Notes under the pieces: model-generated | The model's database searches: none | What the model was told of the DNA's origin: nothing | What the model saw: only the letters and a program-made list of their open reading frames with translations | Assembly (NCBI RefSeq): GCF_900313025.1 | Contig: NZ_OMPQ01000007.1 | Span: 1 to 60,263 of the forward strand | Direction of reading: 5' to 3' | Length of the DNA: 60,263 bases | DNA from: Pseudophaeobacter sp. EL27 | GTDB lineage: Bacteria > Pseudomonadota > Alphaproteobacteria > Rhodobacterales > Rhodobacteraceae | In this document: in pieces, positions 1 through 60,263 of the stretch | How positions within the stretch are numbered: the stretch's first letter is position 1 | How the letters are laid out: the number at the start of each line of letters is the position of its first letter | Made by a program: the position numbers and the translations under genes

Positions 1-456
1 GATGATGGCAGGGCTTTCAGGACATTGAACATTCTGGACGAACACAGCCGGGAATGTCTTGCGATCCGGGTGAAGCGGAAGCTGAACGCGAACGAAGTCA
101 TTGATGCTCTGACGGATCTGTTCATTCTGCGAGGCGTGCCCTCTTACATCCGATCAGATAATGGCCCTGAGTTCATTGCTGAGGCCGTCAGAGGCTGGAT
201 CAAGGCTGTCGGGGCCAAGGCCGCATACATCGAGCCTGGATCGCCATGGGAGAACGGATACTGCGAAAGCTTCAATGGGCGAATGAGGGATGAATTGCTG
301 AACGGTGAAATCTTCTATTCGTTACGAGAGGCCCAGATCATTATCGAAAGCTGGAGAAAACACTACAACACCAAACGACCCCACAGTGCTCTGGGCTACC
401 GCCCACCTGCGCCAGAGACCATCGTCCCGATGGACCAAAGGCCAACCATGCACTAA
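1..456 (+). CDS. IS3-family transposase OrfB, C-terminal part
   Basis: This is the C-terminal part of the DDE (rve-type) integrase domain that cuts and joins the IS ends. The frame is open from base 1 ([16 protein letters not shown]), so the true start is upstream and the TTG at 25 is not the start. The second catalytic Asp lies in SDNGPEF (codon 157-159) and the catalytic Glu in YCESFN (codon 265-267). Exactly 35 residues separate them, the classic D(35)E spacing. The tail [16 protein letters not shown] is typical of IS3 OrfB. The first Asp and OrfA are not in the window. The ORF itself shows no disabling change. Confidence 0.9.
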
Positions 457-490
457 CTTTCAATTTGGACCACTCAAGTGGGGCTGCTCA
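1..490 (+). mobile_element. IS3-family insertion sequence, right end (partial)
   Basis: This is the 3' part of an IS3-family element that begins before the window. Positions 12-490 are repeated in inverted orientation at 59785-60263. Homology between the two copies stops after the CA at 489-490, which is taken as the element's right end because IS3 elements usually end in CA. The terminal bases, read inward, are TGAGCAGCCCCACTTGAG. The left end, and so any target duplication, lies outside the window. The element abuts the 3' remnant of another gene. Confidence 0.85.
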
Positions 491-735
491 GAATGCGTGA
501 CAAATTCATGCACCAGTATCCAAGCTACTATCCTCAATCTGCCGCAGGTCCGCAGGAGGCTTACTGCTATCCCGAAGAAGCTTTGGGGGATTTTCGCAAA
601 TGGATGCGTGATGTATATCGCAAAGACAAGCTCTCAACATACCTCACAGGTAAAGTGAAATCTGGAAGTATCGCAGCAACAAAGGCCACTGCGATTGTTG
701 ACGCCTACAAAACACCTTCACTACCCTCCAATTAA
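491..735 (+). pseudogene. 3' remnant of an unidentified gene cut by the IS
   Basis: An open frame runs from the IS end to a TAA at 733-735, giving about 80 residues. It is rich in Tyr, Lys and Arg (for example DFRKWMRDVYRKDKL) and shows no motif I recognise. The frame continues into the IS end, so a fusion starting at GTG 478 is formally possible. The simplest reading is the C-terminal end of a gene broken by the insertion. An imperfect hairpin with arms GCCCACC and GGTGGGC follows at 743-771 and could be its terminator. Function unknown. Confidence 0.4.
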
Positions 736-804
736 TCGAAGCGGCCCACCCCTCAGAAATAGAGAGGTGGGCATCAACCGCATTCTTGTACGAGATACTG
801 CCCC

Positions 805-1240
805 TCAGTCACCTTCAAAAATGACTTGTCGGCACCCCCTGAGAGCCCCAATTAGTGCTTCTAAAAGTTGCTCTAGCGGATACCAGTCACCATATGACTC
901 ATCCCGCCCAGAGCTGAACGCATGACCTTCGATTGCTTTGACCTTCTCGGGAAACACCTCTACCTGCCTCATTTGCTCTTTCATGTTGTGACGCGGGGAG
1001 TAGGCAACGTGCTTTGGGTTGCCTGTATGCTCTCTAATCCGGCGATTGAGAACCTGTGAGAGGCGATCCTGGCCGCCTGCCACTGCATAACGAGGGAAGG
1101 CAGGCCAAGCCCCCCCTTGCTCTCCACAAGCTCTCTTGCAGCCTCAAGCGCAGGGCCGACCAAGGGGATCTTTCTCTCTGACCATGTGCTTTTGAGGGTG
1201 TTATCGGCCCTTGGCTGAATACTGACATGAGGCGCGAAGC
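805..1240 (-). pseudogene. Decayed 3' fragment of a tyrosine recombinase (integrase)
   Basis: This is a second, broken copy of the C-terminal third of the integrase at 4889-6253. The DNA is clearly homologous along about 430 bp; a stretch of over 50 bases at 1164-1219 is almost identical to 5247-5303. The protein reading shifts frame near 1080-1110: one frame gives IQPRADNTLKSTWSERKIPL and the other gives GGQDRLSQVLNRRIR, AYSPRHNM and EGHAFSSG. The N-terminal two thirds, including the first catalytic Arg, are absent. The Tyr region survives (DWYPLEQL). It cannot encode a working enzyme and probably marks an older integration event or rearrangement of the island. Confidence 0.85.
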
Positions 1241-1471
1241 CTGTCATTGATAAGGCATGCAGCAAAACTTGGGGGCTGGAGGGGGGAATGTGGAGGGAAC
1301 TGCCGCTCGCTGTTCTTGCGCCAATGACTGCCTTGGCTTTTCACTAGTAGCAAGAACAGCGATCAACAGCAGAACTTCCATTGAACCACACGGTAAGAGG
1401 TTGCAACACTTGGAAGAGTAAGGTCTTCTGGCCGGGCATATATTAACTTGATGTTTTCCGTGGTTGGTCAA

Positions 1472-2581
1472 ATGAAATTTTGTTTCGCTCTTATTTTCTT
1501 ATTTTCGTTCATTTCTGCCATCGCAACAGCTGAAGAAATGACCTTCAAAATTGTGAGCGATGGCGGAAATCGCTACGACTGCTGCTGGGTTGTAGCCAGC
1601 GGCGAGATCACGGCGAATACACCTGCAGATTTCGCGGCCTTTGTACGAGAGGAAGGTCCCAAAGGTGGCCCGGTTAGAATCGTGGGGTCTGGTAGTGATA
1701 TTCCCGCAGCGATGGAACTCGGGACGCTTATCCGGAACGGGAATTTTTCAACGATTGTTGGATCATCCGTCAACTATTCCGGCCCTTGGTATGAAGAGCT
1801 TGATGAGGGGGAGTGCACTGCCGGGTGCGCTATTGCCTTCTTCGGCGGCAATCAACGACTTGTTCCCGTTGGTACTGAGCTCAAGTTAACCCAGTTTCAA
1901 GCAGATCTGGCCTCGGCAGGTACTGCGGGTCAGACCCTTTCAGGTGACGAAGCTATTAAGTCTCGGATCGAAAACCAGATTCGAACAGGTGAAGTGGTCA
2001 ACTACCTTGTCAAAATGGGGATCGATCTTCGAGCATACACCGTAGCAGCATCAGTGAATCCGATAACAGAATCTTCAGGTCGATCACTACCCCGAGATTT
2101 ACTCTTGGAGTATAGTATTGACAATGCATCGGACCAGCCAAGTGATTGGTTCGCTGAGCCTTTAGGTAACTGGTTCCGTGCAAGAACAGAAACTGCAGTA
2201 AGTGGTCGGGCCATCACCCTTAATTGCTCTCGGCGTTATGGCCATATCCTTGGTTTTGAGGCGGGCCAACAGACCATTCTGAACATCCAAGGCGCTATTC
2301 AGGGTAAATCTGGAATTATCGAATTTTCTGCCGATGGTTCTCAGTTTAAGGCCCAAACTATTGGGTTTGACTTTTCTAATGGTGAGCTAGCTAGAGTCGA
2401 GTTTTCGATTGGAGCGCGAGCGGCGCAGTCAATAATCGCGGCTGAAGCTTTTTTCTTCTCTGGGGTTGATGGAGGGGTAATGCGAACAGAGTTCGATGCC
2501 CTCGCTATCAGTTTTGCCATTCAAGGCCTACAGCAGGAAAACCACCTTCCCTCACGTCTTCTGGAGTTATGTTTCGAATGA
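1472..2581 (+). CDS. Exported ClpP-like protein that has lost its catalytic residues
   Basis: A periplasmic protein of about 369 residues. The start at ATG 1472 gives a good signal peptide (MKFCFALIFLFSFISAIATA, about 20 residues); ATG 1451 or TTG 1448 would add 7-8 residues. It is a paralog of the next gene, resembling the COG3904-type family of periplasmic proteins with a ClpP/crotonase-like fold (family assignment from memory). The paralog has CVSAC and GFHQF; this protein has CTAGC (A117 at the Ser position) and KLTQF (T140 at the His position), with the same 23-residue spacing. The GG of the presumed oxyanion loop is also changed (SGSDIPAAMELG). It is therefore predicted to be a non-catalytic partner. 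Its stop overlaps the next start by 13 bp, suggesting translational coupling. Confidence 0.75.
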   Translation: MKFCFALIFLFSFISAIATAEEMTFKIVSDGGNRYDCCWVVASGEITANTPADFAAFVREEGPKGGPVRIVGSGSDIPAAMELGTLIRNGNFSTIVGSSVNYSGPWYEELDEGECTAGCAIAFFGGNQRLVPVGTELKLTQFQADLASAGTAGQTLSGDEAIKSRIENQIRTGEVVNYLVKMGIDLRAYTVAASVNPITESSGRSLPRDLLLEYSIDNASDQPSDWFAEPLGNWFRARTETAVSGRAITLNCSRRYGHILGFEAGQQTILNIQGAIQGKSGIIEFSADGSQFKAQTIGFDFSNGELARVEFSIGARAAQSIIAAEAFFFSGVDGGVMRTEFDALAISFAIQGLQQENHLPSRLLELCFE

Positions 2582-3711
2582 TTAAAGTTGCGTATCTGGC
2601 TATTTGCCTTTCTTGGCTAAGTTCACATTGTTTGGCAGAAGAAACCATGCAGTTTGAGCATGGAAGCTACGGTGGAAACTGTCTCGGCTGTCAGTTCATC
2701 TCAGCCCAAGGGCGCATTACCGATGATACACCGGACAAATTTCGAACATTTATGAAAACCAACAGTGATGGCTTTGGGGTTGTATTGAACTCAGAAGGCG
2801 GATCTCTCGCGGGAGGGCTGGAATTGGGGAGGTTGTTTCGCGAATATGGTCTCGGTACGTCGATTGGTCGTGTCGTGCATGGATCCTCTCATTGGGATGA
2901 GGTCTTCAACGATGGAGGGTGCGTGTCTGCCTGCGCGTATGCCTTCCTTGGTGGTATTAACCGGTCGATCCAAGAGGGGAATTCTATAGGTTTTCACCAG
3001 TTTCACGATCCGGACTTTCTTCAGAGTGCGGCTCTGGTGGCAGGCAATCAAAGTTATTTTATGAACGCAATGGATCAATATACATCAGGGGTGATCGTCG
3101 AGTATTTAGTTGAGATGGGGATTGACCCGAGACTATATCAACTCGCATCGAAAGTTGGTCCAGCTGACCCGATTCGATTCATTGGACAAGATGAACAAGT
3201 TGAATTTGGGATCGCAGGTGGTTCCGATAGTTTAGGCGAATGGTCAATCTTAGCTTTTGGGGACGGCGTGCTGGCAGAAGCTGAAACTTCTATTTCAGAA
3301 CGTCGGGTTCGCCTGTACTGCAGCAATGACGGAAATTTTTACCTAACTTACATTTTGCCCCCCAGAGGTAGTTCTGTTTCTCCTGTGTTTAGCTATGGGG
3401 ACGCTGAATCGTATAAAAGCGATTATTCTGAGTTCTCTGGGTTTAGGTTTGATGTGATGGTCGATAGCCTCCTTGTACAAACTAGGGTGGCCGTAGTCGC
3501 CGGTATCCAATCGACTGGTGAAACGCTTATCGCACTTAAACTCAATCGAAGTCAGGCAGAAGCTGTTGCAAGGGCTTCAAGGGTTGTATTTTCGAATGAT
3601 AGACTACGGATACCTGAAGTGCGTCTCACATCTTACTATCCACCTGTGTTCTTGTCGCAAATACTCGGTGAGCCCTCGTTCCCACTCAACACCTTCCAGC
3701 TTTGCATTTAG
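2569..3711 (+). CDS. Exported ClpP-like putative serine protease
   Basis: A protein of 380 residues with a signal peptide (about 1-23, ending CLA). Residues 72-87 carry the strand and loop LNSEGGSLAGGLELG, expected to form the oxyanion hole. S120 in CVSACAYAFLGG and H143 in GFHQF sit where ClpP-like members of this family have nucleophile and base. Several cysteines (C38, C41, C118, C122) suggest disulfides in the periplasm. Residues after about 220 form a second domain I do not recognise. Start ATG 2569 lies inside the end of the preceding paralog, so the two are probably made together. Function unknown; proteolysis is inferred from motif geometry only. Confidence 0.75.
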   Translation: MFRMIKVAYLAICLSWLSSHCLAEETMQFEHGSYGGNCLGCQFISAQGRITDDTPDKFRTFMKTNSDGFGVVLNSEGGSLAGGLELGRLFREYGLGTSIGRVVHGSSHWDEVFNDGGCVSACAYAFLGGINRSIQEGNSIGFHQFHDPDFLQSAALVAGNQSYFMNAMDQYTSGVIVEYLVEMGIDPRLYQLASKVGPADPIRFIGQDEQVEFGIAGGSDSLGEWSILAFGDGVLAEAETSISERRVRLYCSNDGNFYLTYILPPRGSSVSPVFSYGDAESYKSDYSEFSGFRFDVMVDSLLVQTRVAVVAGIQSTGETLIALKLNRSQAEAVARASRVVFSNDRLRIPEVRLTSYYPPVFLSQILGEPSFPLNTFQLCI

Positions 3712-3753
3712 CATCTGTCGAGGTAGCGTTTAAAAGCTGAAAATGGAGTTGAC

Positions 3754-4125
3754 ATGAACAGTTTTGTTACAAGCATAGGTTTCGGACTACTCGCGACGGC
3801 CGTTTGCGCAGACGATACATTTTGGGTCATCCCTGAAGCGCAAGCACAGTGCATCCTCGAAAACCGTGATCAGTACCTAGCCCAACCTGGAGACCTGATT
3901 TTGATCCTAGTTGAACAGTGCCCAAACGTTGACATGTTCGCGGGAGCACTGGACGGTCAGGAGAGTTTTGGTGGGATAGGTGACATTAAAACGGGCACAA
4001 ATACCGTCTCTTTTGACAAGATGATCAGCTACACGCCCGATCAGCTTAAATGTCTAGCTTCCGAAATGATCGTGTTTGGCGGAGAATTCACGCGTTTTCC
4101 AAAGTTCGTCGAATGCGAAGGTTAA
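3754..4125 (+). CDS. Small exported protein, unknown function
   Basis: A 123-residue protein. A GGAG ribosome-binding site lies 5 bases before ATG 3754. The N-terminus (FVTSIGFGLLATAVCA) is a signal peptide cleaved near residue 19. The mature part is acidic and contains three cysteines (in AQCIL, EQCPN, LKCLA) plus one near the C-terminus (VECEG), so disulfides are likely. No known domain recognised. It follows the ClpP-like pair by 42 bp on the same strand and its stop overlaps the likely start of the next gene by 13 bp, the same overlap length as in the pair upstream. Confidence 0.65.
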   Translation: MNSFVTSIGFGLLATAVCADDTFWVIPEAQAQCILENRDQYLAQPGDLILILVEQCPNVDMFAGALDGQESFGGIGDIKTGTNTVSFDKMISYTPDQLKCLASEMIVFGGEFTRFPKFVECEG

Positions 4126-4703
4126 ATCGAAGCCGTCGGGCGAAAGTGATCATCAAATCAACGCACTCTGAAGGGAACCGGCTCACTTCCCTCGAGCGAT
4201 GGGATGCACTTGTTGAAATATTGGCCAATCTCACGATCATTGGTGCCTTGGCCCTTGCTGTCTGGACCTATCAATCTGACCAGCTGCAAAATCGTCAAGT
4301 CGCTTCCTATGACATGCTTGCCCGTTTCAATTCAGGTGAACTGCTTTCGGCTCAGTCAAATATTCGCCGCACGATAAATCGACTGCCTTTGAGTCAACTT
4401 AGAGGTGTTGTGATTCCGCGAAAGACTATGGAAACGATGCTGACACAGCTTGTTAGCCAAGAATCTCAAAAAGAAGACTTTAATCAGGATGCCATCTTAC
4501 TCACGGGGTTTTATGACCAAGTTCAGGTCTGCATCCAAATCGGTGCTTGCGACGAGGGCGTCATAAGGGCGCATCTCGGTGAAACAGCCCGGCGTCATGC
4601 ATGCATCCTAATGCCCTATGTAAGGAGGCTACGCTCCGATTTCCTGATTGATGGGCTCGGGGACGGCCATGCAGTCCTCGCGGAGTACGAAGAACGATGC
4701 TGA
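4113..4703 (+). CDS. Single-pass membrane protein, unknown function
   Basis: About 196 residues from ATG 4113; a longer frame from ATG 4050 would overlap the previous gene by 76 bp. The N-terminus is basic (MRRLNRSRRAKVIIK), followed by one hydrophobic segment around residues 36-52 (ILANLTIIGALALAVW). A soluble helical region of about 140 residues follows. The layout resembles small DUF4760-type membrane proteins, but I cannot assign a family. It is probably the last gene of a four-gene unit with the ClpP-like pair and the small exported protein. No clear Shine-Dalgarno precedes 4113, which fits coupled translation from the upstream stop. Confidence 0.55.
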   Translation: MRRLNRSRRAKVIIKSTHSEGNRLTSLERWDALVEILANLTIIGALALAVWTYQSDQLQNRQVASYDMLARFNSGELLSAQSNIRRTINRLPLSQLRGVVIPRKTMETMLTQLVSQESQKEDFNQDAILLTGFYDQVQVCIQIGACDEGVIRAHLGETARRHACILMPYVRRLRSDFLIDGLGDGHAVLAEYEERC

Positions 4704-4888
4704 GTGTTTGTCTGCCTCACAGCTCTTTCTGCTGTCAGCCAAATTGAGATGGATACGAGCGACAAATAGTGCTGATAACCTTGCGCCGTGCAACTTAGGT
4801 CAATCTGGGTTCAAAGTGGGACATTATTAACTTGCCCACCCAAAGGGGAGCTAGCGCGACCCACGGCCTCCCAATATGCGCATGCATA

Positions 4889-6253
4889 TTAAACGCAACT
4901 TCTTCGTCGGTAATTCTTAAAGGCCTTCTCAAGCGCCTCTTGAAGTTGCTCTAAGGGGTATCCGCCGCCATATGACCCATCCTGCCCAGCGCTGAAGGCA
5001 TGACCCTCGAGAGCTTTGGCTTTCTCAGGAAACACTTCTGCCGACCTCATCCGGTCTTTCATATTGTGACGCAAGGAGTAGGCAACGTGCTTTGGGTTGT
5101 CTGTATACCCTCTAATCCGGCGATTGAGAGCCTGTGAGAGGCGATCTTGACCACCTGTCACTGCATAGCGCGGGAAGGCACACTCAGCTCCCTCCTTGCC
5201 TTTCACCAGCTCTCCGGCAACCTCTAGCGCTGGGCCCAATAAGGGGATCTTTCTCTCTGACCATGTGCTTTTGAGGGTGTTATCGGCCCTTGGCTGAATA
5301 ACGATATGAGGCACAGGGGCAGAAAGCACTATCTCAGAGACCCGCAGCATCCTGACTTCGCTAGGTCGCGCTCCAGTGTAATCCAAGAGAGTCCATATAT
5401 GCAGCAGATCTTTGTGGGGTTGTAGGTCCTCGTAAACCCTATCAATAACCAGCTGATCCAGTGGAAGACGCTGATCTCGTCTACCCTCCTTAGGCGTTTC
5501 AAGCTTCATCCCCTTGAAAGGGTTGACCTCTCCAGCGCCCTCCATCTCACTGACTGCCCAGCTAAACACCGCTCCGATGTCATTGCGCTCTCGCCTGACT
5601 GTGGCGGGAGCTACTTGCTTGAGGCGCATGTCACGCCATCTGCGTGCATCTGATCTTTTGACCTCCTGTAGAAGCATATCTCCTCCAAGGATAAAGATCA
5701 GGTTCTTCTCAGACCGGGCAAACCGCTGCCGTTGCTTCTTGTGTTGCTCAGGTATCTTGAGGGCATTTTCAACCAGATAGGCCGCAAAGGCATCCGTCAC
5801 GGTCACCTGAGGGGTTTCTTTCGAGACACCTCCAAGGAGAGCACTAGCCAGCAGACCGTCTTCCTCTGGCACTCCTACATATTCGCCTGATGCCGGGTCT
5901 TGGTATTTGTCCACCAATTGAGCAGCAGCCTCACCGCGCCATGTACGCTCATTGTCATCTCGCCCAGCGCTGTGCGGATCAGCATCCCAGCTTTCCAGCA
6001 ATACTGCCAGCTTCTTTGACTGCTCCATAGGGGAGAGGCCTGTGACGCCAAACTTGGCCAAGCTCACGAGATGTTCAATTCTCTCATGTTCAGCGCCGTA
6101 GCGCATGACTGCTTCGCTTTGGGTCTTGCCCAGCACCTTTAGGAACTCGCGCTTCTTGACCAGCTTCTCGAGAGACTTGGGGACTCTGCGCCGATACTCG
6201 AAACTACCTGTTCTGTCATTCTTCCTGAGGTATTTCACAGTCACATTCCGCAT
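4889..6253 (-). CDS. Tyrosine recombinase, genomic-island integrase
   Basis: A 454-residue phage-type integrase that inserts or excises the island by site-specific recombination. Residues about 150-250 form the core-binding (SAM-like) domain, and the catalytic domain follows. Catalytic residues seen: R296 (TGARPSEVR), R395 (AYSLRHNM), H418 (EGHAF) and nucleophile Y432 (GGGYPLEQL). Tyr replaces the usual His three residues before the second Arg. The start is 95 bp from the 3' end of tRNA-Thr, the classic position for a tRNA-targeting integrase, so the tRNA 3' end is the likely attachment site and the island extends left. A decayed partial copy lies at 805-1240. The gene appears intact. Confidence 0.9.
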   Translation of the reverse strand: MRNVTVKYLRKNDRTGSFEYRRRVPKSLEKLVKKREFLKVLGKTQSEAVMRYGAEHERIEHLVSLAKFGVTGLSPMEQSKKLAVLLESWDADPHSAGRDDNERTWRGEAAAQLVDKYQDPASGEYVGVPEEDGLLASALLGGVSKETPQVTVTDAFAAYLVENALKIPEQHKKQRQRFARSEKNLIFILGGDMLLQEVKRSDARRWRDMRLKQVAPATVRRERNDIGAVFSWAVSEMEGAGEVNPFKGMKLETPKEGRRDQRLPLDQLVIDRVYEDLQPHKDLLHIWTLLDYTGARPSEVRMLRVSEIVLSAPVPHIVIQPRADNTLKSTWSERKIPLLGPALEVAGELVKGKEGAECAFPRYAVTGGQDRLSQALNRRIRGYTDNPKHVAYSLRHNMKDRMRSAEVFPEKAKALEGHAFSAGQDGSYGGGYPLEQLQEALEKAFKNYRRRSCV

Positions 6254-6347
6254 AGCCTAAACCCACATTGTGTAGCTAAGCGTGTAGTTGGAACGGATGC
6301 AATAGGGGTACTTACCCTTATACATCAACAACTTACTGTGAGAAAAA

Positions 6348-6423
6348 TGGTGCCCCCACACGGACTCGAACCGCGGACCTACTGATTACAAATCAGTTGC
6401 TCTACCAGCTGAGCTATAGGGGC
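6348..6423 (-). tRNA. tRNA-Thr (anticodon TGT)
   Basis: The minus strand folds as a full cloverleaf. The acceptor GCCCCTA pairs with TGGGGGC, including one T-G pair. The D arm contains AGCTCAGCTGGTAGAGC. The anticodon stem ACTGA/TCAGT encloses loop TTTGTAA with anticodon TGT (Thr). The T arm is CGCGG TTCGAGT CCGTG. The discriminator A is followed by an encoded CCA (6348-6350). The gene is complete and is the likely integration site of the island to its left. Confidence 0.95.
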
Positions 6424-6912
6424 ACTTTTACTACTGCGACCTAGGTGCGCCGTCTTTATGGTGCCTCGCAGTTGCTGCGTCCTTCTACACCAAACTATTC
6501 TGTTTGCAAGACCCCATTGGAAGAAATTTCATTCCACTGCTTTCTTCCCCCCTGCCCATTTGGCCGTTACCCTTCCCCTGCCCAGCAAAGCCAAACAACA
6601 TCAGTGGCTTGAGCGCCAAGATCACCCAGCCTGCAGAGCGGGAAAAAGAGCTGTGCGGTTGAGGCATTTTCGGTAATCAGAGGTATTTTGCCTATCTTCT
6701 GCAATCGCAACCGCCCTTGGTATCGCCTCATGAATGAGCCAGTATTGGGGCGGGGCGTTAAGGATGGTAAATGCTGTGGTATCACCTCTCTTCTTAAAAG
6801 CTGCGTCACTGGGAGCCCCCCCCTAGATCCGCGCTGATCGCTGACCGTTTGACCTGCCTAGCCCGGCGGAGTAAGCCTGAGGTAACGCAGGTGACAGGAG
6901 ATATGCGACCCG
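6424..6912. other. Intergenic region, no gene seen
   Basis: These 489 bp lie between tRNA-Thr and the sulfotransferase-like gene. Short frames occur on both strands but none has a ribosome-binding site, a recognisable protein or coding-like composition. Runs such as CCCCCCC near 6817 are present. No RNA structure or repeat was recognised. The tRNA promoter should lie in the first part. Confidence 0.5.
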
Positions 6913-7788
6913 ATGCAGGTCATTTTTCATTGCGGCGCACATGGAACCGAAGAGGACCGTCTGCTGAAGACTTTGCTGCGCAACAAGGACCGCTTCCACC
7001 AGCACGGAACCGTTGTGCCGGGCCCAGGCAAGTATCGCTATCTGCTCAAAGATTGCATTGCAGCCCTCCAGGAGGGGCAAGTCACCGCTGAAGCCCGCGA
7101 TGTTCTTTGGGATGCGATCCTGGAAGAAGAACAGGCCGACAGGGTCATTCTATCCAATGCCAATTTCTTTGGCTCGCCACGCCAATCCATCGAAGGCAGC
7201 CAGTTCTACCCAGAAGCAGAGGCCCGGCTGCTGTCCTTGCAGCAGTTGTTCGCCCAGGATCAGTTGGAGCTGTTTATAGGAGTGCGAAATCCGGCAACCA
7301 TGCTGCCCGGCCTGCTCGAAAACGCGCATCCGGATCGAAAGGCCCAGGTGCTGAGCGAGCTTGATCCCTATAACCTACGCTGGTCAGACCTATTGAACCG
7401 GCTACGGCAGGCGGCTCCTGAAGTGCCAATCAACGTCTGGTGCTTTGAAGATATGCCTCTCATCTGGGCACAGATTATCCGTGACATGTCCGGACTGGAG
7501 ATGAACCAGCGCCTGGATGGCGGCATGGATTTGCTCTCGGCTATCATGAGCCGCGAAGGCATGCGGCGGCTGCGCCAATATCTGGCGCAACACCCGGAGA
7601 TGTCAGAAATGCATCGGCGGCGTGTCTTTGCCGCCTTTCTGGACAAATATGTCCGCGAAGACGAGTTGGAAGAAGAGGTCGACCTGCCAGGCTGGAACGA
7701 CGCCATCGTCGAGACTGTCACATCTTTCTACGAAGAAGATATGGAGACAGTGCAGCGTATTCCCGGCGTAACGATGATCGCGCCTTAG
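6913..7788 (+). CDS. Sulfotransferase-like / P-loop NTPase-fold protein
   Basis: A 291-residue cytoplasmic protein. It opens with MQVIFHCGAHGTEEDR, which resembles the 5'-phosphosulfate loop (GAHKTGTT-like) of bacterial sulfotransferase-family proteins, although the Lys and second Thr are not conserved (GAHGTEED). FIGVRNPATMLPGLL in the middle resembles the 3'-phosphate-binding RNP segment of such enzymes. No signal peptide or membrane segment. It stands alone, 489 bp from the tRNA and convergent with the next gene. Altered nucleotide-loop residues make real sulfotransfer uncertain. The acceptor is unknown. Confidence 0.6.
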   Translation: MQVIFHCGAHGTEEDRLLKTLLRNKDRFHQHGTVVPGPGKYRYLLKDCIAALQEGQVTAEARDVLWDAILEEEQADRVILSNANFFGSPRQSIEGSQFYPEAEARLLSLQQLFAQDQLELFIGVRNPATMLPGLLENAHPDRKAQVLSELDPYNLRWSDLLNRLRQAAPEVPINVWCFEDMPLIWAQIIRDMSGLEMNQRLDGGMDLLSAIMSREGMRRLRQYLAQHPEMSEMHRRRVFAAFLDKYVREDELEEEVDLPGWNDAIVETVTSFYEEDMETVQRIPGVTMIAP

Positions 7789-7825
7789 CCCAGCCTTTCT
7801 GCCTCAAAGGGGCCGCCTGCCCGGT

Positions 7826-8245
7826 CTAGGGCGAAATTGGCTGGCCTAACCGGTTGACCTTGAGCGTTTCCATCGTGCGATCGTCATAAAAAACATCGAT
7901 GGTAATCTGCTGGATAGAGCCCAGCGGAAAGACGCCATAGGGCAAACCATCCTCTGACAGGATGGCATTGGGGGCCGCCTGATCCTCGTGGCAGGGGGGC
8001 ATGGGCCAGATCACCGGTTCCGCCCCATTGACACCAATGCGCATGCCGTCCAGCCCACAACGCCAGGACCACAGATGGGTCACATAAAGCAGGTCCTGCC
8101 CCTCATATTCGCGCACCGAAACCCAATTCGCCCGTGTGGCGGCCAAAATGGGTTTGACCTCTGCGGCCGTGGTAAAGGGCGCGGCCTGCGCCCCGCTCGG
8201 CAACAGACCCAGTGCCAACCCCAGGACGGATAGTGTTCTCAACAT
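7826..8245 (-). CDS. Exported protein, unknown function
   Basis: About 139 residues. The start at ATG 8245 is chosen because GAGG lies 8 bases upstream; the ATG at 8251 would be too close to it, and the longer frame to 8299 has no site. The N-terminus MLRTLSVLGLALGLLPSGAQA is a clear signal peptide. The mature part contains WRCGLDG and PPCHEDQ, whose two cysteines may pair. It resembles short secreted proteins common in Rhodobacterales with no assigned function. Confidence 0.6.
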   Translation of the reverse strand: MLRTLSVLGLALGLLPSGAQAAPFTTAAEVKPILAATRANWVSVREYEGQDLLYVTHLWSWRCGLDGMRIGVNGAEPVIWPMPPCHEDQAAPNAILSEDGLPYGVFPLGSIQQITIDVFYDDRTMETLKVNRLGQPISP

Positions 8246-8402
8246 GATCATTACCTCGCTAAAACTGATACAAACAAGTCGCGCCCCATGGACCAGCACC
8301 GCAATCTGCGCGGATTGTCTTTTGCCTCGGGGTGGTTTCGAATATAGATCCTAAGATACCCAAGCCCCAACCGCTCGCAAGAGGCGGAAGACAGGAAAAG
8401 CA

Positions 8403-9392
8403 ATGGCGCAGCAGTCTTTCAACGTCGTGATCATCGGCCAGGCAGGCCGCCTGCAATATGAATCCCTGCTGTTTGCCGCCTCTCTGCGCCACAGCTCACC
8501 TGGGTTTTCCGGACGGTTGTTTGTCGCGGTGCCGCAGCCAGGGCCGCTCTGGCAAAAAGACCCAAGCATTCACAATGCAGGCGTCTTGGAGGCCTTTGCC
8601 CGCCTGGGCGTCGAAATCCTGCCCTTTGAAAGCAAGATCTTTGGCGAAAAATACCCCTATGGCAATAAAATCGAGGCGCTACAGGCCCTGCCCGAAGGCG
8701 AGCCCTTTGTGTTTTTTGACAGCGACACGCTGATCACCGGCGAACTGGCATCGGTGCCCTTTGATTTCAACCGCCCCTCTGCCTCGTTGCGGCGCGAAGG
8801 CACCTGGCCCAAACCAACACTTTATGGACCCGGCTATACCGAAATCTGGCGCTCCCTTTACGAGCGCTTTGGGCTCGATATGGACTCCACCCTGGACCTG
8901 GAGCAGCCGGATGAGTTCTGGAAACGCTACCTCTATTTTAATGCCGGTTTTTTCTACGGCGCCTGCCCGCGCGCCTTTGGCAAACGCTTTGCGGTCTATG
9001 CCCAGTCCATTCAAAAAGACCCTCCCATCGAACTGGTCGGGCAATCTCTGGATCCCTGGCTCGATCAGGTTGCCCTGCCCCTGGTCATCCACTCCTTTGG
9101 CGGCGGGCGTGATACCATGCCCCAGGGCTATCTGGATGGCGAGGTCAGCTGTCACTATCGGCTGTTCCCATTGCTTTATGCCCGCGAGAGCGATGCGGTG
9201 ATTGCGCTGTTGGAAGAGGTTGCCGCGCCAAACTGGCTCAAAAAAGTGCTGAAGACCTATGAGCCAATCAAGCGTCTTGTCTATCAGAACCGCGGCGCGC
9301 GGGTGCGGGCGTTGTTTGATCAGAACCACCTGCCCCGGCGCGAGCAGGCCATTCGCAACAAGATCAAATCCGAAGGTCTGTGGATCCGCTAG
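8403..9392 (+). CDS. Putative glycosyltransferase, GT-A fold
   Basis: A 329-residue cytoplasmic protein. The N-terminal strand FNVVIIGQAG is followed by a DxD motif, D106-S107-D108, in FVFFDSDTLITG, the expected metal and sugar-nucleotide site of a GT-A glycosyltransferase. NAGFFYGACP and a later LDQVALPL resemble the acceptor-side and DQ motifs of GT8-like and related families. No membrane segment. It follows a divergent small gene and precedes the MetY-type gene in the same direction with a 187-bp gap. Donor and acceptor sugars cannot be told from the sequence. Confidence 0.6.
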   Translation: MAQQSFNVVIIGQAGRLQYESLLFAASLRHSSPGFSGRLFVAVPQPGPLWQKDPSIHNAGVLEAFARLGVEILPFESKIFGEKYPYGNKIEALQALPEGEPFVFFDSDTLITGELASVPFDFNRPSASLRREGTWPKPTLYGPGYTEIWRSLYERFGLDMDSTLDLEQPDEFWKRYLYFNAGFFYGACPRAFGKRFAVYAQSIQKDPPIELVGQSLDPWLDQVALPLVIHSFGGGRDTMPQGYLDGEVSCHYRLFPLLYARESDAVIALLEEVAAPNWLKKVLKTYEPIKRLVYQNRGARVRALFDQNHLPRREQAIRNKIKSEGLWIR

Positions 9393-9579
9393 AGATCTTC
9401 CCGCTCCTCATTCAGGCTTGGTTTTGACCTGAGCAGGCCTGAGCGGCCTGATATCGGGAATGTTTTCCCGCGCTGCTCCCATTACTGGCTCAATTGTTCC
9501 GATTTACCACGCCTGCGTTGTACCCACGGGCAAGCTGTCCTACACATTTGCCAACAAAACTGATGAGGGAGAAAACCAA

Positions 9580-10872
9580 ATGAGTGACGCACCTGCCTAC
9601 GGCTTTGACACATTGCAGATCCACGCCGGCGCCAAGCCTGATCCGGCAACTGGCGCGCGCCAGACGCCGATCTATCAGACAACCGGCTATGTGTTCCGCG
9701 ATGCAGACCATGCCGCTGCCCTGTTCAACCTGCAGGAAGTTGGCTTTATCTACTCCCGCCTGACCAACCCCACCGTTGCCGTGCTGCAAGAACGCCTGGC
9801 AACGCTGGAAGGCGGCGTTGGCGCGGTTTGCTGCTCCTCTGGTCACGCGGCCCAGATCATGGCGCTGTTCCCGCTGATGCAGCCCGGCTGCAATGTGGTT
9901 GCCTCGACCCGGCTTTATGGCGGCACCGTCACCCAGTTCAGCCAGACCATCAAACGCTTTGGCTGGTCGGCCACATTTGTCGATACCGATGACCTAGAAG
10001 CGGTGGCCGCGGCCATCGATGAAAACACCCGCGCAGTATTCTGCGAATCCATCGCCAACCCCGGCGGCTATGTCACCGATATCCGCGCCCTGGCCGATGT
10101 GGCCGATGCGGCAGGTGTGCCGCTGATCGTCGACAACACCACCGCCACGCCCTATCTGTGCAACCCGATTGCCCAGGGCGCCACTCTGGTTGTGCACTCC
10201 ACCACCAAATACCTCACCGGCAATGGTACCGTCACGGGCGGCGCGGTGATCGACAGCGGCAAATTTGACTGGTCCGCCAGCGACAAATTCCCCTCGCTGT
10301 CAGCGCCCGAGCCCGCCTATCACGGCCTCAAATTCCACGAGACCTTTGGCGGCCTCGCCTTTACTTTCCACGGCATCGCCATCGGGCTGCGCGACCTCGG
10401 CATGACGATGAACCCGCAGGCAGCGCATTACACCCTGATGGGGGTTGAGACCCTCAGCTTGCGGATGCAGCGCCACTGTGAAAACGCAATGACTGTCGCC
10501 AGCTGGCTGGAACAGGACGACCGCGTCGATTACGTGACCTACGCCGGTTTGGAGAGCTCTCCCTATTATGACCGCGCGCAGGCGAACTACCCCAAGGGCG
10601 CTGGTGGCTTGTTCACATTTGCAGTGAAAGGCGGCTATGACGCCTGCATCAAACTGGTGGATTCCCTGGAGATCTTTAGCCATGTGGCCAACCTCGGCGA
10701 CACCCGCTCGCTGATCATCCACTCGGCCTCCACCACCCACCGCCAACTGTCCCCAGAGCAGCAGGAAGCCGCAGGTGCGGGCGCCAATGTGGTGCGCATC
10801 TCCATCGGTCTCGAAGACGCAGCCGATCTGATCCGCGACATGGATCAGGCCCTGACCAAGGCCTGCAGCTGA
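9580..10872 (+). CDS. metY: O-acetylhomoserine aminocarboxypropyltransferase (MetY-type)
   Basis: This 430-residue cytoplasmic PLP enzyme of the Cys/Met metabolism family most likely condenses O-acetylhomoserine with sulfide or methanethiol to make homocysteine or methionine. ATG 9580 is preceded by GAGGGAG; an open frame continues upstream to 9460 but has no such site. Features seen: YSRLTNPT near the start, SSGHAAQ, and the PLP lysine K210 in VVHSTTKYLTG. SASTTHRQL near the C-terminus is typical of this family. O-succinylhomoserine sulfhydrylase (MetZ) is a close alternative. A perfect palindromic terminator follows. Confidence 0.88.
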   Translation: MSDAPAYGFDTLQIHAGAKPDPATGARQTPIYQTTGYVFRDADHAAALFNLQEVGFIYSRLTNPTVAVLQERLATLEGGVGAVCCSSGHAAQIMALFPLMQPGCNVVASTRLYGGTVTQFSQTIKRFGWSATFVDTDDLEAVAAAIDENTRAVFCESIANPGGYVTDIRALADVADAAGVPLIVDNTTATPYLCNPIAQGATLVVHSTTKYLTGNGTVTGGAVIDSGKFDWSASDKFPSLSAPEPAYHGLKFHETFGGLAFTFHGIAIGLRDLGMTMNPQAAHYTLMGVETLSLRMQRHCENAMTVASWLEQDDRVDYVTYAGLESSPYYDRAQANYPKGAGGLFTFAVKGGYDACIKLVDSLEIFSHVANLGDTRSLIIHSASTTHRQLSPEQQEAAGAGANVVRISIGLEDAADLIRDMDQALTKACS

Positions 10873-10900
10873 ACCTGACAGCACATTCCTAAACCAACAA

Positions 10901-10926
10901 AAAGGCCGGGCAATTGCCCGGCCTTT
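10901..10926. terminator. Perfect 26-bp palindromic bidirectional terminator
   Basis: Arms AAAGGCCGGGCAA and its exact reverse complement meet at the centre, giving a perfect palindrome flanked by A-rich and T-rich edges. It lies between the convergent metY and SIMPL genes and can serve both. Confidence 0.85.
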
Positions 10927-10950
10927 GCATATCAAATTCAGGCAAAAGAC

Positions 10951-11670
10951 CTATTCCCCGTCAGGCACCACCAGATCGAACATCACCTGCACATTATGAG
11001 AAAAGCTCAGCTCACCCGCCTCAACCGGCATGGGGGAGCTGCGCGACATTTCCATCGCCATCATCGGATGCCCACCGCCCTGATGCTGATCGGTAATGCT
11101 GCGTACCGGCCCCAGGGTGACGCCTGCAGCCTGTGCAAGAATTTCCGCCTTATGGCGCGCATCGGCAATAGCGCTGGTCCGCATCTGGTCCTGCAGGGCC
11201 GCGTGATCCGCCACATCGAAACGCAGCCCCTGGAACTGGTTGGCCCCGGCGCGCAGCACCCGGTCGAGCACCTCGCCCAGCTGATCAAGGTCCCGCACCC
11301 GCAGGTTTAGGGTATTGGAGGCCGAAAACCCGGTGATCCGGCGCTGCCCTGAGCCACTGTAAGACCCGCCATTGGACCAGACCGGATGGAGCGAGATCTG
11401 CTGGGTCTGCAGATCCTTTGCCGCGATCCCCACGGCACGCAGCTCCTGCACCACAGCAGACATATCCTCAGAGACCAGCGCCATGGCTTCGCCGGCCTCT
11501 TTGGCCTCTTTGCTGACCCCCAGCGTGATCACTGCCAGATCCGGGGCGACCTCTACACGGCCTTCTCCGCTGACCTGGATCTGGCGATCTATCATTGGCT
11601 CTGCCCTGAGGGGTGCGCCGAATGTCAGGGCCATTGCCAGGGCGGTTACCAAAACTGTCTTTGTTTTCAT
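10951..11670 (-). CDS. SIMPL-domain (DUF541) periplasmic protein
   Basis: A 239-residue protein with a signal peptide (about 1-23, ALTFGAPLRA). The mature protein starts with IQVSGEGRVEVAPDLAVITLGV, the typical opening of the SIMPL/DUF541 family (BP26/OMP28-like). It continues through LQTQQISLHPVW and ends with FSHNVQVMFDLVV. These proteins are periplasmic or outer-membrane associated, form channel-like oligomers in some species, and have no firm biochemical role. The gene is monocistronic, convergent with metY. Confidence 0.85.
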   Translation of the reverse strand: MKTKTVLVTALAMALTFGAPLRAEPMIDRQIQVSGEGRVEVAPDLAVITLGVSKEAKEAGEAMALVSEDMSAVVQELRAVGIAAKDLQTQQISLHPVWSNGGSYSGSGQRRITGFSASNTLNLRVRDLDQLGEVLDRVLRAGANQFQGLRFDVADHAALQDQMRTSAIADARHKAEILAQAAGVTLGPVRSITDQHQGGGHPMMAMEMSRSSPMPVEAGELSFSHNVQVMFDLVVPDGE

Positions 11671-11843
11671 TGCTAAGGCTCCTTTGCTCTGTGCATAGAT
11701 GGGGATGGCAGATCGCCGCTGACAAGGGGAAAGCGCGCTCTTTTCCTTTCACTCGGCGAAGTCCTGCTTTATGGTCTGCTCTGACGGCCTGATAGGACTC
11801 CTCGCGGTCCGGGCACTACAGATTTGGATGGTTTGACCGCATT

Positions 11844-14471
11844 ATGAAACCGGGGTTTGCTCTTTCTCTTTCCGCAGAGGGTATTGTTCTGCTGCATCGC
11901 GCCGCCGGAGGCTGGCGCAATGTCGGTACTGTGGCGCTGGACAGCGCTGATCTGGCTGGCGATCTGGCGGCCCTAAAGGCCAAGGGGGACGCCCTGGAAC
12001 CCAGTGGCCTGTGCAAGCTGATCATCCCCAATGATCAGATCCGCTACCTGACCATAGAAACCGGCATTTCCGATCTGGAAAGCCGCCATCGCCTGGCCCG
12101 AGCCGCACTTGAGGGGGCTACCCCCTACGCGGTTTCCGATCTGGCCTTTGATCTCTCCGAAGACGGCAGCCAAACCCATATCGCCGCCGTCGCCCATGAA
12201 ACCCTGGCCGAGGCCGAAAGCTTTGCACTTGAAAACGGCTTCACCCCGGCCTCCTTTGTAGCGACCCCAGGCGAGACCGGCTTTCTGGGAGAGCCCTTTT
12301 TTGGGCCGACCTCCTCGCTTGGTGACGCAGAGATTACGCCAGATGGAATCGCCGTGGTGGACATCGGTCCCGCCCCAGTGCCCGTGGCTGAACCCACCCC
12401 CCCAGCGGCGGCAGACGCCACGCCCATTGCCCCGACCAAAACGCCGAGCGCCCAGAGCGACACGGCCCAGCCTGCCCAGTCCCTGCCCAAGGCACCTGCC
12501 GATTTGGAGCCAGGCAGCGACCAGCCTGCTCAGGATGATAGCACTGCCGAGGACAACGGGCCGATCGCCGGGTTTAGCAGCCGTCGCCGCAAGGCACCAA
12601 CTGCGGCACCGACCTCACAAAAGGCATCTGCGCCCGGCCCTGCAACCGCAGGATCCGCAAAGGCCAGCCCGCCACAAGTCAGCGCAGCGCCTTTTGCTGT
12701 TTCAAGCGATCCAGCCCCAGGCGCCGCCAAGCCGGTGCCGTCGCCTGCTGCAAAGACAAAAGCTGCAGCACCTGTGGCAAAACCGGTTGGGAGTGCAACA
12801 CCTGCTGAGATCGGCGCAGCAAAACCCACGAGCGCTGGCGCGCTCGGGGCCTCTGGCACCAAATCCCCCGCCAGTCCGAAATCAGCTGGGCCAAGTTCCG
12901 GGAGCACTGCAAACGTGCCTCCTGCCCCAGTCTCCCCCCCGGTCTCAGCGCCAGCTTCCTCACCTGCCTCAGCCCGCCCCAAAGGTCCGGCCCCCAGCGG
13001 TGCGGCGGTGCAGGCTGCAGATAGTCTCAACGCAGGACTTGAGGACAGATTAGCCAGCGCCAAAGGCAAGCCTCGTTTTCTGGGGTTGATCCTGACGGCC
13101 GTCCTGTTGCTGGTCATGGCCGCAATCGCGGCTTTTGCCCTGTTTACTGAAGGCGGGGTCTTTTTCTCCTCCGAACGCCCACCGCTGCAGGAAACCCTAG
13201 ACGACCCGCTGGTGGAGCCCACTGAACAAACAACTGAAGGCACCGAAGATACGCCTGTCAATTTGGATCAACCATCAGCGACCCCGTCGGATCCAACCAC
13301 CGTGGTGGAAGTCCCGCTTGCGGAAGTGGAAACCGAGCCTGACAGTATCGCACCACAGGTAAGTGCCTTGCCCGGGCAGCCTGACCCCGGCGTTGTTGAG
13401 CTGAGCAATCTCGCCCAGCCCAGCGAAACAGACCAGCCTGATACAGACAGTCAATTGGATGCAAGCACGGGCCAGCCCGTGCTTGATGCGTTAGAAGGCA
13501 GCGCTCCAGAGCAGGACCCGGCTGAGGCTCTGAGCGAGGCGGCGCTTTATGCCGCAACAGGCATCTGGCAACAGGTTCCTCAAATTGCCGAGGCCCCTGC
13601 CCTGGTCTCACTGGACGACATTTACATCGCTTCAATCGACAACAGCGATCTGTCCCAGGATGCCGTCGCTTTGCCAGGCTCCCCCCAGCTGAACAGCGAC
13701 CCCGCACCAGATGCGCTCAGCTCGCCGGCCGCCGCGGGCAGCGATTTTGAGCTTGACCATCGTGGCCTGGTAACCGCCACCCCAGAGGGCACATTGAACC
13801 CTGATGGGGTTATGGTCTACCTCGGACGGCCCAGCATTACCCCGCCGCCAACCCCGGCACGTGCGACGCCTGAAGATGCTGCTGACGAAGCCGAAAACGC
13901 CCGCCTGGCCAGCCTGTCGCGCAAACGCCCACGCCCACGCCCCTCCGATCTGCTGGAACAGGCCGAACGCGCGCTACTGGGCGGGCTGAGCCGCGCTGAA
14001 CTCGCCCGCGTCCGCCCCCGTGCCCGCCCCGCCAGCCTGAAGACCGAAGAACAGGAAAGCCAACCCGTCAGCAACCTGGCAATTGCCACCTCGACCACGC
14101 CACGGGCGCGGCCTGCCAATTTTGCCAATCTGGTGGATCGCGCCACTCGCCAACGCGCCACAGCCCCAGCAAGTGCTGCTGCGGTTGCCAGTGTCCCAAC
14201 GCCCTCTGTCACCCCCAGTATCCCCAGCTCTGCCTCGGTGGCGCGTCAGGCCACCGTCAAAAATGCCATCAACCTACGCCGCATCAACCTCATCGGCGTG
14301 TCCGGCAAGCCCTCAAACCGGCAGGCCCTGGTTCTGATGCCCAGTGGCCGCACCCGTCAGGTCAGGATTGGCGATCGACTGGATGGCGGAACCGTGGTGG
14401 CGATCAGCGATACCCAATTGCAGTATCAAAAACGCGGCACCAATACGACCTTGAAGCTGCCCGGCAATTGA
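11844..14471 (+). CDS. Large single-span membrane protein with GspL/PilM-like N-terminus and PilP-like C-terminus
   Basis: An 875-residue protein. Residues 1-150 (GFALSLSAEGIVLLHRAAGG, LIIPNDQIRYLTIET) resemble the actin-like cytoplasmic domain of GspL/PilM. Residues 170-400 are a low-complexity Ala/Pro/Ser/Lys linker. One membrane span lies at about 410-434 (LGLILTAVLLLVMAAIAAFALF). A long acidic, then Arg/Pro-rich periplasmic linker follows, with repeated RxRPRP-like tracts. The last 70 residues (INLIGVSGKPSNRQALVLMPSGR, then VRIGDRLDGGTV) resemble the PilP/GspC domain. It looks like an envelope-spanning assembly component, but no other secretion or pilus gene is adjacent. Pro/Ala-rich parts may accumulate repeat-length changes. 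Confidence 0.6.
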   Translation: MKPGFALSLSAEGIVLLHRAAGGWRNVGTVALDSADLAGDLAALKAKGDALEPSGLCKLIIPNDQIRYLTIETGISDLESRHRLARAALEGATPYAVSDLAFDLSEDGSQTHIAAVAHETLAEAESFALENGFTPASFVATPGETGFLGEPFFGPTSSLGDAEITPDGIAVVDIGPAPVPVAEPTPPAAADATPIAPTKTPSAQSDTAQPAQSLPKAPADLEPGSDQPAQDDSTAEDNGPIAGFSSRRRKAPTAAPTSQKASAPGPATAGSAKASPPQVSAAPFAVSSDPAPGAAKPVPSPAAKTKAAAPVAKPVGSATPAEIGAAKPTSAGALGASGTKSPASPKSAGPSSGSTANVPPAPVSPPVSAPASSPASARPKGPAPSGAAVQAADSLNAGLEDRLASAKGKPRFLGLILTAVLLLVMAAIAAFALFTEGGVFFSSERPPLQETLDDPLVEPTEQTTEGTEDTPVNLDQPSATPSDPTTVVEVPLAEVETEPDSIAPQVSALPGQPDPGVVELSNLAQPSETDQPDTDSQLDASTGQPVLDALEGSAPEQDPAEALSEAALYAATGIWQQVPQIAEAPALVSLDDIYIASIDNSDLSQDAVALPGSPQLNSDPAPDALSSPAAAGSDFELDHRGLVTATPEGTLNPDGVMVYLGRPSITPPPTPARATPEDAADEAENARLASLSRKRPRPRPSDLLEQAERALLGGLSRAELARVRPRARPASLKTEEQESQPVSNLAIATSTTPRARPANFANLVDRATRQRATAPASAAAVASVPTPSVTPSIPSSASVARQATVKNAINLRRINLIGVSGKPSNRQALVLMPSGRTRQVRIGDRLDGGTVVAISDTQLQYQKRGTNTTLKLPGN

Positions 14472-14640
14472 TGGGCATCGGACCTGCGGTGAAGCTCCGG
14501 CTTTGACCTGTGTCCGAAGCCAATACTCTGACAGCCCCGTCTGATATTGGGTGATTTCTTCGCCAAATCGGCGTGCCTAGGTTAGAGCTCTGCGCGCATC
14601 GGCAATTCCGTACAGCCCCGATGGCAGGTCCATGAACAGA

Positions 14641-14676
14641 AAAACCGGACCCCAAGGAGGTCCGGTTTCTTGTTTT
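14641..14676. terminator. Bidirectional terminator between convergent genes
   Basis: Stem AAACCGGACC / GGTCCGGTTT with loop CCAAGGA, followed by CTTGTTTTT on the plus strand and AAAA before the left arm. It ends the large GspL-like gene and HPPD, which converge here. Confidence 0.85.
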
Positions 14677-14707
14677 TCATTTGCAAGATAGCGGCTTGCG
14701 CAGCAGC

Positions 14708-15808
14708 TTACTCAGCTGCGTCCAGCTCTCCATTGGCGATCTGTTCGCGCTCAATCGATTCAAACAGTGCTTTAAAGTTGCCTTCGCCAAAGCCATCATC
14801 GCCTTTGCGCTGGATGAACTCAAAGAAGATCGGGCCGATCACTGTCTTAGAGAAAATCTGCAACAGGATTTTGGTCTCACCGCCATCAACGACGCCTTCG
14901 CCATCAATCAAGATGCCATGTTTCTGCATCCGGTCCAGCGGCTCATCATGGCCCTGCACACGGTCGTGACTCAGCTCATAATAGGCGGCGGGAGGCGCAG
15001 GCATATAGGTGATGCCACGATCAGAAATCTCATCCGTGGCGCTATAGATATCCTCGGTGCCAACCGCGATGTGCTGGATGCCTTCGCCCTTGTATTTCTT
15101 GAGATAGGCCACGATCTGGCCAGTCTCGCCACGGTCTTCGTTGATTGGGATACGGATACGGCCACAGGGCGAGGTCAGCGCCCGGCTCAGCAGGCCAGTG
15201 AACTTGCCTTCGATGTCAAAGAAGCGGATTTCCTTGAAGTTGAACAGTTCGCCATAGAACTTGAACCACTTGTCCATATTGCCCTTGTAGACGTTATGGG
15301 TGAGGTGATCGAGGTAGTAGAAACCTACGCCACGCGGCTTTGACTGTTTGGTCCACTCAAATTCTTCGTTGTAGGGCGAGGTCTCATAATACTGATCGAT
15401 AAAGTAGATCAGTGAGCCACCAATGCCCTTGATCGCGGGCACATCCATGGTTTTATCGTCGCCCTCATAGGCTTCGGCACCTTTGGAGACCGCATGGTCA
15501 AAGGCCTTTTGTGCGTCGACTACGCGCCAGCCCATTGAGGGGGCACAGGGGCCATGTTCGGCGACAAACTTATCCGCATAGCTGCCTTTCTCGGCATTCA
15601 GGATATAGGTGACATCCCCCTGCTGCCACAGCTCGACACCGGGCTTGGTCTTATGATGGCCTACTTGCTCGTAGCCCATCTTGGTGAAAAGGTCGCGTAG
15701 CTCCTGTGGTTCAGGGCTGGCGAATTCGACAAATTCAAAGCCATCGGTGCCAGCGGGGTTTTCTTCGCTGATGACGGTTTTTGGGGCGTTATGCGGGAAT
15801 GGTCCCAT
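14708..15808 (-). CDS. hppD: 4-hydroxyphenylpyruvate dioxygenase
   Basis: Converts 4-hydroxyphenylpyruvate to homogentisate, the second step of tyrosine degradation, using non-haem iron and O2 in the cytoplasm. The start at ATG 15808 has GGAGG 8 bases upstream and gives 366 residues, close to the family's usual length; a longer frame to 15979 is not supported. Iron ligands: H168 (DHLTHNVY), H246 (GIQHIAVG) and E330 (FFEFIQRKGDDGFGEGNF, the C-terminal signature). An Lrp-type regulator starts 149 bp away on the opposite strand and may control it. No other homogentisate-pathway gene is adjacent. Confidence 0.95.
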   Translation of the reverse strand: MGPFPHNAPKTVISEENPAGTDGFEFVEFASPEPQELRDLFTKMGYEQVGHHKTKPGVELWQQGDVTYILNAEKGSYADKFVAEHGPCAPSMGWRVVDAQKAFDHAVSKGAEAYEGDDKTMDVPAIKGIGGSLIYFIDQYYETSPYNEEFEWTKQSKPRGVGFYYLDHLTHNVYKGNMDKWFKFYGELFNFKEIRFFDIEGKFTGLLSRALTSPCGRIRIPINEDRGETGQIVAYLKKYKGEGIQHIAVGTEDIYSATDEISDRGITYMPAPPAAYYELSHDRVQGHDEPLDRMQKHGILIDGEGVVDGGETKILLQIFSKTVIGPIFFEFIQRKGDDGFGEGNFKALFESIEREQIANGELDAAE

Positions 15809-15957
15809 GGTGGTTTCCTCCAATAGTCGCGTGATGCGGGCTAAATCTCTGTTCCAAATAAGAATAACGCAGATCAAATGCATATTTTGCGCGTTCTCCT
15901 GGGTCTCCCGGTTTTCATATGCGTGATTTACGCGCATATTGCTATGAAAGAGGGAAA

Positions 15958-16422
15958 ATGCCGCACATGCTCGACTCAACTGACACCAAACTTCTGGCCG
16001 CCTTGCAAAAGAATGCGCATCTTACCGCACAGGAGTTGGGCGATCTGCTCAACCTGTCGCCCAGCCAGGCCGGGCGGCGGCGGCAGCGGCTTGAGGCAGA
16101 GGGCTATATTCAGGCTTATTGTGCCAGGCTAGACCCGGCAAAGCTGGGATTGACCGTGCAGGGGTTTGTACATGTGAACCTTGGCAGCCACGGTCCGGAA
16201 CAGTCTCAGAGCTTCAGCACCCTGGTCAGCACCCGCCCTGAGATCACCTCAGCCTGGACCATGACAGGAGAGGCAGACTATTTATTGCGCGTTTATTGCA
16301 GCGATCTACAGGCGCTCAACCAACTCATCCATGAAATTTTGCTGCCACATCCAGCGGTTGCCCGCGTACAAAGCCAAATCGTAATGGCGCAGCTAAAACG
16401 TGACGCCCCATTGCCAACTTAA
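15958..16422 (+). CDS. Lrp/AsnC-family transcriptional regulator
   Basis: A 154-residue DNA-binding protein. ATG 15958 follows AGAGGG; ATG 15967 is the alternative. N-terminal helix-turn-helix: LDSTDTKLLAALQKNAHLTAQELGDLLNLSPSQAGRRRQRLEAEG. The C-terminal RAM-type ligand-binding domain contains SAWTMTGEADYLLRVYCSDL. Its divergent position relative to hppD suggests it responds to an aromatic amino acid or intermediate and controls hppD; this is inference from context. The shared 149-bp region contains AT-rich stretches with GCATAT repeats (GCATATTTTGCGCG and GCGCATATTGC) that could be its binding site. Confidence 0.85.
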   Translation: MPHMLDSTDTKLLAALQKNAHLTAQELGDLLNLSPSQAGRRRQRLEAEGYIQAYCARLDPAKLGLTVQGFVHVNLGSHGPEQSQSFSTLVSTRPEITSAWTMTGEADYLLRVYCSDLQALNQLIHEILLPHPAVARVQSQIVMAQLKRDAPLPT

Positions 16423-16484
16423 CAATAAAGGAAGGTTTTCACTCTAGAGGTTTTGGTTGAATCTTTTTGTAGTGGAGCGCTCCA

Positions 16485-17705
16485 TTGTCTTTTCAAGACC
16501 GTCGCATCGAAGCCCGACCCTCGACTGGTGAAGCCCCCTTCGCCCTGAATGAGGTTTTCTTTTCACGTACCGATAGCCGGGGCGTCATCCAGGCGGGGAA
16601 CTATGTGTTCAAACGCGTCGCCAACTACGAGTGGGAAGAGCTGATTGGTGCGCCCCACAAAATCATCCGTCACCCGGATATGCCAAAGGGTGTCTTCCAA
16701 CTGTTCTGGGACACGCTTAATGCAGGCGACAGCATTGGTGCCTATGTAAAAAACAAGGCAAAAGACGGGCTCTATTATTGGGTTTTTGCCGTTGTTGTTC
16801 CCTGTGACGGCGGCTTCCTATCTGCGCGCCTCTCTCCCAGCAGCCCGCAATTTGAAGAGATCAAAGCAATCTACTCGGAATTGCAGCAAGCCGAGACCAA
16901 TGAGGACCTTTCCCCGGAAGAGAGTGCTGAAAAGCTTCTCGAGTGGATTCGCAGCAAAGGTTTTGAGAACTATCACCAATTCGCCACGCATGCCTTGAGC
17001 GAAGAATTGCTGGCGCGTGATGCCGGTCTGGATCGCCCCAAGGATCAAAAGATCACCGATCTGCGCAAAATGATGTCCAATGCCGAAGTTTTGGTGGAGG
17101 AAACGCAGGGGCTGGTGAAAGACTTTGATGCGATGCACACCATCCCGCATAATCTACGCGTCATTGCCTCACGGATTGAACCCTCGGGTGGGCCGGTTAC
17201 GGTTCTGTCGCAGAATTACGGTGCCATGTCGCGTGAGATGTCAGATTGGTTTGCCGCGCATGTGATGGGGGAAAACAGCAATTTCAACACGATCAAGCTG
17301 GCCGTCACCAACAGCCTGTTTGTCGAGGGCATGACGCGCATTCTGAATGAATGTCATGAACAGCTTAATGCAGAAAAGCGCAGCTACGAAAAATTGAATA
17401 TGGATGCTGAGCGCGAGGTCCTAAACGACCTGGTCACAAGCGAAATGGAACGCGCCCGCAAAGGTGTCGAGGAAGTAGATCACGAAGCCGAACGCATTAT
17501 GCGGGCCTGCCAGGTCATGCATCGCCAGTTCCTGGGCCTCAGTTCCACCCGGGTTCTGTGTAAGATCGAAAGTGCACGACTGCCGGAATCTGGCGAAACC
17601 CTCTCGGATATCATCGACCAGCTCGGGGTCTTCCAGGAACGCATCTCGCGCCGCCTGGACGATATCACCAAACTCAGCAATGAGATTCGGATGATGGATC
17701 AATAG
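16485..17705 (+). CDS. PAS-domain signalling protein (Aer-like PAS), TTG start
   Basis: A 406-residue soluble protein. Residues about 18-115 form a PAS domain like that of Aer: VFFSRTDSRGVIQAGNYVF, then IIRHPDMPKGVFQLFWDTL and GLYYWVFAVVVP. The rest is helical, with coiled-coil-like segments around 190-220, 300-350 and 380-405. No HAMP, histidine kinase, GGDEF or MCP domain is visible, so the output is unknown. TTG 16485 is the only upstream start: a TAG lies 15 bases before it in frame, and GGAG lies 8 bases upstream. It may sense redox or FAD state, by analogy with Aer. Confidence 0.75.
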   Translation: MSFQDRRIEARPSTGEAPFALNEVFFSRTDSRGVIQAGNYVFKRVANYEWEELIGAPHKIIRHPDMPKGVFQLFWDTLNAGDSIGAYVKNKAKDGLYYWVFAVVVPCDGGFLSARLSPSSPQFEEIKAIYSELQQAETNEDLSPEESAEKLLEWIRSKGFENYHQFATHALSEELLARDAGLDRPKDQKITDLRKMMSNAEVLVEETQGLVKDFDAMHTIPHNLRVIASRIEPSGGPVTVLSQNYGAMSREMSDWFAAHVMGENSNFNTIKLAVTNSLFVEGMTRILNECHEQLNAEKRSYEKLNMDAEREVLNDLVTSEMERARKGVEEVDHEAERIMRACQVMHRQFLGLSSTRVLCKIESARLPESGETLSDIIDQLGVFQERISRRLDDITKLSNEIRMMDQ

Positions 17706-17904
17706 GGATTGTCAGACTGCCCATCCTTTAGGCTGATTGACGAAACAGAGGCACGGCGGCATGGGGAAACCCGGCCGCCGTTTCCCATTGAGCATCTGAT
17801 CGGCCTGCCCCGGTAGGCCCGGTCAGGAGCGGAGGCAAATTGGGCCCGCTCACAATGCTGCTAAAACCGTTGCCAAGGCGCGGATCCCTTGCGATACCCA
17901 TTAC

Positions 17905-19782
17905 ATGGACGCATTTCTGTATCAGGCAACAATTTATCTCGCTGCCGCTGTTATCGCCGTTCCCCTGGCATCACGCCTCGGGCTGGGTTCCGTTCTGGGC
18001 TATCTGGCTGCGGGGATCATCATTGGTCCGGTGCTCGGGTTGGTCGGGGCTGAAACCGAAGATCTTCAACACGTTGCGGAATTTGGCGTCGTCATGATGC
18101 TGTTCCTGATCGGCCTGGAGCTTGATCCACGCGCGCTTTGGGCAATGCGGCACAAGCTGATCGGGCTCGGGGGGCTGCAAGTCGCCTTAAGCACCCTGGC
18201 GCTGATGGTTGCCGGCCTGGTTGCAGGAGAGACCTGGCAGGTCAGCCTGGCGATTGGCTTGGCGTTATCACTGTCCTCAACTGCGATCGTGCTGCAGACC
18301 CTTTCAGAAAAGGGTCTGATGCAGACCGGTGGCGGGCGGGCTTCCTTCTCAGTGCTGTTGACCCAGGATATTGCTGTTATTCCCATTCTGGCTCTGCTGC
18401 CCCTGCTGGCGATGAGCGACGCGCCCTATTCCGGTGGCGCTGCCGTTCTTGACCCTGCTGAAATCGGCAGCCATGCGGCAGCCGCGCATGAAGGGCTTTC
18501 CCTGGTTGCCGGCATGCCCGGTTGGGCCGTGACCCTCACCACGCTTGGTATGATTGGCTTCATCGTCCTGGCTGGCATCTACCTTACACAGCCGCTGTTC
18601 CGCTTTATTCATGCGACCAACCTGCGGGAGATGTATACGGCGCTGGCGCTACTGATTGTGGTTGGAATTTCGTTTCTGATGACCCTTGTCGGGCTCTCCC
18701 CGGCTCTTGGGGCATTTTTGGCCGGCGTGGTCCTGGCCAATTCTGAGTTCCGCCATGAATTGGAAAGCGATCTCACCCCTTTTAAGGGGCTCTTGCTGGG
18801 ATTGTTTTTTATTACCGTTGGCGCCGGTATCAACTACCGGCTGCTGCTGGCCGAGCCCGGGGATCTATTGGGGCTGGCCCTGCTGGTAATCCTCGCCAAG
18901 GGCGTAATCTTGTTCTTTGTTGGCCGCGCCTTTGGCCTGAGGCGGCGCAACCATTGGCTTTTCACCCTCAGTCTGGCCCAGGCCGGGGAATTTGGCTTTG
19001 TGCTGCTGGCCTTTTCCCGCCAACAGGGTGTGATCCCGGCACCTCTGGCCGAAAAACTGCTGCTGGTCATCGCCCTGTCGATGTTGATCACGCCGCTTTT
19101 GTTCATTGTCTACGATCTGCTCTCGCATTTCATGAGAGAGCCGGGGGTCGAACACGAACCCGATGAGATCGACGAACAGGGGCCGGTAATTATTGCCGGG
19201 ATTGGCCGCTTTGGTCAGATTGTGAACCGTTTGGTCCGGGCCAGCGGCTTCAAGACGGTCCTATTGGATAACGACATCCGCGCCGTTCAGTTGATGCGCC
19301 GCTTTGGCGTCAAGAGCTTTCTCGGGGATCCGACACGGCCAGAACTGCTCAAAGCGGCCGGAATTGCCAAGGCCCACGTCCTGGTGGTGGCTCTGGATGA
19401 TCCTGAAAAAACCGTCACCATGGTTGCCTATGTACGCCGCACCTATCCCGATCTGCATATCATTGCGCGGGCCCATGACCGCAATCATGTCTTTGAACTC
19501 TACAAAGCTGGGGCCGATGACATCGTGCGGGAAATGTTCGACAGCTCGCTGCGCGCCGGACGCTATGTGCTGGAAAAAATTGGCCTCAGCGAATATGAGG
19601 CGGCCCAGGCCGAACAGACCTTCTATGCGCATGACCGCCTCACGGTCCGCGAATTGGCCTCACTCTGGATACCGGGAACGCCAGCCAGCGAAAACCCGGC
19701 CTATATCGCCCGCTCCCGCGAGTTGGAAAAGGACCTGGAAACCGCCCTGCTGGAGCTGGCAGAGAAAAAGGATCAGGACTGA
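17905..19782 (+). CDS. CPA2-family cation:proton antiporter with TrkA-N domain (Kef type)
   Basis: A 625-residue inner-membrane protein. About 12 hydrophobic segments in residues 1-395 form the Na+/H+ exchanger-like domain (VVMMLFLIGLELDPR, then SLSSTAIVLQTLSEKG, SPALGAFLAGVVLANSEFRHE). A cytosolic Rossmann RCK domain starts at about 425 (PVIIAGIGRFGQIVNRLV, GxGxxG). It resembles KefB/KefC and YbaL, which export K+ or Na+ in exchange for protons under electrophilic or pH stress. No KefF/KefG partner is adjacent. Monocistronic, followed by a strong terminator. Confidence 0.88.
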   Translation: MDAFLYQATIYLAAAVIAVPLASRLGLGSVLGYLAAGIIIGPVLGLVGAETEDLQHVAEFGVVMMLFLIGLELDPRALWAMRHKLIGLGGLQVALSTLALMVAGLVAGETWQVSLAIGLALSLSSTAIVLQTLSEKGLMQTGGGRASFSVLLTQDIAVIPILALLPLLAMSDAPYSGGAAVLDPAEIGSHAAAAHEGLSLVAGMPGWAVTLTTLGMIGFIVLAGIYLTQPLFRFIHATNLREMYTALALLIVVGISFLMTLVGLSPALGAFLAGVVLANSEFRHELESDLTPFKGLLLGLFFITVGAGINYRLLLAEPGDLLGLALLVILAKGVILFFVGRAFGLRRRNHWLFTLSLAQAGEFGFVLLAFSRQQGVIPAPLAEKLLLVIALSMLITPLLFIVYDLLSHFMREPGVEHEPDEIDEQGPVIIAGIGRFGQIVNRLVRASGFKTVLLDNDIRAVQLMRRFGVKSFLGDPTRPELLKAAGIAKAHVLVVALDDPEKTVTMVAYVRRTYPDLHIIARAHDRNHVFELYKAGADDIVREMFDSSLRAGRYVLEKIGLSEYEAAQAEQTFYAHDRLTVRELASLWIPGTPASENPAYIARSRELEKDLETALLELAEKKDQD

Positions 19783-19796
19783 GGTTTTACACGCAA

Positions 19797-19824
19797 AAAG
19801 CCCCGAGCTGAGCTGCGGGGCTTT
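19797..19824. terminator. Terminator between the Kef-type gene and cobT
   Basis: Stem AAAGCCCCG / CGGGGCTTT with loop AGCTGAGCTG. Serves the convergent antiporter and cobT genes. Confidence 0.8.
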
Positions 19825-19850
19825 GTGTTACCTGTGTTCCTAGTTGCGGA

Positions 19851-20867
19851 TCAAGCGTCCGTGACGCCTGCTTCGGCAAAGGTTGCCATGCCGCTGTGGC
19901 AGGCAATCGCCCCCTTCAGCACTTGAATAGCCAAGGCCGCACCAGAGCCCTCGCCAAGACGCAGCCCCAGCGACAAGAGCGGCTCCTTGCCAAGCTCTTT
20001 CAGCAAGGCCGGATGAGCGTTCTCGGCGCTTTGATGGCCTGCAATGGCATGATCCAAGGCACCTTCGCTGGTGCGCTGCAAGCAGGCGGCAGCGGCGCAG
20101 CAGATGAACCCATCCAGGATAACCGGAATATGCAACAGACGCGCGGCGGCAATGGCACCGGCCATGGCTGCGATCTCGCGCCCCCCAAGGCAGGCCAGCG
20201 CATCAAGACCATCCTTGATCGCGCCACCATGCAGTGTCGCACCTTCGCGCACCACACGGGTTTTGTTGGCCAGGCCCGCATCATCAACCCCGGTGCCGCG
20301 CCCGGTCCAGTCTGCAGGGTCGCCGCCACACAGTGCAAAACTCAAAGCCGCCGCAGGAGTGGTATTGCCAATCCCCATCTCGCCAACCACCAGGAGATCC
20401 GCCGCAGGGTCTACCGCCTGCCAGCCTGCCTGCAGTGCAGCCAGAAGTTCTGCTTCGCTCATCGCCGGGCCCTGGGTAAAGTCCTGCACCGGCTTGTCGA
20501 GATCCAGGGCATGCACATCCATGCGCGCGCCTGCCAGTTTGGCAAGTTGGTTGATCGCCGCACCGCCATGTTCAAAATTGACCACCATCTGCGCAGTGAC
20601 TTCGGGCGGGAAGGCCGAAACCCCCTGCGCGGTGACACCGTGGTTGCCCGCAAAGACAATCACCTGCGGAGAATTGATTGCGGGACGGTCGGTGCCACGC
20701 CAGCCGCCGTACCAGATGGCCAGATCCTCCAACCGCCCCAGGGCACCCGGGGGCTTGGTCAGCTGGCCATTGCGCGCAGCAGCCGCATCGACCGAGGCTT
20801 GGTCCGCAGCGGAGGCCTGCGCCAGCTGGGAGCGGAAATCTTCAAGAGACATAGGAGTTGGCAGCAT
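19851..20867 (-). CDS. cobT: Nicotinate-nucleotide-dimethylbenzimidazole phosphoribosyltransferase
   Basis: Makes alpha-ribazole phosphate from nicotinate mononucleotide and 5,6-dimethylbenzimidazole, for the lower ligand of vitamin B12. 338 residues, near the family's usual 340-360. Seen: [30 protein letters not shown], and near the C-terminus [16 protein letters not shown], whose E306 matches the family's catalytic Glu. Divergent from cobS 100 bp away, so the two steps of lower-ligand assembly are paired. No cobalamin riboswitch is recognisable in the short gap. Confidence 0.95.
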
Positions 20868-20967
20868 GTAAAGCCTCGTTGCATCTGAGTGGTGGACGCG
20901 CGTAAATCAGGGTGCAAACTGTTTAGCGACTCATGGCTGCTTCGCAAGTCCCTCAAGAGGCTCACAC

Positions 20968-21726
20968 ATGCGAAAAAACGACATATCTGCGGTAGATATT
21001 GCCCTGTCCCTGGTCCTGCTGACCCGCCTGCCCTTGCCCAGGCTGTCCAGTGGCAGCTTTCAGCGCCAGTCCAAGGCGATCTGGGCTTTCCCTTTGGCGG
21101 GGCTTGCAGTGACCCTGCCAGCCTGTTTGCTGGCGGTTGCGGCCTTGGCACTGGGCCTGCCACCGGGGTTGGCAGCCGGGCTGTTTCTGGTGGTGCAGGT
21201 GCTGCTGACCGGGGCCATGCACGAAGATGGGCTGGCCGATTGTGCCGATGGGTTTTGGGGGGGATTTGACCCGAGCCGTCGGTTGGAGATCATGAAGGAC
21301 AGCCAGATCGGCAGCTATGGGGTTTTGGCGCTGGTCTTTGCCATTGGGCTGCGCTGGCAGGTGCTGGCACTAGTCCTGGACCATGGCCAGGTCTGGAGCC
21401 TATTGGCCCTGGCCCTGCAGAGCCGAGCGATGATGCCTGTGCTGATGTATGCGCTGCCCAATGCCCGCCAGTCCGGCCTATCGCAAAGCGTCGGCCGCCC
21501 GTCCCGGCGGGCCGTCAGCCTTGGCCTTGGCCTCGCTGTTGCACTTTCGCTCCCCCTGCTAGGGTTTGCCACTCTTGCCCTTTTTGCGATTCTTACCCTA
21601 ATGACCTTTGGGCTGGGTCTATTGGCCCGTGCCAAGATCGGTGGCCAGACGGGTGATGTTCTGGGTGCATGCCAGCAGATCTGCGAGATCTCCGGATTGT
21701 TGCTGCTCGTCGCCACCTTCAGCTGA
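20968..21726 (+). CDS. cobS: Adenosylcobinamide-GDP ribazoletransferase
   Basis: A 252-residue inner-membrane enzyme (also called CobV) that joins adenosylcobinamide-GDP to alpha-ribazole, completing adenosylcobalamin. Seen: LTRLPLPRL near the start, then AMHEDGLADCADGFWGGF with the conserved acidic DGxxDxxDG-type motif, ILKD-like MKDSQIGSYG, and several membrane segments. It works with CobT, encoded divergently. A hairpin terminator follows directly. Confidence 0.95.
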   Translation: MRKNDISAVDIALSLVLLTRLPLPRLSSGSFQRQSKAIWAFPLAGLAVTLPACLLAVAALALGLPPGLAAGLFLVVQVLLTGAMHEDGLADCADGFWGGFDPSRRLEIMKDSQIGSYGVLALVFAIGLRWQVLALVLDHGQVWSLLALALQSRAMMPVLMYALPNARQSGLSQSVGRPSRRAVSLGLGLAVALSLPLLGFATLALFAILTLMTFGLGLLARAKIGGQTGDVLGACQQICEISGLLLLVATFS

Positions 21727-21733
21727 ACGCAGC

Positions 21734-21766
21734 AAAAAGCCCGCGACCTAAGGCAGCGGGCTATTT
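21734..21766. terminator. Terminator between cobS and carD
   Basis: Stem AGCCCGC / GCGGGCT with A-run before and TATTTG after. Lies between the convergent cobS and carD ends. Confidence 0.75.
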
Positions 21767-21803
21767 GAATTCATGCGATCATCCCCACAGTTTGGGAAGG
21801 CGA

Positions 21804-22316
21804 TCAGGCCGCGACGCGAGAGGTCAAAACATCGCCGACCTGCTTGGCCGCGAGGATTTCATCACCACCGGCAACGGCGGCCACTTCGCGGGTCAGACGC
21901 TCAAGAGCCGCTTCATAAAGCTGGCGCTCCGAGTAGCTCTGCTCGCGCTGATCATCGGTGCGGTGCAGGTCGCGGACCACTTCTGCGATGGCAATCAGAT
22001 CACCTGAGTTGATCTTCTGCTCATATTCCTGCGCCCGGCGGGACCACATCGCGCGCTTGACCTTGGCTTTGCCCTTCAGGGTTTTCATCGCCTGCGCAAT
22101 CACATCAGGCGAGCTGAGCGAGCGCATGCCCACCTCAATTGCTTTATTGGTCGGCACCCGTAGCGTCATCTTGTCTTTTTCAAAGGTGATCACGAAAAGC
22201 TCCAGCGCAAAGCCGGCCACTTCCTGCTCCTCAACCGAGATGATCTGTCCAACACCGTGCGCGGGATAAACCACATATTCGTCAGGGCGGAATGCAAGCT
22301 TCTTCGATTTTGTCAT
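21804..22316 (-). CDS. carD: CarD-family transcription regulator
   Basis: A 170-residue RNA-polymerase-binding protein that stabilises open promoter complexes, important for rRNA and stress transcription. The N-terminal RNAP-interacting domain reads FRPDEYVVYPAHGVGQIISVEEQEV. The helical C-terminal domain contains AQEYEQKINSGDLIAIAEVVRDLHR and SYSERQLYEAALERL, typical of the family. Last in a minus-strand run after the helicase, S4 protein and ferredoxin, but a terminator follows fdxA, so it probably has its own promoter. Confidence 0.93.
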   Translation of the reverse strand: MTKSKKLAFRPDEYVVYPAHGVGQIISVEEQEVAGFALELFVITFEKDKMTLRVPTNKAIEVGMRSLSSPDVIAQAMKTLKGKAKVKRAMWSRRAQEYEQKINSGDLIAIAEVVRDLHRTDDQREQSYSERQLYEAALERLTREVAAVAGGDEILAAKQVGDVLTSRVAA

Positions 22317-22521
22317 ACAGGTCTTTCCTTGCTCTAGAAGCCGGGCCGCACCAAATGCAACAGTCCCGACACAACAACGGCAACGCTATCGCCCCCGATC
22401 CGCATAGCAGGTCAGGTGGTCAATCGTCACCGTGGTCTATTTCCCCAATCCGCGCCCTAGATCAGTCATGGCGCGCAGTATGGGTTCCATTTTCATATAC
22501 ATCTGACGGAGATCATATCAC

Positions 22522-22550
22522 AAAAAGACCCCCTCCGAAAGGCGGGGGTC
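22522..22550 (-). terminator. Rho-independent terminator of fdxA
   Basis: Read on the minus strand: a GC-rich stem GACCCCC(GCC) / (GGA)GGGGGTC with a short TTTC loop and a TTTTT run. Lies 101 bp after the fdxA stop. Confidence 0.85.
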
Positions 22551-22650
22551 GTCCTGTTCAGGCCCTTCAGCCCCAAAATCAACCAAAAACTGATGATTAT
22601 TGAACAGAAAGCACATTACTTTTCTGCACCCCCCGGCGTTGATAAGCGGC

Positions 22651-22989
22651 TCAACCGCCCTCGCCGGGAGCTTCGGAGAAGTACTTCTCCAGCTTTCCTT
22701 CTTCGCCATCGCGCTCTTCGGCGCCTGGCATCGGGTCCTTTTTGGAGACGATCACTGGCCACATTTCCGAGTATTTACGGTTGAACTCGACCCATTTATC
22801 CATGTCTGGCTCGGTATCTGGGCGAATGGCATCCGCGGGGCATTCCGGTTCACAAACGCCGCAGTCGATGCATTCATCCGGGTGGATCACCAGGGTGTTT
22901 TCACCCTCGTAGAAACAATCCACCGGGCACACTTCGACACAATCGGTGTATTTGCAGGCAATGCAGTTATCCGTAACGACGTAGGTCAT
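22651..22989 (-). CDS. fdxA: 7Fe ferredoxin FdxA
   Basis: A 112-residue cytoplasmic electron carrier with one 3Fe-4S and one 4Fe-4S cluster. Cysteines: C9, C12, C17, C21 ([18 protein letters not shown]) and C40, C43, C46, C50 ([12 protein letters not shown]). The pattern and the long C-terminal tail match the Azotobacter FdI type rather than 2[4Fe-4S] ferredoxins. Last gene of a probable helicase-S4-fdxA unit, with its own terminator downstream. Redox partners are not indicated. Confidence 0.93.
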
Positions 22990-23053
22990 GCGGGCTTCGT
23001 CCCATTTGCTGTTTGGCCACTAGCTAGTTCAGACTCGCGCCATCTTCAAGATG

Positions 23054-23428
23054 TCACGTGAAGTCCTGCTGCCGAGAAAGATCGAGTGCCCTGCGAGTTT
23101 TCTTGTCAGGGCGCCCTTTTCCTTCAAATCGCGGATTTGCAGGCAGAATGTCCTGTTTTGGCGTCTTATCAAGATAAAGCGCCTGTGCCTCGGGGGCTGG
23201 ACCACGGCGTTCACCGATGGCCACGACCTCGACCACACGAATCTGTCGCCCCTGAGGAAAGGTCAGAACGTCACCCGCAGTGACGTTCTGAGCCGTTTTT
23301 GTAATCTTGGAGCCGTTTAGGCGAATATGCCCGGCGCCGACCTGTTTGGCTGCCAGGCTGCGGGTTTTGTAAAACCGCGCATGCCAGAGCCATTTGTCGA
23401 CCCGGATTTTTGCCGCCTGAGGCTCCAT
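23054..23428 (-). CDS. S4-domain RNA-binding protein (Hsp15/HslR-like)
   Basis: A 124-residue protein. The S4 domain covers about 8-70: IRVDKWLWHARFYKTRSLAAKQVGAGHIRLNGSKI. The C-terminus is basic (GRPDKKTRRALDLSRQQ). Family members bind rRNA; Hsp15 recycles 50S subunits carrying stalled nascent chains. It starts 6 bp after the helicase stop, so the two are almost certainly co-transcribed and may act in RNA handling together. Confidence 0.88.
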   Translation of the reverse strand: MEPQAAKIRVDKWLWHARFYKTRSLAAKQVGAGHIRLNGSKITKTAQNVTAGDVLTFPQGRQIRVVEVVAIGERRGPAPEAQALYLDKTPKQDILPANPRFEGKGRPDKKTRRALDLSRQQDFT

Positions 23429-23434
23429 CCGGGA

Positions 23435-26392
23435 TCAGTTGCCCTGCTTCAGCCCCATCAGAGCTGCGGCAAAGGGGTTGTCCGGATCGATCTGCTTTTC
23501 CTTCTTAGGAGGACGGGCAGAGTAGGTTTTGCCGCCCTGTTGCTGCGGACGGCCTCCCTTTTTGCCACCTGGCTTGCCAGCAGGGCGGCCACCGGGTTTG
23601 CCGCCAGCGCGGTCCCCGGAGCGTCCCTGACCACGGGGCTTGCCGCCACGACGGTCCTGACCATCCTGGCCACCGGCACCTTCGGCGCTTTGGGATTGGT
23701 TGCCACCCTGACCACGGCGTTGGCCTCGGTTGCCGCCGCCCTGACGGGCACGACCACCCCAAGCGAAGGTAAAGAAAACCTCCATCTCGGCCGGAGTTTC
23801 AGCAGATGCCGTGGCTTCAGCTGAAGTCTCGGCGGTCGCCTCCTCAACTGCGGCTGCGGCCTGTTCAGTGGCGACCTCTGGTGCGGGCGCCTCATCAGAG
23901 GCCGCCTCAGCTGCTGGAACCTCATCAGGCTTGGCTTCTGCGGCAGTTTCTTCTGCGGTTTCGGCGACTGCTGCCTCTGCATTGGTGGCGTCTTTAGGGG
24001 CCTCAGGGGCCGCTTTGACCTTGGCGCGTTCGCCTTTTTCGGCGCGATAGCCCAGACCCTGCATCAGATCGGCAAATTGTTCCAGCGTCATGCCGGTGAT
24101 CGACAACATATCTGCCTTGGCTTCAAAACCACCACGGCTGTCCTCAGAGCGCAGCATGTCGGCCAGACGCTCCAGCATGTCGATGCGGATCATCCGCTCG
24201 CCTGCTTCGCGGTAGCCGGACATGGTGTCATAGCCCTGCGGCGCATCTTTGGCGGCAGGTACAGTGACCAGACCGGGAGGCGGTGCCTCGGGGAACTCCT
24301 GCACACCATTGGCCAGCGACCAAAGCACCAGACGCAGACGCGTCGGAGCAGGTTTCAAAAGCAGTGGCATGAAGATGGTGAACTGGCCAAAACGGATACC
24401 GTGCTTGCGCAGCGTGCCGCGCGCCTCCTGATCCAGATCTTTGACTTCCTGCATCACCGCGTGACGCGGCAGCAGGCCAAAGCCTTCGACCAGACGGAAG
24501 GCAAACCCACGGGCCAGACCCGTCAGCTCTTCGTCCTTTTGCAGGTTGATCAGCGGTTCAAAAAGGGCCTGAACCTTGCGTGAGATGAAATGCTGCAGGC
24601 GGCGTTCCACCTTTTGAGCAACATCTGCACCAGCGGCATCGTCAACAAAGACCTCGACCTGCGGGCTGAGCGGGTCAGCACCTGCTACCAGTTTACCAAC
24701 GGCAGCGTCGCCCCACATCAGGCCACCCTGTTCGGTGAAGTCGATCTCGGTATCGGGTGCATTGTAGAAACGGTCTGCGCGCAGATGGAATTGCGGCGCC
24801 AGCGCCTGCAGCGAGGCAGACTTCAATGTCTTTGCCTCGGCGCCCTGCGCGCTTTTGTCCGGGGTAAACCGGAACCCGTCCAACCGTCCGACAAATTCGC
24901 CTTCGACGGTCACTTCACCCTTGTCATTCACTTCGGCCAAAAGGGCCTCCTTCTGTTTGAGCCGGCGCAAGAGCACGGATGTGCGCCGGTCCACAAATCT
25001 TTGAGTCAAGCGCTCGTGCAGCGCGTCTGACAACCTGTCTTCTACAGCGCGAGTCACCCCACGCCAATGGCTTTCGTCACGCAGCCAGTTTTTACGCTGT
25101 GAGACATAGGTCCAGGTGCGAATAAAGGCCAGTCGCTTGGAAAGTGTGTCAATATCGCCATCCACCCGGTCGATCCGTTTGATCTGACGCGCCAACCAAT
25201 CGTCCGGAATCACGCCACCACCGTGCAAATACTCGAATATCCCGCCTATCAGGGAGGCATGTTCCCCGTGCGAGATGCCGCGAAAATCCGGAATACGGCA
25301 GACATCCCATAACAGGCGCACCGATTGGGCATTGGTTGTGCGCGATATTATGCCGCCGTCGCGCGACAGGAACTTCAACGCTCCCAGATCATCCGCCTCG
25401 CGGGCGCGCACCAGCACCTCATCCTGCGGCAATGATTCGAGCGAACGGATCAAGGCCTCGACCGTGCCAAACTGCAAATCACTTGAGCGCCAGTTGAGCT
25501 TTTTCAGCGGTGTAAAGCGGTGCTCCATGATGGCCTCGGCCACCTCGGGCTCCAGCGGGCGGGCATCTCCGGTAACGCCAAAACTGCCATGGCTCATGCC
25601 GCGTCCCGCGCGCCCAGCGATCTGCGCCAGCTCATTTGGCGCCAGCGGACGCATCCGCCGCCCATCAAACTTGGAGGTGGCAGAAAAGGCCACATGGTCG
25701 ATATCAAGGTTCAGCCCCATGCCAATGGCATCTGTGGCCACCAGATAGTCGACCTCGCCATTCTGATAGAGCGCCACCTGGGCATTGCGGGTGCGTGGGC
25801 TCAGCGCCCCCATGACCACGGCCGCCCCGCCCTTTTGCCGTTTCAGCAACTCGGCAATGGCGTAGACATTGTCGACCGAAAAGCCGACAATTGCCGTGCG
25901 CGGCGGCATCCGGCTGATCTTTTTGGAACCGCCATAAACCAGCTCTGACATCCGCTCGCGGCGTAAAAACTCCACCTCTGGCACCAGCGCCTTGATGGGG
26001 CCACGCATGGTATCGGCCCCCAGAAACAGCGTCTCATTGGTGCCGCGGGCGTTCAGCAACCGTTCAGTAAAGACATGGCCGCGTTCAGGATCGGCGCAGA
26101 GCTGGATCTCGTCGATGGCGAGAAAATCACAGCCCATGCCCGGTGGCATCGCCTCAACTGTGCAGATCCAGTATTTGGCGCGAGGCGGCACGATGCGTTC
26201 CTCGCCGGTGACCAGCGCCACTACTGAGGGACCGCGAATGGCAACGATCTTGTCATAGACCTCGCGCGCCAACAACCGCAGCGGGAATCCCATGATGCCG
26301 GTGCGATAGCCCAGCATCCGCTCAATCGCGTAGTGTGTTTTACCGGTGTTTGTCGGCCCCAAAACCGCCAAGATCCGCGATGCGCCTGTCAT
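23435..26392 (-). CDS. SUV3/MgpS-like DExH helicase with long low-complexity tail
   Basis: A 985-residue helicase. Walker A GPTNTGKT at 12-19, motif II AIDEIQ near 95, and motif VI AQIAGRAGRG show a superfamily 2 enzyme; the order and short N-terminus resemble mitochondrial SUV3. It likely unwinds RNA or RNA-DNA duplexes. From about residue 800 the chain turns into an Ala/Glu-rich stretch, then a Gly/Arg/Gln-rich tail (GQGGNQSQS, GDRAGGKPGGRP) typical of RNA-binding disordered regions. It ends with a short helix-like segment (PDNPFAAALMGLKQGN). Upstream of the S4 protein by 6 bp. Confidence 0.9.
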   Translation of the reverse strand: MTGASRILAVLGPTNTGKTHYAIERMLGYRTGIMGFPLRLLAREVYDKIVAIRGPSVVALVTGEERIVPPRAKYWICTVEAMPPGMGCDFLAIDEIQLCADPERGHVFTERLLNARGTNETLFLGADTMRGPIKALVPEVEFLRRERMSELVYGGSKKISRMPPRTAIVGFSVDNVYAIAELLKRQKGGAAVVMGALSPRTRNAQVALYQNGEVDYLVATDAIGMGLNLDIDHVAFSATSKFDGRRMRPLAPNELAQIAGRAGRGMSHGSFGVTGDARPLEPEVAEAIMEHRFTPLKKLNWRSSDLQFGTVEALIRSLESLPQDEVLVRAREADDLGALKFLSRDGGIISRTTNAQSVRLLWDVCRIPDFRGISHGEHASLIGGIFEYLHGGGVIPDDWLARQIKRIDRVDGDIDTLSKRLAFIRTWTYVSQRKNWLRDESHWRGVTRAVEDRLSDALHERLTQRFVDRRTSVLLRRLKQKEALLAEVNDKGEVTVEGEFVGRLDGFRFTPDKSAQGAEAKTLKSASLQALAPQFHLRADRFYNAPDTEIDFTEQGGLMWGDAAVGKLVAGADPLSPQVEVFVDDAAGADVAQKVERRLQHFISRKVQALFEPLINLQKDEELTGLARGFAFRLVEGFGLLPRHAVMQEVKDLDQEARGTLRKHGIRFGQFTIFMPLLLKPAPTRLRLVLWSLANGVQEFPEAPPPGLVTVPAAKDAPQGYDTMSGYREAGERMIRIDMLERLADMLRSEDSRGGFEAKADMLSITGMTLEQFADLMQGLGYRAEKGERAKVKAAPEAPKDATNAEAAVAETAEETAAEAKPDEVPAAEAASDEAPAPEVATEQAAAAVEEATAETSAEATASAETPAEMEVFFTFAWGGRARQGGGNRGQRRGQGGNQSQSAEGAGGQDGQDRRGGKPRGQGRSGDRAGGKPGGRPAGKPGGKKGGRPQQQGGKTYSARPPKKEKQIDPDNPFAAALMGLKQGN

Positions 26393-26456
26393 CTGATCAG
26401 CCCTTGTTCTGCTCTCTTCCTATAGGTCGTTTGTGACACTTAGAAATCAAGTCGGC

Positions 26457-27026
26457 TCAAAGATCCTTGCCTGCCACCTCGGGCCGCAGACGTTCCAGCG
26501 CGCTGAGTACTTCCTCGTGATGGGGATGTATAGCCTTGGCACGCAAATAGGCTTCATAGGCGCGTTTGGGATCACGGAATTGTTCAAACACCGTCCCCAA
26601 AGCGTAGATCGCATTGTAATCATTGGGGTTCAGCGCCAAAGCGCGTTCCAGATCCGCAACCGAAGGCCCATAGGCCCCTATTGCATGATAGGCGCGGGCG
26701 CGCTCATACCAGCCGCGGGCAAAATCCGGCGCGTGATCGGTCAGCGCCGTCAGATGTTCAAGAGCCGCGGGCAAATCCCCCGCAGCCATCGCCTTTGTGG
26801 CCCGAGACAACAACAGGTCCATCGCCGCAGAGCCGCTTTTGCGCCAAAGCGCCTGCAATTCCCGATCCAAACTCCGCGCTGCATCGGCATCAGCGGATAT
26901 CAGCTGAGCCAGCAGGTCAGATTCTTGCGAATTTTCACCCGCAGAGATTGCCAAAGGCATGGAAATCGTGACTGTAAGCAGCGTTGCCGCCACGATAGCT
27001 TTGAGGTTCGATTGATTTGCGATCAT
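26457..27026 (-). CDS. Exported tetratricopeptide-repeat protein
   Basis: A 189-residue protein with an N-terminal signal peptide (VAATLLTVTISMPLAISAG). Three TPR-like helical pairs follow: AAMDLLLSRATKAMAAGDLPAALEHL, FARGWYERARAYHAIGAYGPSVADLERALALNPNDYNAIYALG, and FRDPKRAYEAYLRAKAIHPHHEEVL. TPRs act as protein-binding scaffolds; the periplasmic partner is unknown. It ends 65 bp before the helicase start on the same strand. Confidence 0.8.
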   Translation of the reverse strand: MIANQSNLKAIVAATLLTVTISMPLAISAGENSQESDLLAQLISADADAARSLDRELQALWRKSGSAAMDLLLSRATKAMAAGDLPAALEHLTALTDHAPDFARGWYERARAYHAIGAYGPSVADLERALALNPNDYNAIYALGTVFEQFRDPKRAYEAYLRAKAIHPHHEEVLSALERLRPEVAGKDL

Positions 27027-27167
27027 GATACCCCAGTGTAACCCTGCGTAGCGTTTTTTCCAGTGCTGGAAGCAGACGCCTCACGCAAAATTGCAGTTTC
27101 CCCGTGCGCCCCGGCGCACAATGTCAATTATGTGCACATCCTGCACCATGATCAAAGGACGACACAA

Positions 27168-27458
27168 ATGAGCCAGACACTTGAACAGGCCGCCGCAGCC
27201 ATGAACGAAAAAATGGCCGGCAGCGATTTCTCCGCCTCCGCCAAATTTGCAATCGAAGGCCTGGGCTCCATCATTCTGGACGGCAACGGCGCACGCGTCA
27301 GCGACGAAGAAGCCGATGTCACCATGTCCGCCGATGCAGAAACCTTCCAGGGTATCCTGACCGGTGAGGTGAACCCAACCAGCGCCTTTATGTCCGGCAA
27401 GCTGACGATCGATGGCGACATGGGCACAGCTATGCAGCTGGCATCGGCTCTGGCCTAA
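27168..27458 (+). CDS. SCP2 sterol-binding-domain protein
   Basis: A 96-residue protein consisting of one SCP2 domain: FAIEGLGSIILDGNGARVSDEEADVTMSADAETFQGILTGEVNPTSAFMSGKLTIDGDMG. The start is ATG 27168; an open frame continues upstream to 27063 but is not family-like. SCP2 domains bind lipids or acyl-CoA in a hydrophobic pocket. Its stop codon overlaps the next start by one base (TAATG), so it is coupled to the hydrolase, suggesting a shared lipid substrate. Confidence 0.88.
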   Translation: MSQTLEQAAAAMNEKMAGSDFSASAKFAIEGLGSIILDGNGARVSDEEADVTMSADAETFQGILTGEVNPTSAFMSGKLTIDGDMGTAMQLASALA

Positions 27459-28423
27459 TGGACAAAAGCCTGATGGACCTGACCCCAGCGCCCTATTTTG
27501 CTGAAATCGCAGAAGGACCCGAAACAGGACAGGCCCATTGGGCAACCACCAAAGATGGCCTCCGCATTCGCGTCGGTCACTGGCTGCCAACAGGTGAAGA
27601 ACCGGTAAAAGGCACCGTGCTGATTTTCCCTGGTCGCACCGAATATGTCGAGAAATATGGCCCCGCAGCGATTGACCTGAATGCCCGTGGCTATGCCGCT
27701 CTGGCGGTGGACTGGCGCGGACAGGGGCTGGGGGATCGCATGTTAAGCGACCGCCGCCTTGGCCATGTCGAAGAATTTGGCGATTTTCAAAAGGACGTAG
27801 CTGCAGTGGTCAAACTGGCCAAACAGCTGAAGCTCCCTGAGCCCTGGTATCTGCTGGGTCATTCCATGGGCGGTGCCATCGGTCTGCGCGCCTTGATGGA
27901 GGGGCTACCGGTCAAAGCCTGTGCCTTTTCCGCGCCTATGTGGGGGATCCTCATTCCCAAAGCGATGAAGCCCATCGCCCGTATTCTTGGCGGGTTGGCG
28001 CCCTCGCTGGGGCTGAGCAACAAACGTGTTCCCACAACAACCGAAGGCCACTACGTGGAAACCGCGCCCTTCAAAGGCAATACCCTGACCAATGACCCGG
28101 CGATGTATCAGTTGATGATTGACCAGCTCAGGGCCGAGCCCGATCTGGTATTGGGCGGCCCCACCATCAACTGGTTGAGCGAAGGTCTGAAAGAATGCGA
28201 AGCCCTGGCCGAGCATCCCTCTCCCGTCCTGCCCTGCCTTACCTTTCTTGGCTCGCAAGAGCAGATCGTCAACAGCGAGGCGGTGAAAGAACGCATGTCC
28301 CGTTGGCCTGGTGGCGAGCTCGACCTAATTGATCCGGCCCAGCATGAAATTGTCATGGAAGACAGCGAGATCCGCCGCAGGGCCTTTGACAAGATGACCC
28401 TGCTGTTTGGCCAGTACCGCTAG
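27458..28423 (+). CDS. Alpha/beta hydrolase, lysophospholipase-like
   Basis: A 321-residue cytoplasmic hydrolase. The nucleophile elbow is GHSMGG (in WYLLGHSMGGAIGLRALM). VDWRGQGLGDR and the final AQHEIVMED, with a probable catalytic His, match the PldB/monoacylglycerol-lipase group. It is translationally coupled to the SCP2-domain gene, which may present or bind its lipid. The true substrate is unknown. A hairpin terminator follows at 28505. Confidence 0.85.
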   Translation: MDKSLMDLTPAPYFAEIAEGPETGQAHWATTKDGLRIRVGHWLPTGEEPVKGTVLIFPGRTEYVEKYGPAAIDLNARGYAALAVDWRGQGLGDRMLSDRRLGHVEEFGDFQKDVAAVVKLAKQLKLPEPWYLLGHSMGGAIGLRALMEGLPVKACAFSAPMWGILIPKAMKPIARILGGLAPSLGLSNKRVPTTTEGHYVETAPFKGNTLTNDPAMYQLMIDQLRAEPDLVLGGPTINWLSEGLKECEALAEHPSPVLPCLTFLGSQEQIVNSEAVKERMSRWPGGELDLIDPAQHEIVMEDSEIRRRAFDKMTLLFGQYR

Positions 28424-28504
28424 TCAGATAGCGACGCTCTGATCTCGCCCGCCTTCGGCAGAATTTCCCGAGGTGTGCTTACCACAAATTCGCACAATAA
28501 ATCC

Positions 28505-28536
28505 AGCCCCGCCCCGGTCTTCGGCGCGGGGCTTTG
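28505..28536 (+). terminator. Rho-independent terminator after the hydrolase gene
   Basis: Stem AGCCCCGC / GCGGGGCT followed by TTGCTTG. Ends the SCP2-hydrolase unit before pepF. Confidence 0.7.
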
Positions 28537-28607
28537 CTTGTGATCTCGCCCTACGGCCCTTAGATGTTGTGCAACGTAAAAACAGAGATGCCCGCCAAGG
28601 AGCCCCC

Positions 28608-30428
28608 ATGCAGCAACTCCCCTTTCCCGTCCGCGATGCCAATGCCAGCTCTGGTTCAGATGAGCTGGGCAATCTGCCGGTATGGGACCTTACTGATCTC
28701 TACGCCGCCGATGATGCGCCAGAGCTCGCCCGTGATCTGGATTGGCTGGAGCAGGAATGCAGCGCCTTTGCCGCCGACTATGAGGGCAATCTGGCCGCTC
28801 TGGATGCCGCAGGCCTGCTGGATTGCGTGCTGCGCAATGAAAAGATCAATTCTATTGCCGGGCGCATCATGTCCTATGCGGGTCTGCGCTACTACCAGCT
28901 GACCACGGATGCCGAGCGGACAAAATTCATGTCCGACTGCCAGGAGAAGATCACCATCTTCACCACGCCGCTGGTGTTTTTCACCCTGGAAATCAATCGC
29001 ATCGAAGACGAGACACTGGCAGCCCATTTTGCCGCCAATGCCGATCTCGCCCGCTACAAGCCGGTGTTTGATCGTATCCGCGCCATGAAACCCTACCAGC
29101 TCTCGGATGAATTGGAACGCTTCCTGCACGATCTGGGTGTTGTTGGTGACGCCTGGGAGCGACTGTTCGACGAGACCATTGCAGGCCTTACCTTTACCGT
29201 TGATGGCCAAGAGCTGAACATCGAAGGCACCCTGAACCTGCTGACCGAACAGGACCGCAGCAAACGCGAAGCCGCTTCGCGCGAATTGGCGCGGGTGTTT
29301 CAGGAAAACCTCAAAACATTTGCCCGCGTGCACAACACCCAGGCCAAAGAAAAAGAGATCATGGACCGCTGGCGCGGCATGCCCACGCCGCAGACCGGCC
29401 GCCATCTGTCCAACGATGTCGAGCCCGAGGTGGTCGAGGCCCTGCGCGAAGCCGTGGTCGCCGCCTACCCCAAGCTGAGCCACCGCTATTATGAGCTGAA
29501 ACGCAAATGGCTAGGGCTGGACCGCATGCAGGTCTGGGACCGCAACGCACCGCTGCCCATGGAAGACACCCGTGTGGTGGACTGGGAACAGGCCGAAAAG
29601 ACCGTGATGGAGGCTTATGAGACCTTTGATCCCCGCATGGGCGAGATCGCCGCACCCTTCTTTAGCAAGGGCTGGATCGATGCGGGCGTGAAGCCCGGCA
29701 AGGCCCCCGGTGCCTTTGCTCATCCCACTGTCACGGACGTGCACCCCTATGTGATGCTGAACTACCTGGGCAAGCCGCGGGACGTGATGACCCTGGCGCA
29801 TGAGCTGGGCCATGGCGTGCATCAGGTGCTGGCTGCCGAACAGGGCGAGATGCTCTCCTCTACCCCGCTGACCCTGGCGGAAACCGCCTCTGTCTTTGGC
29901 GAGATGCTCACCTTCCGCAAGATGCTGGACAAGGCTGAAACCAAGGAGGAGCGCAAGATCCTGCTGGCGGGCAAGGTCGAAGACATGATCAACACCGTGG
30001 TGCGCCAGATCGCCTTTTATGATTTTGAGTGCAAACTCCATGCCGCCCGCGCTGAGGGCGAGCTGACACCGGATGACATCAACGCGCTGTGGATGTCAGT
30101 GCAGGCCGAGAGCCTGGGCGAGGCCTTTGACTTCATGGAGGGCTATGAGACCTTCTGGTGCTATGTGCCGCATTTTGTTCATTCGCCCTTCTATGTCTAT
30201 GCCTATGCCTTTGGTGATGGCCTGGTGAACGCGCTTTACTCAGTCTATGCCGAGGGCGGTGAGGGCTTTGAGGACAAGTATTTTGACATGCTCAAGGCCG
30301 GCGGCTCAAAGCACCACAAAGAGCTGCTGGCGCCCTTTGGTCTCGATGCCTCGGACCCCAAGTTCTGGGACAAGGGCCTGTCGATGATCTCTGGCATGAT
30401 CGACGAGCTGGAAGCCATGGAAGACTGA
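28608..30428 (+). CDS. pepF: M3-family oligoendopeptidase F
   Basis: A 606-residue cytoplasmic zinc peptidase that cleaves short peptides. ATG 28608 has AAGGAG 5 bases upstream; the frame is open upstream to 28473 without a site. Zinc site: H398-E399-x-x-H402 in LAHELGHGVHQVL, with the third ligand Glu expected in TLAETASVFGEM about 25 residues later. Family features at the C-terminus: HFVHSPFYVYAYAFGDGLVNALY. Its stop overlaps the GNAT start by one base. Confidence 0.95.
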   Translation: MQQLPFPVRDANASSGSDELGNLPVWDLTDLYAADDAPELARDLDWLEQECSAFAADYEGNLAALDAAGLLDCVLRNEKINSIAGRIMSYAGLRYYQLTTDAERTKFMSDCQEKITIFTTPLVFFTLEINRIEDETLAAHFAANADLARYKPVFDRIRAMKPYQLSDELERFLHDLGVVGDAWERLFDETIAGLTFTVDGQELNIEGTLNLLTEQDRSKREAASRELARVFQENLKTFARVHNTQAKEKEIMDRWRGMPTPQTGRHLSNDVEPEVVEALREAVVAAYPKLSHRYYELKRKWLGLDRMQVWDRNAPLPMEDTRVVDWEQAEKTVMEAYETFDPRMGEIAAPFFSKGWIDAGVKPGKAPGAFAHPTVTDVHPYVMLNYLGKPRDVMTLAHELGHGVHQVLAAEQGEMLSSTPLTLAETASVFGEMLTFRKMLDKAETKEERKILLAGKVEDMINTVVRQIAFYDFECKLHAARAEGELTPDDINALWMSVQAESLGEAFDFMEGYETFWCYVPHFVHSPFYVYAYAFGDGLVNALYSVYAEGGEGFEDKYFDMLKAGGSKHHKELLAPFGLDASDPKFWDKGLSMISGMIDELEAMED

Positions 30429-30898
30429 TGCCTCTCCGCCTCAGGCCCGTTGGTCTCCAGGAGCTTGATCTGGTCCACCATATTCAGGTGGAACCCGATC
30501 AGACCCTGTATTCCGGCACCGTGAGGCAGGCTTTTGAAACCGCAGAAGATGGCGTGGATTTCCACGCCATTTTTTTACAGTCTAAGGCCATCGGCTTTTT
30601 CAAGATTGACCGGGCCTATGGGCTCGCTCAGGCGGATGAGTTGGGGTTGCGGGGCTTCATGATCGACCGCCAGCACCAGAAAAAGCGCTATGCGACGCGA
30701 GCGCTACAGGTCTTGCCTGACTACCTACACCAGCATTATCCCTATCAAACCGGCCTGGTCCTGACTGTGGATCTGCAAAACCTCAATGCGCTCAACCTCT
30801 ACCGCAAGAACGGCTTTTTAGACTCTGGCGAAATGCACTTTGGCGGATTGTTTGGCCTACAAAGGGTTATGCGGATGCCATTCCAGATCACCGAGTAG
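30428..30898 (+). CDS. GNAT-family N-acetyltransferase
   Basis: A 156-residue protein. The acetyl-CoA fold is visible: central strand LGLRGFMIDRQHQKKRYATRAL, where QHQKKRYA takes the place of the Q/RxxGxG/A loop with weak conservation, then LTVDLQNLNALNLYRKNGFLDSG, the usual end of the domain. The acceptor is unknown. TGATG overlap with pepF and a kinase-like gene 25 bp downstream suggest a three-gene operon. Confidence 0.8.
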   Translation: MPLRLRPVGLQELDLVHHIQVEPDQTLYSGTVRQAFETAEDGVDFHAIFLQSKAIGFFKIDRAYGLAQADELGLRGFMIDRQHQKKRYATRALQVLPDYLHQHYPYQTGLVLTVDLQNLNALNLYRKNGFLDSGEMHFGGLFGLQRVMRMPFQITE

Positions 30899-30923
30899 CC
30901 CAAAGAAGGGACGAGGAAGCAGT

Positions 30924-31775
30924 ATGGATCACAACGCAAAACCTGCCCTTCCGGCAGAGCTGATTTCATCCTTCCAAATCACCCAGGCCATTTTGGTGCA
31001 GACCGTGCCACGGGCGCAAATCTGGCAGGTCGAAACACGCCACCATGGAAGAGCCGCGCTAAAATGCTACACCTCGGGGCATATGGGTAATGAAGCCTCT
31101 GGGTTTCCCTTCCTGGCCCAGGTGCAGGGGCCAACTGCAACAATCTACCAGATCACCCCGAATGCAGTATTGATGGAATGGCTGGATGGACCGTCCTTGG
31201 GGGATATTGCCCGAAGGGGCGAAGGGGACGTGGCCGACAGGACGCTGGTAGAGGTCGCCGTAGAAATACACCGCCAAACCAAGGAACTGGACATTCCTGG
31301 GCTGCTGCCACTCGCACATTGGTTCCAGGCATTGCAGTCACCGCTTTCAGACCTGGCCCTATCATCACAGCACAAAGGCGCCATGCGCAGGGCGCAAAAC
31401 CTTGCAGAGGGGCTGCTGGCCAGCCAGGTGAACATCCGTCCGCTGCACGGGGATTTGCACCATGAGAACATCCGCCTAGGTCCGCGTGGTTTTTGCGCCT
31501 TCGATGCAAAAGGCATCCTCGGTGAGCGCTGCTATGAACTCGCCAATGCCTTTCGCCACCCAACGGGGCTCAAGTGCCCCCTGTCTGCCGCAGATCTTAT
31601 AGGGCAGCGCGCCCATCATTGGGGACAGGCCTTCGACGTCTCACCAAAGCGTTTGTTACAATGGGCCAGCGCAAAATGTGCTCTGTCCCTCGCTTGGCGC
31701 AAAGGAACAGATCTACAAGGCGACCCTGATCTGGATTTGCTGGACCAACTGCTCACGGTTCAGTCCAGACTCTAA
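30924..31775 (+). CDS. APH(6)/streptomycin-6-kinase-like phosphotransferase
   Basis: A 283-residue kinase-fold protein. ATG 30924 follows GAGGAAG; the frame open to 30840 overlaps the GNAT gene and is not preferred. Catalytic loop HGDLHHEN at 175-182 with D177, and the metal-binding FDAKG at D194, followed by LGERCYELAN. The LHGDLHHEN...DAKG-GE pattern resembles the aminoglycoside/hydroxyurea kinase family (StrB type) rather than APH(3'). In chromosomes such proteins may act on natural substrates, so resistance cannot be assumed. Confidence 0.75.
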   Translation: MDHNAKPALPAELISSFQITQAILVQTVPRAQIWQVETRHHGRAALKCYTSGHMGNEASGFPFLAQVQGPTATIYQITPNAVLMEWLDGPSLGDIARRGEGDVADRTLVEVAVEIHRQTKELDIPGLLPLAHWFQALQSPLSDLALSSQHKGAMRRAQNLAEGLLASQVNIRPLHGDLHHENIRLGPRGFCAFDAKGILGERCYELANAFRHPTGLKCPLSAADLIGQRAHHWGQAFDVSPKRLLQWASAKCALSLAWRKGTDLQGDPDLDLLDQLLTVQSRL

Positions 31776-32280
31776 ACGTTATCTCTCAATGCACCGCTCT
31801 TTGCATGCCCAATTATGAGAGTTCCGATCAAGTACCTGAGTATTACTATCAAGTATTTGAATTTGCACGATTTTTCCCAAAACCCAATTGACGACTCACT
31901 CTCACACCGTTATCCAGAACACAGGAACTGCAGCTAGCCGGATCGTCAGGCAGCAAGCAGCAAGCTACTCCAGCCAGTCCGGGCCTAGCCGGGACACGCC
32001 AGACAGCCAGCTAAGCCAGCAACTTAAACGCTCTAAGCCAGCCGTTCCGCTGTGTTCAGATTTTGGACCCTGTGGGATTTGAAGCCAGCCACCTGTGACT
32101 TCAGCCACCGCCTGTCAGGCCTTATCCTCGGACCGTCCGACACGCCAGGCCCCTCGCTCGCCAGCCCTAGGCCAGCCCGCAAGGTATCCGACCCAGCCCT
32201 TCTGGACCCCTGCCAGCTGTTAATGTGCCAGCCCTCCCAGCCCGGGTCAGGTCTCCTCTGAACCTCCGACCTGCCATAGA
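31776..32280. other. Non-coding, C-rich region with recurring CCAG(C) motif
   Basis: About 500 bp between the convergent APH-like and rpoH genes. From roughly 31950 to 32250 the plus strand carries about 14 copies of CCAG, mostly GCCAGC or GCCAGCC, at irregular spacing. Open frames here have no ribosome-binding sites or protein-like composition. The strand asymmetry (C-rich, G-poor in parts) would suit a Rho-utilisation region for plus-strand transcripts from the upstream operon; an RNA gene is possible. Confidence 0.4.
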
Positions 32281-32313
32281 AAACGGGCGGAACCAGATGG
32301 CTCCGCCCGTTTG
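32281..32313. terminator. rpoH terminator
   Basis: Stem AAACGGGCGGA / TCCGCCCGTTT with loop ACCAGATGGC. T/A-rich edges let it work on both strands; it sits 39 bp after the rpoH stop. Confidence 0.85.
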
Positions 32314-32351
32314 TTCATTCCTGACTGCACCCAGGCAAAACCTGGTGGCCG

Positions 32352-33248
32352 TTAATGCGCCGCCAGCATGCCCTTGGCAGAGGCCAGTTCGCGCATTTTC
32401 TTTTGCAGTTTCTCAAAGGCGCGCACTTCGATCTGACGGATCCGCTCGCGGCTGACATTATACTGCGCGCTCAGCTCTTCCAGCGTCTGAACCTTCTCCG
32501 CCAAACGGCGCTGGGTCAGAATGTCCTTCTCGCGGTCGTTCAACACCTCCAGCGCCTGGCCCAACAGCTCGCGACGGGCTTCCAGCTCATCACGGGCTTC
32601 ATAATCGCCAGCCTGATCAGCGTCTTCATCCTCAAGCCAATCCTGCCACTGCATGGTACCTTCGCCCTCGCTGCCAACAGTGGCATTGAGCGAGGCATCG
32701 CCACCAGACATGCGGCGGTTCATCGAGATGACTTCGTCTTCGGTCACGCCCAGATCATGGGCGATCCTGGCAACGTTTTCAGGACGCAGGTCGCCCTCTT
32801 CCAAAGCGCCAATCCGAGCCTTGGCCTTGCGCAGGTTGAAGAACAGCTTTTTCTGCGCCGAGGTGGTGCCCAGCTTGACCATCGACCAGGACCGCAGGAC
32901 ATATTCCTGGATCGAGGCGCGGATCCACCACATGGCATAGGTGGCCAGGCGGAAGCCCTTTTCAGGGTCAAAGCGTTTGACCGCCTGCATCAGGCCAACA
33001 TTGGCCTCAGAGATCACTTCGGCCTGCGGCAAACCGTAACCACGGTAGCCCATGGCAATTTTTGCGGCGAGACGCAGGTGCGAGGTCACCATCCGATGCG
33101 CGGCACCAGAGTCCTCTTTTTCCACCCAGGCCTTGGCCAGCATGTATTCTTCTTCCGGCTCCAGGAGCGGGAATTTGCGGATTTCTTGCATATAGCGGTT
33201 CAAACCGCCTTCGGGGGTCGGTGCGGGCAGATTTGCGTAATTAGCCAT
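32352..33248 (-). CDS. rpoH: RNA polymerase heat-shock sigma factor RpoH
   Basis: A 298-residue sigma-70-family factor that directs polymerase to heat-shock promoters. Region 2: [59 protein letters not shown]. The RpoH box follows as [16 protein letters not shown], which separates it from RpoD. Region 4: [39 protein letters not shown]. Many alphaproteobacteria have several RpoH paralogs; which one this is cannot be told here. Monocistronic with its own terminator. Confidence 0.95.
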
Positions 33249-33398
33249 TCAAACGGTCCCTCCCAAGATGTTTACGGGCTTAACATTAAGTCATATGGGT
33301 TAGCGCTAAACACCTTTCAAGGGGTGCCTACAAGAAACACTATATATTTCACTCCCAGAACTATCTGTGACATGCGTCACAGATAGTTGCAAAAACAA

Positions 33399-34439
33399 TC
33401 AAGCTTTTACAACGGGTTGAGAAAGAGTCAAAATCAGAGAGGCCATATCTTCAGGCAGCGGCGCTTCAAATCGCAGATCCTCGCCGGTCACAGGGTGCAC
33501 AAACCCGAGAACCGCCGCATGCAGGGCTTGCCGGGGAAAGTTCTGCACTGCGGCAATAGCCGCCGGGGTCAGAGACTTGGCTGCCAGCTTGCGTTTGCCA
33601 CCATAGGTCGGATCACCAACCAGCCCATGTCCCGCATGGGTCATATGAACCCGGATCTGGTGAGTGCGTCCGGTTTCGAGCCAGCATTCAATCAGGGCCG
33701 CCACGGGTGGATTGCCAAAGGGCTCGACAATGCGGGCGCGTGTCACCGCATGACGGCCGCCCTGAAACAAAACCGCCTGGCGCTGACGATCATGTTTGTG
33801 TCGTGCCAATTGGGTGGTCAGCTTCAGGATATTGCCCGGTTCAAAACTGGTGCCCTTCACGCCACGTAGGCGCGGGTCATTGGCATCCGGCACCCCGTAG
33901 CAAATGGCGCGGTAATAGCGCTCAACCGTGTGTTTCTCAAACTGCTGCGCCAATCCCTGATGCGCCGCATCCGATTTGGCCACCACCAAGAGCCCGGAGG
34001 TCTCCTTGTCGATGCGGTGCACGATACCGGGGCGCTTGACCCCGCCTACCCCGGACAGGTTATCGCCACAGTGATGCAACAGAGCATTGACCAAAGTCCC
34101 CGATGGCGTTCCCGGCGCCGGATGCACCACCATGCCCGAAGGCTTGTTGATGACGATCAGATCATCGTCCTCAAAGATCACATCCAGGGCGATATCTTCG
34201 GGGCCAATGTGGCTGTCCTCGGCCTCCTCTACAGTGATGGAGATCACAGCGCCCTCAGCAACGCGCGCCTTGGCATCCTGTACCACCGCGCCATCCACCG
34301 ACAGGCTGCCAGCCTCGATCAGCCGCGCCAGCCTTGTGCGCGACAATGTCGCTTCCGCTGGAACATCCCGCGAAACCGCTTTATCAAGCCTCTTAGGCGG
34401 GTCTTCCGCGATGATAAACTCAATCTGGCGGCTGCCCAT
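33399..34439 (-). CDS. rluD: RluA/RluD-family 23S rRNA pseudouridine synthase
   Basis: A 346-residue enzyme that isomerises uridines in 23S rRNA. N-terminal S4 domain (LDKAVSRDVPAEATLSRTRLARLIEAGSLSVDG). Catalytic Asp D144 in HRIDKETSGLLVV. Then TGRTHQIRVHM near the C-terminus. AAGGA lies 7 bases before ATG 34439. The start codon overlaps, on the opposite strand, the start of the next small gene (shared CATG). RluD and RluC are hard to tell apart by eye; RluD is preferred for the S4 domain and length. Confidence 0.88.
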   Translation of the reverse strand: MGSRQIEFIIAEDPPKRLDKAVSRDVPAEATLSRTRLARLIEAGSLSVDGAVVQDAKARVAEGAVISITVEEAEDSHIGPEDIALDVIFEDDDLIVINKPSGMVVHPAPGTPSGTLVNALLHHCGDNLSGVGGVKRPGIVHRIDKETSGLLVVAKSDAAHQGLAQQFEKHTVERYYRAICYGVPDANDPRLRGVKGTSFEPGNILKLTTQLARHKHDRQRQAVLFQGGRHAVTRARIVEPFGNPPVAALIECWLETGRTHQIRVHMTHAGHGLVGDPTYGGKRKLAAKSLTPAAIAAVQNFPRQALHAAVLGFVHPVTGEDLRFEAPLPEDMASLILTLSQPVVKA

Positions 34440-34740
34440 GACTGATCCTTCCGAGCCTGAAATTCAAGACGAGCCGCCGCAGCTCAAGTTCCTGCGTCGG
34501 CTGGTGACCACATTGACCGTGGTGATGATTGGCGGGCTTGTAGTGGTAATTTCCCTGCTTGTCATCCGCTTGTCCGCGGATGGCCCCAGCCTGCCCGCAG
34601 AAATCACCCTGCCTGCAGGCACCACTGCCCAGGCCGTGACCTTTGGGTCGGGTTGGATTGCAGTAGTGACCACAGAAAACCAGATCCTGATTCTGGACCC
34701 AGCCTCTCACACGGTACGGCGAACCATCGATATCAAGTAA
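34438..34740 (+). CDS. Small single-pass membrane protein (DUF6476-like)
   Basis: A 100-residue protein with one membrane span (about 23-44, TTLTVVMIGGLVVVISLLVIRL) and a periplasmic domain built of short strands (ITLPAGTTAQAVTFGSGWIAVVTTENQILILDP). The pairing with rluD is common in Rhodobacterales as I recall. Function unknown. Start ATG 34438 shares CATG with rluD on the other strand, and no Shine-Dalgarno is visible, so translation may be leaderless or weak. Confidence 0.65.
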   Translation: MTDPSEPEIQDEPPQLKFLRRLVTTLTVVMIGGLVVVISLLVIRLSADGPSLPAEITLPAGTTAQAVTFGSGWIAVVTTENQILILDPASHTVRRTIDIK

Positions 34741-35307
34741 CACTAAGTCCGGCCAGGATCTAATACCCGACAGGACAATTCCCAACTCGGGTCAGACCTG
34801 ACACAGACCAGATAGCGTATAACGATCGCCGTCACGAACAAGGCACAAAACCAAATAAATATTAGGGTGAAATGGTCCCACCTCCGCGGCTCGGACGGAG
34901 ACCTCCCGATCCACAATCAAATAATTTTTAGGAGTTTTCAAAGCCAGTTCAGAAAATAGAACACCTTAGTCGGAACAAAATCAAAGGAAATGGGCCGCCT
35001 TGCTCGGCTGCCCCAAGGTTGCGCGTCAGACAGGTGAACGCAGCCATTCAAGCCTCCGGAGACTGAAGCCCACATACTGCACTGCGCACCAACATCAGCG
35101 GGGCGCAGGAAGTGACCTTTGTAAAGTTGTGACTCCCGTGGCATGACGCGCTGGTATCGGTCCAAACCTGCCATTCGTCTCCCTCGTTGATGCTGCGGTT
35201 GCAGCCCGTCTAGCTGAGTTTCCAACTCCGTGCGGCTTTCGAGTTCATGGCTGTGCAAATGGATGGCCTCACGTCATCCCAGAGCAGTAGCAAACCGGTA
35301 ATGAAGG
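34741..35307. other. Intergenic region before the TMAO module, no gene seen
   Basis: These 567 bp separate core genes from the tor-like cluster. Frames such as the 106-codon one at 34938-35258 (minus) lack a ribosome-binding site and look non-coding. The AT content is higher than on either side. No tRNA, direct repeat or IS end was recognised that would mark an insertion boundary. Confidence 0.4.
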
Positions 35308-36300
35308 CTACTGAATTTCCGGAAAAAAAACAGAAGGCGAGAGAGGTGCTGTCATCTTGCTGCTTTCCTTGTGGTTAAAGAGCCTGATTTCCGGCCCGGC
35401 AAGGCCTTCTTTGCGACCCGTTTGCAGGACCCTAAGAGCCTGTTTGAGCGCAAGCTCTCCTTGTTGCACCGGGTCGTCAAATGGAACCGCTAATACTCTT
35501 TCGTTCAGGATGCTGCGCTTGATCGTATGGCTGATATAGGTCGAGACCAATTCCACATCCGTGTACAGGCCCGTGACCTCTCTCAATCCGATTATTGCTT
35601 CCACCGCTGGCGCGCTGCCAATCAAAAGGTCAATGTCAGGAACGCTTGCGAATGCCTCTTCCACTGCATTGAGCTGTTGGCGTAGCCCTGTGTCTGCGCT
35701 GAACACAGCAACAATTTCGACACTGCCGCCCTTCAACCCTTCGCGCAGCCCCAGTTCAAGCGGCGCGACCCAACCGGATTCAGCTGGGCCGGAAATCAAA
35801 ACGGCACGTTTTTGTGCCGTACCAAAGGGATGCATCATTGCCAGGAAATCGCCAAGAACCTGTCCCATTTTCTGCCAATCCACTCCGATCCGCCCCGAAA
35901 GATCCTCACTGTGCAACTCGTTCACTAATCCAAAAACGGGAACGACCTCAGCGACTTCATGAATTGCCGTCAGCAAATCGGGATGGTCAGATGATACAGC
36001 GCCGACAAGAATAGCATCTACACCCTGGGTGGAGCATTTCTTAAGCTGGGCGACCTGATTGTCTAGAGATTGATAACCGCCCGCCTCATAGAACAAAAGA
36101 TCAACGGCATGAATGCGCGCCTCGTGCTCGAGCCCATAGCCCACACTGAGCCAGTATTCGTCCTTGAAGTGTGGGACCAGAACACAGACCGAAAGTTGTT
36201 GGTCTTCAGCCCGAACTACGAAATTTTCGGGAAAAAGACCTACCGCAAGAACGAGACTGACGATTGCAGTTGCAAATCGCCGCGCGTAGGCTCTCGCCAT
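35308..36300 (-). CDS. torT: Periplasmic TMAO-binding protein, TorT-like
   Basis: A 330-residue exported binding protein. Start ATG 36300 gives a signal peptide (ARAYARRFATAIVSLVLAVGLFPENFVVRA); longer frames run into torS. The periplasmic-binding-protein fold is like ribose-type and TorT proteins: LSVCVLVPHFKDEYWLSVGYGLEHEA, DNQVAQLKKCSTQGVDAILVGAVS, and ISGPAESGWVAPLELGLREG. In Escherichia coli TorT binds TMAO and presents it to TorS. Its divergent position against the TorS-like gene, sharing the CATG at the two starts, supports this role. The start is only moderately certain because no ribosome-binding site is clear. Confidence 0.8.
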   Translation of the reverse strand: MARAYARRFATAIVSLVLAVGLFPENFVVRAEDQQLSVCVLVPHFKDEYWLSVGYGLEHEARIHAVDLLFYEAGGYQSLDNQVAQLKKCSTQGVDAILVGAVSSDHPDLLTAIHEVAEVVPVFGLVNELHSEDLSGRIGVDWQKMGQVLGDFLAMMHPFGTAQKRAVLISGPAESGWVAPLELGLREGLKGGSVEIVAVFSADTGLRQQLNAVEEAFASVPDIDLLIGSAPAVEAIIGLREVTGLYTDVELVSTYISHTIKRSILNERVLAVPFDDPVQQGELALKQALRVLQTGRKEGLAGPEIRLFNHKESSKMTAPLSPSVFFPEIQ

Positions 36301-39094
36301 GCGACGCCAATCTTTCGATAAGAAACTAATGCTCGTTTTCTCGCTCATGGGTTTTCTGGCCATCATGGTGGGCATCGCGGCTGTAGGCGTCAACCGTTAT
36401 CTAGTACAATCCAATACCCGGCTCATTGAAGAGAATGGCCCGGCAATGGAGCTTTCTGGTCGTGTTGCGGCTGAGGCCGGTCTTGTGCGCTCGCTTGCCT
36501 CCTCGTTTGTGCAGGCCGACACGCAGTCGGCACAAGAAGAGCTGACTACCGCACTGAGCCAGACTGTCGGGCGTATCCAAAAAGGGATGCAGTCCTTGGA
36601 AGCGATGGTCGCGAAACCATCGCCGTCTCGTGAACAGCCCGACATCGATGCAATCCTGAACAGCATGGCCCGCAATGCACGCTACGCGCTTGATTTGAAA
36701 ACATTAGCTCAAGAGGCTACTGTTGAGGTCGGGCAGACAGGGCAGGATCTTGCAGCATTGCTGGAAACTGAGCTTGATCTCGCCAGATTGAAAATCACCG
36801 CTACGATCGCAGATTTGTATTCCAATGATGGAACAGATCGGCGCGCTGAGCTTGACCGGCTGGCCGACCGGGATTTCTTTGCGTTCGACAGGTTGACTGA
36901 GCTCCTTCGCACCTCCGAAGCCACTCGCCTGACCTTGCATGAAGTCCCCCTTCTGAAAACGCCCGGTAATGTGGCTCTGGCTGGAGAAAAAATCCGGAGA
37001 AACCAAGCGCTGTTTGTGCGACGCATTCCCTTTCTTCCAACGAAAGGGGGGCGCGAAGAAGCACGCAAACTTCTGCGAAAACAAAGCGAAACACTTGAGG
37101 TGAATGGTTTACTTGAATTGTCAAAACGCAGATTAGAGCTGCGCACAAAGGTTGAGGTTGAAAGTAGACGATTGCTTGATGCCGTGGACGAACTTTCGTT
37201 GCGCGCCCAGGCGCTCCGGCACGATGTTCAGTCCGCAAGCCTTCTGCGAATCCAACGCAGCAACCTCCTTACCGGGCGATTGGCCAATGGGCTTTTGGTT
37301 CTGGTATTGATGTCCGGTTTGGTGGCCGCCTTCAGCTGGAGCTATGCCCGGCGCGAGCTGGTCACGCGGCTACGCTTGGTCGCGGACCGTGTGATCGACC
37401 TGGCGCGGGAGCGCTTTGACACTCCGATCGAAATCACCCGCCACGACGAGATCGGGCGCATGGAAAAAGCCATCAACGTATTGCGCCGCCGCACGATGCA
37501 AGCGGCTGAATTGCGCCTCTCGTTGGAAGAAGCTGTTCTGGCTCGCACAGGGGAAGTGGTTCAGGAGATGAAGGCTTCTGACGCCGCCCGCACGGATGCT
37601 GAAGCTGCCAACCTCAGCAAGTCAGAGTTCCTGGCGCGGATGAGCCATGAAATTCGCACCCCCCTAAATGGCGTGATCGGAATGCTCGACTTGCTTTTGG
37701 GAGAGGTGAAGGTCGAGGCACAGAAGGCGCGGATCAGCACGGCTCTTGTGTCAGCGCGTGAGCTTTTGGAATTGAGCAATGACATATTGGTCTATTCCGG
37801 CAGTGAACCAATGGCTGCGCGCACCAGCCCGGTCCATTTCAACCTTCGGGACTTTGCAGGACAGCTGGGCCATCATTTGACGGGGGATGCAAAAGCGAAG
37901 GGACTGACCGCCTCTGTTGATCTGTCGGCAGAAGGACCACCGGTTCTATTTGGTGACGTTGTCAAGATCAGACAGGTTCTCACCAACCTGATCTCAAATG
38001 CGGTCAAGTACACAAACGAAGGCGCAATATCGCTTTTGGTTGACTGCGTACTAACAGATGTCGGTGGCCAAATGCTCTTGACCTTTGTGCTGCAGGATAC
38101 AGGTATCGGCATGTCCCAGGAGTTTTTGGTTCGGGCGTTTGATCCCTACACACGTACCGATGGTGCTAAAAGCAGTTGGACGGAAGGCACCGGACTTGGG
38201 CTGCCAATTTCGCGCAACCTGACGGAAGCGATGGCGGGGGCTCTCAAAGTGGAAAGCGAACCCGGCGTTGGCAGCCGCTTTACCCTCAGTCTGCCGGTCG
38301 CGTTGGGGGACCCCGACAAGATTGAACAACATGCGCATTTGCCCGTGGGCAATATTGAGAAAGCGGTTCTGGTGGTCGAGGATCATCCGGTAAACCGCAT
38401 CGTTGCGCGCGGCTATCTCGAGCGTCTGGGATGTCATGTCACTGAAGCTGAGACCGGGCGGGCTGCTCTTGCAGCAGTAAAATCAGACCAGTTTGATCTG
38501 ATCCTCGTCGATCTGGGCTTGCCCGACATCAGCGGTGAGGAGGTCATTAGGCGCCTTGCTCCACTTCCCGCAACAACAGTGGTGGCCGCCCTGACGGCAC
38601 ATGTCATTGAGGACACGGCACCTGAGCGCGAACGTCTGGGCGTTAAACGTATTCTGGCAAAGCCGATTTCTCCGCGCAGGTTGGTGGAGTTGATTGACGA
38701 GCTGCCACAACGACCAGAAACTGAAACCGCAGGAGATAGCCAGTTCGACGCGGTGTTGCACAGCATTCAAGACGATGTTGTTGATCTGGGGATTGAGACG
38801 ACGACGCATGTGCTTTTGGAGCTCTGTGCAGATGTACCGGGTGCAATCGAGAAGATTGAAACAGCGCAGGCAGATGAGAGGAAACGTCTGGCGCACAGGC
38901 TAAAGGGCGCAGTGTCCAACTACAGGTTGGAGAGGCTCCGCGGTGTTTTAGCCCAATGTGAAGGAACAGATGGCAGTTTGTCGTCCGAGCAGCGCACAGA
39001 TCTGCGTCGAGCTGCAAAAGAAGCGGAAGACATGTTAAAATCCGCGATGATCAGGGCGGGCCTTCAACCCGCGGCGGGATCAATGAAGCGATAA
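36299..39094 (+). CDS. torS: Hybrid sensor histidine kinase, TorS-like
   Basis: A 931-residue inner-membrane kinase. Membrane spans at about 11-32 and 331-350 enclose a mainly helical periplasmic sensor of about 300 residues. HAMP follows at about 350-405 (RVIDLARERFDTPIEITRHDEIGRMEKAINVLRRRT), then phosphoacceptor H450 (ARMSHEIRTPLNGVIG), and an ATPase domain with N567 (NLISNAVKY), DTGIGM and GTGLGLPI. A receiver has D738 (LILVDLGLPD), and a C-terminal HPt domain has H866 (LAHRLKGAVSN). This H-D-H layout and the neighbouring TorT- and TorR-like genes match the TMAO phosphorelay. Its last 31 bp overlap torR tail to tail. M11 (36329) is an alternative start. Confidence 0.88.
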   Translation: MRRQSFDKKLMLVFSLMGFLAIMVGIAAVGVNRYLVQSNTRLIEENGPAMELSGRVAAEAGLVRSLASSFVQADTQSAQEELTTALSQTVGRIQKGMQSLEAMVAKPSPSREQPDIDAILNSMARNARYALDLKTLAQEATVEVGQTGQDLAALLETELDLARLKITATIADLYSNDGTDRRAELDRLADRDFFAFDRLTELLRTSEATRLTLHEVPLLKTPGNVALAGEKIRRNQALFVRRIPFLPTKGGREEARKLLRKQSETLEVNGLLELSKRRLELRTKVEVESRRLLDAVDELSLRAQALRHDVQSASLLRIQRSNLLTGRLANGLLVLVLMSGLVAAFSWSYARRELVTRLRLVADRVIDLARERFDTPIEITRHDEIGRMEKAINVLRRRTMQAAELRLSLEEAVLARTGEVVQEMKASDAARTDAEAANLSKSEFLARMSHEIRTPLNGVIGMLDLLLGEVKVEAQKARISTALVSARELLELSNDILVYSGSEPMAARTSPVHFNLRDFAGQLGHHLTGDAKAKGLTASVDLSAEGPPVLFGDVVKIRQVLTNLISNAVKYTNEGAISLLVDCVLTDVGGQMLLTFVLQDTGIGMSQEFLVRAFDPYTRTDGAKSSWTEGTGLGLPISRNLTEAMAGALKVESEPGVGSRFTLSLPVALGDPDKIEQHAHLPVGNIEKAVLVVEDHPVNRIVARGYLERLGCHVTEAETGRAALAAVKSDQFDLILVDLGLPDISGEEVIRRLAPLPATTVVAALTAHVIEDTAPERERLGVKRILAKPISPRRLVELIDELPQRPETETAGDSQFDAVLHSIQDDVVDLGIETTTHVLLELCADVPGAIEKIETAQADERKRLAHRLKGAVSNYRLERLRGVLAQCEGTDGSLSSEQRTDLRRAAKEAEDMLKSAMIRAGLQPAAGSMKR

Positions 39095-39768
39095 CCTTGC
39101 CCATGAACGGTCAAGACCCAAGCTGGATTGCCTGGGTCTTCTTCGATCTTCTTGCGCAATCGGCCAACAACGACATCAATCGTCCTGTCGCTGGTACGCG
39201 TATGCTGACGACCAAGCAGCTCATCAATGCGCACACGGCTTAGTGTGATGCCGGGATTGTCGGTCAAAGCTTTCAACACGCCAAATTCTATTTCGGTCAG
39301 TGTCTCTGTTCTGGACTGGCTGACCAGACGGCGGCGGATGCGGTCAAAGCACCAGGGGCCGAAGGTGTCGATTGGTGCGGGACCTTCGGGAGCCTGTCCG
39401 ATGTCACTGATCCGAACCAGCAGGTTTTTGATGCGGGCCGCAAGTTCACGTTTGTCAAAGGGTTTGGTGACATAGTCGTCCGCCCCCATTTCCAAGCCAA
39501 CAATTTTGTCGACCTGATCATCGCGAGCGGTCAGAAGGATAATGCCAACCTTGGACAGAGCACGTTGTTCGCGAGTGATCGTCAGGCCATCTTTGCCGTC
39601 AAGATTGATGTCCACCAGCAGCAATTCGGCAGGGTCGTGCTCCAGCAGATGTTCCATCTGCTCTGCATCTTCTGCTTCCGTCACACGATAGCCCAGCTGC
39701 CGCAGATACCCAGCCAGCCGCATTCGCGATACCCGGTCGTCTTCGACAATGATGATATGCTGTGCCAT
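39064..39768 (-). CDS. torR: OmpR-family response regulator, TorR-like
   Basis: A 234-residue regulator. Receiver: IIIVEDDRVSRMRLAGYL, phosphorylated Asp D53 (LLVDINLDGKDG), then LTARDD and MGADDYVTKPFDK. The C-terminal winged helix includes VLKALTDNPGITLSRVRIDELLGR, DRTIDVVVGRLRKKIEEDPGNP and VHGQGYRF. ATG 39768 matches the usual receiver start; the frame open beyond it is ignored. It is probably phosphorylated by the TorS-like kinase and activates torA, which starts 114 bp away divergently. Its 3' end overlaps the kinase gene by 31 bp. Confidence 0.88.
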   Translation of the reverse strand: MAQHIIIVEDDRVSRMRLAGYLRQLGYRVTEAEDAEQMEHLLEHDPAELLLVDINLDGKDGLTITREQRALSKVGIILLTARDDQVDKIVGLEMGADDYVTKPFDKRELAARIKNLLVRISDIGQAPEGPAPIDTFGPWCFDRIRRRLVSQSRTETLTEIEFGVLKALTDNPGITLSRVRIDELLGRQHTRTSDRTIDVVVGRLRKKIEEDPGNPAWVLTVHGQGYRFIDPAAG

Positions 39769-39778
39769 GACGTCATGG

Positions 39779-39798
39779 TTACATTCATTTACAATTTC
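39779..39798. promoter_or_regulatory. Candidate TorR-type direct repeat upstream of torA
   Basis: TTACATTCAT followed directly by TTACAATTTC places two TTACA elements exactly 10 bp apart. OmpR-family regulators, TorR included, bind tandem decamers on one DNA face. It lies between the divergent torR and torA starts. Sequence match to the E. coli tor box is not close, so this is a candidate only. Confidence 0.35.
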
Positions 39799-39882
39799 GC
39801 ACAAAGCAAATTGCGCGGCGTCAACGAGACGAGGCCTCCTTCGCCACACAATCGCATCAAGATTGTCCAAGGAGGAATACCC

Positions 39883-42552
39883 ATGACATTCATCAATCCA
39901 ACCCGCCGTGCATTCCTGCAAGGGGGCGCTGCTGCATTTGGCGCAACCTCCCTATTGGGGACCACCGCACTTGCCTCTATCGACCCGAACTCGTTTTCGG
40001 GGCGCACATTCCACGCCAGCCACTATGGCCCCTTTGAGGCCGTCGTGCGTGACGGGAAACTTGTTGGCATCAACACCATGATGGAACTGGATGCCCGCCC
40101 GACTGAGATGCTGACCTATGGCGTCATGGACCGGACCTACGACAAGACCCGCGTCAATTACCCGATGGTGCGTAAATCTTACCTGGAAGGCTGGGAAAGC
40201 GGCGATACCAAACCTGAGCTTCGCGGCAAGGAAGAATGGGTCCGTGTTGATTGGGATACCGCGTGGTCTCTGACCGCCAAGGCACTTTTGGACACAGCCA
40301 CGAACCACGGCAATGAAGCGATCTTCAGCTCGTCCTATGGCGGCTGGTCGAACGCGGGTGTGTTCCGCCCCAACGTTCTGCAGGGTCGCCTGCTGAACCA
40401 GATGGGCGGTTGCACCAATACCGCGGGTGACTGGTCAGCTGGCGCCGGGCAGGTTGTCATGCCGCATATCATTGGCGACATGGAGGTCTACTCGGCTCAA
40501 TCCGCATGGGAAACCATCCGCGACAACACCGAAGTATTCGTGATGGTTGGCTGTGACCCAATCAAGAATAACCGCATTGAATACCGTGTGGCCGACCACG
40601 GCATGTATGCCCATTGGGAAGAGATCCGCGACAATGGCGTCAAGTTCATCTCTATCAACCCACAACGCACGGCCTCGGATGAATACCTAGGCGCTGAATC
40701 CACTGCGATCATTCCGAACACCGATACCGCATTGTTCCTGTCGATGGCCTACCACGCCTTGGAAAATGGCTGGGACGACAAGGACTACATGGCGAGGTAC
40801 ACCGTCGGTGCCGACAAATGGATCGCTTATGTAAAAGGCGAAACAGACGGCACGCCAAAAACACCAGCATGGGCGTCGAAAATCACCGGCATCGCGGAAC
40901 AGCAGATCAAGGAGCTCTGTGAACTGATTGCCACCAGCAAGACCTGCATTGCGGGGTCCTGGGCGATCCAACGTGCACAGCATGGTGAAATGGCCTATTG
41001 GTCTATCGTCAACTTCCAGGCTTTGCTCGGTAAAATCGGCAAACCAGGCCAGGGCGTCGGCTTTAGCTGGCACTATGGTAATGGTGGCATGCCACAGGGC
41101 GGCAACGCGACTCCCGTCGGCCTGAGTCAGGGCCGGAACTTTGTGAAAAAGATCGTGCCAGCGTCACGCATCACCGAAGCCTTGGAAAACCCTGGCGTGG
41201 ACTTCTTTTACAACGGGCAGAACAATACCTATCCGGACATCAAGGTGATCTTCAACTCCGGCAACAACTTCATGTCGCACCAGCAGGATACGAACAGACT
41301 TATTCGTGCCCTGCAGAAGGTTGAAACCATTGTCTGCGTGGATGTCTGGTGGACAGCAGCAACCCGTTGGGCTGACATCGTCATGCCTGCTGCGTCGACA
41401 CTGGAACAGGACGATATCACCTCGGGTGGGACCTATTCGAACGACCGTGTCTATGCGATGAAGAAAGTGATCGAACCTGTTGCCGACAGCCTGCCCGATT
41501 ATGAAATCTTCGAAGGGCTTGCCGATAAGCTGGGTCTGTGGGCGCAGTTCACCGATGGTGAAGACAAGATGTACCACATCAAAATCGCCTATGAAGCATC
41601 CGGTGCCGCAAAAGAGATCCCCTTCGAGGAATTCTGGGAAAAGGGCTATGCCCGTATGCCGGTGCCTGCTGAGGCCCGCAAATGGACCCGTCATGGGGCC
41701 TTCTTTGAAGATCCCGAAGCGAACCCGCTGCATACCTCATCGGGTAAGGTCGAGATGTTCTGCGAAACCATCGCTGACTTCGCGCTTGAAGACTGCCCCG
41801 GCATGCCGATGTGGATGGAGAAACACGAATACCTCGGCAACGCCAAGGAAGGCCAGCTGCACGTTGTCTCGCCACACCCCTGGTTCCGTCTGCACAGCCA
41901 GATGGCCAATTCGCAGCGCCTGCGTGATCTCTACATGGTCCAGGGGCGTGAACCGGTTCGGATCAATGCTCAGGATGCCGCGGACCGCGGTATCGAAGAT
42001 GGCGATCTGGTCGAGCTTTACAACAAGCGCGGCACCGTCATTGCAGGCGCCGTTGTCTCGGATGACATCATGCCAGGCGTTGTTTCGATCTATGAAGGAG
42101 GCTGGCCACAGCTGGACAGCAAGGGTCGTGACAATTCGGGATTGGCGAACTTCCTGACCTCGACCCAGCGTGCCTCGGGCCTGTCAGAAGCCACCACGGC
42201 CAATACCGTGTTGATCGAGATGCGCAAATGTGAGGACCCGGAAGGTCCGAACATGGCCTATGACCCGCCTGCCATCATCGAGGACATGGAAATCGCCTCT
42301 ATTGATGACGAGCAGCTTGGCCTGGAGCGTCTCGAAGCTCTGACATCAGCGCTTTATGCCGACATGACAGCAGGCGAAAAGATGTTCTTTGAACGCTGCA
42401 CCGTCTGCCATGCCCCGCGTGAAGTGACCCATTACACGCAGCAACAATGGAAAGGCATCGTGCCCTCCATGTTTGAACGCGCTGGGCTGGAAGACAGCGA
42501 ACGCGAACTTGTCATGGATTACCTGATGAAAAACGCGGCAGACGCCAAGTAG
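39883..42552 (+). CDS. torA: TMAO reductase-like molybdoenzyme with fused C-terminal haem c motif
   Basis: An 889-residue periplasmic terminal reductase of the DMSO-reductase family, expected to reduce TMAO or another N-/S-oxide. ATG 39883 follows GGAGGA. A Tat signal is present (NPTRRAFLQGGAAAFGATSLLG). A Ser in FSSSYGGWSNAG is at the position of the molybdenum ligand of TorA/DorA. GMPQGGN and WWTAATRWADIVMPAAS are also typical. Beyond the usual end (E. coli TorA is about 850 residues) there is a tail with CTVCH (C839, C842, H843) and HYTQQQWKGIVPSMF, which resembles the C-terminal haem domain of TorC. No torC or torD is adjacent. The tail suggests direct electron entry through its own haem. 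Confidence 0.88.
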   Translation: MTFINPTRRAFLQGGAAAFGATSLLGTTALASIDPNSFSGRTFHASHYGPFEAVVRDGKLVGINTMMELDARPTEMLTYGVMDRTYDKTRVNYPMVRKSYLEGWESGDTKPELRGKEEWVRVDWDTAWSLTAKALLDTATNHGNEAIFSSSYGGWSNAGVFRPNVLQGRLLNQMGGCTNTAGDWSAGAGQVVMPHIIGDMEVYSAQSAWETIRDNTEVFVMVGCDPIKNNRIEYRVADHGMYAHWEEIRDNGVKFISINPQRTASDEYLGAESTAIIPNTDTALFLSMAYHALENGWDDKDYMARYTVGADKWIAYVKGETDGTPKTPAWASKITGIAEQQIKELCELIATSKTCIAGSWAIQRAQHGEMAYWSIVNFQALLGKIGKPGQGVGFSWHYGNGGMPQGGNATPVGLSQGRNFVKKIVPASRITEALENPGVDFFYNGQNNTYPDIKVIFNSGNNFMSHQQDTNRLIRALQKVETIVCVDVWWTAATRWADIVMPAASTLEQDDITSGGTYSNDRVYAMKKVIEPVADSLPDYEIFEGLADKLGLWAQFTDGEDKMYHIKIAYEASGAAKEIPFEEFWEKGYARMPVPAEARKWTRHGAFFEDPEANPLHTSSGKVEMFCETIADFALEDCPGMPMWMEKHEYLGNAKEGQLHVVSPHPWFRLHSQMANSQRLRDLYMVQGREPVRINAQDAADRGIEDGDLVELYNKRGTVIAGAVVSDDIMPGVVSIYEGGWPQLDSKGRDNSGLANFLTSTQRASGLSEATTANTVLIEMRKCEDPEGPNMAYDPPAIIEDMEIASIDDEQLGLERLEALTSALYADMTAGEKMFFERCTVCHAPREVTHYTQQQWKGIVPSMFERAGLEDSERELVMDYLMKNAADAK

Positions 42553-42560
42553 CGAACCCG

Positions 42561-42585
42561 GAGGGGGCGGCCCAACCGCCCCCTC
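42561..42585 (+). terminator. Hairpin after torA
   Basis: Stem GAGGGGGCGG / CCGCCCCCTC with loop CCCAAC and a short TCTTC tail. It may end most torA transcripts, with partial read-through to the molybdenum-cofactor genes. Confidence 0.7.
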
Positions 42586-42637
42586 TCTTCAACACCTGCT
42601 CAAAGCAGGCTGAGATTAGTAAGAGCCGGAGGTCACA

Positions 42638-43903
42638 ATGCTGGACAAGATGCAGGATACGGGATGTGGCTGCGACAGTATCAAACAACCCCTGATGCCG
42701 CTCAAGACCGCGCTTTCGCTGGCTTTGGACAGAGTTACTCCTGTTACCGAAACGGAAGCTGTCTCCGTTTACAAATGTGCCGGTCGTGTTGCCGCCGAAG
42801 CGGTGATTTCAGCAGAGGCTATGCCCTTTTTCGACAACTCCGCCATGGATGGCTTTGCCGTCAACACTGCCGATAGCCAAAGCAGCAACCGTTTGCCGAT
42901 CTCAGCAGAGATTGCCGCAGGCGACGCTCCCTCGGTGTTGAAACCGGGAACCGCTGTTCACATCTACACCGGCGCGCCAATCCCGTCGGGGGCAAATGCA
43001 GTTGTCATGTCCGAACACTCTGAGCAGGAAGGTGACACCGTCGTATTTTCCATCCCTCCAAGAGAAGGCGACAACATTCGCCGCGCCGGTAGTGACCAGG
43101 CCAAGGGCACAATTCTGCTCCATCCTGGGCAACATATTGCTGCGCATCATGTCGGGCTTCTTGCCGCCAATGGCGTCGAGACATGCCTGGTGCGCAGACA
43201 CATTCGGGTTGGCGTTTTTTCGACGGGGGACGAACTGGCTACGCAACCACGCCGTCCGGGTCAGATCCATGATGCCAACCGTCCAATGTTGATGTCGCTA
43301 TGCGTACAGATGGGGGCCAAAGTGACAGACCTTGGTGTTCTTCCCGACGATCTGAGCAAAACAACCAAAGCCTTTGAAAGAATCCGTGACAGGTTCGATC
43401 TGGTGCTGACCTCCGGCGCCGTCTCTATAGGCGGACGTGACCACATTCGCGAAGCGCTCATCGCAGCTGGTGGAACACTGGATGGTTGGCGGGTGGCACT
43501 AAAGCCGGGCAAACCGATTGCCTTTGGGCGATTGGGGCACACTACTTTCACCGGTTTGCCAGGGAATCCATTTGCCAGCTTTGTCGACTTTCACCTGTTC
43601 GTAGCGCCACAAATCGCTCGGCTTCTGGGGGCAACACCCAGAACATTTGCAACACATCACGCCAACTCTGGTTTTGAGTGGGCACGTAAGGCAGGGCGTG
43701 CCGAAGTCTTTCCTGTGACACTCACGGAACACAGTCCCGAAGGACTGCCGATCCTGAAGCGCCTTGGCGCCAGCGTATCGGCCACGCTCTTTCCCCTGGC
43801 CGAGGCTGATGGTTTGGCCATCGTCTCAGCTGAAACTGACAGGCTAGCGCCAGGGGATCGCCTTTATTGGCAACCATTTCTCTCTTTGGAGGACCTGCTA
43901 TGA
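42638..43903 (+). CDS. moeA: Molybdopterin molybdotransferase MoeA
   Basis: A 421-residue cytoplasmic enzyme that inserts molybdate into adenylated molybdopterin. Seen: MPFFDNSAMDGFAV, YTGAPIPSGANAVVMSE, REGDNIRRAGSD, GVFSTGDEL, ANRPML, TSGAVSIGGRDHI, KPGKPIAFG and FTGLPGNPFASF, all family motifs in order. The N-terminus has an unusual CGC (DTGCGCDS). Preceded by GGAGG and 85 bp after torA. Its last 4 bp overlap the next gene. Present to supply cofactor for the torA-type reductase, by context. Confidence 0.94.
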   Translation: MLDKMQDTGCGCDSIKQPLMPLKTALSLALDRVTPVTETEAVSVYKCAGRVAAEAVISAEAMPFFDNSAMDGFAVNTADSQSSNRLPISAEIAAGDAPSVLKPGTAVHIYTGAPIPSGANAVVMSEHSEQEGDTVVFSIPPREGDNIRRAGSDQAKGTILLHPGQHIAAHHVGLLAANGVETCLVRRHIRVGVFSTGDELATQPRRPGQIHDANRPMLMSLCVQMGAKVTDLGVLPDDLSKTTKAFERIRDRFDLVLTSGAVSIGGRDHIREALIAAGGTLDGWRVALKPGKPIAFGRLGHTTFTGLPGNPFASFVDFHLFVAPQIARLLGATPRTFATHHANSGFEWARKAGRAEVFPVTLTEHSPEGLPILKRLGASVSATLFPLAEADGLAIVSAETDRLAPGDRLYWQPFLSLEDLL

Positions 43904-44427
43904 CTTATCCAAAGCTTGCCGCGATCCGCTTTGAAACAGGGGATGTTGATGGCCTATTCACTGACATTGCAGGTACCCTGTTGAACAATGGACATCGGGT
44001 GCGCGGCGTCCTGCAATCCCGCGGCAAGACAGGTGGCGAATGCCACTGTGCCGACATGGATTTGCACGCTATCGGAGCCGCCAGGACGTTTCGGATTTCG
44101 CAACCTCTCGGAAATGGCTCGCATGGGTGCCGCCTGCATCCAGGAGCATTGGCAGAATGCGCCGCTTATCTGGAGACGGAGCTGGATCGCGGATCGGAGC
44201 TTTTGGTCCTCAACAGGTTTGGGCGCGGTGAAAGCGAAGGCCGTGGTTTTCGTGATCTCATCGGACAGGCCATGGTAAAGGGTATCCCAGTGCTGACAGC
44301 AGTTCGACCGACATATGCGGAGGAATGGCGTGCGTTTGGTGAGGCGTTGTCCTGCGACCTACCGATGGATCAGAGCGCGATTCTGAACTGGTTCAACCAC
44401 ATGACCGGAGCACGCCATGCCGCTTGA
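43900..44427 (+). CDS. DUF2478 family protein (molybdenum-cluster NTPase-like)
   Basis: A 175-residue protein. ATG 43900 overlaps the moeA stop by 4 bp (ATGA). LAAIRFETGDVDGLFTDIAGTLLNNGHRVRGVLQSRG, RISQPLGNGSHGCRLHPGALAECAAYL and LLVLNRFGRGESEGRGFRDLI match DUF2478, a family often encoded with molybdate transport or molybdenum-cofactor genes. The expected P-loop is replaced by a degenerate turn near residue 15. Role unproven; probably related to molybdenum or nucleotide handling. Confidence 0.75.
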   Translation: MTYPKLAAIRFETGDVDGLFTDIAGTLLNNGHRVRGVLQSRGKTGGECHCADMDLHAIGAARTFRISQPLGNGSHGCRLHPGALAECAAYLETELDRGSELLVLNRFGRGESEGRGFRDLIGQAMVKGIPVLTAVRPTYAEEWRAFGEALSCDLPMDQSAILNWFNHMTGARHAA

Positions 44428-45439
44428 TGCCTGCACCCGCAAAACACTGTCTGACAGCTTCGGTCGCGAGGTGAACTACCTGCGTTTGTCGGTGACAGAT
44501 CGCTGTGATCTGCGCTGCACCTATTGCATGGCCGAACGGATGACCTTCCTACCCAAGCGTGAGCTGCTTTCAATCGAAGAGCTAGAAAAACTGGTAGGAG
44601 CCTTCATCGACCTTGGCGTGCGCAAGCTGCGACTGACCGGAGGTGAACCTCTTGTCCGCCACGGGATAATGTCGCTGATCGAAAAACTTGGTCACGAGGT
44701 GGCGACTGGTCGCTTGGCGGAGCTAACACTGACAACAAACGGGACACAACTAACCCGCTTTGCACCCGCACTGGCCAGCAATGGCGTGCGGCGGATCAAC
44801 GTCTCCCTTGATACGCTCAATCCCGAAAAGTTTGCAAAGGTCACACGTCGTGGCCGCCTTGATCAGGTTTTGCAAGGGATCGAGGCCGCCCGTGCGGCCG
44901 GGTTGCAGGTCAAGATCAACACGATGGGGCTGCGTGGGTTCAATGATGCCGAGATCCCGGACCTTGTGGATTGGGCTCTGGAAAGAGGCTGCGATCTGGC
45001 CTTCATCGAAGTGATGCCAATGGGGGAAGTCGAGGTCGAGGATCGGCTCGGACAGTATTGGCCCCTTGGCGAGCTGCGCTCCATGCTTGAAGAGCGCTTC
45101 ACTCTGCGTGATACGAGCTTCTGCACTGGTGGACCGTCACGATATTGCGACGTGCTTGGCACCCAGCAACGCATCGGCTTTATCACACCCATGAGCCATA
45201 ACTTCTGTGCAAGTTGCAATCGGGTTCGGGTGAACTGTCGTGGGGAATTGTTCACCTGCCTCGGCCGCGAAGGTTCATGCGACCTGCGGCCTGCCTTGCG
45301 CGATTCCACGGATATTTCAGAGGTCCACAGGGCGATCCGAAGCGCCCTGTCGCGCAAACCAAAGGGGCATGATTTTGCCTATGCAGCGAATGAGATTTCG
45401 GGAGCCGTCTCACGCGGAATGAACCACACCGGAGGATGA
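44417..45439 (+). CDS. moaA: GTP 3',8-cyclase MoaA
   Basis: A 340-residue radical-SAM enzyme for the first step of molybdopterin synthesis. The N-terminal cluster is C30-x3-C34-x2-C37 in TDRCDLRCTYCMAE; the C-terminal cluster cysteines are in NFCASCNRVRVNCRG. GGEPLVR is the SAM motif. The start overlaps the preceding stop by 11 bp. The last residues do not show the usual GG end expected for the activator tail (they read GMNHTGG), which is close enough. MoaC and MoaE are not nearby and must be elsewhere. Confidence 0.94.
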   Translation: MPLDACTRKTLSDSFGREVNYLRLSVTDRCDLRCTYCMAERMTFLPKRELLSIEELEKLVGAFIDLGVRKLRLTGGEPLVRHGIMSLIEKLGHEVATGRLAELTLTTNGTQLTRFAPALASNGVRRINVSLDTLNPEKFAKVTRRGRLDQVLQGIEAARAAGLQVKINTMGLRGFNDAEIPDLVDWALERGCDLAFIEVMPMGEVEVEDRLGQYWPLGELRSMLEERFTLRDTSFCTGGPSRYCDVLGTQQRIGFITPMSHNFCASCNRVRVNCRGELFTCLGREGSCDLRPALRDSTDISEVHRAIRSALSRKPKGHDFAYAANEISGAVSRGMNHTGG

Positions 45440-45441
45440 TC

Positions 45442-45696
45442 ATGGCCGTTTATGATGTTATATATTTTGCTTGGGTTCGTGAACGGATCGGTCTGCCGAG
45501 CGAGAAGGTCGAAAGCTGCGCCTCGAAGGTCTCAGACCTGATCACGGAGCTTTCCGGGCGGGAGCCACGCTATGCTGCGGCCTTTGCAGATCGCTCGGCT
45601 TTGCGCGTCGCGCTTGTCCAGGATCTTTCGCATTTCGAAGCGTCGCTTGAAGGGGTGCGTGAAGTGGCCCTTTTCCCTCCGATGACAGGGGGCTGA
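45442..45696 (+). CDS. moaD: Molybdopterin synthase small subunit MoaD
   Basis: An 84-residue ubiquitin-like sulfur carrier that donates sulfur during dithiolene formation. Its C-terminus FPPMTGG carries the required Gly-Gly that is adenylated and thiocarboxylated by MoeB. The start could be ATG 45436 or 45442; GGAGG lies 6-12 bases upstream. Next gene is the broken moeB, so its activating enzyme must be encoded elsewhere if the pathway works. Confidence 0.9.
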
Positions 45697-45697
45697 G

Positions 45698-45874
45698 ATG
45701 CTGGACGTTTCTCTCTCGGAAGGACGGTATACGCGCCACCATATTCTGCCAGAAATCGGATACGAAGGTCAGAAACGCCTTGGCAATGCCCGAGTGCTCG
45801 TCGTCGGCGCAGGAGGGCTTGGTGCGCAGGGTCGTGACCACCAAGCTCACCTACAAACGTCAAATCGTTGCTGA
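45698..45874 (+). pseudogene. moeB: Truncated moeB, fused out of frame to mogA
   Basis: The frame from ATG 45698 encodes the start of a ThiF/MoeB-type adenylyltransferase: [19 protein letters not shown], then [15 protein letters not shown]. The family match stops right after the GAGGLG nucleotide loop, around 45830. The frame then reads unrelated residues and ends at TGA 45872-45874, giving 58 residues instead of about 250. The downstream sequence switches to mogA in another frame, so a deletion joins the two. The product cannot be functional. Confidence 0.85.
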
Positions 45875-46271
45875 TGGACGAGACACCGTTGCCGCGGCCC
45901 TGCGTCAGCTTTCTGATGTGGACAAGGCTGACCTGATCCTTGTGACAGGAGGCACCGGGCCGGCGCCGCGCGATGAAACACCCGAAGCCCTGGACGATGT
46001 CATCGGAAAGCGCTTGCCTGGCTTTGGAGAGTCAATGCGGCTGCCCAGCCTCAAAGAAGTCCCCACCGCGATCCTATCACGACAGGATGCAGGTGTCCGC
46101 GGTCAGACACTAATCGTCACATTGCCGGGCAAGCCTGCCGCAATTGCAACGTGCCTAGAAGCCGTCTTCGCTGCCGTTCCCTACTGCCTTGACCTTGTTG
46201 GGGCTGCACGCATCGAAACCAATCCCGCTTTATGCGATGCGTTCAGGCCAAAAAGAAACACACTTGATTGA
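45825..46271 (+). pseudogene. mogA: mogA lacking its N-terminus
   Basis: From about 45825 the frame reads [61 protein letters not shown] and TAILSRQDAGVRGQTLIVTLPGKPAAIATCLEAVFAAVPYCLDL. This is a good match to MogA (molybdopterin adenylyltransferase), including the TGGTG motif, up to a normal C-terminus (AFRPKRN). About the first 40 residues are missing. The frame opens upstream only through moeB sequence read out of frame (TTG 45780), so any product would be aberrant. Loss-of-function is likely but not certain. Confidence 0.8.
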
Positions 46272-46544
46272 GACAGAAACCCATGCGTTCAGACCTTCGA
46301 ACCGGTCTGCTTCACAATTGCAGAGAAAGTCCGCCCTTCGTGTCGGTCAGCACAAACGCCTAGTCCTGTCGCTGGCTGCTTGGCTTGGCTTGGCGCTGCG
46401 GCGCAGCTTTCTCAGTGATGCCGACCATGCAATGCGCAGCGACCCTAAAATGGGACGCAGTTGTCACAAACCCCACGACCATGTGAAACCAAGTCACTGG
46501 ATCGTTTGATGACAGCGCATCAAGGTACGCGTTAAGTGACCTTC

Positions 46545-47258
46545 ATGGAACTAATTTTTGCATTTGGTGCGGGGCTGCTGACCTTGATCAACCCCTGCGT
46601 CGTGCCGGTGTTGCCTATTGTGATCGCCACCGCGTTTCAATCCAGTCGCTTTGGGCCGGTAGCCCTGTGCGCGGGGTTGAGCCTGTCATTTGTAAGTTTG
46701 GGCGTGGGTATCACCGCTTTTGGTCAGGTGCTTGGGGTCGACATTGACACGGTTTCTAAGGTCGGAGCCGGGCTGATGGTGCTGTTCGGGCTGGCGCTTT
46801 TGGTGCCACAGGCCGGGGCGGTTCTAGCCGGAGCAACGGCTGGCCTGTCCTCGCAAGCTGATGCGCAAATCGACACGCTGGACCGCGGCGGGCTGCGTGG
46901 GCAGTTCCTTGGTGGGCTGCTGCTGGGTGCTGTCTGGAGCCCTTGTATTGGTCCGACACTGGGCGGGGCAATCTCACTTGCCTCACAGGGCGAGGGACTT
47001 TTGCGCGCCACCACTATCATGGTGTTCTTTGCATTAGGCGTCTCGGCGCTGATCCTTGGTCTTGCCTATGGCACCCGCGGCGCCGTCGGGCGCTACAATA
47101 CACAGCTTCGCACGCTGGCGCACCGCAGCAGGCCTATTCTCGGGGCGGCCTTTGTCGCCGTAGGGCTGGCGTTACTGCTCAACCTTCACCACGTGATCGA
47201 GGCCTGGTTGATCGGCGTCCTGCCTCCCTGGTTGATCGATCTCTCCGTCTCTTTGTAA
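46545..47258 (+). CDS. ccdA: CcdA-family thiol-disulfide transporter
   Basis: A 237-residue inner-membrane protein with about six membrane segments. It carries the two reactive cysteines of CcdA: C18 in TLINPCVVPVLP and C134 in VWSPCIGPTLGG. CcdA moves electrons from cytoplasmic thioredoxin to periplasmic partners needed for cytochrome c maturation. GTG 46536 is an alternative start. The next gene, 22 bp downstream, encodes a periplasmic thioredoxin, its probable partner; both may serve haem attachment to the TorA-like protein. Confidence 0.9.
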   Translation: MELIFAFGAGLLTLINPCVVPVLPIVIATAFQSSRFGPVALCAGLSLSFVSLGVGITAFGQVLGVDIDTVSKVGAGLMVLFGLALLVPQAGAVLAGATAGLSSQADAQIDTLDRGGLRGQFLGGLLLGAVWSPCIGPTLGGAISLASQGEGLLRATTIMVFFALGVSALILGLAYGTRGAVGRYNTQLRTLAHRSRPILGAAFVAVGLALLLNLHHVIEAWLIGVLPPWLIDLSVSL

Positions 47259-47280
47259 CAATGCTCACAGGAGCCCACTC

Positions 47281-47691
47281 ATGGATCGCCGTCACTTTCT
47301 TTTCCTGACCGCAGCAGCAACCGCCCTGCCGTTTGTCGCCAACGCCGCCCCGCTGGAATATGAACCCGGCCTGGTCGAAAAACATCTTAAGACCGGAAAC
47401 ACCGTGTTTCTGGACTTCAAGGCCAGCTGGTGCAGCACTTGCGCCGCTCAAGAGAGGGTCATCAATAGGCTGAAATCAGAAAACTCCGACTACGAAGCCA
47501 AGATTACGTTTGTCGACGTTGATTGGGACGCCTACGGCAAATCGGAATTGGTCAAACGCATGAACATCCCGCGCCGGTCGACACTTGTGGTGCTGAAAGG
47601 GGATCAGGAACTGGGTCGCATCGTCGCCCAGACCAGTACATCACAAATCAAGGCGCTGATGGATACCGCGTTAAGAGCCGCAACGGCGTAA
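47281..47691 (+). CDS. Exported thioredoxin-like protein
   Basis: A 136-residue protein. The leader is MDRRHFLFLTAAATALPFVANA, a signal peptide with an Arg pair (possibly Tat). The active site is C51-S-T-C54 in FLDFKASWCSTCAAQERV, and NIPRRSTLVVLKG carries the conserved Pro region of the thioredoxin fold (here Pro-Arg-Arg). GGAG lies upstream of the ATG. Likely a reductant fed by CcdA for cytochrome c or other periplasmic thiols. Confidence 0.88.
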   Translation: MDRRHFLFLTAAATALPFVANAAPLEYEPGLVEKHLKTGNTVFLDFKASWCSTCAAQERVINRLKSENSDYEAKITFVDVDWDAYGKSELVKRMNIPRRSTLVVLKGDQELGRIVAQTSTSQIKALMDTALRAATA

Positions 47692-47921
47692 CTCTGACCC
47701 ACCGGGAAGAACCGGTGGCACCCAATATCGAACGGGATAAGTTACTCATTCTTCAGTGGACTAAACTGGTGTTACCGGCCCTTATCGCCGCCGTCACGAA
47801 CGGCCCACAGCAGTCATTGACTGAGCAGTAACGCGCCGCAATGCAGCGTCAACAAACCAGACCTTTACTGTGGCTAGGCACAGTCCCTACCGGGCGAGAC
47901 AAATGGGGCTCAGATTCACTT

Positions 47922-48809
47922 CTACAGCTCAGGGTCAGAAAAGGCCGAAGACGACGCCGTATCGATAAAGGCCTTCACCAACCGTAGACCTGCCCGGTCC
48001 TTTGGCGCCACAACAGCGGTTTCATGGGTTTCCGAGAGCTCCACAACAGGCACTTCCCTGAGGCCGCGCGATATTAACCCGCTGTTCCCGAGAAAGATGG
48101 CAATGCCTGCCCCTTGAAATACGGCTTCGCACATAAGGGGAAAAGTGGTCATTTTTATTGTGCGTTGTAGCTGGATGCCCTGTTTGGCCTCGGCCTCCCG
48201 CACCACACGCTCAGTCAATGATCCACTTTCTGGTAAAATCACTGTTTCCTGTCGCAAGTCCGCAAAGCTCAAAATCTCCCGATGTGCCAGCGGCGAGGAT
48301 GGCAGAAGGTATGCAACGTAGCGGGTCTTTTGAACGGGTATCCGTTCCCAATCATCAATTTTAGGCGCATCAGTGATCAAACCGACATCCGCGCGCCGCT
48401 CGCGCAAAAGCCGGGTTGCGGTGGTCCAACCATAAAGCGCGAAGTCGATTTCTACATCTGGATAGGCCATGCGAAATTGGCTGATTGCCCGCAAGGCCGG
48501 AAGTGGCGCATTTGCAATTATCTTGAGATGTCCACGCGCCATGGCCTCATAGCCCTCCAGACGCTCGCGGATCGAAGAATCCAAAGTGACAAGGCGATCT
48601 GCCAGATCATACAGGTCCTGACCTGTTCGGGTCAGTGCAATGCCTTCACGACTGCGCAACAACAATTGCGAACCAACCTGTTTTTCCAGCTTTGCCACAT
48701 GCTGGGTGATGGCCGATTGGGTGACGCCAAGGCGCACAGCGGCGGCTGAAAAGCTGCCTTCCCGAACCACATAGGCAAAGGCCACAAACTGATGATGGTT
48801 GGCGCGCAT
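47922..48809 (-). CDS. LysR-family transcriptional regulator
   Basis: A 295-residue regulator. ATG 48809 follows AGAGG; the frame open to 48851 is not preferred. Helix-turn-helix: HHQFVAFAYVVREGSFSAAAVRLGVTQSAITQHVAKLEKQVGSQLLLRSREGIALT. The C-terminal domain is a type-2 periplasmic-binding-like effector domain. Divergent from the ABC importer with a 107-bp gap containing a dyad, so it most likely controls the importer, probably in response to the imported compound. Confidence 0.9.
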   Translation of the reverse strand: MRANHHQFVAFAYVVREGSFSAAAVRLGVTQSAITQHVAKLEKQVGSQLLLRSREGIALTRTGQDLYDLADRLVTLDSSIRERLEGYEAMARGHLKIIANAPLPALRAISQFRMAYPDVEIDFALYGWTTATRLLRERRADVGLITDAPKIDDWERIPVQKTRYVAYLLPSSPLAHREILSFADLRQETVILPESGSLTERVVREAEAKQGIQLQRTIKMTTFPLMCEAVFQGAGIAIFLGNSGLISRGLREVPVVELSETHETAVVAPKDRAGLRLVKAFIDTASSSAFSDPEL

Positions 48810-48840
48810 GGGACCTCTCTTTGGTCTAGGCCTAACCCCC

Positions 48841-48855
48841 ATTAGTTTCACTAAT
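48841..48855. promoter_or_regulatory. Candidate LysR operator
   Basis: ATTAG-TTTCA-CTAAT is a perfect inverted repeat with the T-N11-A form of LysR sites. A second palindrome, TGACGTCA, follows at 48857-48864. Both lie between the LysR gene and the ABC importer. Confidence 0.5.
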
Positions 48856-48916
48856 ATGACGTCACAAAAGTGAAGGCTCAGGTTCCTAAACCATCCCTGT
48901 CAGATGGAGGAATCAG

Positions 48917-50074
48917 ATGGCCGGGCTAAGCATCAAAAACATCAACAAGCGCTTTGGCGAGACCGAAGTGTTGAAAGGTGTGTCTCTCGACATCGCGGAT
49001 GGTGAGTTTGTTTCACTTGTCGGCCCATCTGGCTGCGGCAAATCAACATTGCTGCGGATCATCGCAGGTCTGGAAGAGCAAACCTCAGGCGACGTGCAGA
49101 TTGGCGGGACCTCCGTAGCAGGACAGCGGGCTGCCGATCGCAATCTGTCGATGGTGTTTCAATCCTACGCCCTCTATCCCCATCTGAGTGTTGGCGAAAA
49201 CATTGCGGTACCGCTCAAGATGCGGCGTATGAACACTCTGCAACGCTTGCCTTTGCTTGGCGGCGTCATGCCCGGGAAAGCACAACGCGCAGCGGAAATC
49301 GCCAAGGAGGTCACCCATGCTGCAGAGATCCTTGAAATCGCCCACCTGCTGGATCGCAAACCTGGACAGTTGTCTGGCGGGCAGCGACAGCGCGTGGCAC
49401 TCGGGCGGGCCTTGGTCCGCGACCCTGCTGCCTTCCTGTTGGATGAGCCACTCTCAAATCTGGACGCAAAACTGCGGGTTCAGACGCGCGCTGAGATTGC
49501 TCAACTACACCGCCAACTGAAGGCAACCTTTGTCTATGTGACCCATGATCAGGTCGAGGCGATGACAATGTCGGATCGTATTGCGGTCATGATGGGGGGG
49601 CGCATCCTGCAATGTGCTGCACCAGAAACGGTCTATGATGACCCAGACCGGATCGAAGTGGCCGAGTTCATCGGGTCACCAAAAATCAACCTTCTGCCGG
49701 TCGAACTCAGCGAGACCGGACAGGTCCATTTGTTGGGTCAGCCTCTTTCCCTCACGACAGGCCGCCGAACCAAAGCTGTTGGCTCCCTTGGATTGCGCCC
49801 CGAGACTCTCTTCCTGGTCAACAGTAACGCTCCGCTTCGCGGTCAGATTGTACATATCGAGAACCTGGGGTCAGAGATGTTTGTTCAGGTCGCAGTGAAC
49901 GGCCTAGGGTCTCACATCACCTTCCGGACCACACCTGACAAACGCGCGTCATTGGTCCAAGGGGCAACGGTCGGCCTGGATTTCGACACCGAGAAATCTC
50001 TGGTTTTTGATGCCATTGGAGCCCGTGTGCGAGACATCCACTCAACCACAACATCAAAAACCGAGGTGGCCTGA
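48917..50074 (+). CDS. ABC importer ATP-binding protein, UgpC/MalK type
   Basis: A 385-residue ATPase. Walker A GPSGCGKST at 36-44, signature LSGGQRQRVALGRALVR, Walker B FLLDEPLSNLD, and switch His in VTHDQVEAM. The extra C-terminal TOBE-type domain (LGLRPETLFLVNSNAPLRGQIV) is typical of sugar and glycerol-3-phosphate importers. An insert of about 20 residues (MRRMNTLQRLPLLGGVMPGKA) lies between the Q-loop region and the signature and is longer than usual. First of a five-gene unit; ends 1 bp before the next gene. Confidence 0.9.
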   Translation: MAGLSIKNINKRFGETEVLKGVSLDIADGEFVSLVGPSGCGKSTLLRIIAGLEEQTSGDVQIGGTSVAGQRAADRNLSMVFQSYALYPHLSVGENIAVPLKMRRMNTLQRLPLLGGVMPGKAQRAAEIAKEVTHAAEILEIAHLLDRKPGQLSGGQRQRVALGRALVRDPAAFLLDEPLSNLDAKLRVQTRAEIAQLHRQLKATFVYVTHDQVEAMTMSDRIAVMMGGRILQCAAPETVYDDPDRIEVAEFIGSPKINLLPVELSETGQVHLLGQPLSLTTGRRTKAVGSLGLRPETLFLVNSNAPLRGQIVHIENLGSEMFVQVAVNGLGSHITFRTTPDKRASLVQGATVGLDFDTEKSLVFDAIGARVRDIHSTTTSKTEVA

Positions 50075-50075
50075 T

Positions 50076-51056
50076 ATGTCGTTGGCAGACGGAGTGCCAC
50101 ACGAAGCCGTGGTTGCAAAAACAGTATCTCACAACGCCAAAGAACGTCGCGCCGCCTGGATCCTGACAGCGCCGGCCCTGATCCTCATGGTCGTAATTCT
50201 GCTGGCTCCAATCCTTGTCGCAAGCCTGCTATCCTTTACCAATTACTCCCTTGGAAACAGCGGGTTCGACTGGATCGGCACCCGAAACTACGAAAAGCTG
50301 TTCACCCGCTCGACCTATGCAAAAATGTTTGTTGCCACGCTGACCTATGTTGTGACTGTCGTGCCTATTTCAGTTGGCCTGGGACTGGGGGCTGCATTGT
50401 TGATCAATTCCCTGGGCCGGTTTCGCGAAGTCTACAAAACAATATACTTCCTACCGGTTATGGCGACCCTGCTAGCGATGGCTATTGCTTGGGAATTCAT
50501 GCTGCACCCTTCCATTGGCATGATCAATCGCACGCTTGAAATGGGTTGCGGAACTTTTCTGGAACGGATCTGGTCCTTCATGGCCAACGGCTGTTCCGGG
50601 CAGTTCCCGGTCTGGTTGGGCGACAAACGTTATGCGATCTGGGTCATCAGCTTTATCGGCATCTGGCAGGGCTTTGGCTTCAACATGGTGTTGTACCTTG
50701 CGGGTCTGACCAGCGTTCACCGGGAGCTCTATCACGCCGCTGACATGGATGGCGCAAGATCCGCCTGGGAGCGGTTCCGGCTGGTGACCTGGCCAGCCTT
50801 GGGACCAACCACGGTTTTTGTTGTCACCATCTCCTGTATCCGAGCCTTTCAGGTCTTTGACACAATCGAGGCCTTTTGGCCCCAGGGCGGCGGCCCCAAC
50901 AAATCCACCTATGTGATGATGTTCGCCATTTTTGAAAAAGGCGTGCAGCAGAACCTGATCGGCATCGGTTCGGCAATCACCATGGTGTTTCTCGCATTTG
51001 TCATGTTCCTCACCCTGATCCAGCGCTGGCTGGTGGAACGAAAGGTTCACTACTGA
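50076..51056 (+). CDS. ABC importer permease 1 (UgpA/MalF type)
   Basis: A 326-residue inner-membrane permease with about six membrane segments. The EAA loop that contacts the ATPase reads ELYHAADMDGARSAWERFRLVTWPALGP. It has an unusual periplasmic insert at about 154-180 containing C158 and C173 (MGCGTFLERIWSFMANGCSG), which could form a disulfide. ATG 50076 lies just after the ATPase stop; its own stop overlaps the next gene by one base. Confidence 0.88.
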   Translation: MSLADGVPHEAVVAKTVSHNAKERRAAWILTAPALILMVVILLAPILVASLLSFTNYSLGNSGFDWIGTRNYEKLFTRSTYAKMFVATLTYVVTVVPISVGLGLGAALLINSLGRFREVYKTIYFLPVMATLLAMAIAWEFMLHPSIGMINRTLEMGCGTFLERIWSFMANGCSGQFPVWLGDKRYAIWVISFIGIWQGFGFNMVLYLAGLTSVHRELYHAADMDGARSAWERFRLVTWPALGPTTVFVVTISCIRAFQVFDTIEAFWPQGGGPNKSTYVMMFAIFEKGVQQNLIGIGSAITMVFLAFVMFLTLIQRWLVERKVHY

Positions 51057-52018
51057 TGACCCGTGATTGGTGGAAGCACCTCCTTTTGATCCTTGGCGTG
51101 ATCGTTGTCATTGCCCCGTTTTACATGATGGTCAGCTACTCCTTTAAGTCGCCAGGGGAAATCGATCGGGGCGAAGGTGGTTTCTTTGGCCGCCAGGAGC
51201 TGATGGTTGATGAGCGATGCGTTGTTCGGAGAGATCCAAGCCGAGCCGATATCACCGCCGCAGCCCCGAGGTTTCCGGGGCAAAATGACAGGGGCATTCG
51301 TGACGCCCTAGTTGCTGAAGCAGAAACCGACTGTTCCATGCGCCCGGTGGTGTTCAACTACACCATGGCTTTCACCGAGGCGCCTCTGCTGCGCTATTTG
51401 ATGAATGGCATCATTGTCACCGCATCTATTTTTCTGATCCAGGTCGTGGTGGCCCTGCCAGCGGCCTATGCCTTGGCCAAGCTGAAGTTCTGGGGGCGAG
51501 ATGCGGTCTTTGCGCTGGTTCTGTTTTGCCTTTTAATCCCGGTTCACGCGATAGCCCTGCCGCTCTACATCCTGCTGGCCAAGCTGGGATTGACCAATAC
51601 CTATGCCGCATTGGTGGTGCCCTGGACGATCTCGGTCTTTGGCATCTTCCTGATGCGCCAGTTCTTTATGACCGTACCTGACGATCTGATTGATGCCGCA
51701 CGTATGGATGGGATGAGCGAGTTTGCCATTGTCTGGCGGGTGATGCTGCCCACGGCGATCCCGGCACTTCTGGCCTTTGCCATCTTCTCGATCGTTGCCC
51801 ATTGGAACGACTATTTCTGGCCGCGTATTGTCGTCACTGGCAACCGCGACTTGTTCACGCCCCCCCTAGGCCTGCGCGAATTCAAGGGCGGCGGCGATGG
51901 CTCGTTTTTTGGCCCAATGATGGCGACCGCCACCGTCATCGTAACCCCTCTGATTGTGGCCTTTATGCTGGCGCAACGGCGCTTCATCGAGGGCATCACA
52001 TTGAGCGGCATGAAATGA
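51056..52018 (+). CDS. ABC importer permease 2 (UgpE/MalG type)
   Basis: A 320-residue permease. The N-terminal span (LLLILGVIVVIAPFYMMVSYSF) is followed by an atypically long periplasmic segment of about 70 residues (31-100) with C55 and C93, not usual in this family. The EAA loop is DLIDAARMDGMSEFAIVWRVMLPTAIPAL. It ends SGMK, as most such permeases do. Its start overlaps permease 1 by one base (TGATG). Confidence 0.88.
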   Translation: MTRDWWKHLLLILGVIVVIAPFYMMVSYSFKSPGEIDRGEGGFFGRQELMVDERCVVRRDPSRADITAAAPRFPGQNDRGIRDALVAEAETDCSMRPVVFNYTMAFTEAPLLRYLMNGIIVTASIFLIQVVVALPAAYALAKLKFWGRDAVFALVLFCLLIPVHAIALPLYILLAKLGLTNTYAALVVPWTISVFGIFLMRQFFMTVPDDLIDAARMDGMSEFAIVWRVMLPTAIPALLAFAIFSIVAHWNDYFWPRIVVTGNRDLFTPPLGLREFKGGGDGSFFGPMMATATVIVTPLIVAFMLAQRRFIEGITLSGMK

Positions 52019-52128
52019 TTTTGGGGGCACCCTCACAGGTAACCCCAACCCGAAATCCCGCAAGGGACAAACCCGGAGCCTCCGTCTGCAAACAACGGCT
52101 CCAAGACCCGGCAAGAGAGGACTATTCC

Positions 52129-53376
52129 ATGAAACTGACTGCCACCGCAATGGCCTTGGCCCTGAGCGCCACCGCCGTTTTCGCCGAAGACACCGTAACC
52201 ATCGAATTTGCCTATCCCTATAGCCATCTGTTTGATGTGACTTACGAAGCGATGATGCCCGCCTTCAAAGAAGCGCATCCGAACATCGAGGTGAAATTCC
52301 GCGCCACATATGAATCCTATGAAGATGGCACCAATACCATCCTGCGCGAAGCCGTATCGGGCAACCTGCCTGATGTGACCATGCAGGGCCTGAACCGTCA
52401 GCAGATCCTTGTCGACAAAGGCATTGCAAAATCGCTGGAGCCCTTCATCGCCAAGGAAGCGGATTTTGCCAAAGAAGGCTATCACGACGCCATGTTATCC
52501 CTGTCGACCTTTGACGGCAACGTGCACGGGCTGCCATTCTCAGTTTCCCTGCCGGTTGGCTACTACAACATGGATGTGCTTAGAGCGGGTGGCATCGACG
52601 CCCTGCCAACCACTTGGGACGAGGTGATCTCTGCCTGCGAAACCATGAAGGCCAATGGCGTTGAGAATCCGATCTTCTGGGGTTGGAACATCACTGGCAA
52701 CTGGTTCATGCAGGCGCTGATGTGGTCCCAAGACAAGGCCATTGTCGACAATGGCCATGTGACCGTCGACAGCCCCGAAGCCCTCGCTGCTATGGAGCAG
52801 ATGCAAGAGATCTTCACCAAATGTGAAATGCAGAACCTTGAGTGGAAAGCGGCACTGGCTTCTTTCTCTGCCGGTGACATCGGCATGATGTTTTGGTCAA
52901 CCTCTGCTCTGGGCGCGGTTGAGCGTTCGCAGGGTGATTTTGAACTGGTCACAGGGCCTTTCCCAGGCATGGGCGAAACGCCCAAAGGCCTGCCCGCAGG
53001 TGGCAACGCCGCATTGCTGACCTCGACCTCGGATTACCCCAAGGTGCAAGAGGCCGCATGGGCCTGGCTCAAGTTCATCACCTCGGGGGACGGCGCTGCG
53101 GAAGTGGCAAAGACCACTGGTTACATGCCCCCTAATAAGGCCGCAAACGAAGTGATCCTGGCAGATTTCTACGACCAGAACCCAAACAAGCAGACTGCCG
53201 TTGATCAGCTGCCACTGCTGCGCGACTGGCTGGCCTATCCGGGCGACAACGGTCTGGCGATCACTCAGGTGATCTACGACGGGGTCGAGCGCATTGTCAC
53301 CGGCGACGCCACCGACATGAAAGAGCTTCAACAGGAACTGGTTGAAGAAATCGCTGACCTGCTGCCGAACGGCTAA
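52129..53376 (+). CDS. ABC importer solute-binding protein (UgpB type)
   Basis: A 415-residue periplasmic binding protein. ATG 52129 (preceded by GAGAGG) gives a signal peptide (MKLTATAMALALSATAVFA); an open frame further upstream overlaps permease 2 and is not used. Cluster-B type fold: IEFAYPYSHLFDVTYEAMMPAFKEAHPNIEVKFR, NLPDVTMQGLNRQ, GLPFSVSLPVGYYNMDVLRAGG. The fit to UgpB-like glycerol-phosphate and glycerophosphodiester binders is suggested by the operon's phosphodiesterase. The ligand is not determined. Confidence 0.88.
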   Translation: MKLTATAMALALSATAVFAEDTVTIEFAYPYSHLFDVTYEAMMPAFKEAHPNIEVKFRATYESYEDGTNTILREAVSGNLPDVTMQGLNRQQILVDKGIAKSLEPFIAKEADFAKEGYHDAMLSLSTFDGNVHGLPFSVSLPVGYYNMDVLRAGGIDALPTTWDEVISACETMKANGVENPIFWGWNITGNWFMQALMWSQDKAIVDNGHVTVDSPEALAAMEQMQEIFTKCEMQNLEWKAALASFSAGDIGMMFWSTSALGAVERSQGDFELVTGPFPGMGETPKGLPAGGNAALLTSTSDYPKVQEAAWAWLKFITSGDGAAEVAKTTGYMPPNKAANEVILADFYDQNPNKQTAVDQLPLLRDWLAYPGDNGLAITQVIYDGVERIVTGDATDMKELQQELVEEIADLLPNG

Positions 53377-53386
53377 ACCCATCTAC

Positions 53387-53421
53387 TCCGGCCGCGTGGA
53401 ATTGCCCGCGCGGCCGCTTTC
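53387..53421 (+). terminator. GC-rich hairpin after the binding-protein gene
   Basis: Inverted repeat GGCCGCG / CGCGCGGCC with loop TGGAATTGCC and a CTTTCCCC tail. Probably attenuates transcription before the phosphodiesterase gene, as often seen after binding-protein genes. Confidence 0.5.
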
Positions 53422-53438
53422 CCCTTGGACAGAAACAC

Positions 53439-54257
53439 ATGAAAATCATCCACATTTCCGACATTCACCTGACAGTTCCCGGCGAAGAGATGGGCGGATT
53501 GGACCCCCATGCGCGTTTTGAACAGGCGCTGGTGGATATCGCCACCCATCATGCTGATGCAGCGCGTGTCATCTTAACCGGCGATCTGGCACATTGGGGC
53601 GAACAGGCGGCCTATGAAGCGCTGCAACAGGCAATCGCAGGTCTGCAAATACCAGTGCGACTGATGATCGGAAATCACGACAATCGCAGAACATTCCTCT
53701 CAGTTTTCAAAGATCATCCCACTGATGCGGCTGGGTTTGTAAATCACGCTGAAACCCTTGCTGGCGTGCGCTTCATCTACCTCGATAGTGTTGGAGAGCA
53801 AACGCACGCGGGCCATTTCTGCGAAACGCGTCGCGCATGGTTACAAAACGAACTTGTTCGCTGCGACCGTGCCCGTATCTTTCTGCATCACAATCCGATG
53901 CTGTTGAACCTCCCAGCAGTAGACAAAATTGCCCTGGTTGAAGAAGACCGCGGCCCATTCCGTGACCTGATCCAGGATCACGCAGCCAAATTGGACTATG
54001 TCCACTTCGGCCATGTGCATGCCCCGATCCACGGGAGTTTTGCCGGGGTTCAATTTGCCAGCGTACCTTCGACCGGCAACCAGTCGATCCCGGATTTCAA
54101 CGAAGCGGAGTTGCTAAAGGGCGCTCCCATGGCTCCGTCTTACTTTGTGTTGCTCATTGACGGGGCGGACACATCGATCCATCAAATGCCGTTTGCCTGG
54201 GAAGGCCCGATTGCGACCACTGGCACCGGTTGGGAGGACTGGGCCAAGCCGGGCTAG
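53439..54257 (+). CDS. Metallophosphodiesterase (CpdA/GpdQ-like)
   Basis: A 272-residue calcineurin-type phosphoesterase. Metal-site motifs: ISDIHL (D7, H9), LTGDLAHWG, GNHDNR, and HxH in YVHFGHVHAP. Class III relatives include cAMP phosphodiesterase CpdA and glycerophosphodiesterase GpdQ. Co-location with a Ugp-type importer favours a glycerophosphodiester or similar organophosphate as substrate. No signal peptide, so it acts in the cytoplasm on imported compound. Last gene of the operon, 62 bp after the binding protein. Confidence 0.85.
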   Translation: MKIIHISDIHLTVPGEEMGGLDPHARFEQALVDIATHHADAARVILTGDLAHWGEQAAYEALQQAIAGLQIPVRLMIGNHDNRRTFLSVFKDHPTDAAGFVNHAETLAGVRFIYLDSVGEQTHAGHFCETRRAWLQNELVRCDRARIFLHHNPMLLNLPAVDKIALVEEDRGPFRDLIQDHAAKLDYVHFGHVHAPIHGSFAGVQFASVPSTGNQSIPDFNEAELLKGAPMAPSYFVLLIDGADTSIHQMPFAWEGPIATTGTGWEDWAKPG

Positions 54258-54709
54258 GCAGCACAATTGTCAGGATCGCTATCTGCGCAATCTACGTCAC
54301 TGGCGATTGGGACGCCTTTTCCTTCGTCGCTAGGATTGCTCCTTCTAGCTAATGCAGGTTCTTAAGTTCTTAGCTGTTGTGTCCTGGGCCTGTTCTGAAA
54401 CAAGTGCCTTGCGGACATCCACCTGGTTCGACCATTGAAAACAAATCGAAATCCATCTTGAACGGGTTTCGATTTGACGAACCGATGTGCCGCGCTTAAT
54501 TTGGCCGACCCGTTGATGGGAATTTGGTTGTTCTGGTTTGGCGTGCTGCAGTCGCCCTGCAAGAGCTGTCACGATAGCAAGAAACATCGGCCTGAGAAGC
54601 GCGCGCACCTGAGAGGGGGGGGCTTTGATAGTCTGGACCCTCCAGGGCTGAAACCGGAGTGAGTAATCAGATTTTTTCGCGCGCAAATTTTAAGGGGGGG
54701 GGGTATATT
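54258..54709. other. Intergenic region with two poly-G tracts
   Basis: A 452-bp gap after the phosphodiesterase. It contains an 8-base G run (54615-54622) and a 10-base G run (54694-54703), both unlike the rest of the window. Short frames here (for example 54345-54686 minus) have no ribosome-binding site or family resemblance. No mobile-element end seen. Confidence 0.4.
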
Positions 54710-55012
54710 TCACTGGAGGTGAATGTCGTGACCTAGAATTCTGCTTTCAGCCCTCCTAGACATTCGTTCTAGGTGCAGCATGACACTGAGCTTGAACAGA
54801 CCGGGCGGAGAGCTGCCGTTAGCTGCGCCTGCGAGAGTTTCGGGCCAGGCAGGCAACCGACGCCATTCAAGAATGAGCAGACCTAGATCCAAATACACGA
54901 GCACATCCCGTGCCGTCTTCAACCAGTCCTGCTTCGTGACTTTGACGTGACCAATAGGCAGGTCTTTCTCCGGATCCTCGCGGTCCAATACCTGTGATGA
55001 TTGATTTGGCAT
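54710..55012 (-). pseudogene. Remnant of a TetR-family regulator (N-terminal part)
   Basis: The frame from ATG 55012 begins with a leader and then VTKQDWLKTARDVLV, which resembles the opening helix of TetR/AcrR regulators. The expected helix-turn-helix (a V-x-x-LA-x-x-L-x-V-S-x-x-S-F-Y pattern) does not follow in any frame, and the frame ends after 100 residues instead of about 190. It starts 3 bp after the mttB stop on the same strand, so it was likely the autoregulator of that operon. The TetR reading rests on about 15 residues. Confidence 0.4.
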
Positions 55013-55015
55013 TCT

Positions 55016-56557
55016 TTAGCTTTCCGGCGGCGCGCCGCCAGCGGCAGTTCGTTTTCCTATAAAGTCCTGCAGCTCCTCAAACTTCGTATGATCGACAGAT
55101 ACAGGGTTTTCCGCGTTCACGATATCTTGCCAGGTGGCGGTTGCACGAGTTGACGCAGTATGCGCACCGCGCTCCGTCCAAGTGCCGAAATTTGCATAGC
55201 TGTGCACTATTGGTTCGTAGAATTCGGTATTGTACCGCTCCATGGTTTGGGGCGAGGCAAAGAAGTGTCCGCTTGGATCGACATGCGACAATGCATTGTC
55301 AAAGCCGATCTCGTCCGGTCCTGCCTGAGCACCGGCGCAAAGTTCGGCTATCATGTTCAAGACCTCAACGTCTGTTATGATTTTTTCGTAAGATACAGAA
55401 AGGCCGCCTTCTAGCCAGCCCGCCGAATGAATCATCACGGTTGCGCCCGCCATCAAGCAGCCCCAAAGACCCATTTGGTTTTCATTGGCAGCTTGTACGT
55501 CATTGATATTGGAAGCCGACCCTGCCGCGCTGCGCCACGGCAGCCCCGTCAAACGAGCCATTTGCCCCGCCGCAAGAGAGGCTTGAAAATGCGATGGTGT
55601 ACCAAAAGCCGGCGCGCCCGACCTCATATCTACATTCGACGTAAAAGTGCCGTAGCAAATGGGCGCTCCGGGGTTCACAAGCTGCGTCAGCACAATTGCA
55701 AAGAGGGCCTCGGCATGGCTAAGCGTTACGGCACCTGCCACCGTGATCGGAGCCATAGCGCCCATCAACGTGAAAGGAGTTACAATCGACATTTGTCCAT
55801 GTTTGGCAAAGTCGATCAACCCCTGCGCCATCGGGACATCCAAGGTGCGGGGGCTGTTGGTGTTAATGATCGTGTAGCAATGCGGGTTTGCCGAAAACTC
55901 CGCGTCCGAGGTCCCACGAAAATTGCGCAGCATCTCAAAGCTGTCCATCACCTGAGGTGTCCCCCGCGAGAAGATGAACGGAAACTTGTTTGATAACGTC
56001 AACTGGGTTTCCATGGTGAAATAGTGCCGAAGGTTGGTTGCGACGTCTTGTGGCTCCACGGACGGCGACAGCATCTGCAACACATCAAAATGCTGGTTAA
56101 GTTTGGTGTATTCCTTATAGTCCGCCCCAGAACCTGGGCGTCGTCCACGCACCAAATCAGTTGCGTGCGGGGCACCTGCACCTGGCTGGAACACCATACG
56201 ACCAAGTTCAAACGTCAGGTCTTTTTCCCGTACACCTGCGCGCCCCTGAATGGATTTGGGCGCTGAGGCTAGCGCGGCACCGACCATGTCGCGGCCGATA
56301 TAGACCATGTCGCCGATGACGCGTGCACCTGCTTTTCTATATATTTCAATGGCCTCAGGAAGCAGAACCTTCATACCAAGGTCTTCAAGCGTTCGCAGCG
56401 CAGTTTCATGCATTGCAGCCGCTTGATCGTTTGAAAACACCTCCATTGCGGGGAATGGGTTACGCAAATCGTGGTAGTTTACGCACCGTTTGGATGTTGT
56501 AATATTGGAGGCGCTGCGCCCACGCCGCGCTCGCGCTTTGGGTTCTTGTCTGCTCAA
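55016..56557 (-). CDS. MttB-family methyltransferase (non-pyrrolysine)
   Basis: A 513-residue protein of the trimethylamine:corrinoid methyltransferase superfamily. TTG 56557, 5 bp after the upstream stop and preceded by GGGTGAG, is preferred; ATG 56608 would overlap the upstream gene by 47 bp. Seen: NDQAAAMHETALRTLEDLGMKVL, FSRGTPQVMDSFEMLRNF, GAMAPITVAGAVTLSHAEALFAIVLTQL and QMARLTGLPWRSAAGSASN. There is no in-frame UAG, so it lacks the pyrrolysine of true MttB and resembles the glycine-betaine (MtgB) type. No corrinoid protein is adjacent, which is unusual for a demethylation role. Neighbouring flavoprotein suggests a methylated-amine substrate. Confidence 0.85.
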   Translation of the reverse strand: MSRQEPKARARRGRSASNITTSKRCVNYHDLRNPFPAMEVFSNDQAAAMHETALRTLEDLGMKVLLPEAIEIYRKAGARVIGDMVYIGRDMVGAALASAPKSIQGRAGVREKDLTFELGRMVFQPGAGAPHATDLVRGRRPGSGADYKEYTKLNQHFDVLQMLSPSVEPQDVATNLRHYFTMETQLTLSNKFPFIFSRGTPQVMDSFEMLRNFRGTSDAEFSANPHCYTIINTNSPRTLDVPMAQGLIDFAKHGQMSIVTPFTLMGAMAPITVAGAVTLSHAEALFAIVLTQLVNPGAPICYGTFTSNVDMRSGAPAFGTPSHFQASLAAGQMARLTGLPWRSAAGSASNINDVQAANENQMGLWGCLMAGATVMIHSAGWLEGGLSVSYEKIITDVEVLNMIAELCAGAQAGPDEIGFDNALSHVDPSGHFFASPQTMERYNTEFYEPIVHSYANFGTWTERGAHTASTRATATWQDIVNAENPVSVDHTKFEELQDFIGKRTAAGGAPPES

Positions 56558-56561
56558 CGGC

Positions 56562-58967
56562 TCACCCTCGCATCGCTTGGCCGGACGGATCATAGGGTGA
56601 GGCAGCAATCACCCGTGCGGGTCTTTCTGTGCCAACAACATGAACTGTCAGCTCGGTGCCCACAGCGCTATGTTCGTGATTGACCATCGCCATTGCCAAC
56701 GATTTCTGCACCGTGTGGCCAAAACCGCCAGAGGTGACAAAGCCAACAACCTTGCCGGTCACCCATATGGGCTCAAAGCCCGTCGCATCGGCATCTGTTG
56801 CATCAATCTCGATAGTGACAATCTTTTGCGCTTCTCTTTGACCATCACGTTCAGCAACTGCACTTGCTTTACCTATGAATTCTTTATCCCAGTCGATCCA
56901 GCGATCCATTCCTGTTTGCGCTGCAGTGTAGCCTTGGGTGAATTCAGCAGACCAGATACCAAAACTTTTCTCAAGTCGCAGGCTCAGCAGCGCATTGAAA
57001 CCAACCTCGCGGATACCTTGGTCGGCACCTGCCTCAAGCAATAATTTGCGCAAACCAATATGTTCGGCAGCAGAACAATGGATTTCATAACCCAACTCTC
57101 CGGACACAGACAAACGGCCAACTTTTGCGCGGATCAGGCCGATATCAAACGTGCCACAGCCCATAAACGGTAGGTCGGCGATTTGAGCATCCGTTAGCGT
57201 CTCTATAACCTTGCGGCTGTTCGGGCCCGATAATGAAAAGCCAACCGTCTGATCGGCGATATCGCGCAGGGTTACATTGTCGCCCATGTGGTCGTGGAAC
57301 CACCGCATGTGCCAATCACGCAGATAGTAGCTTCCCATGATCCACCAGGTCCCGTCACCCCAATTGAAAACAGTCAGGTCGCCTTTGAGCTTGCCATCTG
57401 GCGACAACATCGGCGCAAGTTTCGCATAGCCCGCTTTGGGCAGCTTGCAGGCCATAATCCGGTCAAGCCATGCCTCGGCTCCATCGCCAGTCACCTCAAA
57501 GCGCGAAAAGCCCGAGATATCAAGCAAGCCGACGCCTTCACGCACTGCACGGCATTCGGCGGCCACGATTTCAAACGAATTTGACCGTTTAAGCGTCGGT
57601 TTTTCCTCAAAGTCAGCAGACGGCGCAAAATACAACGGCACCTCAAGCCCTGCACTTGCCCCCCATCGGCAGCCTGCCGCAGTCATATCCGAATACGCGG
57701 GTGCCATTTTCAAAGGTCGCCCTGCAGGTAGTTGTTCATTCGGGTAGGTCATTACAAACCGGCGGGTATAGAACTGGCCGGTGGTTTCCTTGATGAACCG
57801 TTTGTTTCCAGCGTAGTCACCAAAGCGGGCCACATCCATCCCGTAGACATCTGCCTCCGGCTCACCGTGGATCATCCATTCGGCCAGCGATTTACCAACG
57901 CCGCCGCCTTGCAAAAAACCAGCCATCACGCCGCAGGCACACCAATACCCGGGCTTGCCGCGCACCGGGCCAACCAGCGGATTACCATCAGGCGCAAAGG
58001 TAAACGCGCCGTTGACCCATGTCTTTACGCCGACGTTTTGCAATGCGGGATAACGCTCGTAGCCGAGGATCAGTTCACGCTCAATCCGGTCGGTGTCTTC
58101 TTGTTGCAGCTCGAACCCATACTCCCAGGGCGCGCCGTCCATCATCCAGTGTTCGTGCTCAATCTCATAGATGCCCAGAAGCATCCCCTTCTGGTCCTGC
58201 CGTGTATAGGTGAACCCCTCGAGGTCAACGGTCAACGGAATCTCAAAATGCAGATCTTCAAGTTCAGGGATGGTGTCCGAGATCAGGTAATGGTGATTAA
58301 GAGGTGATACTGGCAATTCAATTCCTGCCATACGCCCGACCTGCTTTGCCCAAAGACCAGCCGCGTTGACGACGTGTTCGGTGTGAATCGTCCCTTTTTC
58401 AGTGACAACATCCCAGCCGTCCTTAGTCTGGATCAGCTCCAGAACGCGGTTGTGTTCGATCACCTCTGCGCCATATTTCTTGGCCGCTCCTGCATAGGCA
58501 TGAACGGTGCCTGTCGTGTCGACATACCCTTCGCGGTCAGCCCACATGCCACCCAGAATGCCGTCTGTAGACATGATCGGGTTTAACTCGCCTGCTTCTT
58601 TGGGCGTAATCAAGTGCACATCATCAATGCCGATAGACTGGAAGGTACGGTAGGCCGATTGCAACCATTCCCAGCGGTCCGGCGTCCCCGCAAGGGTCAT
58701 GCCGCCCGTCATATGCATACCAACAGATTGACCAGATTCCTTCTCAATCTCTTCCAACAAATCGATTGTGTAGGCTTGCAAGCTGGCGATATTCGGGTCC
58801 GCATTCAACGCATGAAACCCGCCGGCAGCATGCCAACTGGATCCGGCCGTCAAAACACTACGTTCCACCAAACAAACGTCTTTCCAACCCATTTTCGCAA
58901 GGTGGTACAAGACCGAAGTCCCGACGACACCGCCACCAATTACAACTGCTTGATAATGCGATTTCAT
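56562..58967 (-). CDS. Dimethylglycine/sarcosine dehydrogenase-like flavoprotein with GcvT domain
   Basis: An 801-residue enzyme. FAD-binding VVIGGGVVGTSVLYHLAKMGW (GxGxxG) at 8-28; H46 in AGSSWHAAGG matches the covalent FAD His of dimethylglycine dehydrogenases. Middle DAO domain; from about 420 a FAO_M-like linker and a GcvT-type folate-binding domain (VGFSLSGPNSRKVIETL, GELGYEIHCSAAEH). Such enzymes demethylate dimethylglycine or sarcosine and pass the formaldehyde equivalent to tetrahydrofolate. First gene of a minus-strand operon with the MttB-type protein. A 16-bp palindrome lies about 93 bp upstream. Confidence 0.88.
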   Translation of the reverse strand: MKSHYQAVVIGGGVVGTSVLYHLAKMGWKDVCLVERSVLTAGSSWHAAGGFHALNADPNIASLQAYTIDLLEEIEKESGQSVGMHMTGGMTLAGTPDRWEWLQSAYRTFQSIGIDDVHLITPKEAGELNPIMSTDGILGGMWADREGYVDTTGTVHAYAGAAKKYGAEVIEHNRVLELIQTKDGWDVVTEKGTIHTEHVVNAAGLWAKQVGRMAGIELPVSPLNHHYLISDTIPELEDLHFEIPLTVDLEGFTYTRQDQKGMLLGIYEIEHEHWMMDGAPWEYGFELQQEDTDRIERELILGYERYPALQNVGVKTWVNGAFTFAPDGNPLVGPVRGKPGYWCACGVMAGFLQGGGVGKSLAEWMIHGEPEADVYGMDVARFGDYAGNKRFIKETTGQFYTRRFVMTYPNEQLPAGRPLKMAPAYSDMTAAGCRWGASAGLEVPLYFAPSADFEEKPTLKRSNSFEIVAAECRAVREGVGLLDISGFSRFEVTGDGAEAWLDRIMACKLPKAGYAKLAPMLSPDGKLKGDLTVFNWGDGTWWIMGSYYLRDWHMRWFHDHMGDNVTLRDIADQTVGFSLSGPNSRKVIETLTDAQIADLPFMGCGTFDIGLIRAKVGRLSVSGELGYEIHCSAAEHIGLRKLLLEAGADQGIREVGFNALLSLRLEKSFGIWSAEFTQGYTAAQTGMDRWIDWDKEFIGKASAVAERDGQREAQKIVTIEIDATDADATGFEPIWVTGKVVGFVTSGGFGHTVQKSLAMAMVNHEHSAVGTELTVHVVGTERPARVIAASPYDPSGQAMRG

Positions 58968-59059
58968 CGTGACCTCCCTATCTTAAATGCGTGACCAGAT
59001 AGTCGAATTCAAAAGAAAATGCCGATTAGTCATCTCCCCCTCGTCACTGAAGCATGCAT

Positions 59060-59075
59060 TAGACACACCTGTCTA
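59060..59075. promoter_or_regulatory. TetR-type palindromic operator
   Basis: TAGACA-CACC-TGTCTA is a perfect 6-4-6 inverted repeat, of the kind bound by TetR-family dimers. It lies 93 bp upstream of the flavoprotein start, in the promoter region of the operon whose last member is the TetR remnant. Confidence 0.5.
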
Positions 59076-59375
59076 GGATTGATGTGAGGCCTAATCACAA
59101 AAATCGAAACTGCAAGAGTTCAGCGTTCAATGCCTCATCGGCGGTCATCCGATCGCCTCGTCGAACTGGAATCTGAGGTTTAGAATGCAGTACCCGATGG
59201 CAGCTTTGTCCGTGTTGCAGCCATCCGGTCGACCCAAAATGCTGCGGCCCGCACGAACGGCTGTTTTGCGGGATGTAACCTGTTGGATTTTGTACCAGTT
59301 GAATGTCTGGTTTGGGCCGTTCGTGACGCTTCACGAGGGCTGTCAGGGCGATTTTGCAAAGGTCGCAAACTGCGC
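59076..59375. other. Intergenic region, no gene seen
   Basis: About 300 bp between the operator and the broken gene next to the IS. Short frames lack ribosome-binding sites and known motifs. Nothing recognisable. Confidence 0.4.
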
Positions 59376-59784
59376 TTACCGGTCATTCATGCGCTCAAGT
59401 GCGGCCTCCAAGGCCTTGGCAAGCGTCTGGGAGGTCTCCCCACTGACAGACCAGCCATGCGCTTTCAGGACATCATTTAAGGGCGATCCTCCACACAGAC
59501 CATGTCGACCAGGCGCTGATCTGGAATGCTGGTGCGTGAGCCGCGTTTGGAGGGGCGGATCCGCCGCACGACCAGGGCCGAGCCCGAGCCGATCCGGCGG
59601 CGCAGGTGCTCGATCTCCTGGCGGTCGCGCAGCACTGCATCCATGAAACCGCCCCCTCGCCCACTGCCCCGCGACCGGGTGGATTCAATCGAGGAACATT
59701 TCAGGCCTGCACAGGCATGACGCTCCACCAGATCGCGATAGAAGCGCCCGACACTGACCTGGGCATGGCTGAGGGTCATGGGCT
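59376..59784 (-). pseudogene. 3' remnant of an unidentified gene cut by the right-hand IS, frameshifted
   Basis: Reading away from the IS on the minus strand gives SHAQVSVGRFYRDLVERHACAG, MDAVLRDRQEIEHLRRRIGSG and DQRLVDMVCVEDRP, then a stop. Shifting frame by one base near 59477 continues smoothly as LNDVLKAHGWSV, SGETSQTLAKALEAALERMND and stops at 59376-59378. So the gene has lost its 5' part to the IS and also carries a frameshift. I do not recognise the family. Confidence 0.5.
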
Positions 59785-60263
59785 TGAGCAGCCCCACTTG
59801 AGTGGTCCAAATTGAAAGTTAGTGCATGGTTGGCCTTTGGTCCATCGGGACGATGGTCTCTGGCGCAGGTGGGCGGTAGCCCAGAGCACTGTGGGGTCGT
59901 TTGGTGTTGTAGTGTTTTCTCCAGCTTTCGATAATGATCTGGGCCTCTCGTAACGAATAGAAGATTTCACCGTTCAGCAATTCATCCCTCATTCGCCCAT
60001 TGAAGCTTTCGCAGTATCCGTTCTCCCATGGCGATCCAGGCTCGATGTATGCGGCCTTGGCCCCGACAGCCTTGATCCAGCCTCTGACGGCCTCAGCAAT
60101 GAACTCAGGGCCATTATCTGATCGGATGTAAGAGGGCACGCCTCGCAGAATGAACAGATCCGTCAGAGCATCAATGACTTCGTTCGCGTTCAGCTTCCGC
60201 TTCACCCGGATCGCAAGACATTCCCGGCTGTGTTCGTCCAGAATGTTCAATGTCCTGAAAGCC
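59785..60263 (-). mobile_element. IS3-family insertion sequence, right end (partial, inverted copy)
   Basis: Reverse complement of 12-490 at the other end of the window, 479 bp, and I saw no mismatch. Its inner end starts with TGAGCAGCCCC at 59785. The element continues beyond the window. Together the two copies face inward with their transposase 3' ends. Because such elements are multi-copy, the window may end here simply because an assembly broke at the repeats. Confidence 0.85.
59819..60263 (-). CDS. IS3-family transposase OrfB, C-terminal part (inverted copy)
   Basis: Same protein as at 1-456: SDNGPEF and YCESFN carry the second Asp and the Glu of the DDE triad. The frame is open to the window edge, so the start lies outside (TTG 60250 is not the true start). 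No disabling change seen in the visible part. Confidence 0.9.

Follow-up and report, generated by a model that had tools for sequence, protein, structure and literature searches.

A tandem of exported-looking ClpP-like genes, one with and one without the catalytic residues, in a rare, probably island-borne four-gene module of Alphaproteobacteria

The window, that is, the whole 60,263-bp stretch analyzed here and at the same time an entire contig of Pseudophaeobacter sp. EL27, has near its start two overlapping genes for ClpP-like proteins on the forward strand. Gene A (1472..2581, 369 aa, start ATG at 1472) and gene B (2569..3711, 380 aa, start ATG at 2569) were found as open reading frames exactly where the preliminary description had placed them, and the residues reported for them were recovered as well. 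B, an exported-looking ClpP-like protein, has both the Ser and the His expected of a ClpP enzyme (S120 and H143). A has neither (A117 and T140 in the equivalent places, with the same spacing of 23 residues) and looks like an exported pseudo-enzyme, with its oxyanion loop changed to VGSGSD from the NSEGGS of B. In a single pairwise comparison the two proteins showed 33% identity over 250 residues (E 6e-34), and they are thus true paralogs. The 13-bp overlap of the genes, which had been taken to point to a fixed stoichiometry, stands with the B start at ATG 2569 but depends on the choice of start, since ATG 2578 gives a 4-bp ATGA overlap. Such a 4-bp overlap is also available in both other complete active/dead pairs described below, namely those of genome G472 and of Paracoccus homiensis (in the latter if the start is ATG 8001, the alternative being a TTG start with a 10-bp overlap).

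Both proteins look exported, judging from the hydrophobic stretch at each N-terminus, which by eye resembles a cleavable signal peptide, and both carry an extra C-terminal domain. In family alignments the cysteines C118, C122, C251, and C379 of B are invariant or nearly so. Two of them surround the catalytic Ser in a CxSxC arrangement, which may form a disulphide. No single acidic column is prominent by eye in the same alignments as a candidate for the catalytic Asp.

The unit consists of four genes, the two partners of A and B having been missed at first. A small exported-looking protein of 123 aa is encoded at 3754..4125 on the forward strand, with 36% identity to its counterpart beside the pair in G472; Cys 33, 56, and 100 are invariant in nine aligned sequences and a fourth Cys is usually present. 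On the same strand follows a DUF4760 protein at 4113..4703 (PF15956, E 2.3e-07 on the ORF 4050-4703), with one N-terminal hydrophobic stretch and four Cys common to the proteins of the window, G472, and P. homiensis. With the start ATG 4113 these two genes overlap by 13 bp, as they can in each of the complete modules (window, G472, and P. homiensis). The conserved cysteines of B, the small protein, and the DUF4760 protein would fit an oxidizing compartment.

On either side of the four-gene cargo lies a direct copy of the 3′ portion of an integrase gene. The intact copy (4932-5312) belongs to a tyrosine-recombinase-like ORF at 4889..6253 on the reverse strand, matched weakly by the Pfam models Phage_integrase and Phage_int_M, below their cut-offs. 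The degraded copy lies on the left of the cargo (854..1233, reverse strand), with 82% and 87% identity to the intact one and a spacing of 4078-4079. The ORF adjoins a tRNA-Thr(TGT) gene found by ARAGORN at 6348..6423, also on the reverse strand, and is likely the integrase of the island, with the tRNA gene as its likely insertion site. Part of the region 6260-9400 has matches in 12 of the 12 genomes of the genus, that of the window included, and the tRNA gene is present in four of the five relatives whose stretch was compared. In G949 the match runs 318 bases past and through the tRNA gene, reaching the beginning of the integrase gene before it stops; in G948, G945, and G947 other sequence follows. 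The proposal of a mobile island is therefore upheld by the duplicated integrase part, the tRNA gene, and a flank that differs among relatives. In addition, a fragment of an IS3-like transposase gene, below the model cut-off, is located at the contig start, and in G472 an IS21-like gene pair, identified by eye, adjoins the module. The tRNA-Thr(TGT) gene resembles an integration hotspot, as the sequence past its 3′ end varies among species of the genus (window, L170, L172, L173, and L174).

As to the fold, the structural check supports a ClpP fold for A, in agreement with the original proposal. Neither A nor B matched a Pfam model at E up to 1, PF00574 (ClpP) did not match any of 24 relatives at E 0.1, NCBIfam had no family for either protein (a single match to B, E 0.12, is far below cut-off), and searches of PDB sequences with A or B alone gave nothing useful. 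A profile search against ClpP chains gave a best E of 0.51, weaker than that of unrelated chains (0.21-0.30). Profile comparison with Escherichia coli ClpP aligned 28 columns, only near the oxyanion loop, at a probability of 47%. PADLOC, at E up to 0.1, assigned no family to A, B, the small protein, the DUF4760 protein, or the integrase.

A first scan of genome contigs with B gave no relative. In the family sample, at E 0.001, B matches 98 of 248 genomes and A matches 12, the own genome included in both counts. Both Ser and His are present in 51 of 59 family rows, a set that includes a few near-identical ones. The eight exceptions are A, the G472 copy, L016, L020, L068 (only Ser lost), L071 (only His lost), L073, and L099. 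In the tree L071, L073, and L099 make up a separate clade and L068 is joined by L020, so the loss has occurred several times. The 8.5-11 kb around each of L016, L020, L068, L071, L073, and L099 had no second family gene, so a dead member next to an active one is not a rule of the family. The earlier description had named homologs that usually keep Ser and His as the observation that would speak against an inactive subunit. This holds for the wide family but fails in A's own clade, in which both residues are missing from all four copies (A, G472, P. homiensis, and a fragment in G362). As regards the residues that take their place elsewhere, L071, L073, and L099 (from genomes G347 and G272) have Asp for Ser in two cases and no aligned His in all three, and in two Dyella members (L150 and L152), single in the loci read, Ser is replaced by Asp and His by Thr or Ala.

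The recurrence of the pair was surveyed at two levels. At the level of the order, the family profile was run against 390 genomes, with up to five candidates per genome scored among the matches listed. G472, from another genus of the same family, has an adjacent active and dead gene with a 4-bp overlap, the dead copy having Asp for Ser and no His. The scan of 84,980 species genomes matched 215 stretches, of which 34 loci were confirmed. Among them, P. homiensis DSM 17862 (L119) has an active gene at 6814-8004 and a dead one at 7995-9137, in which Glu replaces Ser and the His is missing. The active/inactive pairing recurs in these genomes. Gene order differs too, active first in G472 and P. homiensis and dead first in the window. 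Within the window's genus the pair is found in one of 12 genomes, its own. Among the matches listed there are three complete active/dead modules, two of them closely related. On the basis of these three complete cases, A shows the traits of a ClpR-type pseudo-subunit: a ClpP fold, loss of the catalytic residues, and conservation beside an active paralog.

In G362 the dead gene, with Asp in place of Ser, is truncated, the small and DUF4760 genes next to it are whole, and the 4,013-base contig has no active copy. The module is 93% identical to that of G472 over 2,040 bases and the similarity stops at base 2290, inside the dead gene. A contig end was considered as the reason for the break and ruled out, as the stop is in mid-contig. 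The four-gene set can therefore be broken. In this stretch (L176, 1426-3585) the break is followed on the same contig by an ORF that is integrase-like by eye. Adjacent pairs with Ser and His in both members also exist: G543:C71:92482-94569 (L084), L122 at 7836-10127 in Mameliella, and the divergent pair G398:C3:190972-193329 (L086). The ORF preceding the Mameliella pair was tried as a module gene and rejected, having no export signal by eye and no match to the small or DUF4760 protein.

The partner genes recur with the pair. Homologs of both adjoin it in G472 (36% identity each) and in P. homiensis, tail to tail with the pair in these two genomes and downstream of it in the window. Among more distant modules, those of Sabulicella (L125), Roseococcus (L127), and Ruegeria (L131) combine one ClpP-like gene with both partners, the last with two more family members, both with Ser and His, directly upstream. 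The modules of Sphingomonas kyeonggiensis (L139) and of a Sphingomonadales MAG (L133) have the partners with two ClpP-like genes, and G050 (L155) has them with a distant ClpP-like gene. The initial matches of the small protein in such distant modules were weak (E 7e-05 to 0.003; 7e-11 for L155), but they are backed by the agreement of position and DUF4760 neighbor. Pfam DUF4760, at E up to 0.1, matched six of seven DUF proteins from other genomes, L155 being the unmatched one; the Pfam cut-off was passed by L133 alone of these seven, and also by the protein of the window. Both ClpP-like copies of L133 and L139 retain Ser and His, so two copies can go together without a dead one; as lone dead members exist as well, the architecture does not depend on a dead partner.

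The four-gene module is rare and accessory and probably travels on integrative islands. The small protein was found in three of 295 genomes of the family and in one of 357 of the class (the window's own), and both partner genes are present at six of the 34 confirmed loci (L119, L125, L127, L131, L133, and L139). A tblastn search of the plasmid collection with the P. homiensis DUF4760 protein was negative at E 0.001. A study of Serratia includes a DUF4760 protein in its table of genomic-island genes (PMC9964261). Two further features were seen near modules: a T5orf172-domain protein close to that of P. homiensis (L119, 10912-11850), matching PADLOC PDC-S57, and a tRNA-Glu gene a few hundred bases upstream of that of S. 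kyeonggiensis (L139, 6248-6322), perhaps an island site.

The phylogenetic trees place the dead gene in an old lineage, as opposed to a recent mutation. Trees of the peptidase part were built from chosen sets of 36 and 28 rows, with the first 250 residues of each. In the 36-row set, A clusters with the dead genes of G472 and P. homiensis (support 99/96), B clusters with their active genes (89/60), and a clade of A with B is disfavored (p-AU 0.031). When 21 columns at and near the motifs were taken out of the 28-row set, the clade of A remained (96/97) and the placement of B with the active copies is not recovered; in a quick tree of 67 rows B stands apart from the other active copies. In the full-length tree, from which seven short or distant rows of 59 were left out, A, on a long branch, groups with the G472 copy (90/91), and a clade of A with B is not rejected (p-AU 0.25). 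The dead lineage thus has good support, and a common origin of the active partners is less firmly indicated. Between G472 and P. homiensis, the only two genomes to which the selection figure applies, A itself having no relative close enough, dN/dS by the method of Nei and Gojobori amounts to 0.113, 0.094, 0.158, and 0.051 for the dead, active, small, and DUF4760 genes, respectively. The dead gene is therefore under purifying selection in that lineage. Moreover, as the pair and the same two partners recur elsewhere, the dead copy looks like a working part and not like a broken gene.

A second form of the combination is the fused ORF. At 11 of the 34 loci (L132, L134, L136, L138, L140, L142, L143, L144, L146, L147, and L148), in Rhizobium, one Rhizobiales isolate, and two Mesorhizobium, a single ORF has two ClpP-like domains. 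All 11 carry, in the first domain, a Ser followed 23 residues later by a His. In the second domain none of the 11 has this His, its position being taken by Val in five, Asn and Arg in two each, and Ser and Asp in one each; the Ser is kept in nine, with Ala in both Mesorhizobium. The fused ORFs are related to one another, which points to few independent events. As far as their residues tell, they show that a predicted active and a predicted dead unit exist in one chain.

We see a slightly better than even chance that A and B together form, as its two subunits, an envelope serine peptidase of ClpP fold, with a soluble partner and a membrane tether. B, most likely the catalytic subunit, would provide the active sites. 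A would be a ClpR-like pseudo-subunit that helps the assembly and shapes the surface of the complex and the access of substrates. The small four-Cys protein could be the soluble partner, as an adaptor, activator, or inhibitor, and the DUF4760 protein may anchor the complex to the inner membrane. The modules of the window, G472, and P. homiensis include no AAA+ or other ATPase gene, and a partner may be encoded elsewhere. As no ATPase is encoded alongside, the peptidase may work independently of ATP, closer to the SppA/NfeD type than to ClpXP. A role in envelope stress or conflict on the island would be a guess.

It is unlikely, although conceivable, that A acts on its own as a free regulator, decoy, or inhibitor of B, binding the same substrates, the small protein, or the surface of B. 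Such a role would suit a protein that has lost its active-site residues but kept its fold and the two Cys flanking the site, and other dead members lack a family neighbor; the possible translational coupling, the co-occurrence with one active partner, and the gene fusions in Rhizobium/Mesorhizobium-type genomes all fit a 1:1 complex better. We give still less credit to separate homo-oligomers with different ligands, A having become a binding protein from a peptidase and the tandem reflecting duplication only: an identity of merely 33% would agree with this, but the pair stays together across different gene orders and genera. That A is a decaying, functionless duplicate on a mobile island is highly improbable, since its long branch, the nearby degraded integrase copy and IS3-like fragment, and the truncated gene of G362 are outweighed by its intact frame, the intact-frame dead orthologs of G472 and P. 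homiensis, their low dN/dS, and the clade support.

For the two-subunit peptidase, the closest known kind in the pairing of a catalytic with a non-catalytic paralog is the ClpP/ClpR core of cyanobacteria and chloroplasts, in which ClpP-fold subunits of both sorts work with AAA+ chaperones (PMC6508832). That core is located inside the cell or plastid together with its AAA+ partner, whereas A and B look exported, have the extra C-terminal domain and no adjacent ATPase gene, and come with the small four-Cys and DUF4760 proteins. Envelope peptidases of the ClpP class that work without ATP are the SppA/NfeD type. SppA has two ClpP-like units in one chain, like the fused ORFs of the Rhizobium type, and uses Ser/Lys catalysis, in contrast to the His at ClpP-like spacing in B; profile comparison with E. 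coli SppA gives a negligible hhalign probability of 3%. COG3904, the group of predicted periplasmic proteins named in the earlier description, comprises exported ClpP-like proteins to which A and B may be akin; in the open literature searched, the term appears in a Vibrio genome comparison.

The module was not found described in the open-access papers searched. Tentatively, and with somewhat less than an even chance of being right in full, the locus may represent an undescribed four-gene envelope system on islands across Alphaproteobacteria, in which a ClpP-fold peptidase has a dead, ClpR-like subunit as an obligate part and is joined by a small protein with disulphides and a membrane anchor of the DUF4760 family. 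The pairing of active with dead would then have arisen more than once, through tandem divergence here and through active-dead fusion in Rhizobium/Mesorhizobium, as a repeated design of exported ClpP-like peptidases. Active/dead ClpP-fold pairs as such are already known from plastids and cyanobacteria. If the proposal is true, the role of a dead subunit could be studied in a simple two-gene bacterial system that is exported and has no adjacent ATPase, and a context would be given to exported ClpP-like proteins and DUF4760, both barely mentioned in the open literature.

Members of the ClpP-like family occur on viral sequences and plasmids as well. A distant one is located in the Agrobacterium phage Atu_ph08 (MF403009.1, 57108-57638; two records of the phage), and others in the viral-collection contigs L156 and L157. 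The Pseudomonas plasmid loci L049, L052, and L053 have one member each with Ser and His, and of the 154 plasmid records with a match to B, 117 come from Pseudomonas.
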